Made by a program: the position numbers and the translations under genes
Shown here: one piece after another, positions 1 to 60,678 of the stretch
Layout: the number at the start of each line of letters is the position of its first letter
Numbering within the stretch: the first letter of the stretch is position 1
Notes under the pieces: model-generated
What the model was told of the DNA's origin: nothing
What the model saw: only the letters and a program-made list of their open reading frames with translations
Database searches by the model: none
Assembly (NCBI GenBank): GCA_013359135.1
Contig: JABWCN010000025.1
Span: 1 to 60,678 of the forward strand
Direction of reading: 5' to 3'
Source of the DNA: Pseudobdellovibrionaceae bacterium
GTDB lineage: Bacteria; Bdellovibrionota; Bdellovibrionia; Bdellovibrionales; Bdellovibrionaceae
DNA length: 60,678 nt

Positions 1-81
1 ATATTAAAAAAAAAGTTCAATGAAATATTATTTATAATTTTATGAGGACTAGTTTTTTCTCAACAAAATTAAAGGAGTGTT

Positions 82-567
82 ATGAGTAAAAAGATATTAG
101 CTGTAGTAGCTGGAGTAACGTTTTCTGCTTTAAACTTATTTGCGGCTGGTGACGCGGGTTGTGGACTAGGAAGCGTTGTAATAAGTAAAAACTCTAAGGG
201 TCTTCAGCTTGTTGCTTTAACAACAAATGGAAGCTTCTCAAGTCAACCTCTTGGTATTACTTCAGGAACTTCTAATTGTTCATCCAGTGGTATTGTTTCT
301 AATGAAAAAGAAATTGAATATTATGTTGAAGTTAATAAATCTGAACTTTTAAAAGATATGGCTAAAGGTGATGGGGAGTCTTTAGATGCTTTTGCTAGTT
401 TGTATGGTTGTCAAACAGCTTCAAGTAAAAAAGAGTTTAAAGAGATTACAAAATCTCAATTTGAAATTATTAATTCAAATAAAGAAAATCATCAAATATG
501 GATTAAGAATTTAAATACTGTACTAAAAGCAAATAAAGATAAAGTGCATAGCTGTAACGTTATTTAA
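82..567 (+). CDS. DUF3015 family exported protein
   Basis: The 161-residue product begins with a Sec-type signal peptide (MSKK, hydrophobic stretch, cut near FAAG at about residue 22). It continues with GCGLGS near residue 26, ATTNG-like TTNG near 47 and a GITSGTSNC segment near 58, the pattern of the DUF3015 family of small periplasmic or surface proteins. Four cysteines remain after cleavage, which suggests disulfides in the envelope. No biochemical role is known for the family. The start is supported by AAAGGAG seven bases upstream. Its stop lies 8 bp inside the end of the convergent gene on the other strand, so the two 3' ends overlap. Confidence 0.8.
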   Translation: MSKKILAVVAGVTFSALNLFAAGDAGCGLGSVVISKNSKGLQLVALTTNGSFSSQPLGITSGTSNCSSSGIVSNEKEIEYYVEVNKSELLKDMAKGDGESLDAFASLYGCQTASSKKEFKEITKSQFEIINSNKENHQIWIKNLNTVLKANKDKVHSCNVI

Positions 568-3283
568 AGTTGGTCTCCAGTACTAATTGAGTTAGGTTTT
601 CTTTAGTCTCATGAGTAGTTATCTCTGACTGAAAAATTCTAACTCTAGCTGGGGCTTTGTGAACTAAAAGAATTTCAGCTTCAATTCCTACATTAAAAAA
701 CTCACGTTTTTCTTTTTTATAATTAGCGTCTATATCAAAAAAATCATTTTGCTGAAAAGAAATAAAAGGTGCCAATCGTCTCAATGAAAAGGGAAAACGA
801 AAATAGTACTTAGAAACTGCTAATTCATGTAAGAGCTCAATCTGTCTTTGCTGCAGTTTACTTACTATGTAGTTAGGAGAAAATGAAAGTAGCTCAAATT
901 TCGTCCTAGGTTTTATATTTTGTTTTATTTTACTGCTAAGAGTCTCGATTTTTTCATCCGAGTAACTAGCGCCAACTGATAAATAAAAATTGTCACCAAG
1001 GTATAAAGAAAAATCAGTTAGAAAGTGTTGAGAGAAATGATCTTCAATCATAGAAATGCCAGAGTTTAATGAAAAAGAGCGGTAAGGTTTATAATTCAGA
1101 AAATAATTTTCCATATAATGAAATGATAGTAATAGGGTAGTATTAAAATAATGTAGATCGCCTACGCTTTCATTTCCTGTAGACATAGAGGTATCAATTG
1201 TAAAAAAAGATGAATTTATAATTGGATATTGAATCCCAATAAAATAGTGACTGTTAGTTCTGTATTTATGAATGTCAAGTGTATCTGAGAAATCTTTAGT
1301 TTCGTTTTCAATATCTAAAGTTAGATCTACGATATAAGGAGTGTAAGTATAATTTAAAAAATTGTAAGAAGTATTATTTGAAAACGAAAACCCAAAATTT
1401 AAGTTAGACCAAAAAAGTGGATCAACAAAACTAAATTGATTCAACCAGACTGTGTCGTTTTTATTGGAAATCATTGAAGGAGAAAACTCAGAAAAGCGCA
1501 TTTCTCTTAAGCTGAAGTAGTCGTGAAATAGAGCAGTTGAAAAACTATTATTACCTTGTTGTAGAATAGTCGTTGAAAGCGCTTGTGAGTTAGATGGGTT
1601 AAAATTATTTGGTGAGGAAAATTTATAATTGTAAACTGTAGGTTGCTCTGTGTTAATGACTAAAAAATCAGTAGTTTCGTCAGTTAATAATACTTCATAG
1701 CCCTCTGCAGTTAATGTGCTCAGAATAAAGTTTTTTTCATCAATTTTAAACGATCGTACAATATTATCTCCGGCAACAATTCGTAAAATTTTTTGATTAC
1801 AAAAACAAAAAAGGCCACTCCCTAGGTCAGTATTAGCAGTAAAGTAAATTTCATTGTCTGAAATAACTTGCTGTAGAATTCCGTAATAACCTTGAAACGT
1901 AAATATTTTATCAAAATTCTTGTAGAAATTTTTTTGTTTTCCTTCTTGCTTAAAATAATAAATATTCCCGTTGTTATCTAGCAAAGATTTTGATTCCGTG
2001 TTAGTTATAAAGCGATCATTTATATAGAGTGCACCCTTATCTATGGATTCAGACATAAGAAAGTAACTAGTCACTTTATTCTTTATGTCATGAATATACT
2101 TTCCTTCGAAATTAGTGATTGATTTCTGTTCTTCATCAAAAAGTGAGTAGAGATATTTATCCTTATTAATTAAATCACTATTCACCGAAAAAAATTGATT
2201 TTCTTTTAACTCAAAAATTTTTCCACTTTTAATTTTAGATTCACGTGAATAAAAAGATTTACTTTTTTTGTCTAATGAATAAATTTTTCTTCTCGATTTT
2301 CCATCGGTTTGAACTGAAAAGATGATTTTATCAGAATTTAGGCTGTCATTAAAAATAACTTCACTCAAAGAATTTGAAATTAATTTCCCTTTTGCTTTTT
2401 GAAAATGTTTTGCTGTGCTTTCAGTTTGTTGAAGAAATTCTTTGTATAGAGTTTCGTAACCTTGATAAAAAGTCTCTGAAAATGATAGATTTAAAAAAAA
2501 GGGATTTAAAAATCGGTTGGCATTTTCTTTAAAAAATGAATTAACTTTTTTAATGCCGTACTTTTCTGCTAAAAAACTTTGAAAATATCCTCCAATAAGA
2601 TACTTCTCATTGCCAAATGGAAATAAAATATTATCATTCATAATAAGTTCCAAAGTCCCTTTGTTATTGATAATCATGCTGTTAACCAATGCTCTAGCCT
2701 CACCACTATGTAAACGACCTCCGAGATTAAATCGAGACTCATTTAAGACCGCATTGCCTTCAACAATAAAGGTTGGCAAAAATTGATTTGGAGTTATAAA
2801 GATTGGAATTGAGATATAAGGTAGTACAACAACAACGCTATTACCAAAAACATATTTTAGTTTTGTTGTTGGAAATTGTTTGACATTAAGTTGATAAATA
2901 TGGGCACGTTCATGAGTCGATAAAAGGTAAAGCCATGAAGAAGAAGCACTTAGTTCTAAAAAATCAACACCTCCTACATAATATACAGTTAAGTTGTTGG
3001 GAGTAGTCATTGCAAAAGCATTTGCTATTTGATTATATTCTGACGTTAAAACAATCGATGTTTTTTCGTCTAGAAGCCATTCAAATTCTTGTTCGTAGAT
3101 AGGAGTAATAAGTTCACTGAAGAGCTTAATTTCATGAAAAAAATTAAGTTTATTCTCAGGTAGTATGTATTGAAATTTCTCTTCAGACTTAATTTTGTAA
3201 CTAATGTCGTTGTCAACCACATAGGCAAAAATTTCCAAACGGCAAAATAATAAAAAAACAAAAATTGAAAAATATTTTTTCAT
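560..3283 (-). CDS. Large exported gluzincin-like metallopeptidase with propeller/barrel-like C-terminus
   Basis: The 907-residue product has a signal peptide (residues 1-20). A zinc-peptidase signature HERAH sits at residues 124-128, followed by FIVEGNA with a candidate third ligand, Glu175. This spacing and the EG.A motif match the 'Peptidase MA'/gluzincin layout. Residues of about 300-560 are short beta-strand blocks resembling a TolB/WD40-type propeller. From about 590 to the C-terminus the sequence is rich in alternating aromatic/polar strands and ends in TNFK, like an outer-membrane beta-barrel or surface-antigen domain. I infer an envelope-anchored protease. Substrate is unknown, and the propeller and barrel assignments are by sequence texture only. 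Its 3' end overlaps the DUF3015 gene by 8 bp. Confidence 0.65.
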   Translation of the reverse strand: MKKYFSIFVFLLFCRLEIFAYVVDNDISYKIKSEEKFQYILPENKLNFFHEIKLFSELITPIYEQEFEWLLDEKTSIVLTSEYNQIANAFAMTTPNNLTVYYVGGVDFLELSASSSWLYLLSTHERAHIYQLNVKQFPTTKLKYVFGNSVVVVLPYISIPIFITPNQFLPTFIVEGNAVLNESRFNLGGRLHSGEARALVNSMIINNKGTLELIMNDNILFPFGNEKYLIGGYFQSFLAEKYGIKKVNSFFKENANRFLNPFFLNLSFSETFYQGYETLYKEFLQQTESTAKHFQKAKGKLISNSLSEVIFNDSLNSDKIIFSVQTDGKSRRKIYSLDKKSKSFYSRESKIKSGKIFELKENQFFSVNSDLINKDKYLYSLFDEEQKSITNFEGKYIHDIKNKVTSYFLMSESIDKGALYINDRFITNTESKSLLDNNGNIYYFKQEGKQKNFYKNFDKIFTFQGYYGILQQVISDNEIYFTANTDLGSGLFCFCNQKILRIVAGDNIVRSFKIDEKNFILSTLTAEGYEVLLTDETTDFLVINTEQPTVYNYKFSSPNNFNPSNSQALSTTILQQGNNSFSTALFHDYFSLREMRFSEFSPSMISNKNDTVWLNQFSFVDPLFWSNLNFGFSFSNNTSYNFLNYTYTPYIVDLTLDIENETKDFSDTLDIHKYRTNSHYFIGIQYPIINSSFFTIDTSMSTGNESVGDLHYFNTTLLLSFHYMENYFLNYKPYRSFSLNSGISMIEDHFSQHFLTDFSLYLGDNFYLSVGASYSDEKIETLSSKIKQNIKPRTKFELLSFSPNYIVSKLQQRQIELLHELAVSKYYFRFPFSLRRLAPFISFQQNDFFDIDANYKKEKREFFNVGIEAEILLVHKAPARVRIFQSEITTHETKENLTQLVLETNFK

Positions 3284-3338
3284 GTTTGTGAGAATAGAAA
3301 AGAGTTTACCTCTAAGTCAAATTATGTATGATGGGGAA

Positions 3339-3746
3339 ATGAAAAAAATCATTAGTCTTTTGATTTTAGGTACGTTTCTTTTATTTCAAAGTAGCTGCGC
3401 TACTATCATTAATGGTAGTACCGAAAGCATATCAATTCAAGTTATACAGCCGGATGCTAAGGTTTACATAAATGAGGTTTTAGTTGGTGTTTCTGAGCCT
3501 AATTTGGTTTTGCAGGCGGAAATTCCAAAGAGAAGAGAAATTGTTATAAAAGTTGAAAAAGAACAGTGTGATACTTACTATAAAATTGTTGCCAAAAAAA
3601 TAGATTTAACTACTTTTTTAGGTTTATTAATTGATCGAGGTTTGATTAGCATTTTACTTGTCGACCTCTACGCAACCAATGCCTTTCATAGAGCTTCACA
3701 GAATTTTTTTAGTGTCGATTTAAACTGCCCGACATCGACTAATTAA
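3339..3746 (+). CDS. Small lipoprotein, CATIxNGS type
   Basis: The reading frame is open from 3282, but the ATG at 3339 is preferred. It has GGGGAA just upstream and gives a clean lipoprotein signal, MKKIISLLILGTFLL, ending in a lipobox-like QSSC. The mature protein starts CATIINGST, a signature shared by many small Gram-negative lipoproteins with a PEGA-like beta domain (here about residues 30-75). A hydrophobic segment (TFLGLLIDRGLISILLV) follows at about 95-111. It is divergent from the metallopeptidase gene with about 55 bp between starts. Function is unknown. Confidence 0.65.
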   Translation: MKKIISLLILGTFLLFQSSCATIINGSTESISIQVIQPDAKVYINEVLVGVSEPNLVLQAEIPKRREIVIKVEKEQCDTYYKIVAKKIDLTTFLGLLIDRGLISILLVDLYATNAFHRASQNFFSVDLNCPTSTN

Positions 3747-3773
3747 CTCAAGAAGTATTTTTTTGATGTTATT

Positions 3774-5417
3774 TTAGAGGTGTTGTAACTGCCTTTTTTT
3801 CACAGATTTAATTCCTGAGTTTGTTGTTTTATCATCGCATAGTGTACTAGATGGTCTTGCAGCTAGAGAAATTCTTTCCAAGGCCTGATTTTTGTATATT
3901 GAATTTTTAATAAATGGAGGCAAATCTCTTCTTTTTCTTAAGCAATAATCATCAATTAAAACCTCAATTGCCAAATCTGTACTCCATTTTAATTCTTCAT
4001 TCATATAAATAAAAATGGATTCAGCTAAATGAATTAGTGATATCCCATGACTTAGACCATGACGAGTTTGCAAGAAATGAGTTAACAACATAAAGTTTTG
4101 AAAGAAACTCTGATTGTTTTTATTCGTATGAATCTTAAGTTGCTCAACAAATGTTTTCCAGTTTCCAGAATTGGCAATCATATCCCAAAATTTTGAAAAA
4201 CGAACCATTTTTTGAACTTCATAAAATGATAAATGTTTATTTTGTAGAATTTGAAATGGAGAGTTGTCTGAGTATTTCATTTGAAACTCTTGATCATGTC
4301 TAATGATCGGAGTTCCTTTTAATCGCTTTAAAATGCCAACTTGAATCTCATCTGGCCCCATTGAAAATAATTCATCAAATCCAACTTTAAAGCTTTCAAG
4401 AGTTTCGCCAGGTAAGCCAACAATTAAATCAGCATGTGTGTGAACATGAGTTTCGTTACGTAAATATTTAAAATTATCTTTTATTTTTTCAACATTTTGT
4501 CTGCGACTTACATTTTTTGAAACATTGTCATTAAGGGTTTGTATTCCTACCTCGAATTGTAAAGATCCAGCTGGAAATTGTTTGATCAAAGATTTTAATT
4601 CTTCTGGAAGCCTATCAGGAACAAGTTCGAAATGTAAAAATAAATTTTTATCAATATTTTGTAAAAAAAAATGAAGTATATTTTGAGAAATATTTGGACT
4701 TAAGTTGAAAGTTCTATCTACGAATTTAAATTCTTTAACTCCCTTTGCTAATAAGTCTTCCATGGCTTTTAAAAATAATTCTAAATTAAAATTCCGAACT
4801 GATTTATCAAGTGAAGATAAACAGTATTCACATTTATAGGGACATCCTCTAGATGCCTCAACATAAATGACTCTGTTTTTCACATCCTCTGTTGTATAAA
4901 GATTGTATGGCAACTGAATTTGGCTAATTTCCGGGATTTCCACAGGCAATATACTAGCTAATTTTTTTACATCAGGTGGGAAGTTTTCATTGGATACAAT
5001 ATTATCAGATTTAGTAGAAAGAATTTTTTTACAGAGTCGATAAAAACTTAGATCAGCTTCTCCGGGAATAATATAATCAGCAAAATGAATATGAGGTTGA
5101 GTATGGGTTTCATAAGAAATTTCAGGCCCCCCAAGGACAATCACTTTTTCCGGGGTAACTTTTCTTATAATTTGTAAAATTTCCAAAACTAGCTCAGTAT
5201 TCCAAATATAAACACCAATCCCAATAATTCGAGGGTTCATTTTAAGAATTTGTTCGGCAATGTCCTTAGCTTCTTGGGCAATAGTAAATTCTTTAATAAC
5301 ACACTGAGATGTTAATTCATTTAAATTAGCCTTCAGATATCTCAGTCCAAAGGCAGCATGTTGATATGTTGAATTAACTGCTACCAGTAAGATTAAGTCT
5401 TTAATAATTAGATCCAT
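3774..5417 (-). CDS. B12-binding-domain radical SAM protein (DUF4080-like C-terminus)
   Basis: The 547-residue protein has an N-terminal cobalamin-binding-type Rossmann domain (about 8-135, with IVLGGPEIS near 93-101). A radical SAM core begins at 185 with the cluster motif CPYKCEYC (Cys192, Cys196, Cys199). The C-terminal helical part resembles the DUF4080 extension found in this subfamily. It would reductively cleave S-adenosylmethionine and probably act on an unknown substrate in the cytoplasm. The gene lies 15 bp downstream of speDE on the same strand and is probably co-transcribed, but a polyamine role is only a guess. The N-terminal domain lacks an obvious DxHxxG cobalamin motif. Confidence 0.8.
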   Translation of the reverse strand: MDLIIKDLILLVAVNSTYQHAAFGLRYLKANLNELTSQCVIKEFTIAQEAKDIAEQILKMNPRIIGIGVYIWNTELVLEILQIIRKVTPEKVIVLGGPEISYETHTQPHIHFADYIIPGEADLSFYRLCKKILSTKSDNIVSNENFPPDVKKLASILPVEIPEISQIQLPYNLYTTEDVKNRVIYVEASRGCPYKCEYCLSSLDKSVRNFNLELFLKAMEDLLAKGVKEFKFVDRTFNLSPNISQNILHFFLQNIDKNLFLHFELVPDRLPEELKSLIKQFPAGSLQFEVGIQTLNDNVSKNVSRRQNVEKIKDNFKYLRNETHVHTHADLIVGLPGETLESFKVGFDELFSMGPDEIQVGILKRLKGTPIIRHDQEFQMKYSDNSPFQILQNKHLSFYEVQKMVRFSKFWDMIANSGNWKTFVEQLKIHTNKNNQSFFQNFMLLTHFLQTRHGLSHGISLIHLAESIFIYMNEELKWSTDLAIEVLIDDYCLRKRRDLPPFIKNSIYKNQALERISLAARPSSTLCDDKTTNSGIKSVKKRQLQHL

Positions 5418-5432
5418 AATATATATGGCATG

Positions 5433-6719
5433 CTATTGATTAATTAACTCTTTAACAAAGCTTGGTAAACAGAAAGCAGCTGAATGAAGTTCTTCATTGT
5501 AATATTTAAGCTTATTTTTTTCTGAAAATTCTTTGGCAAATTGCTTGTTAAAATCAATTTTTGGATCTAATCCAGCTTTAGAACCGACCATTAAAGACCA
5601 CATTCCTGAAGGATAAGTTGTTGCATGAAATAACATTGTATGGACTTGATTTTTGCCAAAAATTCCTTTCAGGCAGTGATTTAATTCTATAAAAGTATTT
5701 TTATGAAACATTGGCGACTCGCCTTGTGTTATTAAATGACCTTGAGTTGTTAAGGCTTTATGACAATTTTTATAAAACTCAGCAGTGAAAAGTCCTTGAG
5801 CTGGTCCGACTGGATCAGAACCATCAACAATAATAAGATCATACTCATTTTCTTTACATTTTTTAACAAATTCAATTCCATCGCCAACAATAAGTTCTAA
5901 TTTTGGATTGTTAAACTCAGAACTGATAGTAGGTAGGTGAAGTTTTGAAGCTCTAATTACAGCTTCATCAATTTCAACCATAGTTACTTTCTGAATAGTA
6001 TTGTATTTAAATAGCTCACGGATAGTACCACCGTCACCACCACCAATAACTAAAACTTTTTCTAATTTTTTTGAAAGTTGAGCTACAGGATGAACAATCA
6101 TTTCATGATAATGAAACTCATCTCTCTCAGTGCACATAACCATATTATTAATGGCCAACATTTTACCGTAGGCAAGAGTATCAAAAATTCTTACTTGTTG
6201 GAATGGACTTTGTTCATTAAATAATACATCACCTGAGTAACGCAGCGAAAGTGCTTGCTGGTCATCTTTATCAGTGAACCAGACATTACGTTCAATTTTG
6301 AACTTTCCATTTTCGATGGTAGAGTCTGATTCGCTTCGGATGTTTTTGGGTTTGTAATTAGATTTTTTAATTAGATTTAGTGATCCTCTTTTCATTTCAA
6401 GGGCAGAATAGCTAGCTTCTAAAGCTGTCTTAAGCCAATCAAAAGATACCCAAGGGTCTACTGTTTCTCCACAAGTGAAAAGATCAACGGCCGCGTATCT
6501 GTATTCAGGCCAAGTGTGTATTGCTAAATGACTTTCTTGAATTACAACAACACCAGAAACGCCCCAAGGAGAAAAGTGATGAAAATTAGTGTTGATGACT
6601 GTTGCGCCCGCCTTCTGAGCAGCCTCAATCATGCTTTTTTCAATCATGGCGACGTCATTCAAAATTTCTGCGTTACAACCGGTAAATTCTACTAAAATAT
6701 GTCTTCCTAATGCATTCAT
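5433..6719 (-). CDS. speDE: Fused S-adenosylmethionine decarboxylase / spermidine synthase
   Basis: This 428-residue polypeptide joins two polyamine enzymes. Residues 1-120 are a prokaryotic S-adenosylmethionine decarboxylase proenzyme. The self-cleavage site is Glu62-Ser63 (pyruvoyl from Ser63) in [10 protein letters not shown], with His68 and Cys83 in the numbering of the bacterial class. After a linker (about 121-138), residues 140-425 are an aminopropyltransferase with [12 protein letters not shown] (decarboxylated-SAM binding) and [10 protein letters not shown]. Together they would turn putrescine plus SAM into spermidine in one protein. Fusions of these enzymes are known in some bacteria. 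No arginine, ornithine or lysine decarboxylase is present in the window. Confidence 0.93.
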
Positions 6720-6742
6720 AGATGTTATTTAAGTCCTTTTGG

Positions 6743-7669
6743 TTATGAAGTAAATGATAATTTGTTCCTAATTTCAAAACAATGATGAATTTTTTGATCA
6801 TGAAAATCTATGGGAATGGTTTCGGAAGTAATATTTCGAACGGAATATTTTTCAATAATAGAGGTTTCCAATTTAAATTTTCTTTTGTTGTTAGAAAAGT
6901 ATAAAACACCATCAGGTTTGAGCCATTTTGTTACTTTTTCAATTAGTAAGGTCTGATCTTCTTCGACTTCGAAGGCTGAGTCCATTTTTTTAGAATTAGA
7001 AAAAGTCGGAGGATCTAAAATGATAATATCAAAGGTGTCATTAATTTGATTAAAAGCTTTAAAAATGTCTTCACAAAGAAAATGATGTTCATTTAGAGGT
7101 AAATTGTTTAGTAAAAAGTTGTTTTTACACCACTCCATGTAATTTTTTGACATATCAACGCTAAAGGTTGTTGCTCCTCCCAGGGCTGCCAATACGCTAA
7201 AGGCTCCAGTATAGCAGAAAAGGTTTAGAACTTTTTTGTTTTTCGATTTTTTAAAAACATGATAGCGAAGTGGACGGTGATCAAGAAATAAGCCGGTATC
7301 TAAATAGTCTGATAAATTAACTAGAAACTGGGCTTTGCCCTCTTGGATTGTTAGCTCTACTTTATCATTTTTAAGTTTTTCGTATTGCTCAGTACCTTCT
7401 TGTTTTTTTCGTTGTTTTATGAAAACTGGTGCCTTTTCTCCCCATATAATCGAGATGGCTTTTAGGAAGTACTCAAAGTGAAGCTTATCGCGTTCGATGT
7501 AGGGTGAAGATTTATCATAGATTACAAAGTGATTTTTGTAAAAATCCAAAATGAAAGGATATTCTGGAATATCTCTGTCGTATATACGAAACGCTTCAAT
7601 TTGGTGTTTTGAAGCCCATTTCGAAATTTTTTCAAAGTTTTTTAGTAATCTATTTTTTATAGTTTCCAA
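6743..7669 (-). CDS. RlmK-like 23S rRNA (guanine-N7)-methyltransferase, class I SAM
   Basis: The 308-residue protein begins NRLLKNFEKISKWA with FRIYDRDIPEYPF, the opening typical of the RlmK half of E. coli RlmL. The SAM pocket is NLFCYTGAFSVLAALGGA (about 147-164) and the catalytic loop is DPPTFSNSKKM (about 220-230). The DPPTFSNS form is characteristic of RlmK, which makes m7G2069 in 23S rRNA. The N-terminal THUMP and RlmL domains found in E. coli are absent, so this is a stand-alone version. RlmI-like m5C methyltransferase is the alternative, but the motif favours RlmK. It lies 23 bp upstream of speDE in the same direction. Confidence 0.75.
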   Translation of the reverse strand: METIKNRLLKNFEKISKWASKHQIEAFRIYDRDIPEYPFILDFYKNHFVIYDKSSPYIERDKLHFEYFLKAISIIWGEKAPVFIKQRKKQEGTEQYEKLKNDKVELTIQEGKAQFLVNLSDYLDTGLFLDHRPLRYHVFKKSKNKKVLNLFCYTGAFSVLAALGGATTFSVDMSKNYMEWCKNNFLLNNLPLNEHHFLCEDIFKAFNQINDTFDIIILDPPTFSNSKKMDSAFEVEEDQTLLIEKVTKWLKPDGVLYFSNNKRKFKLETSIIEKYSVRNITSETIPIDFHDQKIHHCFEIRNKLSFTS

Positions 7670-7683
7670 AGTTTGAGGAACTT

Positions 7684-7719
7684 ACCAAAAAAGAAGGTTT
7701 TTTCAACCTTCTTTTTGGT
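7684..7719 (-). terminator. Hairpin terminator after the 7752-8606 lipoprotein gene
   Basis: A 15-bp inverted repeat (ACCAAAAAGAAGGTT against its complement) with a short T-rich loop lies 33 bp beyond the stop of the upstream minus-strand gene. There is no long U-run after it, but the A/U-rich stem resembles an intrinsic terminator. It separates the lipoprotein gene from the methyltransferase gene. Confidence 0.6.
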
Positions 7720-7751
7720 AATAATAATTTTTTCGTGATGACTTTTTAGAG

Positions 7752-8606
7752 TTACTTTATGTTGAGTACTTTGTTTTGTAAGCTCAAATTAAGCAAAAGC
7801 TGTTTCATTTTGATGTTTTTGCTTGAGCTTTCATCAGAGCTATTAAATTTCAGATTTTTTCCATTACTGATAAATGAACTAGTCTGGTTATTTAAAGCCA
7901 TACTTTTAGCAGTCTTTAAAGACGGCATATTAGCTGAAGAATTGGTGTTTAAGTTGGCAATTAAACTTTGAGATGAAGATATAATTATCGAATTAGGAAC
8001 TTTAATAAATAATCCGATACCACTACTTCCTGTGTTACCAATAAATACACCACCAAGTCCATCCACTTGAGAACCAGTTGGAAGATTTAAAAAAAGAGTA
8101 CTGGCTCCTGGAATGTACTTGTTAATGCTATCAAATAAAGGAATAGCAAGTGCTACACCGAACATCATTGAAGTGTCACTACCACCCAAGTAAAGTTTAG
8201 AAGAAGTATTGAATCTAACGCTGACAACACCATTTAGACCTGAAATTGGCAAAGCATTTCCGTTAGGAAGGAGGTTGTCGTTCGCAAACTGATTGTTGCT
8301 AATCTCTGTGAGGTTAGCATCAACTAGAAGGTTATTTTTACCTTCTAGAGTTCTTTGTAAGGTGACTTTTCCTAAAATTTCTTTTGGAAATCTTGGATTA
8401 GCAATTGGAATTGTCAAAGATGGAAAACTGAGGCCTCCCATATTAAGCTGAGTATCCATGGATACCCAGACGTTCTGATTGTTGTCTTGGGACGTATTAA
8501 CAGTTACTTTTTCAATGATACTGTTATTCCCACAAGCTGAAAGAGCAGCAACTACAGTAAACAACATAGCAAGTTTAAAATAGTTTTTTGAATGCAGTGA
8601 TTGCAT
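7752..8606 (-). CDS. Lipoprotein of unknown function
   Basis: The 284-residue product has a lipoprotein signal with lipobox LSAC (Cys25) after MLFTVVAALSA. The mature part has beta-rich, Gly/Asn/Ser-rich sequence (many short NLxL and SxxLxL repeats), low in charge. The C-terminal 50 residues are Ser/Lys/Asn-rich. No family is recognised. The start is supported by AAAAGGAG upstream. A 17-bp palindrome lies 15 bp before the start codon, and a candidate structured RNA lies further upstream, so this gene may be regulated. It is probably envelope-localised. Confidence 0.6.
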   Translation of the reverse strand: MQSLHSKNYFKLAMLFTVVAALSACGNNSIIEKVTVNTSQDNNQNVWVSMDTQLNMGGLSFPSLTIPIANPRFPKEILGKVTLQRTLEGKNNLLVDANLTEISNNQFANDNLLPNGNALPISGLNGVVSVRFNTSSKLYLGGSDTSMMFGVALAIPLFDSINKYIPGASTLFLNLPTGSQVDGLGGVFIGNTGSSGIGLFIKVPNSIIISSSQSLIANLNTNSSANMPSLKTAKSMALNNQTSSFISNGKNLKFNSSDESSSKNIKMKQLLLNLSLQNKVLNIK

Positions 8607-8620
8607 TGTTTCTCCTTTTG

Positions 8621-8637
8621 TTTGTCATTCTGACAAA
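8621..8637. promoter_or_regulatory. 17-bp palindrome upstream of the lipoprotein gene
   Basis: TTTGTCA-TTC-TGACAAA is a perfect 7-3-7 dyad immediately upstream of the ribosome site of the 7752-8606 gene. It could be a repressor or activator operator, or an RNA hairpin in the 5' untranslated region. I see no second full copy elsewhere in the window. Confidence 0.4.
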
Positions 8638-8717
8638 GTTAAGAAATCACGAAAATTTTTGCTGATCGTGACTTCGTTTTTACAAAAAGAGTTAGGTTTT
8701 TTTAGCTCCGGAAGACT

Positions 8718-8841
8718 AAAAAAAAGTTCAGAACATCTGCGGGGCGGGCAGCTACAACAGAAGCCAGGACGATATCTGAGTTATCCATAACTCAAAGGGA
8801 TGCATTCCCTATTTGTTTTAAAATAGGCTAAAGCAAATGTT
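8718..8841 (-). ncRNA. Candidate structured RNA (unassigned)
   Basis: This GC-richer island stands out from an AT-rich gap. Its ends pair as AACAUUUGC (8841-8833) with GCAGAUGUU (8740-8732) when read on the minus strand. The one non-Watson-Crick pair is G-U on that strand but C-A on the other, which favours minus-strand transcription. Inside are a GAGTTAT/ATAACTC hairpin (8778-8793), an AGGGA/TCCCT hairpin (8796-8810) and a CCTATTT/AAATAGG hairpin (8808-8827). The last two share three bases, so they compete. A run of eight U follows the closing helix (8725-8718). It resembles no RNA family I can name. It could be a small RNA or a leader of the lipoprotein gene. Confidence 0.4.
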
Positions 8842-9093
8842 GGGCACAGTTTTTTATGTAACATTTAATTCTTATCTATTTGAAAAAATTAAGGAATACT
8901 ATTTTGATAAGTTTGTAGTTTTGTTTAAAAAATGACATCGAAAAATGAGCATACATAAATTTTCGGTTTAAAAGTTAAAAGCATTTTTATAAGTAAGAAT
9001 GAACAGTTAGTTTGAATAATTAAGTGAAAATCTAATAAAAAATCTGTGGTTGACCAAAGTTCCTACAAAAAAACGTTGTTTTGGCTACGTAAC
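8842..9093. other. AT-rich gap without recognisable gene
   Basis: This stretch lies between the structured RNA candidate and the end of the TolC-family gene. It is AT-rich, has no ORF with a convincing ribosome site and shows no strong hairpin. It may hold the promoter for the RNA candidate or lipoprotein gene, but I could not pick out convincing -35/-10 boxes. Confidence 0.4.
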
Positions 9094-10494
9094 TTATTTT
9101 TTTAATTCCAGGTATTTTTCAATGTCATAAACTAAATTTAGATAGTCAATAAGACTTGAAAACGAGCTTTCATTTTGGTCACTAATCAATTTAATTTTGA
9201 CTTCTAGATTGTCGAAGTACTCAATCATTGTGTCTGTGTTTTGGTCGGGATTTATTTTAGTTTTTGCGTTAAGAATTTGGCTTTTGCCTTCTTCAAACTT
9301 TTGTGAAATTTCTTTTTTGAGATTTTGATATTCATTGATCAACTTTTGCAGAGTAGCTCGGGTAGAAATCATATTGGAGTGAACTGATAAAAGTTGGCCA
9401 ATCAAATCTTTTTCTGCCTGTGCTGCCATATCAACAGCTGCAAGAAATTGATAGTGAGCCGCTGTATATTTAGAGTCTCGAGTTTTATCGAACAATCGGT
9501 AATTTAAAACAACACTAGCAGAATTTTCATGACTGTTGAAGCGGGTGGCATCACTGTCACCATTTGAATAATATTTAGATCTATCATTATTGTAACTTGA
9601 ACTAACGACAAAATTTACTGAAGGACCATTAGAAGCAATTAAAAGAGTTATTTTTTTATTCTCTTCGTTGACTGAATTTTTTAAAGCCAGTAGAGTCAAA
9701 TTATTTTCTTTAAGATAATTAATGGATTCCTCAAGTGAGGGTAATTGTTTTGCCAATAGCAGATCACTGAAGAAATTTTTAATTTCAGTAATTTGCTCTG
9801 GAGTCATTTGTGTAATGGGAAGTGGTTTTTTACCTGTAAGGTGATGAAGCTCAATGGATAGGGCGTTGGCAAAGTTTCTGACAGATTCTGCCTTTTGCGA
9901 ATATTCGTCAATTTTGCGTTGAATCCTGTCAGCAATTAAAAAGTTTTTAAAAACAGAACTTTTATCTTGCGAAATATTTAAATAAAAACTCATTGTCGTT
10001 TTGAGATCTTCATAATGTTTTTCAAGATAACTATATTTTTCCCAGGCGGTAAATAGTTTCAATGTTTGAATAATAAGTGCTTGTTTTACTAGCTTGTAGT
10101 TAATTTCGTAATTTTGGACATCAATTTTAGCTAGTTCTAGAGCGGTTTTTCTGAGGCCACTATCATAGAGTTTCCAAGAAAGGCTTACTGCTCCGTATTT
10201 ACTGTGGTATTGAGTTGAGGAGTTAATATCAGGGCGTTCTGCTTTTGAATAATGATCTTGAGAAAATCTTGTTTTTAAACCAAAATCTAGATCTATTGTT
10301 GGATAAAACTTATCATAAGCAGTTTTAACCCCTTCTTCGGAAGCTAATAATTTGTAGCGAGCTACAGAAATTTTGGGGTTGCTGGCAAGAGCTCCTTGGA
10401 CATACTCAAAGATGGTAGATGCTGATAAAATATCCAAAAAGAATAAATTTAAAGTTATGATAAAATAATATTTAACTTTACAACAAGTAGCCAT
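9094..10494 (-). CDS. TolC-family outer-membrane efflux/secretion channel
   Basis: The 466-residue product has an N-terminal hydrophobic export segment (about 8-26). Two half-repeats of long coiled helices follow, with FEYVQGALASNPKI near 28-41 matching the OEP opening ('..AL..NP.l..a'). FYPTIDLDFGLKTR and a second strand segment near SVVLNYRLFD are the outer-membrane beta-strand regions expected of TolC. It would form a trimeric channel across the outer membrane with an inner-membrane partner. No membrane-fusion or pump gene is adjacent, so the partner is unknown. The start codon and ribosome site lie inside a strong hairpin (10492-10520). Confidence 0.82.
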   Translation of the reverse strand: MATCCKVKYYFIITLNLFFLDILSASTIFEYVQGALASNPKISVARYKLLASEEGVKTAYDKFYPTIDLDFGLKTRFSQDHYSKAERPDINSSTQYHSKYGAVSLSWKLYDSGLRKTALELAKIDVQNYEINYKLVKQALIIQTLKLFTAWEKYSYLEKHYEDLKTTMSFYLNISQDKSSVFKNFLIADRIQRKIDEYSQKAESVRNFANALSIELHHLTGKKPLPITQMTPEQITEIKNFFSDLLLAKQLPSLEESINYLKENNLTLLALKNSVNEENKKITLLIASNGPSVNFVVSSSYNNDRSKYYSNGDSDATRFNSHENSASVVLNYRLFDKTRDSKYTAAHYQFLAAVDMAAQAEKDLIGQLLSVHSNMISTRATLQKLINEYQNLKKEISQKFEEGKSQILNAKTKINPDQNTDTMIEYFDNLEVKIKLISDQNESSFSSLIDYLNLVYDIEKYLELKK

Positions 10495-10520
10495 GAAGTC
10501 CTCTAAATAAGGACTTCATG
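10492..10520 (-). promoter_or_regulatory. Start-codon/SD-masking hairpin of the TolC-family gene
   Basis: Read on the minus strand, an 11-bp perfect inverted repeat (CAUGAAGUCCU / AGGACUUCAUG) with a 7-base loop buries the Shine-Dalgarno AGAGGA and the AUG of the downstream gene in the stem. Such a structure would hold translation low until melted, bound or displaced. Candidates are an RNA thermometer, a protein-binding site or coupling to transcription. Confidence 0.6.
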
Positions 10521-10609
10521 ATATTAAAAAACAATACTTCCATCAACTGTAGTCATTTAGACAGAGGTGACTGTAAAGGGCACTCGAAGCCAAAGAAGAA
10601 CAAAAGTAC

Positions 10610-11266
10610 TTAAAGATACTTAATTACATCACTTTTTTCAAAACGTACTTTAGTCATAAACTGGTATTTATCTTCTGGATGGCGATAGCCAAGAGCTACT
10701 GCCGCAACAGTTTCAAAACCAGTACCTTCTAGATTTAATACTTTGTCGTATCCTTTGGGATCAAGTCCTTCTAGTGGGCAGGTGTCAACATTCAACAAGG
10801 CCGCAGTTTCCATCAGAAAGCCCATGGCGATATAAGATTGTCTTTGTGCCCAGAAATTAATTGTAGCGCTTCTTGGACCTTGAATTAAGTCTCCAAAAAT
10901 GACTTTTTTCATTCCATCTAATTGAGATACAGCTATTTTTCTAACTTCAGCCATTCTTTTAATATGTTTTTCTATATGGGCTTCATCTAACTTAGATTTA
11001 ATAGCGATAACTAAAAAGTGAGAACAGTCTTCAATCTGGGTTTGTCCCCATGATAACGGAGTTAATTTCTTTCGTAACTCAGGTGATTGAACAACCAAAA
11101 ATTGCCAAGGTTGCATTCCATAAGAAGAGGGGGCTAAACGCAGCGACTCTTCTAAGGTTTCCCAATCTTGAGGGCTGATTTTTTTGGTAGTATCAAATTT
11201 TTTAACTGCATATCGCCAAGTCAACTTTTCCATAATTGTTGAGTTCTTGATTTCACTTTGACTCAT
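10610..11266 (-). CDS. Nitroreductase-family NAD(P)H flavin oxidoreductase
   Basis: The 218-residue protein shows the FMN-binding nitroreductase fold: WRYAVKKFD (about 18-26), RLAPSSYGMQPWQFLVV (about 43-59) and GFLMETAALLNVDTCPLEG (about 148-166). This resembles NfsB/YdgI/MhqN-type enzymes that reduce quinones or nitro compounds with NAD(P)H in the cytoplasm. The exact substrate cannot be told. The start at 11266 is favoured over an internal Met because AAGGA lies about seven bases upstream. Length is normal for the family. Confidence 0.88.
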   Translation of the reverse strand: MSQSEIKNSTIMEKLTWRYAVKKFDTTKKISPQDWETLEESLRLAPSSYGMQPWQFLVVQSPELRKKLTPLSWGQTQIEDCSHFLVIAIKSKLDEAHIEKHIKRMAEVRKIAVSQLDGMKKVIFGDLIQGPRSATINFWAQRQSYIAMGFLMETAALLNVDTCPLEGLDPKGYDKVLNLEGTGFETVAAVALGYRHPEDKYQFMTKVRFEKSDVIKYL

Positions 11267-11296
11267 TTTCGTATCCTTAATCCTTAAAGCTTTAAA

Positions 11297-11776
11297 CTAT
11301 TTCGATACTTCAAACATTGACTTTTCGTAATCGCCTTTGATGTACATAGAATCATTTGAGTTTTTTACTGCAGCAACTCTCCAGTAGTAACTTTTTCCAG
11401 CTTCTAATCCAGTTAGTTCATAGGTTGTGTTTTTTTGGAATTGATCATCCACTTTTAACCATTTAAAATTAGGGTCAGTTGCCACTTGAAGATGATAATT
11501 TTCAGCTCCAGAAACAGCACTCCATTTTAGAGTAGCTTTAGGGCCGGAAATTTTGGCCATGAAAGCTGGTTCGCCTAATGTAGTTTTTGCTGGTGGAGTA
11601 GATTTATCTTTATTTTGTTTTGGTTGTGGAAATAGGGAGCCTGGATCGTGCTTTGCTTTCGATACAGAACCATGCTCATTGCCATTTGAAGCTTTATCAG
11701 CTGCACTAGAAAAAGCGCTATGAGTAGCTAATGAAATCATAAAAAAACTAACCGCTGTTAATGCAAATCTGGACAT
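11297..11776 (-). CDS. Exported fibronectin type III domain protein
   Basis: The 159-residue product has a signal peptide (about 1-25). A charged low-complexity linker (about 26-65, Lys/Pro/Ser-rich) leads to one fibronectin type III domain (about 70-157) with the signatures ATLKWSAVSGAENYHLQV, TTYELTGLEAGKSYYWRVAAV and a final strand. The domain is a protein-binding beta-sandwich, so it probably acts in the periplasm or at the surface. GGAGG precedes the start at good spacing. It lies 30 bp upstream of the nitroreductase gene, but a shared role is not evident. Confidence 0.75.
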   Translation of the reverse strand: MSRFALTAVSFFMISLATHSAFSSAADKASNGNEHGSVSKAKHDPGSLFPQPKQNKDKSTPPAKTTLGEPAFMAKISGPKATLKWSAVSGAENYHLQVATDPNFKWLKVDDQFQKNTTYELTGLEAGKSYYWRVAAVKNSNDSMYIKGDYEKSMFEVSK

Positions 11777-11871
11777 CTAATCCTCCAAAGATGTTAAATA
11801 TTTTTGATTTTAAGTTTACTTAAAGCTCAATAATTACAATTAAATCAATTTAAGCTCACGAGTTAAATGAT

Positions 11872-11901
11872 TTGTTGCTATTTTTAGTCATGCTGTGTTA
11901 T
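11872..11901 (+). promoter_or_regulatory. Candidate rnpB promoter
   Basis: TTGTTG (11872-11877) and TGTTAT (11896-11901) are separated by 18 bp and would start transcription near 11908, right at the inferred 5' end of RNase P RNA. Both boxes deviate from consensus at one or two bases. Confidence 0.45.
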
Positions 11902-11908
11902 GGTTGCC

Positions 11909-12312
11909 ACGGTTTTGTGGATGATTGCTCTTGTTTAATGATCTTTTGATTATTTGATTGACCTTTTGGTTTATCAGCAAGGGAGGAAAGTCCGGACTTC
12001 ATAGAGCAGTGCAAGGGGTAACGCCCCTCCGTCGTAAGGCGAGGAACAGTGGAACAGAGAGAATGTCCAGGGCTTTGAGCCTGAAAACGGGAACGGGAGT
12101 TTTCAGGGGAGCTGCTGGAGTGAAAACAGCTAAACTCTGCACGAAGCAAGATCAAATAGGAAAGCGCAAGTAACTCGGCTCGGGTGAGGCTTTCGGGTAG
12201 GATCGCTTGAGGGATTTGGTAACAAATCTCCCAGATAAATAGTCATCTAAAATAACAGAGACACTTTCGGGACTTTGTTATTGGGACAGAATCCGGCTTA
12301 TAGCAAAACCAC
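11909..12312 (+). ncRNA. rnpB: RNase P RNA, bacterial type A
   Basis: The catalytic RNA of RNase P, which removes 5' leaders from tRNA precursors. Conserved blocks are visible: GGAGGAAAGUCCGGACUUC (11979-11997), GGGUAGGAUCGCUUGAG in the 3' half (about 12196-12212), an AGAUAAAUAGUCAUC block (about 12233-12247) and the terminal GACAGAAUCCGGCUUAU (about 12285-12301). The ends are set by pairing of GGUUUUG (11911-11917) with CAAAACC (12304-12310), the P1 helix. Both ends are approximate to a few bases. Two short ORF-like frames overlap it but are chance. Confidence 0.95.
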
Positions 12313-12341
12313 TTCCCATTTCCCTTTTAGAGGGAGTTTCC

Positions 12342-12360
12342 TTGGCCCATGGCCAATTTC
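12342..12360 (+). terminator. Possible rnpB terminator
   Basis: TTGGCC-CAT-GGCCAA is a 6-bp stem with a 3-base loop, followed by TTTCT, about 30 bp after the inferred end of rnpB. The stem is short and the U-run weak, so the assignment is tentative. Confidence 0.35.
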
Positions 12361-12493
12361 TACTTCTATTTACCTTATCTTAGAACGAGCCTTAAACAGG
12401 TAGAGACAAAAAGATACCAAAACAAAAATTTATATCAGGAACATGTTTTGCTTATCATAGGTGTGTCAATCAAACTTTAACTGGGGGAAACTT

Positions 12494-13147
12494 ATGAAAA
12501 TCTCAAAAAATACACAGCCATTATATTTAATGATTACCATGTTATTAATATCAATAATCAATATGCAAACAATAGATGCTGCGCCGGGGGCGAGGCCAAA
12601 TCCTCCAAGGTACGACGAAAGAAGGCCTGGTTATATTAGACCAGAGCCAAATAGACCCGTTCCTGGATACCCTCGATATGATAGGCCTGAACCGATATAT
12701 CGACCACAGCCAATTAGACCTATCCCTGTTCCAATTCCTGTACCGATCAGACCAGCTCCTATTTATCCTCCAGTTTATCCTGCGCCTGTTTATCCTAGTC
12801 CTATTTATGAAAATCCTGGTTATAGTAATTATGAGACACAAAAAATTCTATTTTTAAATCGAATGGTAAGTGGAGAGAGTTTTAATTTAGGAAGCTTGCT
12901 AAATATAAATTCTTATTCTGGTTTTCGTTTGAATCAAGTTCGAGTGAATGTGATATCATCTGCAGGTTCTACAATTCAGCTGTTAATTAATGGAAGAGTT
13001 GTGGACTCTCAGTACAGCTATGGAGAAGATGTTTACTTAAATCCTTCATATGAAGATGAAATTGGATATGAGGTTTCAAGCGTGCGCTTAAGAGTCAAAG
13101 GAAGTGCTTTCATTAGAAATGTTACAGTAGAATTGTCAGACCGTTAG
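12494..13147 (+). CDS. Exported proline-rich protein with C-terminal beta domain
   Basis: The frame is open from 12461, but the ATG at 12494 follows GGGGGAAA and starts a proper signal peptide (MKISKNTQPLYLMITMLLI, cut after DAAP). Residues of about 32-110 are a proline-rich tract with P-R-Y, RPxP and alternating PIP/PVP repeats (Pro, Arg, Tyr, Ile), probably an extended surface or periplasm-spanning rod. Residues of about 120-217 form a compact beta-rich domain (SGESFNLGSLLNI, VRVNVISSAGS, VRLRVKGSAFI). No family is recognised. It follows rnpB on the same strand but is probably a separate transcript. Confidence 0.6.
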   Translation: MKISKNTQPLYLMITMLLISIINMQTIDAAPGARPNPPRYDERRPGYIRPEPNRPVPGYPRYDRPEPIYRPQPIRPIPVPIPVPIRPAPIYPPVYPAPVYPSPIYENPGYSNYETQKILFLNRMVSGESFNLGSLLNINSYSGFRLNQVRVNVISSAGSTIQLLINGRVVDSQYSYGEDVYLNPSYEDEIGYEVSSVRLRVKGSAFIRNVTVELSDR

Positions 13148-13158
13148 TCGAATTTATT

Positions 13159-13199
13159 TAGACAATAAAGTCGCACTTCTTTAGTGACTTTATTGTCTA
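13159..13199. terminator. Bidirectional terminator between convergent genes
   Basis: A 14-bp perfect inverted repeat (TAGACAATAAAGTC and its complement) with a 13-base loop sits between the proline-rich gene (+) and the acetyltransferase gene (-), which converge here. The stem is strong, but U-runs are short, so termination may be partial. Confidence 0.6.
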
Positions 13200-13216
13200 G
13201 GTTACAGATAAGAACT

Positions 13217-13792
13217 TCACAAAGTGGTTTTTATTTTTTTCTCTAAAATAATCATTTTTAAATTTTCAACTTTAGGGACACCAAATTTAGGATCACTAGG
13301 AAAATCAATTAAGTGAGGAAGCAGACTGAAACCTCTACGTAGATAAAAATCAATCAGTTCTTTGCGTTGAGTAATTACAGACATTTGGATTTTATCTAGC
13401 CCCCATTTAGTTGCAAGACCTTCAATATGGGTAAGAACTTGTTTTCCCAGTCCAGAGTTTTGAAGATCTGGAGTTACTGTGAACATTCCAAAATAAAGAT
13501 TACGATTACCAATAGTTAGCTGAGTGTGTTTAGAAAAAAAATAATCTTGTGGGATAATTTTTATTTCGCAACAAGCGACAATTTGATTGTGAACATTTTT
13601 GGCAACCACTATGGACGAAAAAGGTTCTTCGATAGCATGAATGATCTGATCGTAGTCAGTCCTTTGGCCATCCAAAAGATCTGCCTCGGTCGTCCATCCT
13701 GTTTTTGAAGGTTCTCCGCGATAAGCTGAGTTAACTAATTTTACGATGTCAGGGGCTTCATTAATAGAAGCCATAGAAAATGAAAGTTTCAT
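13217..13792 (-). CDS. GNAT-family N-acetyltransferase
   Basis: The 191-residue protein shows the GNAT fold. A substrate-side N-terminus (NEAPDIVKLVNSAYRGE) leads to GMFTVTPDLQNSGLGKQVLTHIE (about 108-130), where QNSGLGK is the acetyl-CoA pyrophosphate loop (Q/RxxGxG/A). RRGFSLL near 164-170 is the usual C-terminal strand. It transfers an acetyl group from acetyl-CoA to an unidentified amine, probably a small molecule. It lies 40 bp downstream of the methyltransferase gene. Confidence 0.8.
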   Translation of the reverse strand: MKLSFSMASINEAPDIVKLVNSAYRGEPSKTGWTTEADLLDGQRTDYDQIIHAIEEPFSSIVVAKNVHNQIVACCEIKIIPQDYFFSKHTQLTIGNRNLYFGMFTVTPDLQNSGLGKQVLTHIEGLATKWGLDKIQMSVITQRKELIDFYLRRGFSLLPHLIDFPSDPKFGVPKVENLKMIILEKKIKTTL

Positions 13793-13832
13793 ATGTAGAT
13801 GTATAACTTATTGGCTCTGTTTTAAAAAGATA

Positions 13833-14885
13833 TTACTTTAACTTTGCAAGTACAAAAAGCTCTCTGCCTTGTCTTCTTGGCAAAGATTTGCGCCAACGTC
13901 CCCAAAATAGAAACTGAAATTTTTTTTCTAAACGCTTTCTGAGTTCCCATTCTGTAGCTCCAAAGGGAGGTCCAAAGCGTTTTGGCATACAAAAAAAAGT
14001 CCCCATAAGCTGACCTTGTTCATGCAGATATTGACTCCAAATTTGGACAAGTTCATTCCTGCGCTTAGGGGCTATGGCGCAAAAACAGGTGTATTCATAT
14101 ATGAAATCAAATTTACCGCGAAGTTCTTGTGGTAAGTGAAATAAATCAGCCTGAAGCCAAGTAATTTGTTTGTATTCTGAATGAAGTTTTTTAGCTCGTT
14201 CAATGGCATGCGGAGAAATATCAATAGCAGTAACAAGATGACCATTCTGAGCAAAAAGCGCAGCATCGTGTCCATCTCCACATCCAAGAACTAATATATT
14301 TGATTTTGGTAATTTAAGCCTTGGAAGCATATCTTTTAAAGTTTCAGAGGGGCTTGCTAAATTCCATCTAGGGTTTTCTTCAGTTTCATAAACTTGATTC
14401 CACCACTCAGCGCCATTTAAAAATTCGTGCTCTTCCCAGTACTGGTGAAAGTCATATTTCTCTCCGTTCCACTCAAAATTATCATCTGAAAAACCATCTA
14501 ACAAATCAAAAAACTCTTCTTGAGCTTGTCGACTTAAAGTGAAGGGCACCTTGTTTTTGTTTTCACCATGAATTCGATCCCACTCATCTAAAAACAATGG
14601 AAAATTTTTTAGTGGTAGAATCAGCGAATAGTCGTAATGAAACTGCAAATGCAAATCGCCATCTATAGTTTTACTAACGGATTGAGCTATTAATGGAGAT
14701 TCGAAGGCTTCAATTATATAGTTGTTTTCGTCCCATTTAGAACCAATTGAATTGTTTTCTAATAAAAAGAGATTCTCTAAAATAGAAAAACCCATTTCTG
14801 GGTTTGAAACTTTAATATCATCTTTAAAAATAAATCCGTGCTCATCAATAGTCAGAAATAATTCTGGAATTTCGTTATAGGTCAT
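13833..14885 (-). CDS. TPMT-type SAM methyltransferase with N-terminal extension
   Basis: Residues of about 165-350 are a class I methyltransferase with LVLGCGDGHDAALFAQNG (SAM-binding, about 199-216). DIYEYTCFCAIAP-like sequence and MGTFFCMPKRFGPPFG are typical of the thiopurine/thiol S-methyltransferase family. The first 150 residues (many Glu/Phe/Asp, including LFLTIDEHGFIF) have no counterpart I recognise and are unusual for this family, whose members are about 200-230 residues. It probably methylates a small thiol, selenol or halide-type acceptor. It sits 2 bp from the end of the preceding gene, suggesting an operon. Confidence 0.75.
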   Translation of the reverse strand: MTYNEIPELFLTIDEHGFIFKDDIKVSNPEMGFSILENLFLLENNSIGSKWDENNYIIEAFESPLIAQSVSKTIDGDLHLQFHYDYSLILPLKNFPLFLDEWDRIHGENKNKVPFTLSRQAQEEFFDLLDGFSDDNFEWNGEKYDFHQYWEEHEFLNGAEWWNQVYETEENPRWNLASPSETLKDMLPRLKLPKSNILVLGCGDGHDAALFAQNGHLVTAIDISPHAIERAKKLHSEYKQITWLQADLFHLPQELRGKFDFIYEYTCFCAIAPKRRNELVQIWSQYLHEQGQLMGTFFCMPKRFGPPFGATEWELRKRLEKKFQFLFWGRWRKSLPRRQGRELFVLAKLK

Positions 14886-14887
14886 TC

Positions 14888-15424
14888 TTATTTTTTTGCC
14901 GGCTCTTCCGGTTTCACTTGTGCAGGTGTTGTTATTTTATTAGCTTCAACAGCTTTTAATGGTTCAGCTGGAGGAACTTGCGCTTGGGTCGTAGAAGGAT
15001 TTTCATCTGCTTCTTGATTGTCTGGAGTGATAAGAGAACCTTCTGTAAAGGAAATATTATCGCCCTTGGTTTGTAGGGATTGAATTACCCATTTGTCGAC
15101 GGTGGGATTGTCAGAGTAATCTCTGGCCAAAACGGCTTCGCCCTCTATAATTCGTGTAACAGTTTCTCCCTGACTTGTTTCAGAAAATTTGTAATTAAAT
15201 TGAGCAATTATTTTCTGATCGCCGCTGTTTCGAGTCCAAATTTTAATAATTTCAATGTCTTTAGTATCTGGCTTTTTAGATTTTATGGTGTTTTCAATGA
15301 GTTCAACCATTTTAGCTTGAATGTCTGAGTGCGTCTCAAAATCCAAAGGAGCTGTACTATGGACAACTTGCCATGACCACGCCAGCAAAATAACAAAAAC
15401 TATTAAACTTAGAATTTTCATCAT
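14888..15424 (-). CDS. Membrane-anchored or exported protein of unknown function
   Basis: The 178-residue product begins with a hydrophobic segment (MKILSLIVFVILLAWSW) that could be an uncleaved anchor or signal. A beta-rich core (about 30-115) follows, then a Pro/Ala/Glu-rich low-complexity tail (about 125-178, repeated TPAQV/PAEP-like units). No family is recognised. GAGGA lies about eight bases before the first Met. The methyltransferase gene follows after 2 bp, so they are probably co-transcribed, though the tail-rich design gives no clue to a joint function. Confidence 0.5.
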   Translation of the reverse strand: MMKILSLIVFVILLAWSWQVVHSTAPLDFETHSDIQAKMVELIENTIKSKKPDTKDIEIIKIWTRNSGDQKIIAQFNYKFSETSQGETVTRIIEGEAVLARDYSDNPTVDKWVIQSLQTKGDNISFTEGSLITPDNQEADENPSTTQAQVPPAEPLKAVEANKITTPAQVKPEEPAKK

Positions 15425-15542
15425 AGAATATTTCCTCTATTTTATGATATGGAGTATATCGTTGGTATCAACTTTTGGCAAAAGTTATAATTATTTATAA
15501 CGATTAACACAGGTTAGGGCAAGAACGAAAAGGAGATTATTT

Positions 15543-16226
15543 ATGTATAATGAATGGATGTCTTCGTTGATGAACAAGCGCAACGAATTTGAAAAAAAGG
15601 TTCTAGAAAACTGGAATCAAGCCCAGGAACTTGTGGAAGAGAAGCTTTGGCAAAACTTGAAAATTTTCTTCGAAGTGAAGGGCATTCGGCCTCATATTGT
15701 GGATTTTATGACCTATGTGGAAAAGTGGTCACCTCAAATGACTAGAGAAGCATTGAGTTATTTTTTGGAGTTTTTTAGGCCAGCAACTATTGGTATGGGA
15801 CTTCGGATTGCTAAAATTAATGACACACAAATTGAACTCATTATTCCAGATCGTCTTAAAAATAAAGATGAGGAAGGTTATTTTTTAGACTCGGCTCTTA
15901 TGACATCTGGAGTAGAGAGTTTCAAGTTATTGTGGCTTAGGCATGCTCCTATTGGGGAATTTCACTTCAAAATTCAAAAAATGAATTTTGAAAAAATGGG
16001 CAATGCTTATAATGAGAAAAAAATTAATATGGTGAGGGTGCGTTTTGAACTACCCGCTGAATTCAGGGAAAATGCTTTAGCTCAACTGCGTTCTGAACAG
16101 AAGACAGTTGTTGATCATAAAATTTCATTCTTTGACGAGAATGATTCACTCTTTGCTGAGATGAGTTTACAATCATGGATTTCTGTCACTCCAATTTTGG
16201 AAACCTTTCATTCAGAGAATCATTAG
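15543..16226 (+). CDS. Unknown cytoplasmic protein, possible hotdog fold
   Basis: The 227-residue product has an N-terminal charged helical region (about 1-70). A segment of about 80-220 follows with alternating strands and one central helix (FRPATIGMGLRIAKI, IELIIPDRLKNKDEEG, LDSALMTSGVESFKLLW), a layout that resembles hotdog-type thioesterase-like proteins such as DUF4442. No catalytic residue is clear. A strong AAAAGGAG lies before the ATG. It precedes the leucine-degradation operon by 68 bp in the same direction, so an acyl-CoA-related role is conceivable but unproven. Confidence 0.45.
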   Translation: MYNEWMSSLMNKRNEFEKKVLENWNQAQELVEEKLWQNLKIFFEVKGIRPHIVDFMTYVEKWSPQMTREALSYFLEFFRPATIGMGLRIAKINDTQIELIIPDRLKNKDEEGYFLDSALMTSGVESFKLLWLRHAPIGEFHFKIQKMNFEKMGNAYNEKKINMVRVRFELPAEFRENALAQLRSEQKTVVDHKISFFDENDSLFAEMSLQSWISVTPILETFHSENH

Positions 16227-16294
16227 CAAAAAAAATAGTTGTTTGAGTAGTAGAAAAATAACAGAGTACTAAAAAATCAATTTAAGGAAAGTGC

Positions 16295-17902
16295 ATGGCT
16301 GTTTTAGAGACGGAAGTTAATAAAGATTCTGAGGAATTTAAAAAAAATAAAAATTTTATGGAATCTTTAGTTAAAGAATTAAAAGATAGAGTTGATAAAA
16401 TCAAATTAGGTGGTGGAGAAGAGGCGCAAAAGAAGCATAAATCTCGTGGTAAGCTCACAGCGCGAGAGCGTATAGAAGCTCTTTTAGATCCAGGAACTAG
16501 TTTTTTAGAGGTTTCCGCTTTGGCAGCTTGGAATGTTTATGAAAATGAAGCTCCCGCAGCTGGTGTTGTTGCGGGAATAGGTGTTATTCAGGGAACCGAG
16601 GTCATGATCGTTGCTAACGATGCCACTGTTAAAGGAGGAACTTATTTTCCTTTGACAGTAAAAAAACATCTTAGAGCTCAAGAAATAGCTCATGAAAATG
16701 GTCTACCATGTATCTATTTGGTTGATAGTGGAGGAGCCTTTTTACCTCTGCAATCAGAAGTCTTTCCTGATCGAGATCATTTTGGAAGAATATTCTACAA
16801 TCAAGCTCGGATGTCGGCAGAGGGGATTTCGCAAATTTCTGTGGTCATGGGATCATGTACTGCTGGAGGGGCTTATGTTCCTTCGATGAGTGATGAGAAT
16901 GTGATTGTGAAAGATAATGGGACTATTTTTTTAGGTGGACCACCATTAGTGAAAGCCGCAACAGGAGAAGTAGTGTCATCACAAGATTTAGGAGGTGCTC
17001 AAGTACACTGTGAAATCAGCGGTGTCACAGATCACTTTGCTGAAAATGATGAGCACGCTGTGGAAATTACCAGAGAAATAGTGAAACATTTAAATAAAAG
17101 TAGAGCGGTGAATTTAAAGACCGCGATTGCTGAGGATCCAGCTTATTCTATAGAAGAACTTTATGGTATTATACCTGAGGACTCTAAAAAACCATTTGAT
17201 GTTCGTGAAGTTATTGCGCGACTTGTAGATGCTTCAGACTTTCATGAGTTTAAACCCTTGTATGGTAAAACTATTGTTACCGGATGGGCTCATATATGGG
17301 GTTATCCTGTGGGAATAATTGCTAATAATGGTGTGTTATTTAGTGAGAGCGCATTAAAAGCTGCTCATTTTATAGAGCTTTGTGAGCAAAGACAAATTCC
17401 TCTGGTTTTTTTGCAAAATATAACTGGCTTTATGGTTGGTAAAAAATATGAAAATGAAGGGATTGCTAAACATGGAGCTAAGCTTGTTATGGCTGTGAGT
17501 AATGCCTCTGTTCCAAAATTCACCGTTGTTATTGGTGGTTCGTATGGTGCAGGTAACTATGGAATGTGTGGTAGGGCTTATCAACCAAGATTTTTATGGA
17601 TGTGGCCAAATGCACGGATTTCGGTGATGGGTGGTGAACAGGCCGCGAATGTCTTGTTAACAGTTAAAAAAGATCAGTATGCTATGAAGGGGCTTGAGAT
17701 GAGTGTTGACGAAGAGGCAATTTTTAAACGGCCTATTTTAGAAAAATATGCAGAGGAAAGTTCTGCGTACTTTTCAACAGCAAGAATTTGGGATGATGGA
17801 ATTATTGATCCTAAAGATACACGAAGGGTTCTAGCGTTAGGCATAGCAGCAAGTTTAAATAAAAAATGGCCAGAGCCAAAACAGGGAGTTTTTCGCTTAT
17901 GA
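16295..17902 (+). CDS. mccB: Methylcrotonoyl-CoA carboxylase carboxyltransferase (beta) subunit
   Basis: This 535-residue protein carries the acyl-CoA and biotin-carboxyl domains of the carboxyltransferase class. [18 protein letters not shown] opens it (about 51-68), and [19 protein letters not shown] (about 112-130), [18 protein letters not shown] (about 184-201) and [18 protein letters not shown] (about 414-431) form the substrate pocket. The [14 protein letters not shown] and NYGMCGR forms indicate the methylcrotonyl/geranyl type rather than propionyl. It works with the biotin carboxylase and carrier downstream, carboxylating 3-methylcrotonyl-CoA in leucine breakdown. Its stop overlaps the next start (ATGA). 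Confidence 0.9.
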
Positions 17903-18669
17903 AGCCAGTGATTATTTCTGAAATCGATCATGTGGCACATATCAAGCTACATAGGCCAGATATGAGAAACTCATTTAACGCAGAGATGATTTATGAGTTA
18001 ACAAATGTTTTTGAAAAATTGGAACTTCGTGATGATTTAAGAGCTGTAACATTGTCTGGTGAGGGAAAAGTTTTTTGTGCTGGAGCTGACTTGAATTGGA
18101 TGAAATCCATGGTTGGGTTTAGTTATGGTGAGAACTTGAAAGATGCTGAAGCTTTATATCAGATGTTCTCTGCGCAAAAAAAGTTGAATTTACCATTGAT
18201 TGCACTTGTTCATGGAGCTGCTTATGGAGGAGCTTTAGGGTTAATAGCTAATTGTGATTATGTCATTGCCGAAGATGGTACTTCTTTTTGCTTTAGCGAA
18301 GTTAAATTAGGAATATCACCGGCTGTTATCTCGAGTTTTGTCCTAGGTAAAGCAAGTCCTTTGGTCAGACATTACATGCTTTCGGGAGGTGTGTTTAATG
18401 CACAAAAGGCAAAGGAACTATTTTTAGTAGATGAGATTGCAGGCAAAGAGCAGGCTCATCACCAGTTACAATCAATCATTCATCAATATAAAGAGTGTGG
18501 TCCTTTAGCAGTAAAAAAAACAAAACAGTTATTAAAAAATATTGCTGAAGAGGGGAGTCCTATTAAGGATTTAACTACTCAGCTAATTGCAGAATTAAGG
18601 ACTTCACCTGAGGGGCAAGAGGGATTAAAAAGTTTTTTGGAAAAACGTAAACCTTTTTGGCGCCTCTAA
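17899..18669 (+). CDS. liuC: Methylglutaconyl-CoA hydratase (enoyl-CoA hydratase family)
   Basis: The start is the ATG overlapping the mccB stop. The longer frame from 17866 would only add a non-conserved tail. The 256-residue crotonase-fold protein has [19 protein letters not shown] (about 53-71) and [20 protein letters not shown] (about 104-123), giving the oxyanion hole and acyl-CoA pocket. It has Glu residues typical of hydratases at the expected later position ([11 protein letters not shown]). The ADLNWMK form is the methylglutaconyl-CoA hydratase type. It hydrates 3-methylglutaconyl-CoA to HMG-CoA between the carboxylase and the lyase. Confidence 0.87.
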
Positions 18670-18695
18670 TCCTAGGTAATAAGAAAGAATAAATT

Positions 18696-20180
18696 ATGAG
18701 AACCGAACAAAAAAAAATTCAAAGACTTGCTATTGCCAATCGCGGAGAAGTAGCCGTAAGAATTATTAAAGCCTGCCAAGAGCTTGGCATTGAAACAGTG
18801 TTGTTACATTCAGAAGTAGATGTTCAGTCTCGAGCTTATCGAATGGCAACTAAAACTATTTGTATTGGCGGAGCTAGCACCGCTGAAAGTTATTTAAATA
18901 TCAGAGCTAATATTCATGGGGCGTTGGCAGGCGGAGCGCAAGCTATACATCCAGGATTTGGTTTTCTTTCTGAAAATGCTGATTTTGCAGAAGCTTGTGT
19001 TCAAGCAGGACTTATTTTTGTTGGTCCTTCACCGGAGTCAATTCGTGCTTTGGGTGACAAGGTAAATTGTAAAGAGCTTGCAAAAGTTTTAGGTATTCCA
19101 TTAGTGCCTGGTTACGAAGGTGAAAATCAGGAAGTAGTTTTTTTGGTTGCTCAGGCAGAAAAGATTGGTTTTCCAGTGATTGTGAAAGCCGCCGCTGGAG
19201 GTGGTGGGCGAGGAATGAAGTTGATAAACTCTTTGGAGGAAGCAAAAGAACTTATTGAATCAGCGCAGAGGGAGTCTCAAGCCGCTTTTGGCTCTAGTAA
19301 AGTTTTTCTTGAAAAGTATTTAGACAGAGCTAAACATATTGAATTTCAAATTTTTGCTGATTCCATAGGTCAAGTGATTCATTTAATGGACAGAGAGTGT
19401 TCTGTTCAACGTAGACATCAAAAAATTATCGAAGAAGCGTTGTCTCCATCATTGACCCATGCAATACGGAGTCGGATGGCTGAGTGTGCTGTTAATATTG
19501 CCAAAAAAGCTAATTATAAAGGCGCAGGCACAGTTGAATTTCTATTTCAAGACAATGAATTTTATTTGTTGGAAGTGAATACACGCTTACAGGTTGAACA
19601 TCCAGTAACAGAAGAAGTGATGGGCATAGATTTAGTAAAGGCACAAATTTTGACCGCACAAAATGATTTTGTTTTGACTCAAGACCGTTACCGAACAGCT
19701 CATGGGCATAGTATTGAATGTCGAGTTTATGCAGAGAATTCTTATCTTGGAGGAATGCCAAGTACAGGAGTTTTGGGAACAGTGTCTTTTCCTGAGGGAC
19801 CTGGAAGACGTTTTGAATACGGATTTGAAAAAAATGATACCATCACAGCTCATTACGACCCAATGATTGCTAAAGTGATTGTGTGGGACGAAACAAGAGA
19901 GAAGGCAATTAAGAAGATGCAACAAGTGTTAAGTGAAACTGTCATTTTTGGAGTTCATACAAATATTCCATACTTACAAGCTATTTTGTCTCATCCAGAA
20001 TTTATTTTAGGTAAGATGACAACTCGATTTATTGAAACTTATTTTAAAGATCCGATCAAAGTCAGAGAGTTATCTAGTATGGAATTAAAAATGATAGAAC
20101 AGATAAAAAAAGAAATGACTCATCTGAAGCCCACAGGAGCTAATGAAAATCCATGGAGTAGCTATTGGAGAGGATTATAA
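18696..20180 (+). CDS. mccA: Biotin carboxylase subunit of methylcrotonoyl-CoA carboxylase
   Basis: The 494-residue ATP-grasp enzyme has ANRGEVAVRII (about 14-24), the glycine-rich AAAGGGGRGMKL loop (about 165-176), EKYLDRAKHIEFQ and EVNTRLQVEHPVTE (about 290-303). It carboxylates the biotin on the separate carrier protein encoded next. Most MccA proteins are about 650 residues with biotin carboxylase, BT and carrier domains in one chain. Here the chain stops after the carboxylase domain plus about 45 residues, and the BT domain appears reduced or split. Context with mccB, liuC and HMG-CoA lyase assigns it to leucine degradation rather than acetyl-CoA carboxylase. Confidence 0.87.
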   Translation: MRTEQKKIQRLAIANRGEVAVRIIKACQELGIETVLLHSEVDVQSRAYRMATKTICIGGASTAESYLNIRANIHGALAGGAQAIHPGFGFLSENADFAEACVQAGLIFVGPSPESIRALGDKVNCKELAKVLGIPLVPGYEGENQEVVFLVAQAEKIGFPVIVKAAAGGGGRGMKLINSLEEAKELIESAQRESQAAFGSSKVFLEKYLDRAKHIEFQIFADSIGQVIHLMDRECSVQRRHQKIIEEALSPSLTHAIRSRMAECAVNIAKKANYKGAGTVEFLFQDNEFYLLEVNTRLQVEHPVTEEVMGIDLVKAQILTAQNDFVLTQDRYRTAHGHSIECRVYAENSYLGGMPSTGVLGTVSFPEGPGRRFEYGFEKNDTITAHYDPMIAKVIVWDETREKAIKKMQQVLSETVIFGVHTNIPYLQAILSHPEFILGKMTTRFIETYFKDPIKVRELSSMELKMIEQIKKEMTHLKPTGANENPWSSYWRGL

Positions 20181-20554
20181 TGAAAACATTTGAAATTTTT
20201 GAAAATGGACAAAAAGTTAAAGCTAGGGCTGAAATCGTAAAAAATAAAATATGGGTTCATCTTTCTGGGCAGACCATGGTTTTTGATCTAGAGACAGGAC
20301 GAGTTAATAAAAGAAGTACAAATCAGAAGACCTCTAATCCACATTTGATAATGGCACCAATGCCTGGGAAGATTACTAAAATATTTGTAGTTCAGGGACA
20401 AGCCATTAAAGTTGGAGATTCGTTGATTGTTATGGAGGCAATGAAGATGGAATATACCTTAAAGACAAGTATTGCCGGAAAAATCAAAAAAGTGAATTGT
20501 CAGGTGAATGAACAAGTCCCATTAGCAACATTATTGGTCGAGATAGAAGACTAA
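20180..20554 (+). CDS. Separate biotin carboxyl carrier protein for the MCC complex
   Basis: The true start is the ATG at 20180, overlapping the mccA TAA by one base (TAATG). GGAGAGGA lies just before it. The 124-residue product has an N-terminal beta part (about 1-45) and a biotinyl domain (about 54-123) containing PMPGKI and EAMKMEYTLK, with the biotinylated Lys at about residue 89. It shuttles carboxyl groups between the biotin carboxylase and carboxyltransferase. A stand-alone carrier in an MCC operon is unusual but has a proper start and signals, so it is unlikely to be a frameshift. Confidence 0.85.
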   Translation: MKTFEIFENGQKVKARAEIVKNKIWVHLSGQTMVFDLETGRVNKRSTNQKTSNPHLIMAPMPGKITKIFVVQGQAIKVGDSLIVMEAMKMEYTLKTSIAGKIKKVNCQVNEQVPLATLLVEIED

Positions 20555-20562
20555 GGTTTATT

Positions 20563-21465
20563 ATGAAGAAAAAAATAACACTAGTAGAAGTCGGTCTAAG
20601 AGATGGTTTACAAAATGAGTCTAAAATCTTAACTGTGGAGCAGAAGGTAGAGTTAGGAAAGAGGCTTTTAGGTAGTGGGATTAGAAGAATGGAAACCGGA
20701 GCTTTTGTCAGAGCTGATCGTATTCCTCAAATGCAAGGAAGTGATGATGTTTTTAGAAAACTTTATAATCCCAAGCAAAAATCATTATTGTCAGTGTTAG
20801 TTCCAAATGAAGTTGGAATGATAAAGGCTATTGAAGCAGGAGTAAAAGAAGTTGCTGTTTTTGCTGGTTGTTCAGAGTCATTTTCTCAAAAAAATATTAA
20901 TTGTTCTATTGAAGAAAGTTTTTTGCGTTTTGAAAAAGTTTTTGTTTTAGCAAAAAAAAATAAAATCAAAGTCAGAGGGTATTTGAGCGTTTGTTTTGGT
21001 TGTCCTTTTGAGGGTGCTGTTAGTGAAGCTAGAGTTGTTAAGTTAGCAAGCAAGTTATATGAAATGGGTGCTTACGAAATTTCTATAGGTGATACTATTG
21101 GCGTGGCACATGCGGGACAGGTTAATTCTTTAATGACAAAATTAAAAAAAGTAATTCCTGTAGAAAAATTAGCCGGCCATTTCCACGATACTAGAGGTCA
21201 GGCTTTAGCAAATATTTTAGAAGCTTATAATTTAGGTATAACCGTTTTTGATTCAAGCATTGGAGGCCTTGGAGGCTGTCCTTATGCTCCTGCAGCTACA
21301 GGTAATGTTGCGACTGAGGATGTTCTGTATATGTTTCAAAATAAAGGGGTTAGTGTTGGAGTTGATTTAAATAAGATACTAAGTATTCATTCATGGCTAA
21401 GTGAACAAATGCAAAAGCAACTACCTTCAAAACTAGGACAAGTTGGGCTGCTTAAATTAAAATGA
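20563..21465 (+). CDS. liuE: Hydroxymethylglutaryl-CoA lyase
   Basis: The 300-residue TIM-barrel protein begins VEVGLRDGLQNES (about 9-21), carries the HMG-CoA lyase signature SIGGLGGCPYAPAATGNVAT near 227-246 (catalytic Cys in GGCPYA) and HFHDTRG (metal-binding His) near 206-212. It cleaves HMG-CoA to acetyl-CoA and acetoacetate, the last step of leucine degradation. It lies 8 bp after the carrier gene and completes the operon. Isovaleryl-CoA dehydrogenase and acetoacetate activation are not in the window. Confidence 0.93.
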   Translation: MKKKITLVEVGLRDGLQNESKILTVEQKVELGKRLLGSGIRRMETGAFVRADRIPQMQGSDDVFRKLYNPKQKSLLSVLVPNEVGMIKAIEAGVKEVAVFAGCSESFSQKNINCSIEESFLRFEKVFVLAKKNKIKVRGYLSVCFGCPFEGAVSEARVVKLASKLYEMGAYEISIGDTIGVAHAGQVNSLMTKLKKVIPVEKLAGHFHDTRGQALANILEAYNLGITVFDSSIGGLGGCPYAPAATGNVATEDVLYMFQNKGVSVGVDLNKILSIHSWLSEQMQKQLPSKLGQVGLLKLK

Positions 21466-21555
21466 TTTTTCGAAATAAATTTTCAGATAAATTTCCTTAG
21501 TCTTTGAGCTTAATTGTGTGAAGTTAATGCTGTCTAAAAACATTACAGCTTATAA

Positions 21556-21585
21556 TTGTTTTGAATATGAATAAACTTGTACTAT
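21556..21585 (+). promoter_or_regulatory. Candidate promoter of the S33 peptidase gene
   Basis: TTGTTT (21556-21561) and TACTAT (21580-21585) are 18 bp apart. They precede a GC-richer 5' leader of about 55 nt (GTCCCAC... GGGTGGGG pairing possible) before the ATG at 21649, which has GGGGAGG. Confidence 0.35.
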
Positions 21586-21648
21586 GGTCCCACTCACAAA
21601 GTAGGGTGGGGTATCCCTAACTTTCGGCGGTGATGTTGGGGAGGTTTC

Positions 21649-23163
21649 ATGGGGAGAGTTTATTTATCATTTATTTTGTCATTTCTTGTGATGTTTCAAA
21701 TTTCTTGTCAAAAGTCAGATTCAAAGTCAGCAGTTGGTAATGTCATCGATGAAACGTTAGTTCTAAAAGTGACAAAAGAAAATTTTATCTCAGGAAAAAA
21801 ATTCTGTTCTCTTTATGTTAATTCTACAGAGTATAACAGTAAAGAGTTTGGTGTTTGGATTGAAGTCCCAAGAAACTACCAAGAACCTAAAGAGAAAATA
21901 AAATTATATGCTTACACTAGAAAACCATTTAATCCCAGTTTGCCATCAGTAATTTTTATTGATGGGGGGCCTGGTCAGAATACCCACCATTCAGAAGATA
22001 TTTATGAAAGTAGTTTTAATCAAATTAATTTTGATCAACGTGGCGTAGGGTGTTCGACGGCAGATACTTGGGAAGAGTACATACAAGTAGATCAGTATTC
22101 TTCAAATAATACCGTGCAAGACATTGAAATGATCCGTAAATATTTTGATATCAAGTCATGGGCTGTTTATGGAATCAGTTACGGCACTGTGCCGGCAACA
22201 ATATATGCCTCAAAATATCCAGCCGTCAGTAAATCATTAGTTTTAGAGGGAGTTGTGGGGTCAGTTGATCACTTGAGTCGATCATCATTTTTAGTTGAAA
22301 AATGGAACTTGGTTTTGAAACGGTTAAGTGAAAAACAACTCGCAAGTTTTGAAAGTGTGATTTTCAGCAAAGATAGAAAAAAGATTTCGATTTTGAATGA
22401 GTATCTTGGAATTTCAGCATATATGGATGCTGGTTTTGTACAATTGAAAGAGAGAATTTTTGATAAACTGTTTCCTTTATCTGGTGGTATTTCAGATAGT
22501 TCCTTTGAAGAGCTAAACATAAAAATTCAAAAATTCAAAAATAGATATGCAACTCCACAGCAGCCTGGTGCTGTTGATGAGAATATTCTAATAACGTTTT
22601 ATTGTAAGGAACTAAACGCTTTTGCTAAAGATAAATTCGAGGTTAACTATTATAAAGGTATTGGATTCGTTGAAGAGCCCACAGATAAAAAAACACGTTG
22701 GAAAGATGATTGTCATAAACTAGGACTTACTGAGCAAAAACAAGAACCTTACAACGAAGGCTTGTACAAAGTTCGACGCCCAGTATACTATTTACAAGGC
22801 AGTCATGATGCCGCGACAGTAGCTACTGGAGCCATGGAGCATTGGCGAACAGTGCCTCTGGATCGGTCTTATTTTCTATTGGCAGTCAAGGGTGGTCATA
22901 ACCCAGGTTTATCGAAGCTGAAAACTGAAAATGAAAAAATAAAATTAGAACATCAGGATTTATATAAAAAAGTTTTTTTAGATGAAGGTCTTACGAGTAG
23001 TTTTGTAACACAGCTGAATAACTCAGTTGAAAATTATGAAACAAATAGTTGGACTCGAGAAGTAAAGTGGCAACTCTACACTCAGTTTCCTAAGAACTCA
23101 TTTTCAATTGAGAAGCAATTTGAGGGCATAAGGGCCAATTCAAATTCATTGACTCTAGAGTGA
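21649..23163 (+). CDS. S33-type alpha/beta-hydrolase (tripeptidyl aminopeptidase-like) lipoprotein
   Basis: The 504-residue product has a lipoprotein-like signal ending QISC (about residue 20). DGGPGQNTHH near 105 is the HGGPG-like oxyanion strand, GISYGT (about 175) the nucleophile elbow and GGHNPGL near 422 the catalytic His. This is the peptidase S33 (proline iminopeptidase/tripeptidyl aminopeptidase) layout, acting on N-terminal residues of peptides. Envelope attachment fits digestion of peptides outside the cytoplasm. The start has GGGGAGG at good spacing. It overlaps the long upstream frame of the next gene, but not with the start chosen there. Confidence 0.8.
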   Translation: MGRVYLSFILSFLVMFQISCQKSDSKSAVGNVIDETLVLKVTKENFISGKKFCSLYVNSTEYNSKEFGVWIEVPRNYQEPKEKIKLYAYTRKPFNPSLPSVIFIDGGPGQNTHHSEDIYESSFNQINFDQRGVGCSTADTWEEYIQVDQYSSNNTVQDIEMIRKYFDIKSWAVYGISYGTVPATIYASKYPAVSKSLVLEGVVGSVDHLSRSSFLVEKWNLVLKRLSEKQLASFESVIFSKDRKKISILNEYLGISAYMDAGFVQLKERIFDKLFPLSGGISDSSFEELNIKIQKFKNRYATPQQPGAVDENILITFYCKELNAFAKDKFEVNYYKGIGFVEEPTDKKTRWKDDCHKLGLTEQKQEPYNEGLYKVRRPVYYLQGSHDAATVATGAMEHWRTVPLDRSYFLLAVKGGHNPGLSKLKTENEKIKLEHQDLYKKVFLDEGLTSSFVTQLNNSVENYETNSWTREVKWQLYTQFPKNSFSIEKQFEGIRANSNSLTLE

Positions 23164-23213
23164 GTGAATATAAAGTAATAGTTAAAATGCGCCCTAAGCA
23201 AAGGATAACTATT

Positions 23214-23771
23214 ATGAAAAATTATTTTAGATTGGCAATTTTGTTTTTATGTTTCAGTTTGGCGTCTGCTTCTTTTGCATCAGAAGGAAGTGGTGAGAAA
23301 ATTGGAAAAAAAATTGATGTTAAAATTGAAGAAGCACAAAACTACTCACAAGAGAAAAAAGAAAAAATTCAAAAAGAGTTTCAAACTCAGCTAGATAAAA
23401 TAGACTCAGATATTCAAATTTTAAAAAGTAAAATTAATAATACTAAAAAAACTGTAAGTGCGGATGTAAAGGCACACTGGACTGATAATGTTAATTTACT
23501 TGAAAAAAGAAGAATAGAGCTGAGACAAGATTTAGAGAGTCTTCAGCAAAGCTCTGGAAATGCTTGGGAAGAGTTAAAAACTGGAATGCAAAATGCTGTA
23601 GCAGATTTAAAATCTTCGTTTAAGAAGGCAAAAAAAGAATTTGCTCACTCCGATAAAAAGGCACAAGAAAAAGTTTCAACGAATGATGAAAAGAAGGAAA
23701 AATTAAGCGAAGAAAAAAATAAAGAAACAATTGAAAATAAATCAAAAAATAAGAATAAAGAAAAAAAATAA
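23214..23771 (+). CDS. Exported coiled-coil protein with basic/acidic tail
   Basis: The start is the ATG at 23214 after AAAGGA. The frame open from 23160 lacks a signal. A signal peptide (MKNYFRLAILFLCFSLASASF) is followed by a long helical coiled-coil region (about 30-140), full of Lys/Glu/Gln heptads. The final 50 residues are almost entirely Lys, Glu, Asn and Ser. It is probably periplasmic and structural. No family is recognised. Next genes (TPM, Tim44-like) follow on the same strand at 34 bp. Confidence 0.6.
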   Translation: MKNYFRLAILFLCFSLASASFASEGSGEKIGKKIDVKIEEAQNYSQEKKEKIQKEFQTQLDKIDSDIQILKSKINNTKKTVSADVKAHWTDNVNLLEKRRIELRQDLESLQQSSGNAWEELKTGMQNAVADLKSSFKKAKKEFAHSDKKAQEKVSTNDEKKEKLSEEKNKETIENKSKNKNKEKK

Positions 23772-23805
23772 AATTGATGAAGTTCTTATTAAAAGGGTCA
23801 TATAA

Positions 23806-24414
23806 ATGATTAAGTTACCAGAAAAAAAAGTTATTTCAAAATGTATAGAAGAATTTGAATTGCAAACTCAAATCGAGTTTAAACTAATTATTGAAAAAAA
23901 AGCCGCTAATTATAGTGAGATTATCTATACTCTTTTGTTGGTTTTTGTCTTTATTTTTTGGGGAGCTGTTCACTTTTTTGACGCCGATTTTGATTTTAAT
24001 GTGATCTATTTAGAAGCCCTATTTTTGGTTGTTTTTAATTATTTGTTTTTAAGTAAGTTTCTAGTTATTCAGTATTTTTTACCAGATAGTTTAAAATTAA
24101 GAAAAGCTAAAGAGCGAGCTTTGTTTTTATTTGCGCGGGAAAAAATATACAGGACTAAATTGAGGTCAGGTATGTTGCTTTATTATTCAAAATTAGAAAA
24201 AAAAGGAATTTTCATAGTCGATGAAGGTGTAAAAGAAAAAATAAATCCTGATCAGTTAGAGTTCTGGCAGGCAGAGTTTAATCGTAGTATAAATAGTGAG
24301 AATTTTATCGAAGAGTTAGGTGCTTTTATACGTACATTTGGAGTTTTTTGTCATAGGATTTGGCCTGATGAAACCTTTACTAATGAATTATCTAACGAAG
24401 TATTGGGTAAATAA
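23806..24414 (+). CDS. TPM-domain membrane protein
   Basis: The 202-residue protein opens with a TPM-like segment (about 1-45: LPEKKVISKCIEEFELQTQ then IEFKLIIEKKA). Two hydrophobic membrane segments (about 45-65 and 76-93) follow, then the rest of the TPM-type alpha/beta region (about 105-200). Bacterial TPM proteins (YgcG/Psb32-like) are membrane-associated and function is largely unknown. The next gene begins 1 bp after this stop, so the two are coupled. Confidence 0.65.
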   Translation: MIKLPEKKVISKCIEEFELQTQIEFKLIIEKKAANYSEIIYTLLLVFVFIFWGAVHFFDADFDFNVIYLEALFLVVFNYLFLSKFLVIQYFLPDSLKLRKAKERALFLFAREKIYRTKLRSGMLLYYSKLEKKGIFIVDEGVKEKINPDQLEFWQAEFNRSINSENFIEELGAFIRTFGVFCHRIWPDETFTNELSNEVLGK

Positions 24415-24415
24415 C

Positions 24416-26029
24416 ATGTTTAAAAGAAAATTAAAAATAGATTCAATCATTATGATGTGCTCTCGTGTGCTTATTTTTTTAACTTCTAGTAACCTTTTTA
24501 TTGTAACTGGCTTTTTATTGCTAATTGTCGAGGAAGCTGATTCAAGAGTTGGCGGTGGACATTCTTATGGACGTGGAAGAAGTTCAGGTGGGAGTTCTAG
24601 TGGTGGATGGAGTTCGGGCAGCTCTAGTTATAATGGGTATAACAATGGTGGCGGCGCTATCTTTGAGATGATATATTGGTTTATTCGAATTTGTGTTAGA
24701 TATCCTGCTTTTGGAATCCCCTTATTACTTGTTATCTTCTATTTGATTTATTCCTATAGAAAAAATTTAAATAAATATTCTGATTATTATTCTACTTATG
24801 GCGGGAACAGTAATACTTCAAGTAAAGAAACTTCTGCTCTAGCGAATAGAACACGCGAGTACATTAGTATTATAAATCAAAATGATTCTAACTTTTCGTT
24901 CCCCATTTTTAAAGATTTTATTTTTTCTTTATATTCACAACTACATGAGTTTAGAGCTCAGAATAAAATAGAAAACTTAAGTTTATTTTTCTCAGAGGAG
25001 TTACTTCAAAGACTTCAAACTGAGTCTAAAAGCTTAAAAAGTGTTGATGAAGTTGTCATTGGTAACTGTCAAATAGTTAAAGTCTCAAAGGATAAAGAAT
25101 TTTTACAAGTAAAGATTTTATTTACAGCAAACTACACTGAATTTTATAAAGATGGGTCTTCAAAGCGATTTGTTTTAAAAGATACTTGGCAGCTAAGACG
25201 AAGCGTTGGAGCTGTTTCAAAGGCGCCAGAAAAAATTTCAGCTCATAATTGTCCTAATTGTGGCGCGTCTAACGAGTCAATAAGCTTTGGAAAATGTCAA
25301 CGATGTGGCGTTACTAATCAAGAAGCAAGACTGGATTGGCTTGTTTATGATATTTCCTCAGTGAGGGAAGCACATTATTCAGCAAATAATTTATCTCCCA
25401 TGTTGTCTGGACAAATTATAGAAGAGGGAACTCAGTTGCCAACATTGAGAGATCCGCAAATTGATATTTCAGTTAAAGAGTTTTTTCCAGTTCGTGATGA
25501 ATTAGAGTATGCAAGAAAAAGATTTGAAGAGGTTTTTTTGAACTTGCAAAAAGCATGGAGCGAACAGAAGTGGGAGCTAGCTAGGCCTTTTGAAACAGAT
25601 GCTTTATTTCAATCACATTATTTTTGGATTGAAGATTATAAAAGAAAATTGCAACGTAACCATATCGAAAAAGTTAATGTCCAAAAGATAGTTCCTGTCG
25701 CTTTATACAATGATAAGTACTATTTGAGTTTTACAGTCAGAATTTTTGCCGAGATGATTGACTACACCAAAGATCAGAAAGGTAAACTTATTAGTGGTTC
25801 TAATTCAAGGAAAATCAATTTTACAGAATATTGGACTTTTATAAAAGGGATTGGTTACAACCACAAAGATGCTAAAACAAAAAGTATGTTAAATTGTCCT
25901 TCTTGCGGTGCTGGTTTGAAAATTTCTATGGCTGGAAATTGTGAATTTTGTTCGTCAAAAATAACACTAGGTCAATTTGACTGGGTATTATCACAAATTG
26001 AACAGGATGAAGAATTTAATTTGGGTTAA
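24416..26029 (+). CDS. Tim44-like-domain membrane protein with two zinc ribbons
   Basis: The start at 24416 is the ATG right after the TPM stop. The longer frame from 24320 overlaps that gene and adds no signal. An N-terminal hydrophobic segment (about 12-40) leads to a Gly/Ser/Tyr-rich tract (about 44-80). A second membrane segment (about 88-110) follows, then a first Tim44-like domain (about 140-275). A CPNCG...CQRCG zinc ribbon sits near 278-300, a second Tim44-like domain (about 360-500) and a CPSCG...CEFCS ribbon near 515-535. Function is unknown. The doubled domain/ribbon arrangement and TPM partner suggest a membrane complex. Confidence 0.65.
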   Translation: MFKRKLKIDSIIMMCSRVLIFLTSSNLFIVTGFLLLIVEEADSRVGGGHSYGRGRSSGGSSSGGWSSGSSSYNGYNNGGGAIFEMIYWFIRICVRYPAFGIPLLLVIFYLIYSYRKNLNKYSDYYSTYGGNSNTSSKETSALANRTREYISIINQNDSNFSFPIFKDFIFSLYSQLHEFRAQNKIENLSLFFSEELLQRLQTESKSLKSVDEVVIGNCQIVKVSKDKEFLQVKILFTANYTEFYKDGSSKRFVLKDTWQLRRSVGAVSKAPEKISAHNCPNCGASNESISFGKCQRCGVTNQEARLDWLVYDISSVREAHYSANNLSPMLSGQIIEEGTQLPTLRDPQIDISVKEFFPVRDELEYARKRFEEVFLNLQKAWSEQKWELARPFETDALFQSHYFWIEDYKRKLQRNHIEKVNVQKIVPVALYNDKYYLSFTVRIFAEMIDYTKDQKGKLISGSNSRKINFTEYWTFIKGIGYNHKDAKTKSMLNCPSCGAGLKISMAGNCEFCSSKITLGQFDWVLSQIEQDEEFNLG

Positions 26030-26978
26030 TATCTGCTAAGTCATTGATAGTAGGTTTAACAGTAAATTCATATTCAAAGGGTATTGAGTCTTGCCAGTTG
26101 TCCTTTCTGCCCCAGAAAGAAATTTTGTATTTTCCAGGAGTTAAATTTCCGGGAGGACTCCAAATGGTTTCTTTGACTTCGAATAAAGAGCCAACCAACT
26201 TCCAAGGTTTATCTATTCTTTCGGACATATGATAGGAATATTCTAACTTTCCAATGATGATGATAGATCTTTTTTGCGGTAGTTTAATTTCAAATTGATT
26301 TTCATTTTTAGGATTATTTGCCACTTCAAAATTTAGGTCGCTTATTTGTGCAGAAGAGACAGTAATTTTTTTTGGAGAAAAAGACTCCTTACCCATGACT
26401 TCTTCATTGCCAATACTTGTGATTGAAAAAGTGAAACTGCCGGCTTCTAAGAATAATTCAGCACTCGTTGAATTTGATATTTTTTCTAAAACCGTCTTAG
26501 TGTTGTTGTCATAAACTTTAAGTAAGTATTTTTTAGCTTGAGGAGCTTGGTTCCAGTTAATAAGAACTTTTCCTTTCATAGTTTTATTAGAGGCTCTTCC
26601 GGCAAAGAAACTTTCTTTATTTGTTTGATCTGCTTCGTTAAACTTAACAGGATCTGGCGGAACCTCAATGGGTGTTAAGTCACTCCAAGAGCTGAATTTT
26701 CCATAACTATCAAGAAATCTACCTCTTATTTTGACTTTTCCTGAAGTCGATTTGAACTTAAGTAAACTAGTCTTAGACTCAAAGGTTTTAAGTAGTTTAT
26801 TTTTTGAGTTAAAAACTTGAACTTGATATTTAACTGCATTTTTATTTTCTTCCCATTGCATTTCGACAGAAGAAAGTTTTTTAGAAATCGACTTTATTGA
26901 TGAATCATCAGGCTGATTTGCGTAGCTGATTCCTATTTGGAGAGTTAAAAAAAAAGAAAACAAATAATTATGGATCAT
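26016..26978 (-). CDS. Exported protein with fibronectin III-like domains
   Basis: The 320-residue product has a signal peptide (about 1-20) and three beta-sandwich-like units: VEMQWEENKNAVKYQVQVFN (about 37-56), KVLINWNQAPQAKKYLLKVYDN (about 137-158) and TIWSPPGNLTPGKYKISFWGR (about 269-289). Each matches the 'W..a..a..Y.v.v' fibronectin III pattern. It is probably a binding scaffold in the envelope. Its 3' end overlaps the Tim44-like gene end by 14 bp, and its start overlaps the next gene upstream by 11 bp, indicating a tight three-gene operon. Confidence 0.55.
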   Translation of the reverse strand: MIHNYLFSFFLTLQIGISYANQPDDSSIKSISKKLSSVEMQWEENKNAVKYQVQVFNSKNKLLKTFESKTSLLKFKSTSGKVKIRGRFLDSYGKFSSWSDLTPIEVPPDPVKFNEADQTNKESFFAGRASNKTMKGKVLINWNQAPQAKKYLLKVYDNNTKTVLEKISNSTSAELFLEAGSFTFSITSIGNEEVMGKESFSPKKITVSSAQISDLNFEVANNPKNENQFEIKLPQKRSIIIIGKLEYSYHMSERIDKPWKLVGSLFEVKETIWSPPGNLTPGKYKISFWGRKDNWQDSIPFEYEFTVKPTINDLADINPN

Positions 26979-27825
26979 GCTTGTTTATTTTTTTATCTTC
27001 TTGATCGTTAAATGATAGATCTGAAATCACTAAAGCCAGCTGGAATGCCTGAATTTCAGTCAATTTGAGCGAGTTTTCTTCCAGCGTAAAGGCAATTATT
27101 TTTTTAAAATTAGTTGGAGCTTTGGGGCCTTTAGAAATTACTCTTTGGGCAAGATTTAGAGTGTCTTTTATATTTAAACCTAATCGTTTGTGAGATTGGA
27201 CATATTTTATAATATCATTAAAATCTTCAAAAACACCTTTTGGAAAAAGTTCTGTATATTTAGTCAAGTTTAGTGCTAGTTGAGCACAGGTTTTTTTATC
27301 TAAACTAAGTTGTTTTTCAGCAGTGCAGAGATCAACTATTTTTACAAAATCATCTCTGAGTTTAATGGGATCACCTTTGTAATCTTTAGATAATCCATTG
27401 GCTAGTTTGTATGCTGTTGTAAAATCTAAGTTGAGATAATTTTCTAAAAATAATTTTTGAAAAAGAACAAAAAAGTTTTTAGCTCTTTCATTATCAAAAC
27501 CTGAATACTCAAGGCTAACTTCAAAAGCTCTTGTTAACTCTACTCCACTTTTTTTAAGAAGTAAAAAAACTTTTTGAAAGCGCTCAAAGGCACCAGTACA
27601 ATTCTTAGCTACATCGATAGCTGCTTTGATAGATCTTGGCTCATTAAAATCAAGTTCTTTTTCCTTAGAGAAAAACTCAAATGCTCTTTTAAATTCAACT
27701 GCAGATTCACAAAATCTTTTGTCTTCGATTGGGGGGTACAGTAAACGGTCATCTGCTGCCGGTAAGGCCTTAAAGGTTGCAAAGTTTATAATTATAAAGC
27801 AACAAGCAGGTAGCCAGTTTTTCAT
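26968..27825 (-). CDS. Exported helical-repeat protein of unknown function
   Basis: A signal peptide (about 1-24) is followed by about six tandem repeats of 38-44 residues. Each follows the pattern L-x-L-(3-4)-A-x-x-L-A, then a charged turn, then F-(5)-aromatic/hydrophobic (e.g. LNLDFTTAYKLANGL, LSLDKKTCAQLALNL, LGLNIKDTLNLAQRV, LKLTEIQAFQLALVI). This is a regular alpha-solenoid-like array, probably a protein-binding surface in the periplasm. No described repeat family is recognised. It overlaps the FN3 gene downstream and abuts the gene upstream with a 0-bp gap, so the three are co-expressed. Confidence 0.5.
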   Translation of the reverse strand: MKNWLPACCFIIINFATFKALPAADDRLLYPPIEDKRFCESAVEFKRAFEFFSKEKELDFNEPRSIKAAIDVAKNCTGAFERFQKVFLLLKKSGVELTRAFEVSLEYSGFDNERAKNFFVLFQKLFLENYLNLDFTTAYKLANGLSKDYKGDPIKLRDDFVKIVDLCTAEKQLSLDKKTCAQLALNLTKYTELFPKGVFEDFNDIIKYVQSHKRLGLNIKDTLNLAQRVISKGPKAPTNFKKIIAFTLEENSLKLTEIQAFQLALVISDLSFNDQEDKKINKHDP

Positions 27826-28689
27826 TTAAAATTTCCATTCCACAACTAGACGAGGTGACCACTGAGAGTATTGAGTCGGTTTATAGATATCTGTGTACAC
27901 AACAGGAGTGTATATTTTTCTTTTGTACTCCATTTGTTTTTCATAGTTTTCGACGTATTTATTTTTGAAAATAAGAGGCATAAAAGCAGCTAACATAGCC
28001 ACTCCTGCATAAAGATTATAATCACTATTAACGACATCTATAAGTCCTCCAGATGCCACTAAATTAGTGATCGTGGATAAGTAAGTAAGCATTTTAATTA
28101 ATTCGGCTGGTTTTTGCATGGCTTCTTCAGCCATTCTTTCTTTAAGAAGACTTGATTTTTTATCTTTTCCTTTGATGTTGTTAATTTTATTAAGCTCCGT
28201 AAGATATGGCTGACCTGCTGATATAAAATATGTCAGTGCGAACCAAGAAACTGAAACCCCAACAGCGGCATTAACTTTAAAGTCTGTATACTTTCGAAAG
28301 TCATCATCATTTTCTTTCGCCGGATTAAATCTATTCTTGTGCATTAAGGCAGCAAGTAGTGTGGCTCCAGAAGCTACATGGAAAGGCCAAAACATAAACC
28401 AGCCATTATCCTGTTCTCTGAATCCATCCATTTGTAAACGTTCACTAGCTCTTGGTACAACTTGAAGTTCTGGATAGTCCAGAGAATTTAGAAACATTGA
28501 TTCATTTTGGTGAGTTTCTAACAGAAGTACTTCACTTTTTTTTGTATCGCTTTTCTCATTTTCATTTTTGAAATCTTCAGATTTTGGAGTGTTAACTACT
28601 TTTACTGGAGATTTTTTGTCTTGGGCAGTGCTAGAAATAGAAGTTAAAAAAAACAAAATAGAAAATAGTATCGAAATTTTTTTTTTCAT
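27826..28689 (-). CDS. Membrane-associated protein of unknown function
   Basis: The 287-residue product starts with a signal or anchor (MKKKISILFSILFFLTSISS), then a Lys/Glu-rich linker (about 25-60). Three or four hydrophobic segments follow (about 100-117, 140-162, 199-215 and 226-243), and the C-terminus ends RLVVEWKF, like an outer-membrane strand. No family is recognised. It is the first gene of a three-gene operon with the repeat protein and the FN3-like protein. Confidence 0.5.
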   Translation of the reverse strand: MKKKISILFSILFFLTSISSTAQDKKSPVKVVNTPKSEDFKNENEKSDTKKSEVLLLETHQNESMFLNSLDYPELQVVPRASERLQMDGFREQDNGWFMFWPFHVASGATLLAALMHKNRFNPAKENDDDFRKYTDFKVNAAVGVSVSWFALTYFISAGQPYLTELNKINNIKGKDKKSSLLKERMAEEAMQKPAELIKMLTYLSTITNLVASGGLIDVVNSDYNLYAGVAMLAAFMPLIFKNKYVENYEKQMEYKRKIYTPVVYTDIYKPTQYSQWSPRLVVEWKF

Positions 28690-28799
28690 GAGAGATCCTT
28701 AATAAGTTAAAATACTTCTATAAGCTATGTTAGTTATAAATAGCCAAAATTATAAATGAAATTTTTAACTCTAAGGACTTAGGGCGTGATCAAAAAAAA

Positions 28800-29513
28800 T
28801 TAATGTTTAACTGTACCAATATAAATGTAGGCAATTCCTAAACTTAAAGGATAGTAGGTTACTTCAGAAAATTGGTGAGTTTTTTTCATTAATTTGACAA
28901 ACTCATCGCGACAGGGAAAATCAGCAGATGATTTTTGCAGATAAGAATAAGCTTCAGCTTCACCGGTTATTAAGCCCCCAATTTTTGGTAGTATCTTAGT
29001 CGAGTAAAATTCATAAAGTTTATTTAAAACAGGGAATGGAATTTGACCAAATTCAAGAATACAAACTTTACCACCGTCTTTCGTTACACGAGCTAGCTCT
29101 GCAATTCCTTTAAGTGGATCAGCGACGTTTCTGATTCCAAAAGAAATACTAGTAATATCAAATCTTGAATCTGCATATTGTAAATGCATAACATCAGCGA
29201 TTTCGAAGTTAATTTTTAGATGTTTTTCGATCGCCTTCATAGGGGCATGGTCTAGCATTTCTTTGCAGAAATCGGTTCCTAATACGGTCCCAGAATTGCC
29301 GACAGTTTTTTTAAACTCGATGGCTAGGTCTCCTGTGCCAGTGGCGCAATCTAAGACAGAATGACCTAGTTTAGCCTGGCTTAGTTCAACTAGTTTTTTT
29401 CTCCATAAATGATGAATTCCGATAGAAAGAACATTATTTGCTTTATCATAGCCTTTGGCTACTTTTGAAAACATACTTTTAATTTTTTCAGGTTTTGAAG
29501 CGTGAATGTCCAT
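28800..29513 (-). CDS. menG: Demethylmenaquinone/ubiquinone C-methyltransferase
   Basis: The 237-residue SAM methyltransferase has the UbiE/MenG signatures MFSKVAKGYDKANNVLSIGIHHLWRK-like opening (about 14-39), VLDCATGTGDLAIEFK (about 53-68), and FGIRNVADPLKGIAE (about 124-138). It adds the final ring methyl to demethylmenaquinone, using SAM, at the cytoplasmic membrane. With menF, menD and menH nearby and no ubiquinone genes, menaquinone is the likely product. It lies 33 bp downstream of the DAHP synthase gene and is probably co-transcribed. Confidence 0.9.
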   Translation of the reverse strand: MDIHASKPEKIKSMFSKVAKGYDKANNVLSIGIHHLWRKKLVELSQAKLGHSVLDCATGTGDLAIEFKKTVGNSGTVLGTDFCKEMLDHAPMKAIEKHLKINFEIADVMHLQYADSRFDITSISFGIRNVADPLKGIAELARVTKDGGKVCILEFGQIPFPVLNKLYEFYSTKILPKIGGLITGEAEAYSYLQKSSADFPCRDEFVKLMKKTHQFSEVTYYPLSLGIAYIYIGTVKH

Positions 29514-29546
29514 TTTATTTCCTCAATTGAATTTGCATTAAAGTTA

Positions 29547-30368
29547 TTATTTTTGACCTACGATTTCAATGATCCTATTAATTTTTGTCATAAGAATCTC
29601 AAACTGAGGAAATGTCAGAGCTTGGGGGCCATCTGAGAGTGCCTCTTTGGGATTGGGATGAACTTCAACCATAATACCATCGGCACCCAAGGCAGCAGCC
29701 GCAAGCGCTAAGTCAGGGACTAACAAACTCACTCCGACTCCATGTGAAGGGTCAACAATAATAGGGTAATGGGTTTTGTGTTTTATAAAAGCAACAGAGT
29801 TGAGATCTAGTGTATTTCGAGTTACAGTTTCAAACGTACGGATTCCTCTTTCGCATAGGATTACAGAGGCTTTTCCCCCTTGCTCGATGTATTCGGCAGA
29901 TTTTATCCATTCGTCAACAAAGGAGGCAAATCCTCTTTTAAGTAATACGGGTTTATCTTGCTGGGCTAGCTCTTTAAGAAGAGAGTAATTGTGCATATTT
30001 CTAGAGCCTACCTGGAAAAGGGAAACGTAGGGGTAGAGTTCTTCGATATCCCTTGGGTCCATGACCTCTGAAACAATTCCCTGGTTAGTTTCAGTGGTAA
30101 TTTTTTTCACTAGTTCAAGGGCCACAGAGCCAAGCCCTTGAAAACTTTTATGAGATGTTCTAGGTTTCCAAACGCCTCCACGAAGTAGTTGAGCTCCATT
30201 TTTTGTAACAAAATTGGCCGTAGAAGAGAACTGAAGCTCATTTTCAATAGAACAGGGGCCAGCAATAACGCAGAAAGACCCACCTCCAATAGAAAGGTTT
30301 TTGTTGCCGCTTACAATTTCAACAATTTTTTTTGAAATTTTTGTATCTGTAATATTTGAAAACATCAT
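29547..30368 (-). CDS. aroF: 3-deoxy-7-phosphoheptulonate synthase (type I-beta)
   Basis: The 273-residue protein is the short AroF/KDO8P-like class: FCVIAGPCSIEN (about 28-39), LLRGGVWKPRTSHKSFQGLG (about 56-75), RGIRTFETVTRNTLDL (about 174-189) and PIIVDPSHGVG (about 198-208). It condenses phosphoenolpyruvate and erythrose 4-phosphate, the first step to chorismate. No N-terminal ACT or chorismate mutase extension is present, so direct feedback inhibition is not obvious. Chorismate feeds the menaquinone genes divergently transcribed 53 bp away. Confidence 0.92.
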   Translation of the reverse strand: MMFSNITDTKISKKIVEIVSGNKNLSIGGGSFCVIAGPCSIENELQFSSTANFVTKNGAQLLRGGVWKPRTSHKSFQGLGSVALELVKKITTETNQGIVSEVMDPRDIEELYPYVSLFQVGSRNMHNYSLLKELAQQDKPVLLKRGFASFVDEWIKSAEYIEQGGKASVILCERGIRTFETVTRNTLDLNSVAFIKHKTHYPIIVDPSHGVGVSLLVPDLALAAAALGADGIMVEVHPNPKEALSDGPQALTFPQFEILMTKINRIIEIVGQK

Positions 30369-30421
30369 TTTTTGTTACCATTAAAGCGTTACTAGTATTA
30401 AAACAATAACTGGAATATTTA

Positions 30422-31591
30422 TTGGAAAACACTGTGGAAATGACAAATACCATAAATCGACACCATTTTACAAACTTTTTAAATTCAGGAGCTCTTCTTC
30501 GTTGGGGTGATTCATGGCATTTATTCTGGGGACTTTCAGATAAAATCCCTATAGGTCCAGAATCTGTAAAAAGTAATGGGATCTATTCCTGTGATTATGT
30601 TAATAAACAATTTTTTCATCAGAACTTTGAAAACTTTGCTATTTTAGACAAATCGGAGTTTGGGGCTTTATTGCGGGAGTATAAAACCAAATTGTTATCC
30701 CATAAGGGCCATAGATTTCTACTTTCGCCTCAGTGGGAGGAAATTGACAAAACTCCCTTTTCTGAGAGTTTTTGTCGAATAAAAAAAGCTATTAGTGAGG
30801 GGAAAATTCAAAAGGCTGTCCCCTTTAATTTTCAGTTTGGTCATGTTACTACTTTGAGTGGTAATCAGGGATTAACAAGTGAGCATAAATTACAACTTCT
30901 TGCTCGTCTAATTGAAGCTGATAAGAGTTTAATACCTTATGCTCAATGGGATGAGAATAACGGTTTTATGGGAGTAACTCCTGAGTTGTTTTTTAGTATT
31001 GAAGATCAAGTATTAACAACTATGGCATTGGCAGCCACTTCTGATAAAAAAGTTCCTAGGGAAGTTTTTTTGAATGACCCAAAAGAATTGAAAGAGCATC
31101 AACTGGTAATTGCTGATATTCAAGAAAAATTAAAAAGCTTTGGAACTTTAGCAGTGGGTGAAAGCTATGTTTTTGAATTACCACACTTGAATCATTTGAG
31201 GACAGATATTCAAGTGAAACTTGATGCGCATATTGATTTTTATAAAATCCTTCAGACTTTACATCCTACTTCGGCTCTAGGCATTTATCCTAACAACGAG
31301 TATTGGAAAGAGTTTATTCAGTTACCTTTACAAAACTTAAGAGCTGGTTTTGGGGCTCCTTGGGGGTTTCACTTGAATGGAAGTTGTTTCTTTGTGGTAG
31401 GAATTCGTCGTTTGGAATGGATGGGAAGCTCAATAAGAATTCCAGCGGGTTGTGGAGTTGTAGAACTAAGTGATCTAGATAAAGAATGTGCTGAAGTCGA
31501 GAGAAAAATTAATTCAGTAAAAAAAATGTTTTTTCCTCAAGAAGAAATAATACCTGCAGTTACTGAAAAGGAAATTTCTGTCCATGAGTAA
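30422..31591 (+). CDS. menF: Isochorismate synthase
   Basis: The 389-residue chorismate-utilising enzyme has GFMGVTPELFFS (about 181-192), PHLNHLRTDIQVKL (about 257-270), HPTSALGIYP (about 281-290) and RIPAGCGVVELSDLDKE (about 340-356), typical of isochorismate synthases. It converts chorismate to isochorismate for menaquinone. The start is uncertain: TTG 30422 has a weak GGA at eight bases, GTG 30434 has better spacing and ATG 30440 is also in frame. The gene overlaps menD by 8 bp. Confidence 0.9.
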   Translation: MENTVEMTNTINRHHFTNFLNSGALLRWGDSWHLFWGLSDKIPIGPESVKSNGIYSCDYVNKQFFHQNFENFAILDKSEFGALLREYKTKLLSHKGHRFLLSPQWEEIDKTPFSESFCRIKKAISEGKIQKAVPFNFQFGHVTTLSGNQGLTSEHKLQLLARLIEADKSLIPYAQWDENNGFMGVTPELFFSIEDQVLTTMALAATSDKKVPREVFLNDPKELKEHQLVIADIQEKLKSFGTLAVGESYVFELPHLNHLRTDIQVKLDAHIDFYKILQTLHPTSALGIYPNNEYWKEFIQLPLQNLRAGFGAPWGFHLNGSCFFVVGIRRLEWMGSSIRIPAGCGVVELSDLDKECAEVERKINSVKKMFFPQEEIIPAVTEKEISVHE

Positions 31592-33209
31592 TATGCTGAT
31601 GACAGCTAATTTTATTCAAACCCTTCTAGATCAAGGTGTTGCCGAGTTTTGTCTTTGTGCTGGTGCCAGAAATGCGACTATTATTAAAACTTTCTCAGAG
31701 AATCCACAAATACCAGTGTTTCATTTTTTTGAAGAAAGAAGTGCTGCTTTCTTTGCTCTAGGGCGTATGCAAAAAATTAAGAAGCCAGTAGCTGTGGTAA
31801 CAACAAGTGGAACAGCTGTGGCAGAACTTTTACCAGCGGTGATTGAAGCTTTTTACTCTGGTCTTCCGTTGGTTTTGATAACAGCAGATCGTCCAAAAAA
31901 TTATCGTGGATCAGGAGCTCCACAGGCGATTGAACAAGTTGGAATCTTTAGTCATTATGTAGATAACCATTTTGATTTTGATATAAATGAATTTCCTGAG
32001 TTTAAAGACTATATTTTGCCAGAGCAGAAACCAGTTCATTTTAATGTTTGCTTTGAGGAGCCATTGATTGATGGGCATGCTGGAAAACTAAAGTTAACAG
32101 GCCTGGAATTGATAAAAGTTAGGGCTACAAAAGTTGAAGAGGAAGTTGACTTAAATTATTCTTTGAAAAAATTTTGTGAATTATTCATAGGTAAGAAGCC
32201 TTTTGTTATTGTAAGTGGCCTACAGCTAGAGATTGAAGACGAGAAAGCTTTGATTTGTTTTTTAAATAAGCATCAATTTCCTCTTTATTTAGAGGGAACT
32301 TCAGGGCTAAAACACCATCCTGAATTACAGAGGCAGTCATTGCTTGCTGTGGATAAGGTTCTTAAAGTGTTGATACAGAAGGGTGAAGTGGATTGCATTT
32401 TTAGAATCGGAGGCATTCCTACGCTCAGATTTTGGCGTGATCTTGAGTTTGATTATAAATACTTACCAGTATACTCATTATCCGAAAAAAAATTTACTGG
32501 TCTTAGTCGCGAGTCAAATTTGTTTTGTGGGATAAAGGAATTTATTCATTTTGTTAAAGAAGACTCATCTGCATTTACAGTCAATAAAAGCAGTACAAAT
32601 TTCATAGAATCTATAAAAAAAGATTCTCATTTGTCGTTAAAATTATTAGAACTTTTCAAGAAGTATCCTAAAGCTGAACCAGCTATGATTCATAGCCTTT
32701 CTGTTTTATTACAAGCTAACGCTAATAATTTATACTTAGGAAATAGTTTACCTATTCGAGAATGGGATTTGGCGGCAGATAGAGGGACATTTCTTCGGCG
32801 TGTTTTTGCCAATCGTGGTGCAAATGGTATTGATGGTCAAATTTCTACTTTTTTAGGGATAGCTCATCAGCAAGAGAACTCATGGGCTCTGTTGGGAGAT
32901 TTGACCACAATGTATGATTTGGCTGCTTTGTGGATTTCTGAACAAATTAAGCTATCAGCTACAAATATTGTAGTGATAAATAATCAAGGCGGGATGATTT
33001 TTGAAAGAATATTCAAGAATGAATATTTTTTAAACCGTCATCAGATTCAGTTTAAGTCTTGGGCTACAATGTGGAATTGGAGTTATCAAAAGTGGACTGA
33101 GATACCTGCTAAAATCAATCAAGAAGTTGCTTCTGATAAAAATATTATAGAACTAGTTCCTTGCGCTGAACAAACAGCTCATTTTTGGAAGGATTGGGAC
33201 AGTTATTGA
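31584..33209 (+). CDS. menD: SEPHCHC synthase
   Basis: The 541-residue thiamin-diphosphate enzyme has the conserved Glu region (EFCLCAGARNATI about 21-33; HFFEERSAAFFALG about 46-59). VTTSGTAVAELLPAVIEA is about 72-89, and the cofactor-binding GLRGANG-type block appears as VFANRGANGIDGQIST with LGDLTTMYD about 408-450. MenD joins isochorismate with 2-oxoglutarate and loses CO2. It is the second gene of the menFDH set and overlaps menH by 4 bp. Confidence 0.92.
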   Translation: MSNMLMTANFIQTLLDQGVAEFCLCAGARNATIIKTFSENPQIPVFHFFEERSAAFFALGRMQKIKKPVAVVTTSGTAVAELLPAVIEAFYSGLPLVLITADRPKNYRGSGAPQAIEQVGIFSHYVDNHFDFDINEFPEFKDYILPEQKPVHFNVCFEEPLIDGHAGKLKLTGLELIKVRATKVEEEVDLNYSLKKFCELFIGKKPFVIVSGLQLEIEDEKALICFLNKHQFPLYLEGTSGLKHHPELQRQSLLAVDKVLKVLIQKGEVDCIFRIGGIPTLRFWRDLEFDYKYLPVYSLSEKKFTGLSRESNLFCGIKEFIHFVKEDSSAFTVNKSSTNFIESIKKDSHLSLKLLELFKKYPKAEPAMIHSLSVLLQANANNLYLGNSLPIREWDLAADRGTFLRRVFANRGANGIDGQISTFLGIAHQQENSWALLGDLTTMYDLAALWISEQIKLSATNIVVINNQGGMIFERIFKNEYFLNRHQIQFKSWATMWNWSYQKWTEIPAKINQEVASDKNIIELVPCAEQTAHFWKDWDSY

Positions 33210-33949
33210 TTTCATTAGATATCTTTTTTTTACATGGTTTCTTAGGCAGTTCAAGTGATGGAAATCAAATAGAGGAATTATTAAAAGATCGATTAAGTAT
33301 TCGATTTAAATGCCAAGTCCATTTGGTAAATTATCTAACAAAAGAAGAACTAAATCCTCAAAATGATTATACACAATTTGCTAAAAATTTTTGTGAATAT
33401 GTAAGTAAAAAAAACTGTCAGGGTAAAAAGATTCTTATAGGTTATTCTTTGGGTGGAAGGCTTGCTTTACATGTTTTAAAGGAAGATCCTTTGCTGTTTG
33501 ATCAGTTTATTTTAATCTCATCTCATACGGGACTCAGTAGCGCTGAAGACAGACAAAATAGATTAGAAAGTGATGAGCTATGGGCAAAAAGATTTCTAAA
33601 TGAAAACTTAGAAACAGTTGTTGCTGATTGGAACCAACAGCCTGTATTTAATATGGGAAAATTAGAGCCTGTAAGAACTCCTCAAGAGAAAGATCGTAAA
33701 ATTTTGGCTTTAATCCTAAGGCAGTGGTCTTTAGGCAAGCAACAGGATTTAAGTTATTTGTTATCGCAATACAAAGAAAGAATTCATTACTGTGTTGGCT
33801 CTGTTGATTCTAAGTTTGTATGTTTGACCAAAGAAAAAATTGAACCTATTTTAAAAGACAGATGTCATATCGTAGAAGCATCAGGACACAGAATTATTTT
33901 TGATAATCCAATAGCTTTGGTCGATATTATAAGTTCAATCTTAATTTGA
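33206..33949 (+). CDS. menH: SHCHC synthase-like alpha/beta-hydrolase
   Basis: The best start is TTG at 33206 (TTGA overlap with the menD stop), preceded by GGAAGGA. The open frame from 33185 adds only seven residues. FLHGFLGSSSDG (about 6-17) is the oxyanion strand, IGYSLGGRLALH (about 72-83) the nucleophile Ser and ASGHRIIFDNP (about 226-236) the catalytic His. MenH removes pyruvate from SEPHCHC. The operon position after menF and menD makes this far more likely than another hydrolase. Confidence 0.82.
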   Translation: MISLDIFFLHGFLGSSSDGNQIEELLKDRLSIRFKCQVHLVNYLTKEELNPQNDYTQFAKNFCEYVSKKNCQGKKILIGYSLGGRLALHVLKEDPLLFDQFILISSHTGLSSAEDRQNRLESDELWAKRFLNENLETVVADWNQQPVFNMGKLEPVRTPQEKDRKILALILRQWSLGKQQDLSYLLSQYKERIHYCVGSVDSKFVCLTKEKIEPILKDRCHIVEASGHRIIFDNPIALVDIISSILI

Positions 33950-33987
33950 GATATTTATTCAGATAATAATTTTTGTGAATGGATGTT

Positions 33988-34845
33988 TTACTGTTTAACT
34001 TGGGAAGTGATTTTGCTCATAACTTCTTTGATCCATTGAGAATAATAAATTACGTTTGTATAAATTGAGAATTGATTGCAATCATCTTTTAAGTTTGTTT
34101 TTGTATCAACATATCCACGAGATGCAACCCCCCACAAGTAATACAAATTGTTAATAACTAAAAAAGCCGGACCACCAGAGTCACCATGACAGGAGCCTTT
34201 TCCTTTCCTTTGCTCAACAAGCACTTCTGTTTGAGAGAATTGTAGGCTTGCAATCGGAGTTGTTACTTTTCTTAAAACTCCTGAGCCTTTTTTTAAAACT
34301 CCATCGTTTGCACCATAACCAGCAAGAACAGTCAAAGCGCCGTCTTTTAGATATTGAGAATAGGGGAGAAAGCTTGCAAACGCATAATACTTAGGAGTTA
34401 TTCCATCATATCTTATGATTGCAATATCACTAAGATTTTTTGTGTTGTTAATATTTGCTTTAGCCATAGGGAACGGAATCATAGCTATGACTTTTCTTCT
34501 TTCAATATTTTGGGGTATTTGCTTCAAGGAGGTTAAAAGATTTGGAGTAAAATAGACATAAAGGGAGTTCGCATTAGAGCTTAAACAATGGGATGCAGTT
34601 AATACAAAATTATTTCCTAAGAGTGTACCAGTACACTTCCCTTGCGTGAGAGAATCATAAATAAAAACAGTTACTCTTGCAATAGAGTCGGTCAGACTTG
34701 TAACTTCTTCGCCGCCAATGATTTGACTTGGTCCACTCATTTCCGTCTGTGGCAAAAAAGTCATTGATTCCTTTTTTCCACAGCCAAAAAGAAGAAAAAA
34801 GCTCCCAAGAAATATTACCCAAGAGCAAAAAGACAAGTTTTTCAA
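33988..34845 (-). CDS. Trypsin-like serine protease lipoprotein (S1)
   Basis: A longer frame runs to 34893, but GGAGG lies just upstream of the TTG at 34845, which opens MKNLSFCSWVIFLGSFFLLFGC, a clean lipoprotein signal with lipobox LFGC. ATG 34857 is in frame but overlaps that ribosome site. The mature protein has the chymotrypsin-fold triad: His in TASHCLSS, Asp in SDIAIIRYD, Ser in GSCHGDSGGPAFL. Cysteines consistent with disulfides are present. It probably cleaves peptide bonds in the envelope or prey. It converges with menH. Confidence 0.9.
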   Translation of the reverse strand: MKNLSFCSWVIFLGSFFLLFGCGKKESMTFLPQTEMSGPSQIIGGEEVTSLTDSIARVTVFIYDSLTQGKCTGTLLGNNFVLTASHCLSSNANSLYVYFTPNLLTSLKQIPQNIERRKVIAMIPFPMAKANINNTKNLSDIAIIRYDGITPKYYAFASFLPYSQYLKDGALTVLAGYGANDGVLKKGSGVLRKVTTPIASLQFSQTEVLVEQRKGKGSCHGDSGGPAFLVINNLYYLWGVASRGYVDTKTNLKDDCNQFSIYTNVIYYSQWIKEVMSKITSQVKQ

Positions 34846-34937
34846 TGTCCCCTCCATTAAAACTTGATTCGATGCTAAGATCGCAGAATTCAAATTTTAA
34901 ACAAGAAGATTTTTTTTTGCTCAGCTATTAATTAAAA

Positions 34938-35891
34938 TTATTTAAACCACGATTTCGCGGATTCAGTAGCTGCAATCAATTGATGAAGGATCCCTTTCTC
35001 CATAGCCGAATGCCCACTATCAGAGATATAAAACAATTTTGAGGTTGGCCATAGTTTATGAAGTTCCCAGGCGTTTTTTGGAGGACAAACAATATCATAA
35101 CGACCATGAACAATATGACAAGGAAGATGATTTATTTTATGAACTTGCTCTAGAAGATAATTGTCTGTGGGGAAAAACGCTTTGTTAATAAAGTAGTGGC
35201 ATTCAATTCGCGCAAAAGGCAAAGCTTTTTCAGCTTCTTCATATTCGCTGATAAAATTGGAATCAGGTATTAATTTAGAGGTGGAAGCCTCCCAAGTGCT
35301 CCAAACTTTCGCTGCTTTTAACTTTAGCTTTTCATCAGTTGAAGTTAACTGTTTATAGTAGGCACTAACCATATCAGTTCGTTCATTAGCAGCGATTTGA
35401 TTCCAGTAAACTTCCCACTGATCAGGGTATATCAAAGAAGCACCTTCTTGATAAAACCAATTTATTTCCCATTTTCTACATAAAAATATTCCTCTGAGTA
35501 TGAATCCAACACATCTCTCTGGATGAGTTACCCCATAGGCTAAAGCAAGAGTTGACCCCCAACTTCCACCAAATACAGCCCACTTATCTATTGCTAAATG
35601 ATTTCTAAGCTTTTCAATGTCAGCAACTAAATCCCAGGTCGTATTTTCATTTAGTTCAGCAAAGGGAGTGCTTTTTCCACAACCACGTTGGTCAAATAAT
35701 ATAATACGATATTCTTTAGGATCAAAAAAACGGCGATGTTCTTCAGAAATCCCTCCACCAGGGCCTCCGTGAAGAAAGATAATTGGTTTTCCCTTGGGAC
35801 TACCACATTCTTCGAAATAGATAGTATGTAAATTTGAAACTTTTAAAAAACCTGAATTATAGGCTTCAATGGGAGGGAAAAATGTATTCAT
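34938..35891 (-). CDS. pip: Proline iminopeptidase
   Basis: The 317-residue alpha/beta-hydrolase has FLHGGPGGGISEEHRRFFDP (about 39-58), RIILFDQRGCGKSTP, GGSWGSTLALAYGVTHPERC (nucleophile Ser near 109) and a C-terminal DSGHSAM with the catalytic His. This is the proline iminopeptidase signature. It removes N-terminal proline from peptides in the cytoplasm. Neighbouring adenosine deaminase follows 18 bp upstream in the same direction. Length matches the family. Confidence 0.92.
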   Translation of the reverse strand: MNTFFPPIEAYNSGFLKVSNLHTIYFEECGSPKGKPIIFLHGGPGGGISEEHRRFFDPKEYRIILFDQRGCGKSTPFAELNENTTWDLVADIEKLRNHLAIDKWAVFGGSWGSTLALAYGVTHPERCVGFILRGIFLCRKWEINWFYQEGASLIYPDQWEVYWNQIAANERTDMVSAYYKQLTSTDEKLKLKAAKVWSTWEASTSKLIPDSNFISEYEEAEKALPFARIECHYFINKAFFPTDNYLLEQVHKINHLPCHIVHGRYDIVCPPKNAWELHKLWPTSKLFYISDSGHSAMEKGILHQLIAATESAKSWFK

Positions 35892-35909
35892 GTTGTCTCC
35901 TAATAAAAT

Positions 35910-36944
35910 TTAAAATTGATTTGATACTTGCTGTTTGATGTCTAAAGGAAGAAATGAATGTTTTAATGCTAATTCATTAATTTTATGAAAATCATTTTTT
36001 GTATAGTTAAATTCTCTAACCAAAAAACTGTAATCATCAGAAAGATTGGTATTAAAAATACCAGGATCATCAGAGTTAATCGATAAAGAGACCCCATTTT
36101 GATATAACTCGTTAAAGGGATGAGATGGTAAATTCATGAAGGCTTTGGTTAAGACATTGCTTAATGGGCAAACTTCTAGGTGAATATTTTTTAGTTTAAT
36201 GAATTCGATAATTTCTCTATTGGTTATTGTTTGAATGCCGTGGCCTATTCTCTTAGCATGCAGTTTCTCAACAGCTTCTTTGACTCTATTAGCAGCTTTG
36301 CTATCAGGAGTTTCTCCACAGTGAATTGTGATTGGCATTCCTTGATCATGAGCTTTATCAAAAAAAGGAATGTAATCAGCAGTGTTAAATTTTTCTTCGC
36401 TATCAGCTAAATCAATCGCAATAAAGGTATTTTTATTTTGCAGGGTGAAGTCTAAAACTTTTTTCAGATTTTCTGCACTTTGTCCACGTTGTAGAATGGA
36501 AATCAAACCGGTGGCTATTGGAAATTTTTTTTGAGCTTGATTAATACCATCAAGAATTTGAAAGTGAATTTTTTCGAAACTTAGTTGTGAAACCTCTTGA
36601 ATGAAATTTAAGGAATACCGTAACTCAATTAGACGAATTCCATCATTGTAAGCGTCTTCAAGGACCTCATAAGTTAAACGCTGTAAAATTCCAGGATGAG
36701 ATAAAATTTTTTGCGCCTTAGTGAACTTTTTTAAAACACTAGTTAAATCATTCATTGGCTCTGTTACTAGAAAATCACTTTCAATTTGCTTAAATTTTTC
36801 TTTTGAAGTCCATTGGTATTCTTGTGCTAACTCTGTTAAAGTAGAGTATCTCCAGGAGCAGTCAAGATGACGATGAAGTTCAACTTTAGGAATATTTTTT
36901 ATAGATATAATGTCTGAGATTGATTTTTTTTCAGCTGTTTTCAT
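35910..36944 (-). CDS. add: Adenosine deaminase family enzyme
   Basis: The 344-residue TIM-barrel metal hydrolase has KVELHRHLDCSWR (zinc His-x-His, about 19-31), HCGETPDSK (about 209-217), GHGIQT and VCPLSNVLT and SINSDDPGIF (Asp ligand, about 290-299). These are the ADA-family metal and catalytic sites. It removes the amino group from adenosine to give inosine, in purine salvage. Adenine deaminase-like or aminodeoxyfutalosine deaminase-like members share these motifs, but the classical menaquinone pathway here makes a futalosine role unlikely. Confidence 0.82.
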   Translation of the reverse strand: MKTAEKKSISDIISIKNIPKVELHRHLDCSWRYSTLTELAQEYQWTSKEKFKQIESDFLVTEPMNDLTSVLKKFTKAQKILSHPGILQRLTYEVLEDAYNDGIRLIELRYSLNFIQEVSQLSFEKIHFQILDGINQAQKKFPIATGLISILQRGQSAENLKKVLDFTLQNKNTFIAIDLADSEEKFNTADYIPFFDKAHDQGMPITIHCGETPDSKAANRVKEAVEKLHAKRIGHGIQTITNREIIEFIKLKNIHLEVCPLSNVLTKAFMNLPSHPFNELYQNGVSLSINSDDPGIFNTNLSDDYSFLVREFNYTKNDFHKINELALKHSFLPLDIKQQVSNQF

Positions 36945-36991
36945 GGAAGCATAATCTGAAAATAATTAATTTTTTGCAAGTCTTTGTGAAT

Positions 36992-37026
36992 AAAAAAAGG
37001 GACAGTGAAATTTCTCTCACTGTCCC
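36992..37026 (-). terminator. Rho-independent terminator of the subtilase gene
   Basis: Read on the minus strand, a 10-bp stem (GGGACAGTGA / TCACTGTCCC) with an eight-base loop is followed directly by a run of seven T. It lies about 30 bp past the stop of the 37056-38444 gene. This is the clearest intrinsic terminator in the window. Confidence 0.88.
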
Positions 37027-37055
37027 TGAGACGGTTAATTTTAGCTAATTACTGT

Positions 37056-38444
37056 TTAGAATCTAGCTCTAAAAAGCCCAAGAGCTTGAGCTGCTTTCAA
37101 AGTGTCAATACGTCCACTGCCGTATGTGTTAGGATCTTGTCCTACTTTTGCTGCTGTTGACTTTAATGCGTTTGAAAGTTGTTCAACAGTTAGTTTAGGT
37201 TGTAGTTGATACATTAAAGAAACTACACCAGCGGCATGGGGAGTTGCCATTGATGTTCCAGAAAGCTCCGCATATTTGTTTCCGGGCATAGAAGATTTAA
37301 CTTTAACACCAGGAGCTAATACATCGGGCTTTACAAAACTTCCTGTTTTCCAAATAGCAGGTCCACGTGAGCTGAAGTTAGCAATTTGATCTTGACTATC
37401 AGTTGCGCCGATAGTGAATGCATTTGGGCAACCACCAGGTAATCCAACAGTTTTAGCTCCAGGCCCTGAGTTTCCGGCAGCAAATACAGGCATAACACCA
37501 AGTTTTACCCAAGCATCAACAGCTTTGCACATAGCATTGTCTTTAGGGTCTTCTTTAGCGGAAGGAGATCCACCACCCCAAGAATTTGACACTAACATAG
37601 CGCCATCATCTGTTTCGGGTTTACCATCTGGATCAACAACCCATTGCATAGCAAGTACTGCATTAGAAAAAGAACCACTACCATTTTTGTCTAGAAACTT
37701 AGCTGTGATGAACTTAACTTGAGGAGCAACGCCAATCGCAGTTCCTGAAGCTGTGCCTCCAGCAATTGTTCCTGAAACGTGAGTTCCATGTCCTTGATCA
37801 TCATAAGGCTCAGTTTTTTTAGAAACTAAATCCGCAAAAGCTACCACTTTGCCTTGTAAGTCTGGATGAGAAGCATCGATACCAGTATCGATAACTCCGA
37901 CTCTTACACCTTGTCCAAGTGCATCTGGTTTAGCTTTTCTGAATTCGGGTATAGCAATTTTTTGTAATCCATAAGTGAATTGAGGTTCATCTCTCATTTG
38001 AGATGGTGCTACCCAGCGTCCTTCAACGGGTGCTATGAGTTTTACTACAGAATCTGCGTAAACATAGTCAATAGAGTCAACAGTACCTAATTTGCTAAGT
38101 TCCTTTACTGGAAGGTCAACGATCATACCATTGATCAGCCAAAGTGAATAAGACTGCGTTGGCATACCACCACGTTTCCATTGTCCCAAAGTTTGCATGA
38201 ATTGAGCCTGACTTCTTTGCGCATTTTGCATCATCATCATTTGCATTTGTGCACGAGCCTGTGGAGCTCTTATTTGTACAGAGCCAACTCTTGAAAAGTC
38301 CACTGACGATTTAAAGGTAACAACAGTTCTTACGATTCTGTTATCATTTGATCTGCCTAAGTAGGGTTGCAAAATGGGATCAAATTGCACAGCCCAAGAA
38401 TTAAGACAGAGTAAAGTAGCGACGGAAGTTATAAAAAACTTCAT
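37056..38444 (-). CDS. Exported subtilisin-like serine protease (S8)
   Basis: The 462-residue product has a signal peptide (about 1-18). An inhibitor-type propeptide (about 36-140) with a Met/Gln-rich stretch (about 67-83) precedes the catalytic domain. Triad residues are Asp186 (GVIDTGID), His219 (QGHGTHVSG) and Ser398 (SGTSMATPHAAG), with oxyanion Asn325 (AAGNSG). The domain ends with few residues after the fold, so there is no extra C-terminal domain. It would be secreted and self-activated. AAGGAGGGG precedes the start, and a hairpin (38470-38488) lies in its leader. Confidence 0.95.
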   Translation of the reverse strand: MKFFITSVATLLCLNSWAVQFDPILQPYLGRSNDNRIVRTVVTFKSSVDFSRVGSVQIRAPQARAQMQMMMMQNAQRSQAQFMQTLGQWKRGGMPTQSYSLWLINGMIVDLPVKELSKLGTVDSIDYVYADSVVKLIAPVEGRWVAPSQMRDEPQFTYGLQKIAIPEFRKAKPDALGQGVRVGVIDTGIDASHPDLQGKVVAFADLVSKKTEPYDDQGHGTHVSGTIAGGTASGTAIGVAPQVKFITAKFLDKNGSGSFSNAVLAMQWVVDPDGKPETDDGAMLVSNSWGGGSPSAKEDPKDNAMCKAVDAWVKLGVMPVFAAGNSGPGAKTVGLPGGCPNAFTIGATDSQDQIANFSSRGPAIWKTGSFVKPDVLAPGVKVKSSMPGNKYAELSGTSMATPHAAGVVSLMYQLQPKLTVEQLSNALKSTAAKVGQDPNTYGSGRIDTLKAAQALGLFRARF

Positions 38445-38469
38445 GGTTCCCCTCCTTGAGAAAATTTTT

Positions 38470-38488
38470 CAAGCCAGACCTTGGCTTG
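38470..38488 (-). promoter_or_regulatory. Leader hairpin upstream of subtilase
   Basis: CAAGCCA / TGGCTTG is a 7-bp stem with a 5-base loop located about 25-45 bases before the subtilase ATG on the minus strand. It may stabilise the mRNA or serve as a binding site, and it ends before the AAGGAGGGG ribosome site. Confidence 0.35.
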
Positions 38489-38548
38489 GTTTATTTAACA
38501 CTGTAAAAAAGCCTAGTAACTGATTGTGTTTCGAGCAAAGGATATTTT

Positions 38549-38632
38549 ATGAATCGCAAAAAAAAAGCTATTTATGGACAATGGTCCTACTCTAAGCATA
38601 GAATAAGTTATGAACACTATAAAAATAAATAA
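38549..38632 (+). CDS. 27-residue ORF overlapping the transketolase start
   Basis: ATG at 38549 follows AAAGGA at good spacing and opens a basic 27-residue frame (MNRKKKAIYGQW... ending in NK). It runs 23 bp past the transketolase ATG in another frame. Transketolase itself has no clear Shine-Dalgarno. A leader peptide that couples translation to the downstream gene is a reasonable inference. Conservation is untested and the peptide has no known family. Confidence 0.4.
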   Translation: MNRKKKAIYGQWSYSKHRISYEHYKNK

Positions 38633-40616
38633 TAAACTATTCAAGAATCCAATAAAACAACCACTTTTTGTAAGAGAAATTAAGAATCTGAAAAACGAAA
38701 ATATTTTATTAAGTGATCCTCAAGCACTTAGAGCTATGATTGCTTTAATGGATATGAATGCTGTTTTGGGTGGAGCTGCTTCTCACTACGGAGGTCCCGC
38801 TGCTTTTGCTGAGTTAATGTCAGCTGTTCATGGTTATATGTTTTTTCAAGCAATGAAAAATCAAAAACAGTGGCATGAAATGTTTCATTTCGTAAACGAT
38901 GCAGGTCATTGTGAAAACGGTTTGTATGCAATTAAAGCTAATTACGAAGTTGCTGGTTTGAATTTGGAAAGTTTGAAAAAATTTAGATCTATCAATTCTA
39001 ATTTGACAGGTCATGGGGAATCGCATTTATTTCCTGAGGGCGTTTTTTTAAGTAATGGTCCTTTGGGTTCTGCTTTTCCTCAAACTGTAGGGCTTGCTCT
39101 TGGAGAAAAATGGAACCAATCTCAACGTGTAACATTGTGTGCGATTTCTGATGGGGCTTGTATGGAGGGAGAAGCTAAAGAAGCTTTTGCGACGATCCCT
39201 GGCTTAGCACAAAGAAAATTACTTGCTCCTTACGTTTTGATTATTAGTGACAACAATACTAAACTTAGCGGACGTATTGATAAAGATAGTTTTTCAATGC
39301 AACCTACATTTTCTGCTTTGGCATTACAGGGCTGGAAGGTAATTTCTCTTGAGCAGGGAAATGATTTACAATCATGTTATCAGACATTGGAACAAGCGGT
39401 TGAAGAAGCAACTAATCACCCAGAAGTTCCAGTTGTTATTCATGCTAAAACTATCAAAGGAATTGGAACAAAAAAAACAGCTGAGAGTAGTTCTGGTGGT
39501 CATGGATTTCCTTTAAAATCACCCAAAGAGTTATCTGCTTTTTTAAAAGAAATTTATAATGGACAAGATTATCCAAAAATTTTTGAATCGTGGATTACTG
39601 AGTTAATAAAATTAGAAGATCAGATTATAGCAAGTGGTAAAAAAGATTCAGGTGAGAAAATTCAAAAAGGTGTAGCTTCAGCGATGATTCAAGCTAAGAA
39701 AAAAGGTTTACCATTAATTTCAGTTACTTCGGATTTGCCTGGATCAACTGGAGTTGCCGATTTTAGAAAAGAGTTTCCAGAATCTTCTGTAGATGTTGGT
39801 ATTGCTGAAAGTCAGATGATTTCGGCTGCTGCAGGTTTATCAAAGCTTGGTTTTATTCCCATAGTGGATACTTTTGCACAGTTCGGTGTTACTAAGGGTG
39901 CGTTACCATTAACTATGGCCTCTTTATCCGAAGCTCCAATTATTGCTGTTTTTTCTCATACAGGATTTCAAGATGCTGCTGATGGAGCCTCTCACCAAGC
40001 CTTGAGTTATATTGCTATGGTTGCATCGATCCCATATGTTGAAGTTTATTGTCTTTCATGTAGTGAGGAAGCTCACGAACTAATGACAAAAGCTATAGAA
40101 GATTTTCATTATCAGAGAAGTCAGGGGTTAGTTTGTAAATCGAAGATATTTTTTCTTGGTAGAGAAAATTTCCCAAAGACTTTTGGGGCTAAGGCTTATC
40201 AGCTAGGAAAAGCTCAGGTTTTAAAAACAGAGTGGCAGCATAAAAATGTAACTCTTTTGACAACGGGTTCATTGGTTGGAATAGCAATCAATGCAGCTGA
40301 TAAATTAAAACTAAACTCTATTGGTTGTGAGGTTATCAATTTACCTTGCTTGAGTGATATTGATGTAAACGCTGTGAAGAAAAGTTTAGAAAGCTCTAAT
40401 GGTAATTTGATAACAATTGAAGATCATCAGAAAATTGGTGGGTTTTCTCAAATGCTTTGTCACAAGCTATTAGAGGCAGGTGTTTCATTTAGATTAAAGG
40501 CTCACGCTGTTAATGGACACTTTGGACAAAGCGCTTATTTAGCTGAGGAATTATATAAAAAACACCATCTTGATGCTGAAAGTGTTGTTCAATCGGCCAA
40601 GGAATTAGTTTTATAG
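38610..40616 (+). CDS. tkt: Transketolase
   Basis: The 668-residue thiamin-diphosphate enzyme has the first-domain motif ISDGACMEGEAKEAF... DNNTKLSG (GDG-x-NN type, about 179-217), LSNGPLGSAFPQTVGLALGEKW near 149-170 and a Pyr-domain stretch (DVGIAESQMISAAAGLSKLGF, about 395-415). It moves two-carbon units in the pentose phosphate pathway, also supplying erythrose 4-phosphate for the DAHP synthase in this window. Sequence departs from E. coli transketolase in places, so another transketolase-like activity is possible. The upstream short ORF may control its translation. Confidence 0.78.
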   Translation: MNTIKINNKLFKNPIKQPLFVREIKNLKNENILLSDPQALRAMIALMDMNAVLGGAASHYGGPAAFAELMSAVHGYMFFQAMKNQKQWHEMFHFVNDAGHCENGLYAIKANYEVAGLNLESLKKFRSINSNLTGHGESHLFPEGVFLSNGPLGSAFPQTVGLALGEKWNQSQRVTLCAISDGACMEGEAKEAFATIPGLAQRKLLAPYVLIISDNNTKLSGRIDKDSFSMQPTFSALALQGWKVISLEQGNDLQSCYQTLEQAVEEATNHPEVPVVIHAKTIKGIGTKKTAESSSGGHGFPLKSPKELSAFLKEIYNGQDYPKIFESWITELIKLEDQIIASGKKDSGEKIQKGVASAMIQAKKKGLPLISVTSDLPGSTGVADFRKEFPESSVDVGIAESQMISAAAGLSKLGFIPIVDTFAQFGVTKGALPLTMASLSEAPIIAVFSHTGFQDAADGASHQALSYIAMVASIPYVEVYCLSCSEEAHELMTKAIEDFHYQRSQGLVCKSKIFFLGRENFPKTFGAKAYQLGKAQVLKTEWQHKNVTLLTTGSLVGIAINAADKLKLNSIGCEVINLPCLSDIDVNAVKKSLESSNGNLITIEDHQKIGGFSQMLCHKLLEAGVSFRLKAHAVNGHFGQSAYLAEELYKKHHLDAESVVQSAKELVL

Positions 40617-40642
40617 TTTTTTTAATTTATTACGCGTTACTA

Positions 40643-40666
40643 TGTGTACTAAATTGTGTACTAAAT
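40643..40666. repeat. Perfect 12-bp tandem repeat
   Basis: TGTGTACTAAAT occurs twice head-to-tail between the convergent transketolase and cheW genes. It could arise by slippage. It is short, with no obvious function. Confidence 0.6.
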
Positions 40667-40673
40667 TTTATCC

Positions 40674-41150
40674 CTAGGCTGCATTCGCAACTTGATTTAA
40701 TCCCAAGATTTGATCTTGAGAAAATGCAGCTACGATATCAACCAGAATAAGAACTTTATCTTCTAGTTTTCCCATTCCAGTAATGAATTGACCGCTATCA
40801 CTTTGACTTATATTTGGTGCTGGCTCGATTACCTTTTCATCCAGAGTGACGACCTCTTTTACAGAATCAACAATTAATCCTACAAAACCCGCAGGTGTAT
40901 CTATTACAATAATGCAAGTGTCTCTTGTGTATTCTTCTGATGGAAGTCCAAAGCGTTCTCTGAGGTTAACGACAGGAATAATTTTTCCTCGCAAATTCAT
41001 TACCCCTTTTATGTAGTGAGGGGTCTTAGGAACTGGAGTGATTTCACCAACGCGGTTAATCTCTCTTATGTTTTCGATAGCAACTCCATAAAATTCTTTC
41101 AAAAGTTTAAACGTTAAAAACTGTCCTGGTTTAGCTGTAGGTAAACTCAT
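40674..41150 (-). CDS. cheW: CheW-type chemotaxis coupling protein
   Basis: The ATG at 41150 is preferred over the frame-opening ATG at 41162 because GGGAG lies five bases upstream of it. The 158-residue CheW/SH3-like protein has FLTFKLLKEFYGVAIENIRE (about 10-29), PKTPHYIKGVMNLRGKIIPVVNLRERFG (about 44-71), and a later GFVGLIVDSVKEV (about 91-103). It links chemoreceptors to the kinase CheA. It lies divergent to cheA with a 233-bp gap, so it may be expressed separately. Confidence 0.9.
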   Translation of the reverse strand: MSLPTAKPGQFLTFKLLKEFYGVAIENIREINRVGEITPVPKTPHYIKGVMNLRGKIIPVVNLRERFGLPSEEYTRDTCIIVIDTPAGFVGLIVDSVKEVVTLDEKVIEPAPNISQSDSGQFITGMGKLEDKVLILVDIVAAFSQDQILGLNQVANAA

Positions 41151-41383
41151 TGTGTCTCCCATTTTATCTAGTGATAAACAAGTTAAAGCGTATAATGTTT
41201 TGTCGTCATAATAGGTATGGACTTAAGTAAAATTTTTGTTTCAATCAGAGATAATGTGAGTTTTCTTTTATGATGGTTAAGAACTGTTAACACAAAGTCT
41301 AGTTTATCAGTAAAAAGCAATATGTTCTTTCGAAACTGAATGTAACTTCCGATCAAATTTGGGATAAAGCTTGGAGACATTCT

Positions 41384-43486
41384 ATGAGTGATCAATCATT
41401 TTTTGAAGAACTACAAACTGACTTTTTAAACGAAGTGGCTTTTCTTTTAGAAACTTATGAAGAGCACATGCTTGGTTTGGAAAATGATCAAGATAAGGCG
41501 AGTCATTTAACTCAGATTTTCAGGGTGGCCCATTCCATTAAGGGGGGAGCATCTGCAGTGGGTTTTCAAGATTTTTCCCATTTTGCTCATATCGTTGAGG
41601 ATTTGTTGTCCATATTACGAACTTCACCAGAATTTGTTAATTCAGAGATTATTTCTTTGTTGCTGCTTTCCGGAGATCAGTTTAAAAATCGAGTTAAAAT
41701 GCTTCAAGAAAAGGATAACTCTGCTTGGGATGTTTCTGATCTTGAAAGAAGAATTAAAGACTGTATTAAAAATCTTACTGGAAAAAATAATGAAGATTTG
41801 AATACACAAACTTTGAATACACAACCAAGGACAGAGTCTATAATAAACTCTGATATAAAATTATCTTCTGAAACAAAAATGGAGCAAGAGCCTGTTAATA
41901 AAAATCAGGAGAAAGATCATACTAACTATGAGTTGCTAAATGAGTTGATGGCAGAACTTCCGGAAGAAGTTTTAAAAGAGTATCACAATGAAGAAGTTGC
42001 CAAACAAAGTGGAAATACAGAGGTACCAGTTGAAAATAAAGAGGGAGTGTTAAATAATATTATTCCTTTTGGTGAAGTTAAGAAGTCTGATGAAAACAAA
42101 AGCTTGCCTACAAACAATATAGAAACAGCAGCAAATTTGAATTCTAAAGTTACTAGTAGTTCTGTGCCAGCAAAAAATGTGATTCCTATCTCTTCAGCAG
42201 TCAACAGCAGTGGTAGTACTGGATCAAGTGACAATAAAGCTTCGCATAAAACCCACTCCAATCAAATTATCAAGGTTGATACTTCAAGAGTCGATAATGT
42301 TTTAGATGCCGTAGGTGAATTAGTTGTGTTAAAAAATCAGCTAGTTCATAACGAATTTATCAAAAATGGGAATAATCCTTTACTTGCGACCATAGTAGAT
42401 CAATTAGATAAAGGGGTTAGAGAGTTATATGATAAGACTTTAAGTATTAGAATGACTCCTCTGAAATCTCTTTTTATTAAAATTCAAAGGATTGTTCGAG
42501 ATGTATCTATATCTTTGGATAAACCAGTTAATCTTCAACTAATTGGAGAGGAAACTGAAGTTGAAAGAACAGTTTTTGAGCTGCTGAATGATCCGTTAGT
42601 GCATTTAGTAAGAAATGCCATGGATCATGGGGTTGAGAAAAGAGAAGTTCGTAAACAAAAAAGTAAACCTGAAGTCGCTAACGTTACTGTATCTGCAAAG
42701 CAAATGGGTGGAAATGTTATTATTGACATTATTGATGACGGTGGTGGAATTAGTCGTGATAGAGTCTTAGCTAAAGCTTTTGAGAAAAGACTTATACCAG
42801 AAAATATCAATCCAGATAATTTAAGTGATGAAGAAGTTTTTAAGTTTATTTTTGCTCCTGGGTTTTCAACGGCAGAAAAGATCAGTGATTTATCTGGGCG
42901 AGGTGTGGGGCTTGATGTTGTTAGATCCAATATTGAAAAAGTAAATGGTAAAATCAATATTATGTCGAAGGCTGGGCAAGGAAGTACTTTTAGATTAACC
43001 ATTCCATTAAGTACAGCTATAACTGATGGAATTGTCGTGATGATGAATAAGCAAAGATATATCATGCCGATTTATGCAATTAAAGAAATTATAAAATTAA
43101 ATAAAAACCAATTTACAGATGTACCTGGACAAGGCTACGTTGCTAAGGTCAGAGATACTCTTCTATCCGTAGCAAACTTGTCTAGTTTATTTGAGCAGTT
43201 GAATGACTTTATGAATACCTCAGATATCGATTTTGGTGCAGACAAGTTAGAGCAAAAACGAAGAAGTGATGAAGTGATGTTAGTTATTGTCGAGTCTACA
43301 TCAAAAAGTTTTGCTATTCCAGTTGATGATGTTCTGGGACAAGCACAAGTTGTGGTTAAAAGCTTGAGCATTGGCGCTAATGTGCCTGAAGTTTCTGGGG
43401 CCGCAATTCTTGGTGATGGAAAAACGGTTTTGATTTTAGATCCTAATGCTATTGTCAAAGATATGATGAATGAGGTGGCAGCTTGA
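41384..43486 (+). CDS. cheA: Chemotaxis histidine kinase CheA
   Basis: The 700-residue protein has an Hpt (P1) domain with phospho-acceptor His50 (RVAHSIKGGASAVG). A long Asn/Ser/Glu-rich linker (about 130-290) shows no clear P2 domain. The P3 dimerisation helices (DTSRVDNVLDAVGELVV, about 298-314), the HATPase domain (N-box DPLVHLVRNAMDHGV about 405-419; G1 DDGGGIS; G2 LSGRGVGLDVV) and a C-terminal CheW-like P5 (about 545-695) follow. It phosphorylates CheY/CheB. Start is supported by GGAG at seven bases. Its stop overlaps the cheR start (TTGA). Confidence 0.95.
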   Translation: MSDQSFFEELQTDFLNEVAFLLETYEEHMLGLENDQDKASHLTQIFRVAHSIKGGASAVGFQDFSHFAHIVEDLLSILRTSPEFVNSEIISLLLLSGDQFKNRVKMLQEKDNSAWDVSDLERRIKDCIKNLTGKNNEDLNTQTLNTQPRTESIINSDIKLSSETKMEQEPVNKNQEKDHTNYELLNELMAELPEEVLKEYHNEEVAKQSGNTEVPVENKEGVLNNIIPFGEVKKSDENKSLPTNNIETAANLNSKVTSSSVPAKNVIPISSAVNSSGSTGSSDNKASHKTHSNQIIKVDTSRVDNVLDAVGELVVLKNQLVHNEFIKNGNNPLLATIVDQLDKGVRELYDKTLSIRMTPLKSLFIKIQRIVRDVSISLDKPVNLQLIGEETEVERTVFELLNDPLVHLVRNAMDHGVEKREVRKQKSKPEVANVTVSAKQMGGNVIIDIIDDGGGISRDRVLAKAFEKRLIPENINPDNLSDEEVFKFIFAPGFSTAEKISDLSGRGVGLDVVRSNIEKVNGKINIMSKAGQGSTFRLTIPLSTAITDGIVVMMNKQRYIMPIYAIKEIIKLNKNQFTDVPGQGYVAKVRDTLLSVANLSSLFEQLNDFMNTSDIDFGADKLEQKRRSDEVMLVIVESTSKSFAIPVDDVLGQAQVVVKSLSIGANVPEVSGAAILGDGKTVLILDPNAIVKDMMNEVAA

Positions 43487-44346
43487 ATACAGCCAGAAAG
43501 CTGTCCCAAGATGAAATTGAATTAAGCAAAGAAACATATGCTTTGTTTGCTGGACTTATGTATCAACTAGCTGGTGTTAACTTGCCGCTTAATTCAAAAA
43601 ATGAAGCTTTGATTAAGAATCGGTTGATCCGAGTACTGCGCGCTTACCAATTTGAAAGTTATGAAGAGTATTGGAAGTATCTAAAGAATGGCTCAGATTC
43701 AGTTAAACAAGAATTTATTTCTGCGTTGACCACGAATATGACATCTTTCTTCAGAGAGAATAGTCATTTTGAATGGTTAAGAAAATATCTCAAGGCGCAT
43801 TTTGAAAAATTATACTCTTTACGAATTTGGTGTTCAGCTTCAAGCACAGGACAAGAACCTTATACAATAGCTATTTGTGTATATGAAACTTTGACAGAAA
43901 GTCAAAGAGCTCATGTTAAAATTTTAGCTTCTGATATAGATCTAGAAGTTCTAAAGAAAGCATCACTTGGTTATTATACAGAAAATGAGATTACTGGGCT
44001 TACAAAAGAGCAAATACTAAAATTTTTTGATCGTCTTAATCAGCAAGGAGAACCTCTTTATAGAGTCAAAGATTTCCTCAGAAATATGGTTCAGTTTTCT
44101 CAGTTTAACTTGATGTCTGAAAAGTATGAGTTTAAGAGACCTTTTGACATTGTCTTTTGTAGAAATGTTTTAATTTATTTTGATGAAAAAACAGTAAAAG
44201 AGGTAATTGAAAAATTATCTCAGTCGTTGAACAAAGATGGCTTTTTGTTATTAGGACACTCTGAAAGTGGAAATATTAAAAATGAAAATCTAAAGGCATT
44301 ATCAAAGGCCATTTACCAAAGAAAGGAATCACATGAAAAAAATTAG
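43483..44346 (+). CDS. cheR: Chemoreceptor glutamate methyltransferase CheR
   Basis: The 287-residue SAM methyltransferase starts at a TTG that overlaps the cheA stop. It has an N-terminal helical domain (about 15-80) with NRLIRVLRAY-like residues, then MTSFFRENSHFEWL (about 86-99), IWCSASSTGQEPYTIAI (SAM pocket, about 116-132) and FDIVFCRNVLIYFD (about 222-235). It adds methyl groups to receptor glutamates for adaptation, paired with CheB directly downstream (14-bp overlap). Length is typical. Confidence 0.93.
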   Translation: MNTARKLSQDEIELSKETYALFAGLMYQLAGVNLPLNSKNEALIKNRLIRVLRAYQFESYEEYWKYLKNGSDSVKQEFISALTTNMTSFFRENSHFEWLRKYLKAHFEKLYSLRIWCSASSTGQEPYTIAICVYETLTESQRAHVKILASDIDLEVLKKASLGYYTENEITGLTKEQILKFFDRLNQQGEPLYRVKDFLRNMVQFSQFNLMSEKYEFKRPFDIVFCRNVLIYFDEKTVKEVIEKLSQSLNKDGFLLLGHSESGNIKNENLKALSKAIYQRKESHEKN

Positions 44347-45397
44347 AGTTCTAATTGTTGATGACTCTGCTGTGATTCGAAAATTTTTAGAAAAAATACT
44401 TTCTACTGATCCTGAAATAGAGGTCGTAGGTTCTGCTGTTGATCCTTATCAGGCCAGAGAAAAACTGGTTGAGTTAAAACCAGATGTAATGACTTTAGAT
44501 GTTGAAATGCCAAAAATGGATGGGATTACTTTTTTAAGTAAAGTGATGCGCCATTTTCCAATAAGAACTATAGTTTTTAGCTCTTTAACGTCTCAAGGTT
44601 CAGAGTCATATCTTCAGGCTATGGCGGCAGGGGCTATCGAAGTATTAGAAAAACCAGCTATTGATGTTAATCAAAAATTAGAATTGATAGCTGGAAAAAT
44701 AACTCAGACAGTAAAAATGGTTTCTAAAGCCAAATTGCAACCTATAGTTGATTTACCAACATTAGTAGAGAAAAAAGCGATCACGCCTTCAGCATCGCAG
44801 TCGATGGCTAAAACTACGCATCAGTTAATAGCAGTAGCTTCTTCAACTGGAGGCACGGAAGCATTAAAAGTTTTTTTAAAGAATATGCCAGCTGACATTC
44901 CAGGAACTGTGATTGTGCAGCATATGCCGCCAGGATTTACTAAATCTTTTTCAGAGCATTTAAATAAAATGTTTCCATTTGAGGTTAAAGAGGCCGAAAG
45001 TGGTGATGCTATTTTTCCAGGAAGAGTATTAATTGCTCCTGGAAATTTTCATATGGAAGTACGTCGAAGTGGAGCTAAATATTCAGTAGTTCTTCATCAA
45101 GAGGTTCCGCTCCACAGTGTCAGACCCGCAGCAGATTACTTGTTAAAGTCTGTTGCAAAGTATGTTGGTGGAAATGCAATTGGTGTGGTATTAACAGGAA
45201 TGGGCAAAGACGGTGCTGAAGGACTGTTAGAAATGAAAAAAGCAGGATCTGTGAACTTCGCTCAAGATGAAAAAACTTGTGTAGTTTATGGCATGCCTCA
45301 AGCGGCTGTTAATTTGGGAGCTATTGATAAGATTCTTCCACTAGATCGTATGGGTAACGAAGTACTTGAAAGCCTAAAGAAGAAAGCAGTCGCTTAG
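44333..45397 (+). CDS. cheB: Chemotaxis methylesterase/response regulator CheB
   Basis: The 354-residue protein has a receiver domain (Asp10, Asp11, phosphorylation site Asp56 in MTLDVEMPKMDG, Lys107-like EKPAID). A linker follows (about 125-160), then a methylesterase domain with catalytic Ser171 (SSTGGTEAL), His197 (VQHMPPG) and a later Asp in LTGMGKDGAEG. It removes methyl groups from receptor glutamates when phosphorylated by CheA. cheY, cheD and receptor genes are absent from the window. Confidence 0.95.
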   Translation: MKKIRVLIVDDSAVIRKFLEKILSTDPEIEVVGSAVDPYQAREKLVELKPDVMTLDVEMPKMDGITFLSKVMRHFPIRTIVFSSLTSQGSESYLQAMAAGAIEVLEKPAIDVNQKLELIAGKITQTVKMVSKAKLQPIVDLPTLVEKKAITPSASQSMAKTTHQLIAVASSTGGTEALKVFLKNMPADIPGTVIVQHMPPGFTKSFSEHLNKMFPFEVKEAESGDAIFPGRVLIAPGNFHMEVRRSGAKYSVVLHQEVPLHSVRPAADYLLKSVAKYVGGNAIGVVLTGMGKDGAEGLLEMKKAGSVNFAQDEKTCVVYGMPQAAVNLGAIDKILPLDRMGNEVLESLKKKAVA

Positions 45398-45402
45398 AGT
45401 AT

Positions 45403-46554
45403 TCAAATTGATTTTATCAGTAACTCTTTCCATTTAAAATAATCAGAGTAGGTAATGAGATTTTCAATACGACAAAATTCATTAGCTAATTTTAAATGGG
45501 GATGGCTTAGAAAGGCATTTTTTCTTCGCTCTCCTTTTCTTTTAAAAGTGTCTATTTTTGTTAAAGAACTCATAAACTCTAACACCTTAAAAAAATAAAT
45601 ACTTTCTTGTTTAAAAACTCCAAGCTCATCTTTAATAAAATGATTGAGTTTAGGATTTTCTTCTAATTGCTGGGCTTCTAGTAGCGAAAACTCAGGATGT
45701 GATTTAATATAGGAAAAAATCATTAGAGCTAAATGGTCCACTGGCTCTGTTTTAAAATATAAAGCTTCTTTGGATAAATGCAAATAATAGCTAAAAAGCT
45801 CCATGGAATTTGGAAGTAAAAAGAGTTCCTGTAGTGAGGGTAATAAATACTGTAAGATACCAAGATCAAACATTTCTATAAAAGCTAAATCAGGATTTTT
45901 AAGTTTTAAAATTTTTAAATATTCTTCTCGTTTTCTAGGTAAAATGGCATTATTCAAGCTTTCGCCGTGGGAAGTAATAGCTTTTCTAAAATCAATATCT
46001 AAAGAGAAACTTAATTTATGAGCAAGACGAATGCCTCGCAAAATTCTAATTGGGTCTTCAATGATTCTTTGTGTGGGTTCACCGATAAATCTAACCACTC
46101 TGTGAGATAAATCAGGAATTCCCTCGCAATAATCTAAAAGCTCATTATTAATGGGGTCAAAAAAGAGAGAGTTGATTGTGAAGTCGCGTCTTTTTGCATC
46201 CTCTTCCTGATTTCCATAGAAGTTGTCCCCAGAAACATTTTCCGATTCCGCATCTACAGTTTCGTCTTCGGGGCCTTTATTTCGACGAAAGGTAGAGATC
46301 TCATACTGCTGAGTGCCTCGACGAACTAGCACTAATTTGAATCTTCTTCCAATAAGAAAAGAATGGGGAATAAGACGTTTCACTTCTTCAGGCTTTGCCG
46401 AGGTGGCAATATCAAAGTCCTTTGGTTCTTCGTCGACAAGAATATCACGCACGCAACCACCAACTAGATAGGCTAAATAGCCCTTACTTTGAAGAGCTCC
46501 TACCAGCTGCATGGCTTTAGGATCAATGAGATGTAACTTAAGCTTTGAGCGCAT
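45403..46554 (-). CDS. pcnB: Poly(A) polymerase I (tRNA nucleotidyltransferase-like)
   Basis: The 383-residue enzyme has the class II nucleotidyltransferase core AYLVGGCVRDILVDEEPKD (about 28-46) with catalytic DFDIAT (about 46-51). The poly(A)-polymerase signature IGRRFKLVLV (about 66-75) separates it from CCA-adding enzymes, and RRDFTINSLFFDP and RILRGIRLAHKL are further conserved motifs. It adds 3' A-tails to RNAs, marking them for decay. It converges with cheB. The C-terminus is shorter than in E. coli PcnB, and RNA-binding Arg-rich tails seem reduced. Confidence 0.85.
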   Translation of the reverse strand: MRSKLKLHLIDPKAMQLVGALQSKGYLAYLVGGCVRDILVDEEPKDFDIATSAKPEEVKRLIPHSFLIGRRFKLVLVRRGTQQYEISTFRRNKGPEDETVDAESENVSGDNFYGNQEEDAKRRDFTINSLFFDPINNELLDYCEGIPDLSHRVVRFIGEPTQRIIEDPIRILRGIRLAHKLSFSLDIDFRKAITSHGESLNNAILPRKREEYLKILKLKNPDLAFIEMFDLGILQYLLPSLQELFLLPNSMELFSYYLHLSKEALYFKTEPVDHLALMIFSYIKSHPEFSLLEAQQLEENPKLNHFIKDELGVFKQESIYFFKVLEFMSSLTKIDTFKRKGERRKNAFLSHPHLKLANEFCRIENLITYSDYFKWKELLIKSI

Positions 46555-46618
46555 GTCCCTAAGTTAATAGAAATAATTGCTTTTTTCAATCCAAAGTCTT
46601 AATGTCGATAAGAATTTT

Positions 46619-47467
46619 ATGGGAAATATACTAGGCAATTTCAATTATCGCATTACTGGAGACTTACAAAGACCTAAAGTGGTCTTTTTACACGGTCTTA
46701 TGGGATTTTTAAATAATTGGGGAAGTGTTGTACGAGGTCTTTCAGATCGATATTGTTGCTTAGTTTATGATCAAAGAGGGCATGGCAAGTCAATGAAGCC
46801 GGCTTTTGGTTATCAGCCTGAAGATTATGCAAACGATTTGAATCAGATTATAGTTGAACTTGGTTGGGATAAAATCATTTTGGTTGGGCATTCCATGGGT
46901 GGAAGAAATGCACTCTGTTTTTCCAAACTTTTTCCTGAAAAACTTGATAAATTAGTGATAGTAGATATTAGTCCTGATTATAATCCAAATAGTTTCGTTT
47001 ATTTTGAAAAAATGCTTAACTTGGTGCCTACTCCATTTTCTACCCAAGATGAGATGAAATTATTTTTTGAGACTCGCTTTATTGCAGAGTTTCCAGCCAA
47101 GGAAGATGCCAAAGTTTTGGCTAAGTTTCTGATGGCTAATTTAGTTAGTTTGAATAGTTCTTCAGAAGACGGTAATTCTAGGATTGACTGGAAATTTTCT
47201 AAAGTTGCCATTTTAGAGTCTGTTAAATTAGCTCAACCTGACTTATTATGGAATTGGGTTGAGCACATTTCCTGTGAGTGTCTTTACATTAGGGGAAATC
47301 GGTCTAAAGATTTGGATAAAGAAACTTTTGATAGAATCATCAAATCAAATTCAATGATCAAGGGAGTCGAGATATCTGACGCAGGACATTGGGTTCATTC
47401 AGAACAACCTGTTTTATTTTTGAATGAATTGAAAAAATTCTTAGATTATAATAAACTCCAGACATAA
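46619..47467 (+). CDS. Alpha/beta-hydrolase (YbfF-like esterase)
   Basis: The frame opens at 46577, but the ATG at 46619 begins right before the conserved fold and is preferred, though neither has a good ribosome site. KVVFLHGLMGFLNNWG (about 20-35), VYDQRGHGKS, VGHSMGGRNAL (Ser near 97) and DAGHWVHSEQP (His near 260) give the hydrolase triad. Similar to YbfF/PldB-like esterases. The substrate is unknown. It lies upstream of the helicase gene by 74 bp. Confidence 0.78.
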   Translation: MGNILGNFNYRITGDLQRPKVVFLHGLMGFLNNWGSVVRGLSDRYCCLVYDQRGHGKSMKPAFGYQPEDYANDLNQIIVELGWDKIILVGHSMGGRNALCFSKLFPEKLDKLVIVDISPDYNPNSFVYFEKMLNLVPTPFSTQDEMKLFFETRFIAEFPAKEDAKVLAKFLMANLVSLNSSSEDGNSRIDWKFSKVAILESVKLAQPDLLWNWVEHISCECLYIRGNRSKDLDKETFDRIIKSNSMIKGVEISDAGHWVHSEQPVLFLNELKKFLDYNKLQT

Positions 47468-47541
47468 CCATAATAGAAGCTCGTTCTATTCTTCATCTAT
47501 TCTATGACCGAGCCCGCATATAAAAATCAATTGGAGTGCTG

Positions 47542-49197
47542 TTGGAGTTTGTAGATTTAAAGCTTTCACAAATATTGCAAGATAATATTACCTCACTAGG
47601 ATACACAAAACCCACACCTATTCAGGAGCAATCACTGCCACCTATTCTTAAAGGTCAAGACGTGGCGGGTTTAGCCCAAACAGGAACTGGTAAAACAGCT
47701 GCTTTTTTAGTGCCATTAATTGAAAGAATTTTAAGAACTGAAGCTTTTATTCAGAACCCTGGAAATGAGGCTCTTCAAGAATTTAATGAACGAGTGATTG
47801 CAGATTGGAAGCCAAATCAATTTTTTCTAGTTTTATTACCAACCAGGGAACTTGCAGAACAAGTATTAGAAAATTTCACCAAGCTTGTGAACAATATGCC
47901 TATTCGTGGTGTTTCAATATATGGAGGAACGGGTTATGAAAAGCAAATTGATGCTTTGAAAAAAGGTGTTCAATTTATTTTTGCAACTCCTGGACGTTTA
48001 ATCGATTTATATAAAGAACATCTTGTCGACCTGAAACAGGCTAGAGGCGTGGTTTTTGATGAAGCTGATCGTATGTTTGATATGGGCTTCAAAGATGATA
48101 TGAAGTATATTTTACAACGATTACCGAATGACAGACAGTTTATGGTATTTAGCGCAACATTAAATCTTGAGGTGCTTAATACTGCTTATCAGTTTGGTTC
48201 AAATCCTGTTGAAATCAATATTTCTAGAGATCAAACCTCAGCAGAAAATGTTAAAGATTACCTTTTTCATGTAGGGGAAGAAGAAAAACCTCAACATTTA
48301 TTGTCTCTTCTTAAAAAATATAATCCTAAGCAGGCAATTATTTTTACTAATTTTAAGCATAATGTAGAGAGAGTTGCTCAGTTCTTGAGTCAGAATGATT
48401 TTCCTGCAATTGCAATTTCAAGTTTATTGACTCAAGCGCAAAGAACACGTGTTATTTCTCAGTTTAAGGAAACTAATAATATTAATATTATGGTTGCAAC
48501 AGACATAGCTGCCCGTGGTTTAGATATTCAGGGTGTAGATTTGGTTATTAACTTTGAATTACCAAATGACTGTGAAACCTATGTACATCGTATCGGTAGA
48601 ACGGGTAGGGCAAGTTCACTGGGAACCGCACTTAGTTTATGTTGTGATAAAGATGTGGAGTCATTGTCTCGCATTGAAGATTACTTAAAAAGAAAAGTGG
48701 ATGTTCAATATCTTGAAGACTCAGAATTAATTAAAGAATTTAAAGAGTACAAAGAGCAACGTGACTTTAGAGGCTCCCGTGAGCGTGATGGTAAATTTAC
48801 TAAAGATGGTAAAGGTGGCAGGAGAGATTCTCGAGATCAACGCTATAGTGGGGATCGTAAAGGTGGAGGATCTTCTTCTCAAGAGAGAAACCGCTATCAA
48901 GGTGTAAAAAATAAAGATCAAGGCAAGCATCAAACAGAAAATAAGAACCACAGTAAGTTTTCTAAACATAGTGGTGAAGCTAAACATTACAATAAGCCAA
49001 ATTCTACGGGATCTGTTGGAGGAACTAACTCAAAACCAAAAGTAGAAGGTAAATATAAGGTTCAGCAGCATGGTAGTTCTGCTAAAGTCAGAACTCACAA
49101 GGTTTCTGGAGCTCAGGATAGGTTAAATACAAGGTTGACTAAGTCAGCTGGTCTTGGCTCTAAAATCGTAAACTTTTTTCAAAAACTATTTAAATGA
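47542..49197 (+). CDS. DEAD-box RNA helicase with basic low-complexity tail
   Basis: TTG at 47542 follows TTGGAG at five bases. The GTG at 47536 lies inside that site. The core has FVDLKLSQIL, AQTGTGKTAAF (Walker A), PTRELAEQV, TPGRLIDL, DEADRMFDMGF, SAT, ATDIAARGLD and HRIGRTGRA, all the DEAD motifs. Residues of about 410-530 are a basic Gly/Arg/Asp/Lys/His/Asn/Ser-rich tail, likely RNA-binding. It is probably a ribosome-assembly or mRNA-decay helicase of the RhlE/CsdA type. A longer insertion between Walker A and PTREL (about 58-90) is noted. Confidence 0.9.
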   Translation: MEFVDLKLSQILQDNITSLGYTKPTPIQEQSLPPILKGQDVAGLAQTGTGKTAAFLVPLIERILRTEAFIQNPGNEALQEFNERVIADWKPNQFFLVLLPTRELAEQVLENFTKLVNNMPIRGVSIYGGTGYEKQIDALKKGVQFIFATPGRLIDLYKEHLVDLKQARGVVFDEADRMFDMGFKDDMKYILQRLPNDRQFMVFSATLNLEVLNTAYQFGSNPVEINISRDQTSAENVKDYLFHVGEEEKPQHLLSLLKKYNPKQAIIFTNFKHNVERVAQFLSQNDFPAIAISSLLTQAQRTRVISQFKETNNINIMVATDIAARGLDIQGVDLVINFELPNDCETYVHRIGRTGRASSLGTALSLCCDKDVESLSRIEDYLKRKVDVQYLEDSELIKEFKEYKEQRDFRGSRERDGKFTKDGKGGRRDSRDQRYSGDRKGGGSSSQERNRYQGVKNKDQGKHQTENKNHSKFSKHSGEAKHYNKPNSTGSVGGTNSKPKVEGKYKVQQHGSSAKVRTHKVSGAQDRLNTRLTKSAGLGSKIVNFFQKLFK

Positions 49198-49269
49198 TCA
49201 TTTGAATAATTTCATAGTTGCCATTTTTTGATACAGGCTTTGATAAGTCTGTGTCATATCGTGGGTATT

Positions 49270-50808
49270 ATGAATTTACAAAAATGGGTTTTATACACAT
49301 CAACTTTAAGTTTAGCTGTATTAATAATTTTATATGCTTATAGCAAGCAAACTCAAGTTTGTTTGAAATCTCAGGCTTTGGATAAGATTATTTTTAAGCA
49401 ACAAGAGGTTTCAAGTTGTTTTAGGGCTCAAAAAACGGATTGGTCTTTCGAGATAAATAAAAAAATTAACAAGCTAAATGCACGATTGAGTGTAATTGAA
49501 AAACTACTGAAGATAAATAAAAAATTGGCCTTGAAAGTTGAAGTAGTTGAAGCCGGACGCATTCATGAACAAGTGAATTACGATGTGGGAAATCATTTGT
49601 TTGTTTCTGAAAAGACTTTAGAAGAAACCCCTGCCGTCGAGATGTTTATTATTCGAAACTGGATTAAAGAATTAAATCCTAAAGTCGCTGCTAATAGATT
49701 GCTAGAGGATTTGTTAGTTAATTTTAAATACTTTCAACTTTATGGAGAAGTAGTTGATATGAAAAAGTCTTATCAACTAGAACCAAAAATTAGATGGGCA
49801 TTTAATCAAATACAAAGTCATCAAGCTTGTGTCACGCATTGGAAATTAACTCAGCATTGGGATTTGTGCTTAAATAGGTCTTCGTTGTTTTTTGATTCTA
49901 CCTTTGATTTTGTATATGAGCAAGTTCATCAAAAAGTATTAAAAGCTTGGATTCAAGCTTTTAATGCACTTAGTATTTCACAAAAATATGAGATTAATAA
50001 TAATTTTAAATCACAAGTTCAAAACTTTGATTTATCATCTAAGCCAACTGCGAGGGAAGTGGTTTCATTTTCTTATAACTTGAAATTATTGAATCGGTTT
50101 TGGCTTATGAATGAAGAAATTCCAAATTCCTTAGTTCATCAAAAAATGTTAGTTGGAATTCTTAAAAATATGAATAGCTATAAGTATAGTTCGTTAATAG
50201 AGAAACCTTCGTTTGATTTGATTTATTTTAAAGAAAATCTAAATTTAGCTGATGTGTATGAGAACGAAAAATTAAACTCCATTTTCAGAAAGGCACTTAA
50301 TAAAAATCCAAATCTAAAAATAGCTGTAAGTAACTTTAAAGAAATGGTCTTGTTACCCTTAGAGAAAAATATTAGAATGGATACGTTCAATACTATAAAA
50401 GCTAACCAAGTTATTTTAGATAGTTGCAAGTCTATAATGATTAGAGATGTAGTGAACTTTCAGACTGTTACCAGTAAATTAGTTCTCACTTATAATTGTG
50501 ATAGTAAAAATATAAAATCAATAGATCAGTTACTAGAAAAGGGTGCGCAGGGTTTTGCGAGTCAAAATATTGATGTTCAATTTGTTCAATTTCACTTGCC
50601 CTCGTTGATTTCTAAAACGGCGCTGTTAAATTTAGACTCAGAAGTTTTTCAATATGTACAAGCAAGAAATATCAAAAATTCTATTTATGAAGTTTTTGGT
50701 TGGAAAGAGCTGAATTGGGATCAAGTTACAAAATCGTACAAGCCAAAAGCTTATGTAGATGCTGTCGGTTACTTTAGAACTGGCGAGGAAAGATCACTTT
50801 CGAATTAG
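49270..50808 (+). CDS. Membrane-anchored protein of unknown function
   Basis: The ATG at 49270 is preferred to the frame opening at 49228. It gives MNLQKWVLYTSTLSLAVLII, an N-terminal membrane anchor. The remaining ~490 residues are soluble, rich in Lys/Asn/Phe/Leu and probably helical, with a cysteine pair near 30-45. No family is recognised. The protein is placed between a helicase and an unrelated unknown gene on the opposite strand (end to end, 30 bp), so there is no informative context. Confidence 0.5.
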   Translation: MNLQKWVLYTSTLSLAVLIILYAYSKQTQVCLKSQALDKIIFKQQEVSSCFRAQKTDWSFEINKKINKLNARLSVIEKLLKINKKLALKVEVVEAGRIHEQVNYDVGNHLFVSEKTLEETPAVEMFIIRNWIKELNPKVAANRLLEDLLVNFKYFQLYGEVVDMKKSYQLEPKIRWAFNQIQSHQACVTHWKLTQHWDLCLNRSSLFFDSTFDFVYEQVHQKVLKAWIQAFNALSISQKYEINNNFKSQVQNFDLSSKPTAREVVSFSYNLKLLNRFWLMNEEIPNSLVHQKMLVGILKNMNSYKYSSLIEKPSFDLIYFKENLNLADVYENEKLNSIFRKALNKNPNLKIAVSNFKEMVLLPLEKNIRMDTFNTIKANQVILDSCKSIMIRDVVNFQTVTSKLVLTYNCDSKNIKSIDQLLEKGAQGFASQNIDVQFVQFHLPSLISKTALLNLDSEVFQYVQARNIKNSIYEVFGWKELNWDQVTKSYKPKAYVDAVGYFRTGEERSLSN

Positions 50809-50838
50809 AGTAGAGCTAATATCTTGTGATAAAGTCAT

Positions 50839-51630
50839 TTAGTTAGATATTTTTTTTGCGAAAAGAGCTAGATATTCTTTAGAGCCAATTTGATCTAACA
50901 TACCTGGGTATTTTCCTGGTATTCGTTTTTTTCGAAAATTTACTTTAGATTTTAACAAAATCATACAGCCTAGTTCGCTGGCTCCGTCTAAATCATGTGG
51001 AGACGAATTGCAAGGAAATGGAATTGTATTAATTTCTTCAGCAGAGTTTGCAAATGATGATAAAGAAAAAGTTAGCCAATCAACAGAAAATACTTTTCCA
51101 TTTTTTTGATCATAAACTTTAGAGCGTAATAAATTTTGAAAATTATTTTTTATCATATAACTAAAAAAAGATGTTGGTCCAATTACAGCCACACGCTTTT
51201 TTTCGGCTAGAATTTTTTTGAAGCCTTCGATATAGTTTTCTGGATTTTCTTGCAAAGAAATGGTCTCGCTACTCTGAAGAATATCATTCTTAATTATTGA
51301 GGAATCTATAATAAGCGTTGCAAATTTGAAGTTTGGGTCAATAGCATCTAAAAACCCTTTCCAAACTAATATTTGATCATTAGAATTTTGATTTTCTTGA
51401 ATACCTAAAAAGATTAAATGATTTTCATTTACCTCTTGGCGTAGTCTTTTATAAATGTTTTGTCCAAAATCCTCAGGGCTAATAAAATGGCTAAGGCTGA
51501 TTTTAGGAACAGATTTTGGCTTAGTTCCAAAGTAAATAGCCGATGTTACGCCGCAGAAAATAATAAATAGAAAACCACTAATGTATAACCAAGATAAGGT
51601 TTTTGAAGGAGATGTCATTTTTGTACTCAT
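50839..51630 (-). CDS. Membrane-anchored protein of unknown function
   Basis: The frame runs to 51657 (ATG). The ATG at 51630 is chosen because it begins just before the anchor (about 13-34, LSWLYISGFLFIIFCGV). Neither has a clear ribosome site. The rest (about 40-263) is alpha/beta-like, with VIGPTSFFSYMIKN near 150 and a Cys pair (PFPCNS, LGCMIL) near 210-228. It vaguely resembles periplasmic substrate-binding proteins, but this is not convincing. Function is unknown. Confidence 0.45.
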   Translation of the reverse strand: MSTKMTSPSKTLSWLYISGFLFIIFCGVTSAIYFGTKPKSVPKISLSHFISPEDFGQNIYKRLRQEVNENHLIFLGIQENQNSNDQILVWKGFLDAIDPNFKFATLIIDSSIIKNDILQSSETISLQENPENYIEGFKKILAEKKRVAVIGPTSFFSYMIKNNFQNLLRSKVYDQKNGKVFSVDWLTFSLSSFANSAEEINTIPFPCNSSPHDLDGASELGCMILLKSKVNFRKKRIPGKYPGMLDQIGSKEYLALFAKKISN

Positions 51631-51772
51631 AATATTATTGATATGAACAGTTATCATATTTAATTCTGTTTACAATCTATTTTTTATTTCCCTTTAGTTT
51701 GCCTTCATGATACTTGCAGGTTGGATCCCATAAGTTTAAGGACTTGATTTCATCAATTAGGAACAGGTACCA

Positions 51773-52528
51773 ATGAAAACAAAAAGTAAAGATCTTCTGT
51801 TGGTAGGAGATGGAAAATTAGCAACTCATCTTAAAAGATATTTTCATCTTTTGGATATTCCATGTTCGCAAGTAAGTCGAAGTAAACACAGCACTGCTCA
51901 AATTTCTGAAAAAATAAAAAAAGCTAAAATCATTTTGTTGGCCATTTCTGATCGCGCTATTGAATCTTTTTATAAAGAATTTTATTTAACTGGGGTTTCC
52001 TATGGACAGTTTTGGGTGCATTTCTCTGGAGCATTGACAGTTCACGGTGTAATTGCATGTCACCCACTGATGAGTTTTTCTACAAGATTATTGACCTTAA
52101 ATGAATATAAAAAAATTCATTTTGTAGTTAGTGCTAGTTCCAACAGATTAAATGTCTTTCAGAAACTAAATTTAAGAAATATAAAGACAATGTCAGGATT
52201 AATTCCTGGTTTAAAAAATACAGCATCCTATTTGTCTGATCAGAAAAAATCTTTGTATCATGCTCATTGCGTTATGGCAGGAAATTTTCCTGTGATTTTA
52301 TGGTCACAAGCTTTAAAAGAATTTCGTAAAATGAAAGTGCCTGAAGATGCTTTTTTATTTTATCTACAAAAAAATTTAGAAAATTTTTTGAGCTTAAAAG
52401 AAATGGCTCTTACGGGTCCATTACAAAGAAAAGATAAAGTTACTATTCAAAAAAACATTTCAGCTCTTGGGAAAAACTCTCCAGGTGCTAAATTATACAA
52501 AGCATTTGTTAAATTCAAAGGATTATAA
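51773..52528 (+). CDS. DUF2520 Rossmann oxidoreductase, candidate ketopantoate reductase
   Basis: The 251-residue protein has a Rossmann NAD(P) motif LLLVGDGKLATHL (about 8-20, GxGxxA) and the family block WVHFSGALT...ACHPLMSF (about 82-102). A C-terminal helical dimerisation part (about 130-250, DUF2520) follows. It is joined directly to panB (0-bp gap) at the head of a pantothenate cluster with panC, coaBC, coaX and panD, where no panE is present. The fold and context fit a non-PanE reductase making pantoate from ketopantoate. A distinct ketopantoate reductase (PanG) is known in Francisella, but I cannot test homology here. Confidence 0.6.
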   Translation: MKTKSKDLLLVGDGKLATHLKRYFHLLDIPCSQVSRSKHSTAQISEKIKKAKIILLAISDRAIESFYKEFYLTGVSYGQFWVHFSGALTVHGVIACHPLMSFSTRLLTLNEYKKIHFVVSASSNRLNVFQKLNLRNIKTMSGLIPGLKNTASYLSDQKKSLYHAHCVMAGNFPVILWSQALKEFRKMKVPEDAFLFYLQKNLENFLSLKEMALTGPLQRKDKVTIQKNISALGKNSPGAKLYKAFVKFKGL

Positions 52529-53326
52529 ATGAAAAACAAATTAAATGCCTTTAATTTTCATGAAAAAAAAGACCGTCAACAAAAAATTTCGATGATTACT
52601 TGTTATGATTATTCTTTTGCCAGGATTTTAAATGAAAGTCCTATTGATTGTATTCTTGTTGGTGATTCGGGCGCGATGGTAATGCAAGGTTTTAGTTCCA
52701 CGGTGAATGCTAGTATGGAAATGATGGAGTTATTTACACAGGCTGTTTGTCGTGGAGCTCCCGATAAATTTGTCGTTGGTGATTTACCATTTTTATCCTA
52801 CCGAATGTCTTTAACAGAAAACATGAAGAATGTGGAGCGTTTGATGAAGGCAGGAGCGCAAGCTTTGAAGCTTGAAGGTGCTGCTGGAAATTTAGAGTTA
52901 GTAAAGTATATTGTAGAATCTGGTGTTCCGGTTATGGGTCATTTGGGTTTAACTCCTCAGTCTGTTAATACATTAGGTGGATTTAAGGTTCAGGGCAAAT
53001 CAGAAGACTCGCGAAAAAAAATTACTGAACAAGCTCTAAATTTAGAGCAGGCAGGCTGTTTTTCCATTGTTTTAGAGTGTGTACCTAGTGATTTGGCAAA
53101 GTCTATTACCGGAAAATTAAAGATACCAACTATTGGTATTGGAGCCGGTGTTGAAACGGATGGTCAGGTTTTAGTTTTACAAGATCTTTTAGGTTTTCAA
53201 ACTGAATTTAAACCAAAGTTTTTACGTCACTTCATGAATGGTAAGAGCTTATTTAACCAAGCTTTCAATGAATTTCATAATGCTGTTGTCGAGAAAACTT
53301 ATCCCAATGAAAATGAGAAGTATTGA
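52529..53326 (+). CDS. panB: 3-methyl-2-oxobutanoate hydroxymethyltransferase
   Basis: The 265-residue PanB has MITCYDYSFARILNES (about 22-37), DCILVGDSGAMVMQGF (about 40-55), VVGDLPFLSY (about 83-92), ALKLEGA (about 111-117), and PTIGIGAGVETDGQVLV (about 202-218), including the Mg-binding Asp and Glu sites. It transfers a hydroxymethyl group from 5,10-methylene-THF to 2-ketoisovalerate, giving ketopantoate. The start codon immediately follows the preceding stop and panC follows by 1 bp, so they are translated together. Confidence 0.95.
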   Translation: MKNKLNAFNFHEKKDRQQKISMITCYDYSFARILNESPIDCILVGDSGAMVMQGFSSTVNASMEMMELFTQAVCRGAPDKFVVGDLPFLSYRMSLTENMKNVERLMKAGAQALKLEGAAGNLELVKYIVESGVPVMGHLGLTPQSVNTLGGFKVQGKSEDSRKKITEQALNLEQAGCFSIVLECVPSDLAKSITGKLKIPTIGIGAGVETDGQVLVLQDLLGFQTEFKPKFLRHFMNGKSLFNQAFNEFHNAVVEKTYPNENEKY

Positions 53327-53327
53327 T

Positions 53328-54104
53328 ATGAAAGTTTTAAATACTTATAGTGATTTTAATCTATGGAGAAAAGGCCTGTCTGAACAAGCTATAAGTAAAG
53401 GCGTTGGCTTTGTGCCAACAATGGGGGCTTTGCATTTAGGACATGCTTCTTTATTGACTAAGTCATTGAATGAAAATTCAGTAACAGTGCTAAGTATTTA
53501 CGTGAATCCAACCCAATTCAATAATTTAGAAGATTTAAAAAAATATCCGATAACTTTAGCTGAGGATTTAGAGTTAGCTAAGAATCTTGGCGTTGATGTG
53601 GTGTTTGTTCCGACGTATGAAGAAATTTATCCCGATAATTATAAGTTTAAAGTGATTGAAAATGATTTTAGTTTAAGTTTATGTGGAGCAAATAGGCCAG
53701 GGCATTTTAATGGTGTCTTAACAGTCGTTATGAAATTATTAAATATTATTCAGCCTCAAAGAGCTTACTTTGGTGAAAAAGATTTTCAGCAACTTATGTT
53801 AATAAAAAGTATGGTACAGGCATTTTTTATGCAGGTAGAGATTGTAGCTTGTCCAACAATGAGAGAAAAAAATGGTCTTGCGAGGAGCTCTAGAAATACA
53901 AGATTGTCAGAGGTTGATAAGGAGAAAGCGGCCATAATTTATAAAGCTATTGTTTCAAATCAACCAATAGAAAAAATTAGAAAATGTATCGAAGATGAGG
54001 GTTTTTCGGTGGAATACCTTGTGGATTTTTTAGGTAGAAGATATATAGCTGTTGATGTTCACGGCGTGAGGTTAATTGATAATGTCAACATTACAAAAAA
54101 ATAA
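53328..54104 (+). CDS. panC: Pantothenate synthetase
   Basis: The frame opens at 53238, inside panB, but the ATG at 53328 (2 bp after the panB stop) is right before the conserved MKVLNTYSDF and is the true start. The HIGH-like GALHLGHASLL (about 31-41) and SIYVNPTQFNNLEDLKKYP (about 54-72) bind ATP and pantoate, and FGEKDFQQLMLIK (about 146-158) is also typical. It joins pantoate and beta-alanine. The C-terminus is short (about 258 residues; family about 280) but all motifs are there. Confidence 0.93.
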   Translation: MKVLNTYSDFNLWRKGLSEQAISKGVGFVPTMGALHLGHASLLTKSLNENSVTVLSIYVNPTQFNNLEDLKKYPITLAEDLELAKNLGVDVVFVPTYEEIYPDNYKFKVIENDFSLSLCGANRPGHFNGVLTVVMKLLNIIQPQRAYFGEKDFQQLMLIKSMVQAFFMQVEIVACPTMREKNGLARSSRNTRLSEVDKEKAAIIYKAIVSNQPIEKIRKCIEDEGFSVEYLVDFLGRRYIAVDVHGVRLIDNVNITKK

Positions 54105-55356
54105 AAATATTTTATTTATTCTTACGGGATCGATAGCTTGTTATAAAGTGGTTCAAGTCATATCATCATTAGTTAAAGAAAATTTTAACGTTGAATGTGT
54201 TATGACCTCAGGTGCACAAAACTTTATTGGTATAAGTACATTAGAAGGTATTACTGGAAATAAGATATACTTAGATCTTTATGAGTCAGGTTATGCTATG
54301 GCTCATATTTCTTTAGTTAGGCGGGCAGATCTTATTGTTGTAGCTCCGGCTACAGCTAATTATATCAATAAAATTGCTCAAGGAGTGGGGGATGATCTAG
54401 CCTCTACATTATTTTTAGCTTATGACTTTAAAAAGCCTTTTTTAATTTTTCCAGCTATGAATGTAGCAATGTTTGAGCATCCTTTGACTAAAGAAGCTAT
54501 TGTTAAGCTGAAAAAAATTGGCATCTGTATTTTAGATACGGCACAAGGAAGTTTGGCATGTGGAGAAGAAGGTTATGGGCGCTTACTTGAACCTGAAGAA
54601 ATTCTACGAAAAATTAAAGAACACCTTAATTTAAAGGAGTTTCAACCTATAAAATTTCACGGAGATGCTTGTAGAATTTTAATTACTGGTGGTGGGACCG
54701 TAGAGAAAATTGATTCTGTTAGATCAATAACTAATAGCAGTTCTGGAAATACTGCTGTGGATTTAGCAAATTCGCTCTCTGAAAGAGGGTTTTTAGTAAC
54801 GTTGTTATTATCAGAACAAAATCAGAGAAAGTTATCGTCTCAAGTTTCAGTAAGAAGATTTTTAAGTTCATCAGATTTAGATTCCTTGTGTTTAAAAGAG
54901 TTGTCAGTAAAACATTATGATTTTGTTATTCATGCGGCCGCCGTGAGCGATTTTTCAGTTAAAGAAATTCAGATTAATGATTCAGCAGAAGCTATTAAAT
55001 ATGATTTAAATAAACTCAAAATGAGTTCTGAATCAGAGATAACTTTAATTCTTAAAAAGAATAAAAAAATTATTTCTGATTTAAAAAATTATAGTTTAAA
55101 TCAGAATGTTAAAATTATCGCATTCAAATTAATGCCTAAATCATCTCAGATAGATATAGAGACAGCTGTGCGAAAAGTGTTTAATCATTCTGGAGTAAGC
55201 TTTGTAGTTCATAACTCTGTTGAGGATTTAGTGGCACAGAAAGATTCTAGAAAATTTTCAATTTATAGTACTAATAAAGGAAATATAGAGTCTCAGCAAG
55301 TCGATGGAGTTTCAGGATTAGCTCATCAAATCTCAATGTTGATGGTTGGAGGATAA
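54082..55356 (+). CDS. coaBC: Bifunctional phosphopantothenoylcysteine synthetase/decarboxylase
   Basis: The ATG at 54082 is preferred to the TTG at 54076 and overlaps the end of panC by 23 bp. The N-terminal CoaC flavoprotein domain (about 1-185) shows GSIACYK, PAMNVAM (active site) and [10 protein letters not shown]. The C-terminal CoaB domain (about 195-425) has [25 protein letters not shown] and a conserved Lys in the [14 protein letters not shown] loop. It adds cysteine to 4'-phosphopantothenate and decarboxylates it to 4'-phosphopantetheine. It is the step after CoaX in this cluster. Confidence 0.93.
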
Positions 55357-55357
55357 A

Positions 55358-56131
55358 ATGATTCTTGGTTTAGATGTTGGAAATTCACAAATTTATGGCG
55401 GTTTATTCGAACAAGATAAAATGATTTTATCATTCCGCAAGAATTCTAAAGGGGGATCTTCATCAGATGAAGTTGGTATTTTTTTGAGATCAGTGATCAG
55501 AGAAAATGGTGCTAGCCCTGAAGCTATTCGTCAGATTGCTATTTGTACAGTTGTTCCAGAAGTGTTGTATTCTTTAAAAGGCGCATGTAAGAAATATTTT
55601 AATATCAATCCTTTTGTATTGCAGGCAGGAGTAAAAACGGGGTTAAAAATTAAGTATAGAAACCCACTAGAAGTAGGAGCTGACAGGATTTCAAATGCTA
55701 TTGCGTCGTCCTTTTTGTTTCCAAATAAAAATCTTATTGTCGTGGATTTAGGTACTGCTACGACTTTTTGTGCAATTTCTAAAGATAAGGAATACTTGGG
55801 TGGTTCAATTATTGCTGGACTAAAAATTTCAATGGAATCATTAGAGAATCGAACAGCTAAATTGCCTTCAGTAGAAATTATTGCGTCGACAGAAGTATTA
55901 GGCAAGTCAACGGTGGAAAGTATACAGTCGGGACTTTTTTTTGGACACTTGGGGCAGATGAGGGAAATTATAACTAGAATTAAGTCTCAAACGTTTAAAA
56001 ATGAAGAAACAGTTGTGATCGGTACTGGTGGATTTTCTCACTTATTTGAAAAAGAAAATATCTTTGATCACATAATCGCGGACTTAGTTTTAAAGGGATT
56101 GCTAATTTCTTTACAAATGAATGCTACATAG
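55358..56131 (+). CDS. coaX: Type III pantothenate kinase
   Basis: The ATG at 55358 follows GGAGGA and comes just after the coaBC stop. The 257-residue protein has [15 protein letters not shown] (phosphate loop, about 3-17), [11 protein letters not shown] (about 107-117), [14 protein letters not shown] (about 127-140) and [15 protein letters not shown] (about 149-163), all CoaX. It phosphorylates pantothenate in a feedback-insensitive way and needs a monovalent cation. It feeds CoaBC. Confidence 0.93.
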
Positions 56132-56226
56132 TTTCTATATTAAGCTGATGATTATTAACAGGTCTTACCTATACTCATGCTAAATTATTTTAAATTTAGT
56201 ATATAATATAATGAAGAGGAATGTTT

Positions 56227-56607
56227 ATGGAATTAACTTTATTAAAATCAAAAATTCATAGAGCCACTGTAACTGAAGCTGATCTAACTTATGAGGGATC
56301 AGTTTCTATTGATCCAGAATTGATAACTGCAGCTAATTTATTGTTGCATGAAAAGGTTGATATATTAAATTGCAACAATGGAGAGCGTTTTTCGACTTAT
56401 GTAATAAAAGGAAAAAAAGGTCAAATTTGTCTTAATGGAGCTGCCGCTAGGCTGGTTCAAAAAGGTGACATAGTGATTATAGTTGCCTATTGTCAATTAA
56501 ATGAAGAGGCTGCAAAAAAGCATAAACCTCATGTCGTATTTGTGGATCATAAAAATAGAATAAAAGAAAAAAGAGTTGAAAAAGCGAATAAGAAAAGTAA
56601 GTATTAA
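56227..56607 (+). CDS. panD: Aspartate 1-decarboxylase proenzyme
   Basis: The ATG at 56227 is chosen because AGAGGA lies six bases upstream, and because it places the cleavage site exactly at Gly24-Ser25 (YEGSVSID), as in E. coli PanD. Ser25 becomes the pyruvoyl group. Lys9 and Tyr22 also fit the E. coli numbering. It makes beta-alanine from aspartate. A TATAAT at 56202-56207 in the 95-bp gap after coaX may be a promoter of its own. Confidence 0.93.
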
Positions 56608-56613
56608 AAAAAT

Positions 56614-57351
56614 ATGAAATCATTTCTATTTTTCTTTTTTGTTGCCATCGGTCTTTTTGCTCAAATGGAAACTCCGCTTATCAATAAGGTTCATCTTTTA
56701 CAAGAAAGTGAGCTTGTTGAGGATGAAAAAATTAAATTATTTTGTAAAGTATTTCCTAAAGTTATTATAGCTGAAAAATATGAGCCTGGTTTTGTTGGAA
56801 ATACAATATATGTTAAGTTGATGAATCAGAAATCTTTAAGTGAATGTGAAGATGTTAATTTAGATAATTTTAAAAAAATTGAAACTCAGGGAATGATTTT
56901 CTGGGGACTTCGGGGTAAATATATTTTTTTAAAAGATGCAGATGTATTGAGTTCTAGAACTAAGTTTGAAATTTATAATCTAGAAACTTTGAATTTGGTG
57001 TTTACGGGAGCTAGGAATAATGACCATTCTTTTAAAACCATTCCGCTTGGTAATAAAAAATTAGCTCTAGAATATTTTCAGAAATATAACATAGACTGTG
57101 ATTTTTATGATGATAAGGCCAAAGCTAAGTGTTGGAAAAATTTTTTGAAAATAACTCAGAAAAATGAAACAGCAAAAGATAGTGCTAATGTTGAGTTTAG
57201 TGAAAATTTTGTCAACTTACCAATTCCCAAATGTCCAGAAACAAAAAACAAGAAAAAACATCAAATCTATTTAAAAGTTCAAATTCCAAATATCGAAACA
57301 GCTAAGCGAAAATTACTTTTCGCCAAGCCTATATGTGAGGTTAGTCCCTAA
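56614..57351 (+). CDS. Exported protein of unknown function
   Basis: The 245-residue product has a signal peptide (about 1-17, FFFVAIGLFAQ). A mixed alpha/beta body has four or five cysteines (near 44, 77, 159, 167, 209 and 241), consistent with disulfide bonding in the periplasm. No family is recognised. It lies 6 bp after panD, so it may be read through, but nothing connects it to pantothenate. Confidence 0.5.
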   Translation: MKSFLFFFFVAIGLFAQMETPLINKVHLLQESELVEDEKIKLFCKVFPKVIIAEKYEPGFVGNTIYVKLMNQKSLSECEDVNLDNFKKIETQGMIFWGLRGKYIFLKDADVLSSRTKFEIYNLETLNLVFTGARNNDHSFKTIPLGNKKLALEYFQKYNIDCDFYDDKAKAKCWKNFLKITQKNETAKDSANVEFSENFVNLPIPKCPETKNKKKHQIYLKVQIPNIETAKRKLLFAKPICEVSP

Positions 57352-57362
57352 TTCTTAAAATC

Positions 57363-58751
57363 TTAAACATTCTCGTGAGAGAGTGGTCTGCGTGGAGCCC
57401 TAAAATAAGTTCTAGGTGAAAGAGTTAGAAGTTCTGAAAGTTTGGACATGTAGACGCAAGCATAGCGTTCTACTTGATAAGCTAAATAGCTTTCTTCATT
57501 TCCAGCTCTCATAAGTTGTCCCCACTGAAGATTATAAAGACTTTGTTGTTTTTTAATGAGTTGGCTGATTTGAGAATCGACTCCAGAAATTTCATCTTGA
57601 AGTTTATTTATTAAATCTTCATTGACGGATTTATTTTCAGTTTTATCGGTCATTAATTGAGTTAGTTGTTCTTCCAAAGGCTCTTTAAATTCCATCAATT
57701 TTTCAATTTCACGAACTAAAGGCTCAGCGCGGTCATTGTTGTGAACCTCTTGCTCTAGTTCCTCTAGAACCATTGCTGTTCTCCAGTTGCAATCTTTTTT
57801 TAAACGTAAAATGTCGCCATAAATGTGATCGCCGATATATAAAATTTCATCTCCTTCTAGCTTTAAGTCATCAGTAAACTGGAACGCATTACCACCTTGG
57901 TAGATCCCGTGACCAAGGGGTTGGTTTAGGTTACTCATGCTGCCATCGGCTGGATTTACACGTAAAAAACTTTGTTTTTCATAAAAGAATTTAGGTTTGT
58001 GGGCAAAAGTAATAACAAGTTCAAATAAATCAGCCCAGGTTTTATGGTCTTTTAAAAAAGGATTAATGGCATAATCCATAAGAAGTTTAGTGTAATGAAA
58101 ATCAGAGTTCGTTAACACGAAAATTTTCTTTCCATGCTTTTTAAATTTTTCCAGACCTTCCACAACAGTTGGATCTTTTATAATGTATTTGTCTAAATTT
58201 TTTTTAACTTCATCTTTTAAGCTGCCATCACGGTGTGCTTCATCTAGTGCGTACAGAATATCGTCAGCAATTTGTGCATATTCGGGATAAATATTCGCAG
58301 TATCAGAATCTTTAAGATCCACGATTTGAGCATATAGCACTGCTAACGAGATAGAAAAAAAAGTATCGATAGCCATGTAGCCAGAATCACCCAAATCAAT
58401 ATAGGTACTACGATAGAGTTTTTGGTGAGTTTTAAAATCTAAAGGCTTTAAACCGTGATAAGATGCTCTGATGGCAGCGTAGCGGTTAAGTTTCAGTAAG
58501 TTACCTTTTTTGCGGTCAATAACTAAACCTCTGATTGCGAAATTATAATCGAATTCTAACTTCTTGAGAGTTTCAGGATAGTTTTTTCGTATCATTAATT
58601 TTTTAATAATAGTTGAGTACGAGAGACCTTCAAAGGCCTCGCTGTTATACCTGACAAGAGTATGATCCATGTCAAGACCGATATATTTGATTTTTTTTAA
58701 ATTCAGTGTTCTATTTACAAAAACTTTTTGATTCATATGACTTTGCATCAT
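57363..58751 (-). CDS. HAD-IG family 5'-nucleotidase
   Basis: The 462-residue protein has HAD motif I IGLDMDHTLVRYN (about 24-36, nucleophile Asp), motif II VLTNSDFHYTKLLMDYA (about 212-228), motif III and the late acidic GDHIYGDILRLKK (about 304-316, motif IV). It matches the HAD-IG purine nucleotidase family (cN-II-like), which dephosphorylates IMP/GMP. A helical insert with Gln/Glu/Leu heptads (about 345-410) resembles a coiled coil. The start may be Met1 or Met2. It converges with the exported unknown gene (11 bp). Confidence 0.9.
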   Translation of the reverse strand: MMQSHMNQKVFVNRTLNLKKIKYIGLDMDHTLVRYNSEAFEGLSYSTIIKKLMIRKNYPETLKKLEFDYNFAIRGLVIDRKKGNLLKLNRYAAIRASYHGLKPLDFKTHQKLYRSTYIDLGDSGYMAIDTFFSISLAVLYAQIVDLKDSDTANIYPEYAQIADDILYALDEAHRDGSLKDEVKKNLDKYIIKDPTVVEGLEKFKKHGKKIFVLTNSDFHYTKLLMDYAINPFLKDHKTWADLFELVITFAHKPKFFYEKQSFLRVNPADGSMSNLNQPLGHGIYQGGNAFQFTDDLKLEGDEILYIGDHIYGDILRLKKDCNWRTAMVLEELEQEVHNNDRAEPLVREIEKLMEFKEPLEEQLTQLMTDKTENKSVNEDLINKLQDEISGVDSQISQLIKKQQSLYNLQWGQLMRAGNEESYLAYQVERYACVYMSKLSELLTLSPRTYFRAPRRPLSHENV

Positions 58752-58829
58752 ATGCCTAGAGTAATGACTTAATCAACAAATAAGTAATAAAAGAAAATTG
58801 TCGGAAACCCCGAGCAGAAAAAGGTAACA

Positions 58830-60086
58830 GTGTTGGAAAAAATAGCCGAGACAAAATTATGCCAAGAGCAGGAAAGTGCCTTAAATTTGCTAAACTCAGG
58901 TGAGAATGTTTTTCTTACAGGCCAAGCAGGTTCGGGAAAAAGTTTTTTGATTAAGGAGTTTGTTAAGCAAGTAGCAAGAGACGATTTTCCTATTTTGGCC
59001 TCAACAGGTGCAGCTGCAGTTTTGGTTGGAGGGCGGACCTTTCACAGTTTTTTTGGTATTGGAATTTTAGAAGGGGGCGTTGAGAAAGCTAGAGAAAAAG
59101 CTTTCAAAGATGGGAAATTAAAAAAAAGAATCAATAAAGTTGAAGGTATTATCATTGATGAAGTTTCTATGATAAGTGGCGAGGTTTTATGCTTAGCAGA
59201 GGAGATCGCTCGTCATCATCGAGGCAATCACCATCCTTTTGGTGGTATAAGAGTTATAGCGATTGGAGATTTTGCGCAGTTGCCGCCAATCACCAGAACT
59301 GGGAAAAAAGATTGGAGTTTCAAACATTCTGTTTGGGAAAAAATACAATTTCAGGTGGCTAGCTTGAGTACAAATCATCGAACAGAAGACAATCATTTTA
59401 TCAAGATATTAAACTATGTTCGTACTGGTGAATTTAATCAACTTGTCGGAGAGTTTTTACACACAAAAACTAAAAAGCATGATGAAGCAGCTCCTGGCGT
59501 TCGCCTTTTCCCATTTAGAAAGCAAGCTGATGATTTTAACAATTCTCAATTAACTAAAATCAAAGCTGAAGAGATGGTGATACCTACTATTTTTTGGGGA
59601 GACTCCATTAAAGCAGATAAATTAAAACAGAATTTGCCTTTTCCAGAGGAGTTAAAATTAAAAATTGGAGCAGAGATTATCTTTACTCAAAACGATGCTC
59701 AGAAAAGATGGATCAATGGTACTCAAGGTAGAATCGTAGGTTTTGAGAATCACAAATTTACTATTGAGAAGCGTAATAAGAGAGAAGTTACAGTAGATAA
59801 ATCACAGTTTGATTTTTTAAATGGTGATGGAGAAATTATTTTGTCTGCTGTTCAATATCCTCTAGCTTTAGGTTATGCTACGACCATCCATAAAAGCCAA
59901 GGTGCCACTCTGGATGAGCTGTGGTGTGACTTGGGAAGGCTTTGGGAGCCTGGACAGGCCTATGTAGCGTTGAGTCGCCTTAAGACTTCACAAGGATTGA
60001 ACTTAATTCGGTGGTCACCGTCTTCTATTAAAGCTGATCCAGATGTTTTAAATTTTTATCAAGGGATAGGTAGTGTTAACAAATAG
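58830..60086 (+). CDS. PIF1-like DNA helicase
   Basis: The 418-residue superfamily 1B helicase has Walker A FLTGQAGSGKSFLIKEF (about 29-45), STGAAAVLVGGRTFHSFFG (about 59-77), Walker B IIIDEVSMISG (about 107-117), AIGDFAQLPPI (about 143-153) and a UvrD_C_2-like C-terminus with GYATTIHKSQGATLDELW (about 348-365) and YVALSRLKTSQGL. PIF1-family proteins unwind DNA 5'-3' and resolve secondary structures. The GTG at 58830 has AAAGG about six bases upstream. The neighbouring TTG is also possible. Confidence 0.9.
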   Translation: MLEKIAETKLCQEQESALNLLNSGENVFLTGQAGSGKSFLIKEFVKQVARDDFPILASTGAAAVLVGGRTFHSFFGIGILEGGVEKAREKAFKDGKLKKRINKVEGIIIDEVSMISGEVLCLAEEIARHHRGNHHPFGGIRVIAIGDFAQLPPITRTGKKDWSFKHSVWEKIQFQVASLSTNHRTEDNHFIKILNYVRTGEFNQLVGEFLHTKTKKHDEAAPGVRLFPFRKQADDFNNSQLTKIKAEEMVIPTIFWGDSIKADKLKQNLPFPEELKLKIGAEIIFTQNDAQKRWINGTQGRIVGFENHKFTIEKRNKREVTVDKSQFDFLNGDGEIILSAVQYPLALGYATTIHKSQGATLDELWCDLGRLWEPGQAYVALSRLKTSQGLNLIRWSPSSIKADPDVLNFYQGIGSVNK

Positions 60087-60180
60087 AGTTTTTGCTTGAA
60101 AACTGTAGTTATTAAAACTAAATTGATTTGGCATTTGTTGAAATGATTTAATTTAATGATTCAAAATAAAGGAGTTAACC

Positions 60181-60678
60181 ATGGCAATTTCAGATTCCAA
60201 TCCAGTGGGTATTTTAGGTGTTGATTTCGTTGAGTATTGTGGTCCAAAAGAGTTTTCATTTGAACATTTGTTTGTGCGTTTGGGTTTTGTAGAAACAGCA
60301 CATAGCAAGCAAAATCACCTTAAGCTTTTCCAACAAGGAAGAATTAGATTTATTATTAATCACCAAGAAAACTCCTTTGCTGCAGATTTTGCAAAGAAAC
60401 ATGGGCCAGCCATTAATTCAATGGCTTTTAAAGTCGAAGATGCAGCTTTAGCTTTAAAAGTGGCTGTTGCTAGGGGAGCTAAAGCTTATAACAACGAATT
60501 GGGAGCAAAGTTAGCTAAAAATATCCCTGCTGTTTATGGAATTGGTGATTCTTTGATTTACTTTTTAGATGATAACAATATCAATGAGGTTTATCGTGAT
60601 TTGTTTTCATTGAAAATGCCATTGGTTGAGCCCAAAGGTTTTGGACTTATAAATTTAGATCATTTTACTAATAATGTA
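60181..60678 (+). CDS. hpd: 4-hydroxyphenylpyruvate dioxygenase, 5' part (cut by window end)
   Basis: The frame stays open to the end, giving 166 residues. MAISDSNPVGILGVDFVEYC and FEHLFVRLGFVETAHSKQN, then GRIRFIINHQ and MAFKVEDAALALKVAVARGAK, match the N-terminal vicinal-oxygen-chelate domain of HPPD. FGLINLDHFTNNV begins the second domain with its first metal His (HF). It turns 4-hydroxyphenylpyruvate into homogentisate in tyrosine catabolism. AAAGGAG precedes the start. The catalytic C-terminal half is outside the window. Confidence 0.85.
   Translation, partial: MAISDSNPVGILGVDFVEYCGPKEFSFEHLFVRLGFVETAHSKQNHLKLFQQGRIRFIINHQENSFAADFAKKHGPAINSMAFKVEDAALALKVAVARGAKAYNNELGAKLAKNIPAVYGIGDSLIYFLDDNNINEVYRDLFSLKMPLVEPKGFGLINLDHFTNNV

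Follow-up and report, generated by a model that had tools for sequence, protein, structure and literature searches.

A conserved, structured 5′ leader of a lipoprotein gene in Bdellovibrionaceae with a candidate CsrA-binding hairpin

The described systems closest to the locus studied here are the flaA leader of Campylobacter jejuni, controlled by CsrA and FliW, and the hag leader of Bacillus subtilis, which fold a hairpin with an ANGGA motif in its loop and carry a second GGA at the Shine-Dalgarno sequence. The lipoprotein leader that we describe from Bdellovibrionaceae shares this arrangement, as well as paired changes in the stem and the presence of both CsrA and FliW in the genome. It differs in that the gene encodes a lipoprotein rather than a flagellin, the predicted sites are 85–170 nt apart, and the leader is longer and carries extra hairpins. 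A second precedent is the ANGGAX hexaloop on a stem, described as a high-affinity CsrA/RsmE site in PMC4005645. In our leaders A(A/U)GGAU likewise sits directly on a stem, although its flanking A and U can pair to leave a GGA-containing tetraloop and the host lies outside the Gammaproteobacteria. A third is the sigma54-dependent promoter: a site resembling GG-N10-GC lies at the start of the leader and RpoN is encoded in all genomes of the genus, but the −24 GG is TG in the window and three congeners score weakly.

The window, that is the whole analysed stretch of 60,678 nt (contig JABWCN010000025.1), comes from a 3.84 Mb Pseudobdellovibrionaceae genome. A sequence-only reading had picked out 8718–8841 as a structured RNA that prefers the minus strand and might belong to the leader of a lipoprotein gene. 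The element is situated between that gene and an outer-membrane efflux-type gene (9094–10494), both on the minus strand (Table 1). The lipoprotein, whose LSAC we take to be the lipobox, matched no Pfam family in any of the three members tested and has a homologue in all five congeners (47–54% identity over the alignment); these congeners are Bdellovibrionaceae metagenome assemblies, among them Bdellovibrio sp. 28-41-41, UBA2351, UBA2316 and MAG-402. A DNA search with the element gave no match in 98 genomes besides its own, and in its own genome only the window itself, so orthologous gene positions were compared instead. A block aligning with the minus strand of the window is present upstream of the lipoprotein gene in four of the five congeners (loci L004–L007) and comprises hairpin 1, hairpin 2 and a box starting CCGYAG; in the fifth (genome G003, locus L003) the leader is shorter and hairpin 2 is missing, and the distant homologues L010–L015 were excluded from the leader alignments. 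The efflux-type gene is matched, at 83% identity, in just one of the five congeners, and there on a contig other than that of the lipoprotein gene; it is mobile or frequently lost, and the conserved block thus travels with the lipoprotein gene. Minus-strand positions 8821–8604 are very probably the 5′ leader of this gene, and a structured RNA on that strand and in that place is what the sequence-only reading had proposed. None of the titles and abstracts in the open-licence literature searched describes a leader of this lipoprotein.

Table 1. Features of the lipoprotein leader and its surroundings in the window
Feature	Position	Strand	Remarks
Lipoprotein gene	7752–8606	−	Homologues L003–L009 aligned; the leader belongs to this gene
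Shine-Dalgarno sequence AAAAGGAGA	8611–8619	−	From sequence; includes the second ANGGA
U8-containing hairpin, U8AG... CUA7	8697–8724	−	From the fold; specific to the window genome, absent in relatives
Hairpin 3 region	8728–8769	−	5′ side weakly supported
Hairpin 2, hexaloop AUGGAU at 8788–8783	8776–8795	−	Predicted CsrA site
Hairpin 1, AGGGA-AUGCA-UCCCU	8796–8810	−	Congener counterpart longer, with 8 pairs and paired substitutions
Predicted transcription start	8821, ± a few bases	−	Predicted from promoter geometry, 12 bases past the −12 C
Sigma54-like −24/−12 element TGTGCCCAACATTTGCT	8832–8848	−	Contains the whole 5′ arm (8841–8833) of the closing helix

Comparison re-cut the element that had been drawn by eye: its closing helix fell, and a hairpin loop that had gone unremarked stood. 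The GC-richer island is real (GC 0.43 at 8700–8819 vs 0.21–0.31 on either side), as are the internal hairpins, and the folding energy of 8718–8841 is unremarkable against shuffles (z = −1.24 on the minus strand, −1.95 on the plus strand). The nine-pair closing helix is likewise present (8841–8833 with 8740–8732), its sole imperfect pair being G-U on the minus strand and C-A on the plus strand as claimed, and long-range helices of at least nine pairs with at most one G-U arose in 4.25% of 400 dinucleotide shuffles. It is not conserved, however, since its columns in relatives form 4–6 of the 9 pairs (two Watson-Crick plus two to four G-U). Because its 5′ arm AACATTTGC (8841–8833) includes the −12 part of the sigma54-like site, the helix is probably not transcribed; if the promoter is right, an RNA starting near 8821 could not form it, and the two mutually exclusive hairpins of the earlier reading would reduce to one, AGGGAAUGCAUCCCU.

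These two hairpins (8826–8809 and 8810–8796), which have bases in common, and the run of eight U that comes after the element had suggested a competing-hairpin switch in the leader, as in a metabolite riboswitch or attenuator. We find this hardly credible. The first hairpin straddles the predicted start, beginning upstream of it, and nothing in relatives aligns with it; the U8 run is present in the window but absent in relatives; and no intrinsic terminator (a GC stem followed by a U run) was found on the minus strand, the only such site (8796–8810) being on the plus strand. The unpaired conserved core is confined to the hairpin 2 loop and a short 3′-side box, and no Rfam family, riboswitches and 6S RNA among those searched, reached its gathering threshold, in agreement with the remark that the element resembles no recognised RNA. 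A match to STnc550 (17.9 bits vs a threshold of 48) was taken as chance, and identity with 6S RNA was excluded, the 6S RNA of the window genome lying on another contig.

Covariance models place the conserved structure at this locus. Model R1 includes the window, so that its match there is by construction, and the matches that it makes in 10 genomes from other genera (E = 0.13–0.84) were treated as chance. The held-out model R2, built from L004–L007 alone without the window, scores highest in the window genome at 8814–8729, minus strand, with 28.6 bits (E = 0.013 over the genome and 0.00029 in 86 kb), followed by a next best of 19.8 bits. In G003, R2 also scores 26.6 bits on the strand opposite to a coding frame (L086), a match that we rejected for lying opposite a long open frame, and 28.6 bits alone is therefore not decisive; the match in the window is convincing because it is placed at the orthologous position and strand.

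In the structure alignment (five leaders, four distinct rows), helices 1 and 2 are paired in 100% of the cells with letters, the window's shorter hairpin 1, left unaligned by MAFFT in the helix 1 columns, being counted as a gap there. Helix 3 is less consistent (75–79% of cells paired), and the 3′ side of hairpin 3 (8742–8727, CCGCAGATGTTCTGAA) aligns with the conserved congener box. In helix 1 two pairs differ on both sides (G-C/A-U) and one on a single side (G-U/G-C), and helix 2 has three one-sided changes (A-U/G-U, U-A/U-G and U-G/U-A), all of them standard pairs. The stem of hairpin 2 is conserved, among congeners hairpin 1 differs through paired changes, and the pairs of the closing helix are not conserved. 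With four distinct sequences, covariation is within the range of shuffles, 158 of 500 of which reach the count of double-changed pairs and 313 of 500 the covariation score.

The same changes bear on whether the conserved block might act instead as a DNA site, such as a regulator palindrome, or as a separate small RNA, either of which we consider very unlikely. Hairpin 2 is near-palindromic as DNA, and eight attack-phase small RNAs are reported from Bdellovibrio bacteriovorus in PMC3627812. However, the G-U forms of helices 1 and 2 on the minus strand correspond to A-C on the plus strand, so that the stem changes break a DNA palindrome, and conservation extends to the hairpin 2 loop, which is no palindrome. 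Beyond the orthologous leaders the six genomes match the pattern, one mismatch being allowed, in three places, each of them inside a long open frame. The small RNA with its own terminator that the earlier reading had offered was not borne out, as the minus strand has no terminator-like site and relatives lack the U8 run.

Hairpin 2 is conserved in both stem and loop. Its loop reads AAGGAU in the four congeners and AUGGAU in the window, the sole difference (A to U) falling at the N of ANGGAX, and it is presented on a stem in the form of a high-affinity CsrA/RsmE site; in the minimum-energy fold the flanking A-U closes and leaves the tetraloop UGGA or AGGA. Among the 404 ANGGAN hexamers on both strands of the window, two lie on stems of at least five pairs and hairpin 2 alone has an eight-pair stem (the next best has five), and ANGGAN on at least seven pairs occurred in 0.1% of 3,000 shuffled leaders. 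An ANGGA hairpin loop is found in the 5′ leader in five of the six genus genomes (the window and L004–L007, not L003). CsrA and FliW are each encoded in 6/6 genus genomes, their matches lying ~310 bases apart on one contig in the window genome, and all three CsrA sequences read have L4 and R44, which we take to contact RNA.

The second GGA lies in a Shine-Dalgarno sequence that reads AAGGAG in the window, L003 and L004 and AGGAG, without A at −2, in L005–L007; being ordinary for a Shine-Dalgarno sequence, it is a weak criterion for CsrA. The two GGA sites are separated by ~85 nt in L005 and by up to ~170 nt in the window, well above the optimum of 18 nt given in PMC4894983. We regard CsrA as the most likely partner for hairpin 2 to bind, an assignment to which we give an even chance. 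CsrA targets in Bdellovibrio appear little studied in the open-licence literature searched, where the titles and abstracts returned for CsrA with Bdellovibrio contained neither term. As a separate observation, ATGACAAACAAAAGGAG is common to the window (8612–8628, AATGACAAACAAAAGGAG) and L003 (before the start codon, GATGACAAACAAAAGGAG), and the rest of these two leaders is unlike despite it.

Flagellin leaders provided an internal check (49 matches, 30 of them given loci and 29 with a recognisable start). In the orthologous leaders L093–L098, a hairpin bears AAGGA at its tip or elsewhere in its upper part in 6/6 and a second ANGGA lies at the Shine-Dalgarno sequence in 6/6, the same layout as that of the C. 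jejuni flaA leader in PMC4894983. The AAGGA hairpin of these six is ~37–40 bases before the start codon and resembles the hag and flaA CsrA sites. Across the flagellin sample enrichment is only mild, with ANGGA hairpins of at least five pairs in 7/29 flagellin leaders vs 7/52 window genes and 4.9% of shuffles. This mildness, together with the long distance from the GGA loop to the Shine-Dalgarno sequence, also fits a role for the leader in protecting or stabilising the mRNA, or in binding some other protein, with the GGA loop incidental and CsrA uninvolved. Hairpin 1, at the predicted 5′ end, keeps pairing as its sequence changes, as a shape-dependent stem would. We regard such a role as somewhat unlikely, because the hairpin 2 loop is kept to the letter save at the N of ANGGAX, which mere stability of a stem would not need.

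The leader starts at a putative sigma54-type promoter. Scored with a matrix built from 41 published E. coli sites, the site in the window is the best of 284 positions (7.7 bits, shuffle P = 0.078). The corresponding site scores 11.7 bits in L003 and 13.1 in L008 but only 1.7–2.0 in L004, L005 and L007 (ranks 3, 3 and 2); it ranks first among 284 in the window, L003, L006 and L008, second in L007 and L009 and third in L004 and L005. Combined by Fisher's method over six lineages, with one of L005–L007 representing that clade, P is 2e-4 or 6e-4 depending on the member chosen. A scoring with other weights, by which the aligned site was best in 8/8 loci, was set aside for this matrix, which is less favourable. 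TTTGCT is aligned in 8/8 loci, two of them from another genus, and the −12 GC is kept in all eight; both G of the −24 GG are kept in 6/8, the exceptions being the window (TG) and L003 (GT). Among the 41 E. coli sites, potF and ygfT lack the first G, like the window, and clpP lacks the second, like L003. RpoN is encoded in 6/6 genus genomes. Of the distant homologues, five of L010–L015 were scored, and one has a far-off site of 7.3 bits, the remaining four reaching 0.6–3.6. A FliA promoter was considered and rejected, the leaders matching the consensus TTAAG-N16-CCGATA (PMC3627812) at only 7–8 of 11 positions and in scattered places. On balance, transcription of the leader from a sigma54-type promoter is somewhat favoured.

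The best explanation of the locus, in our judgement as apt to hold as to fail, is a sigma54-type mRNA of the lipoprotein whose translation is repressed by CsrA. Transcription would proceed from the promoter at 8848–8832, starting at ~8821, and an activator would then be needed. The leader RNA would form hairpins 1 and 2 and, more loosely, a third structure. A CsrA dimer could bind A(A/U)GGAU at the tip of hairpin 2 with high affinity while the other RNA-binding face of the dimer engages the Shine-Dalgarno GGA, which would block ribosome entry; a fall in free CsrA, in this genus plausibly via FliW during flagellar assembly, would release translation. If so, the leader would be a concrete CsrA target in Bdellovibrionaceae. 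It is conceivable, though rather unlikely, that these leaders form a lineage-specific class outside Rfam that brings a surface lipoprotein under joint control of sigma54 and the CsrA-FliW flagellar checkpoint, its production then keeping pace with the building of the flagellum.

A further sigma54-like site, of the same form as in L005 and L007, occurs elsewhere in the window on the plus strand (12436–12452, CAGGAACATGTTTTGCT, 8.3 bits), after the RNase P RNA (11909–12316) and just before an open reading frame for a proline-rich secreted protein (12461–13147).
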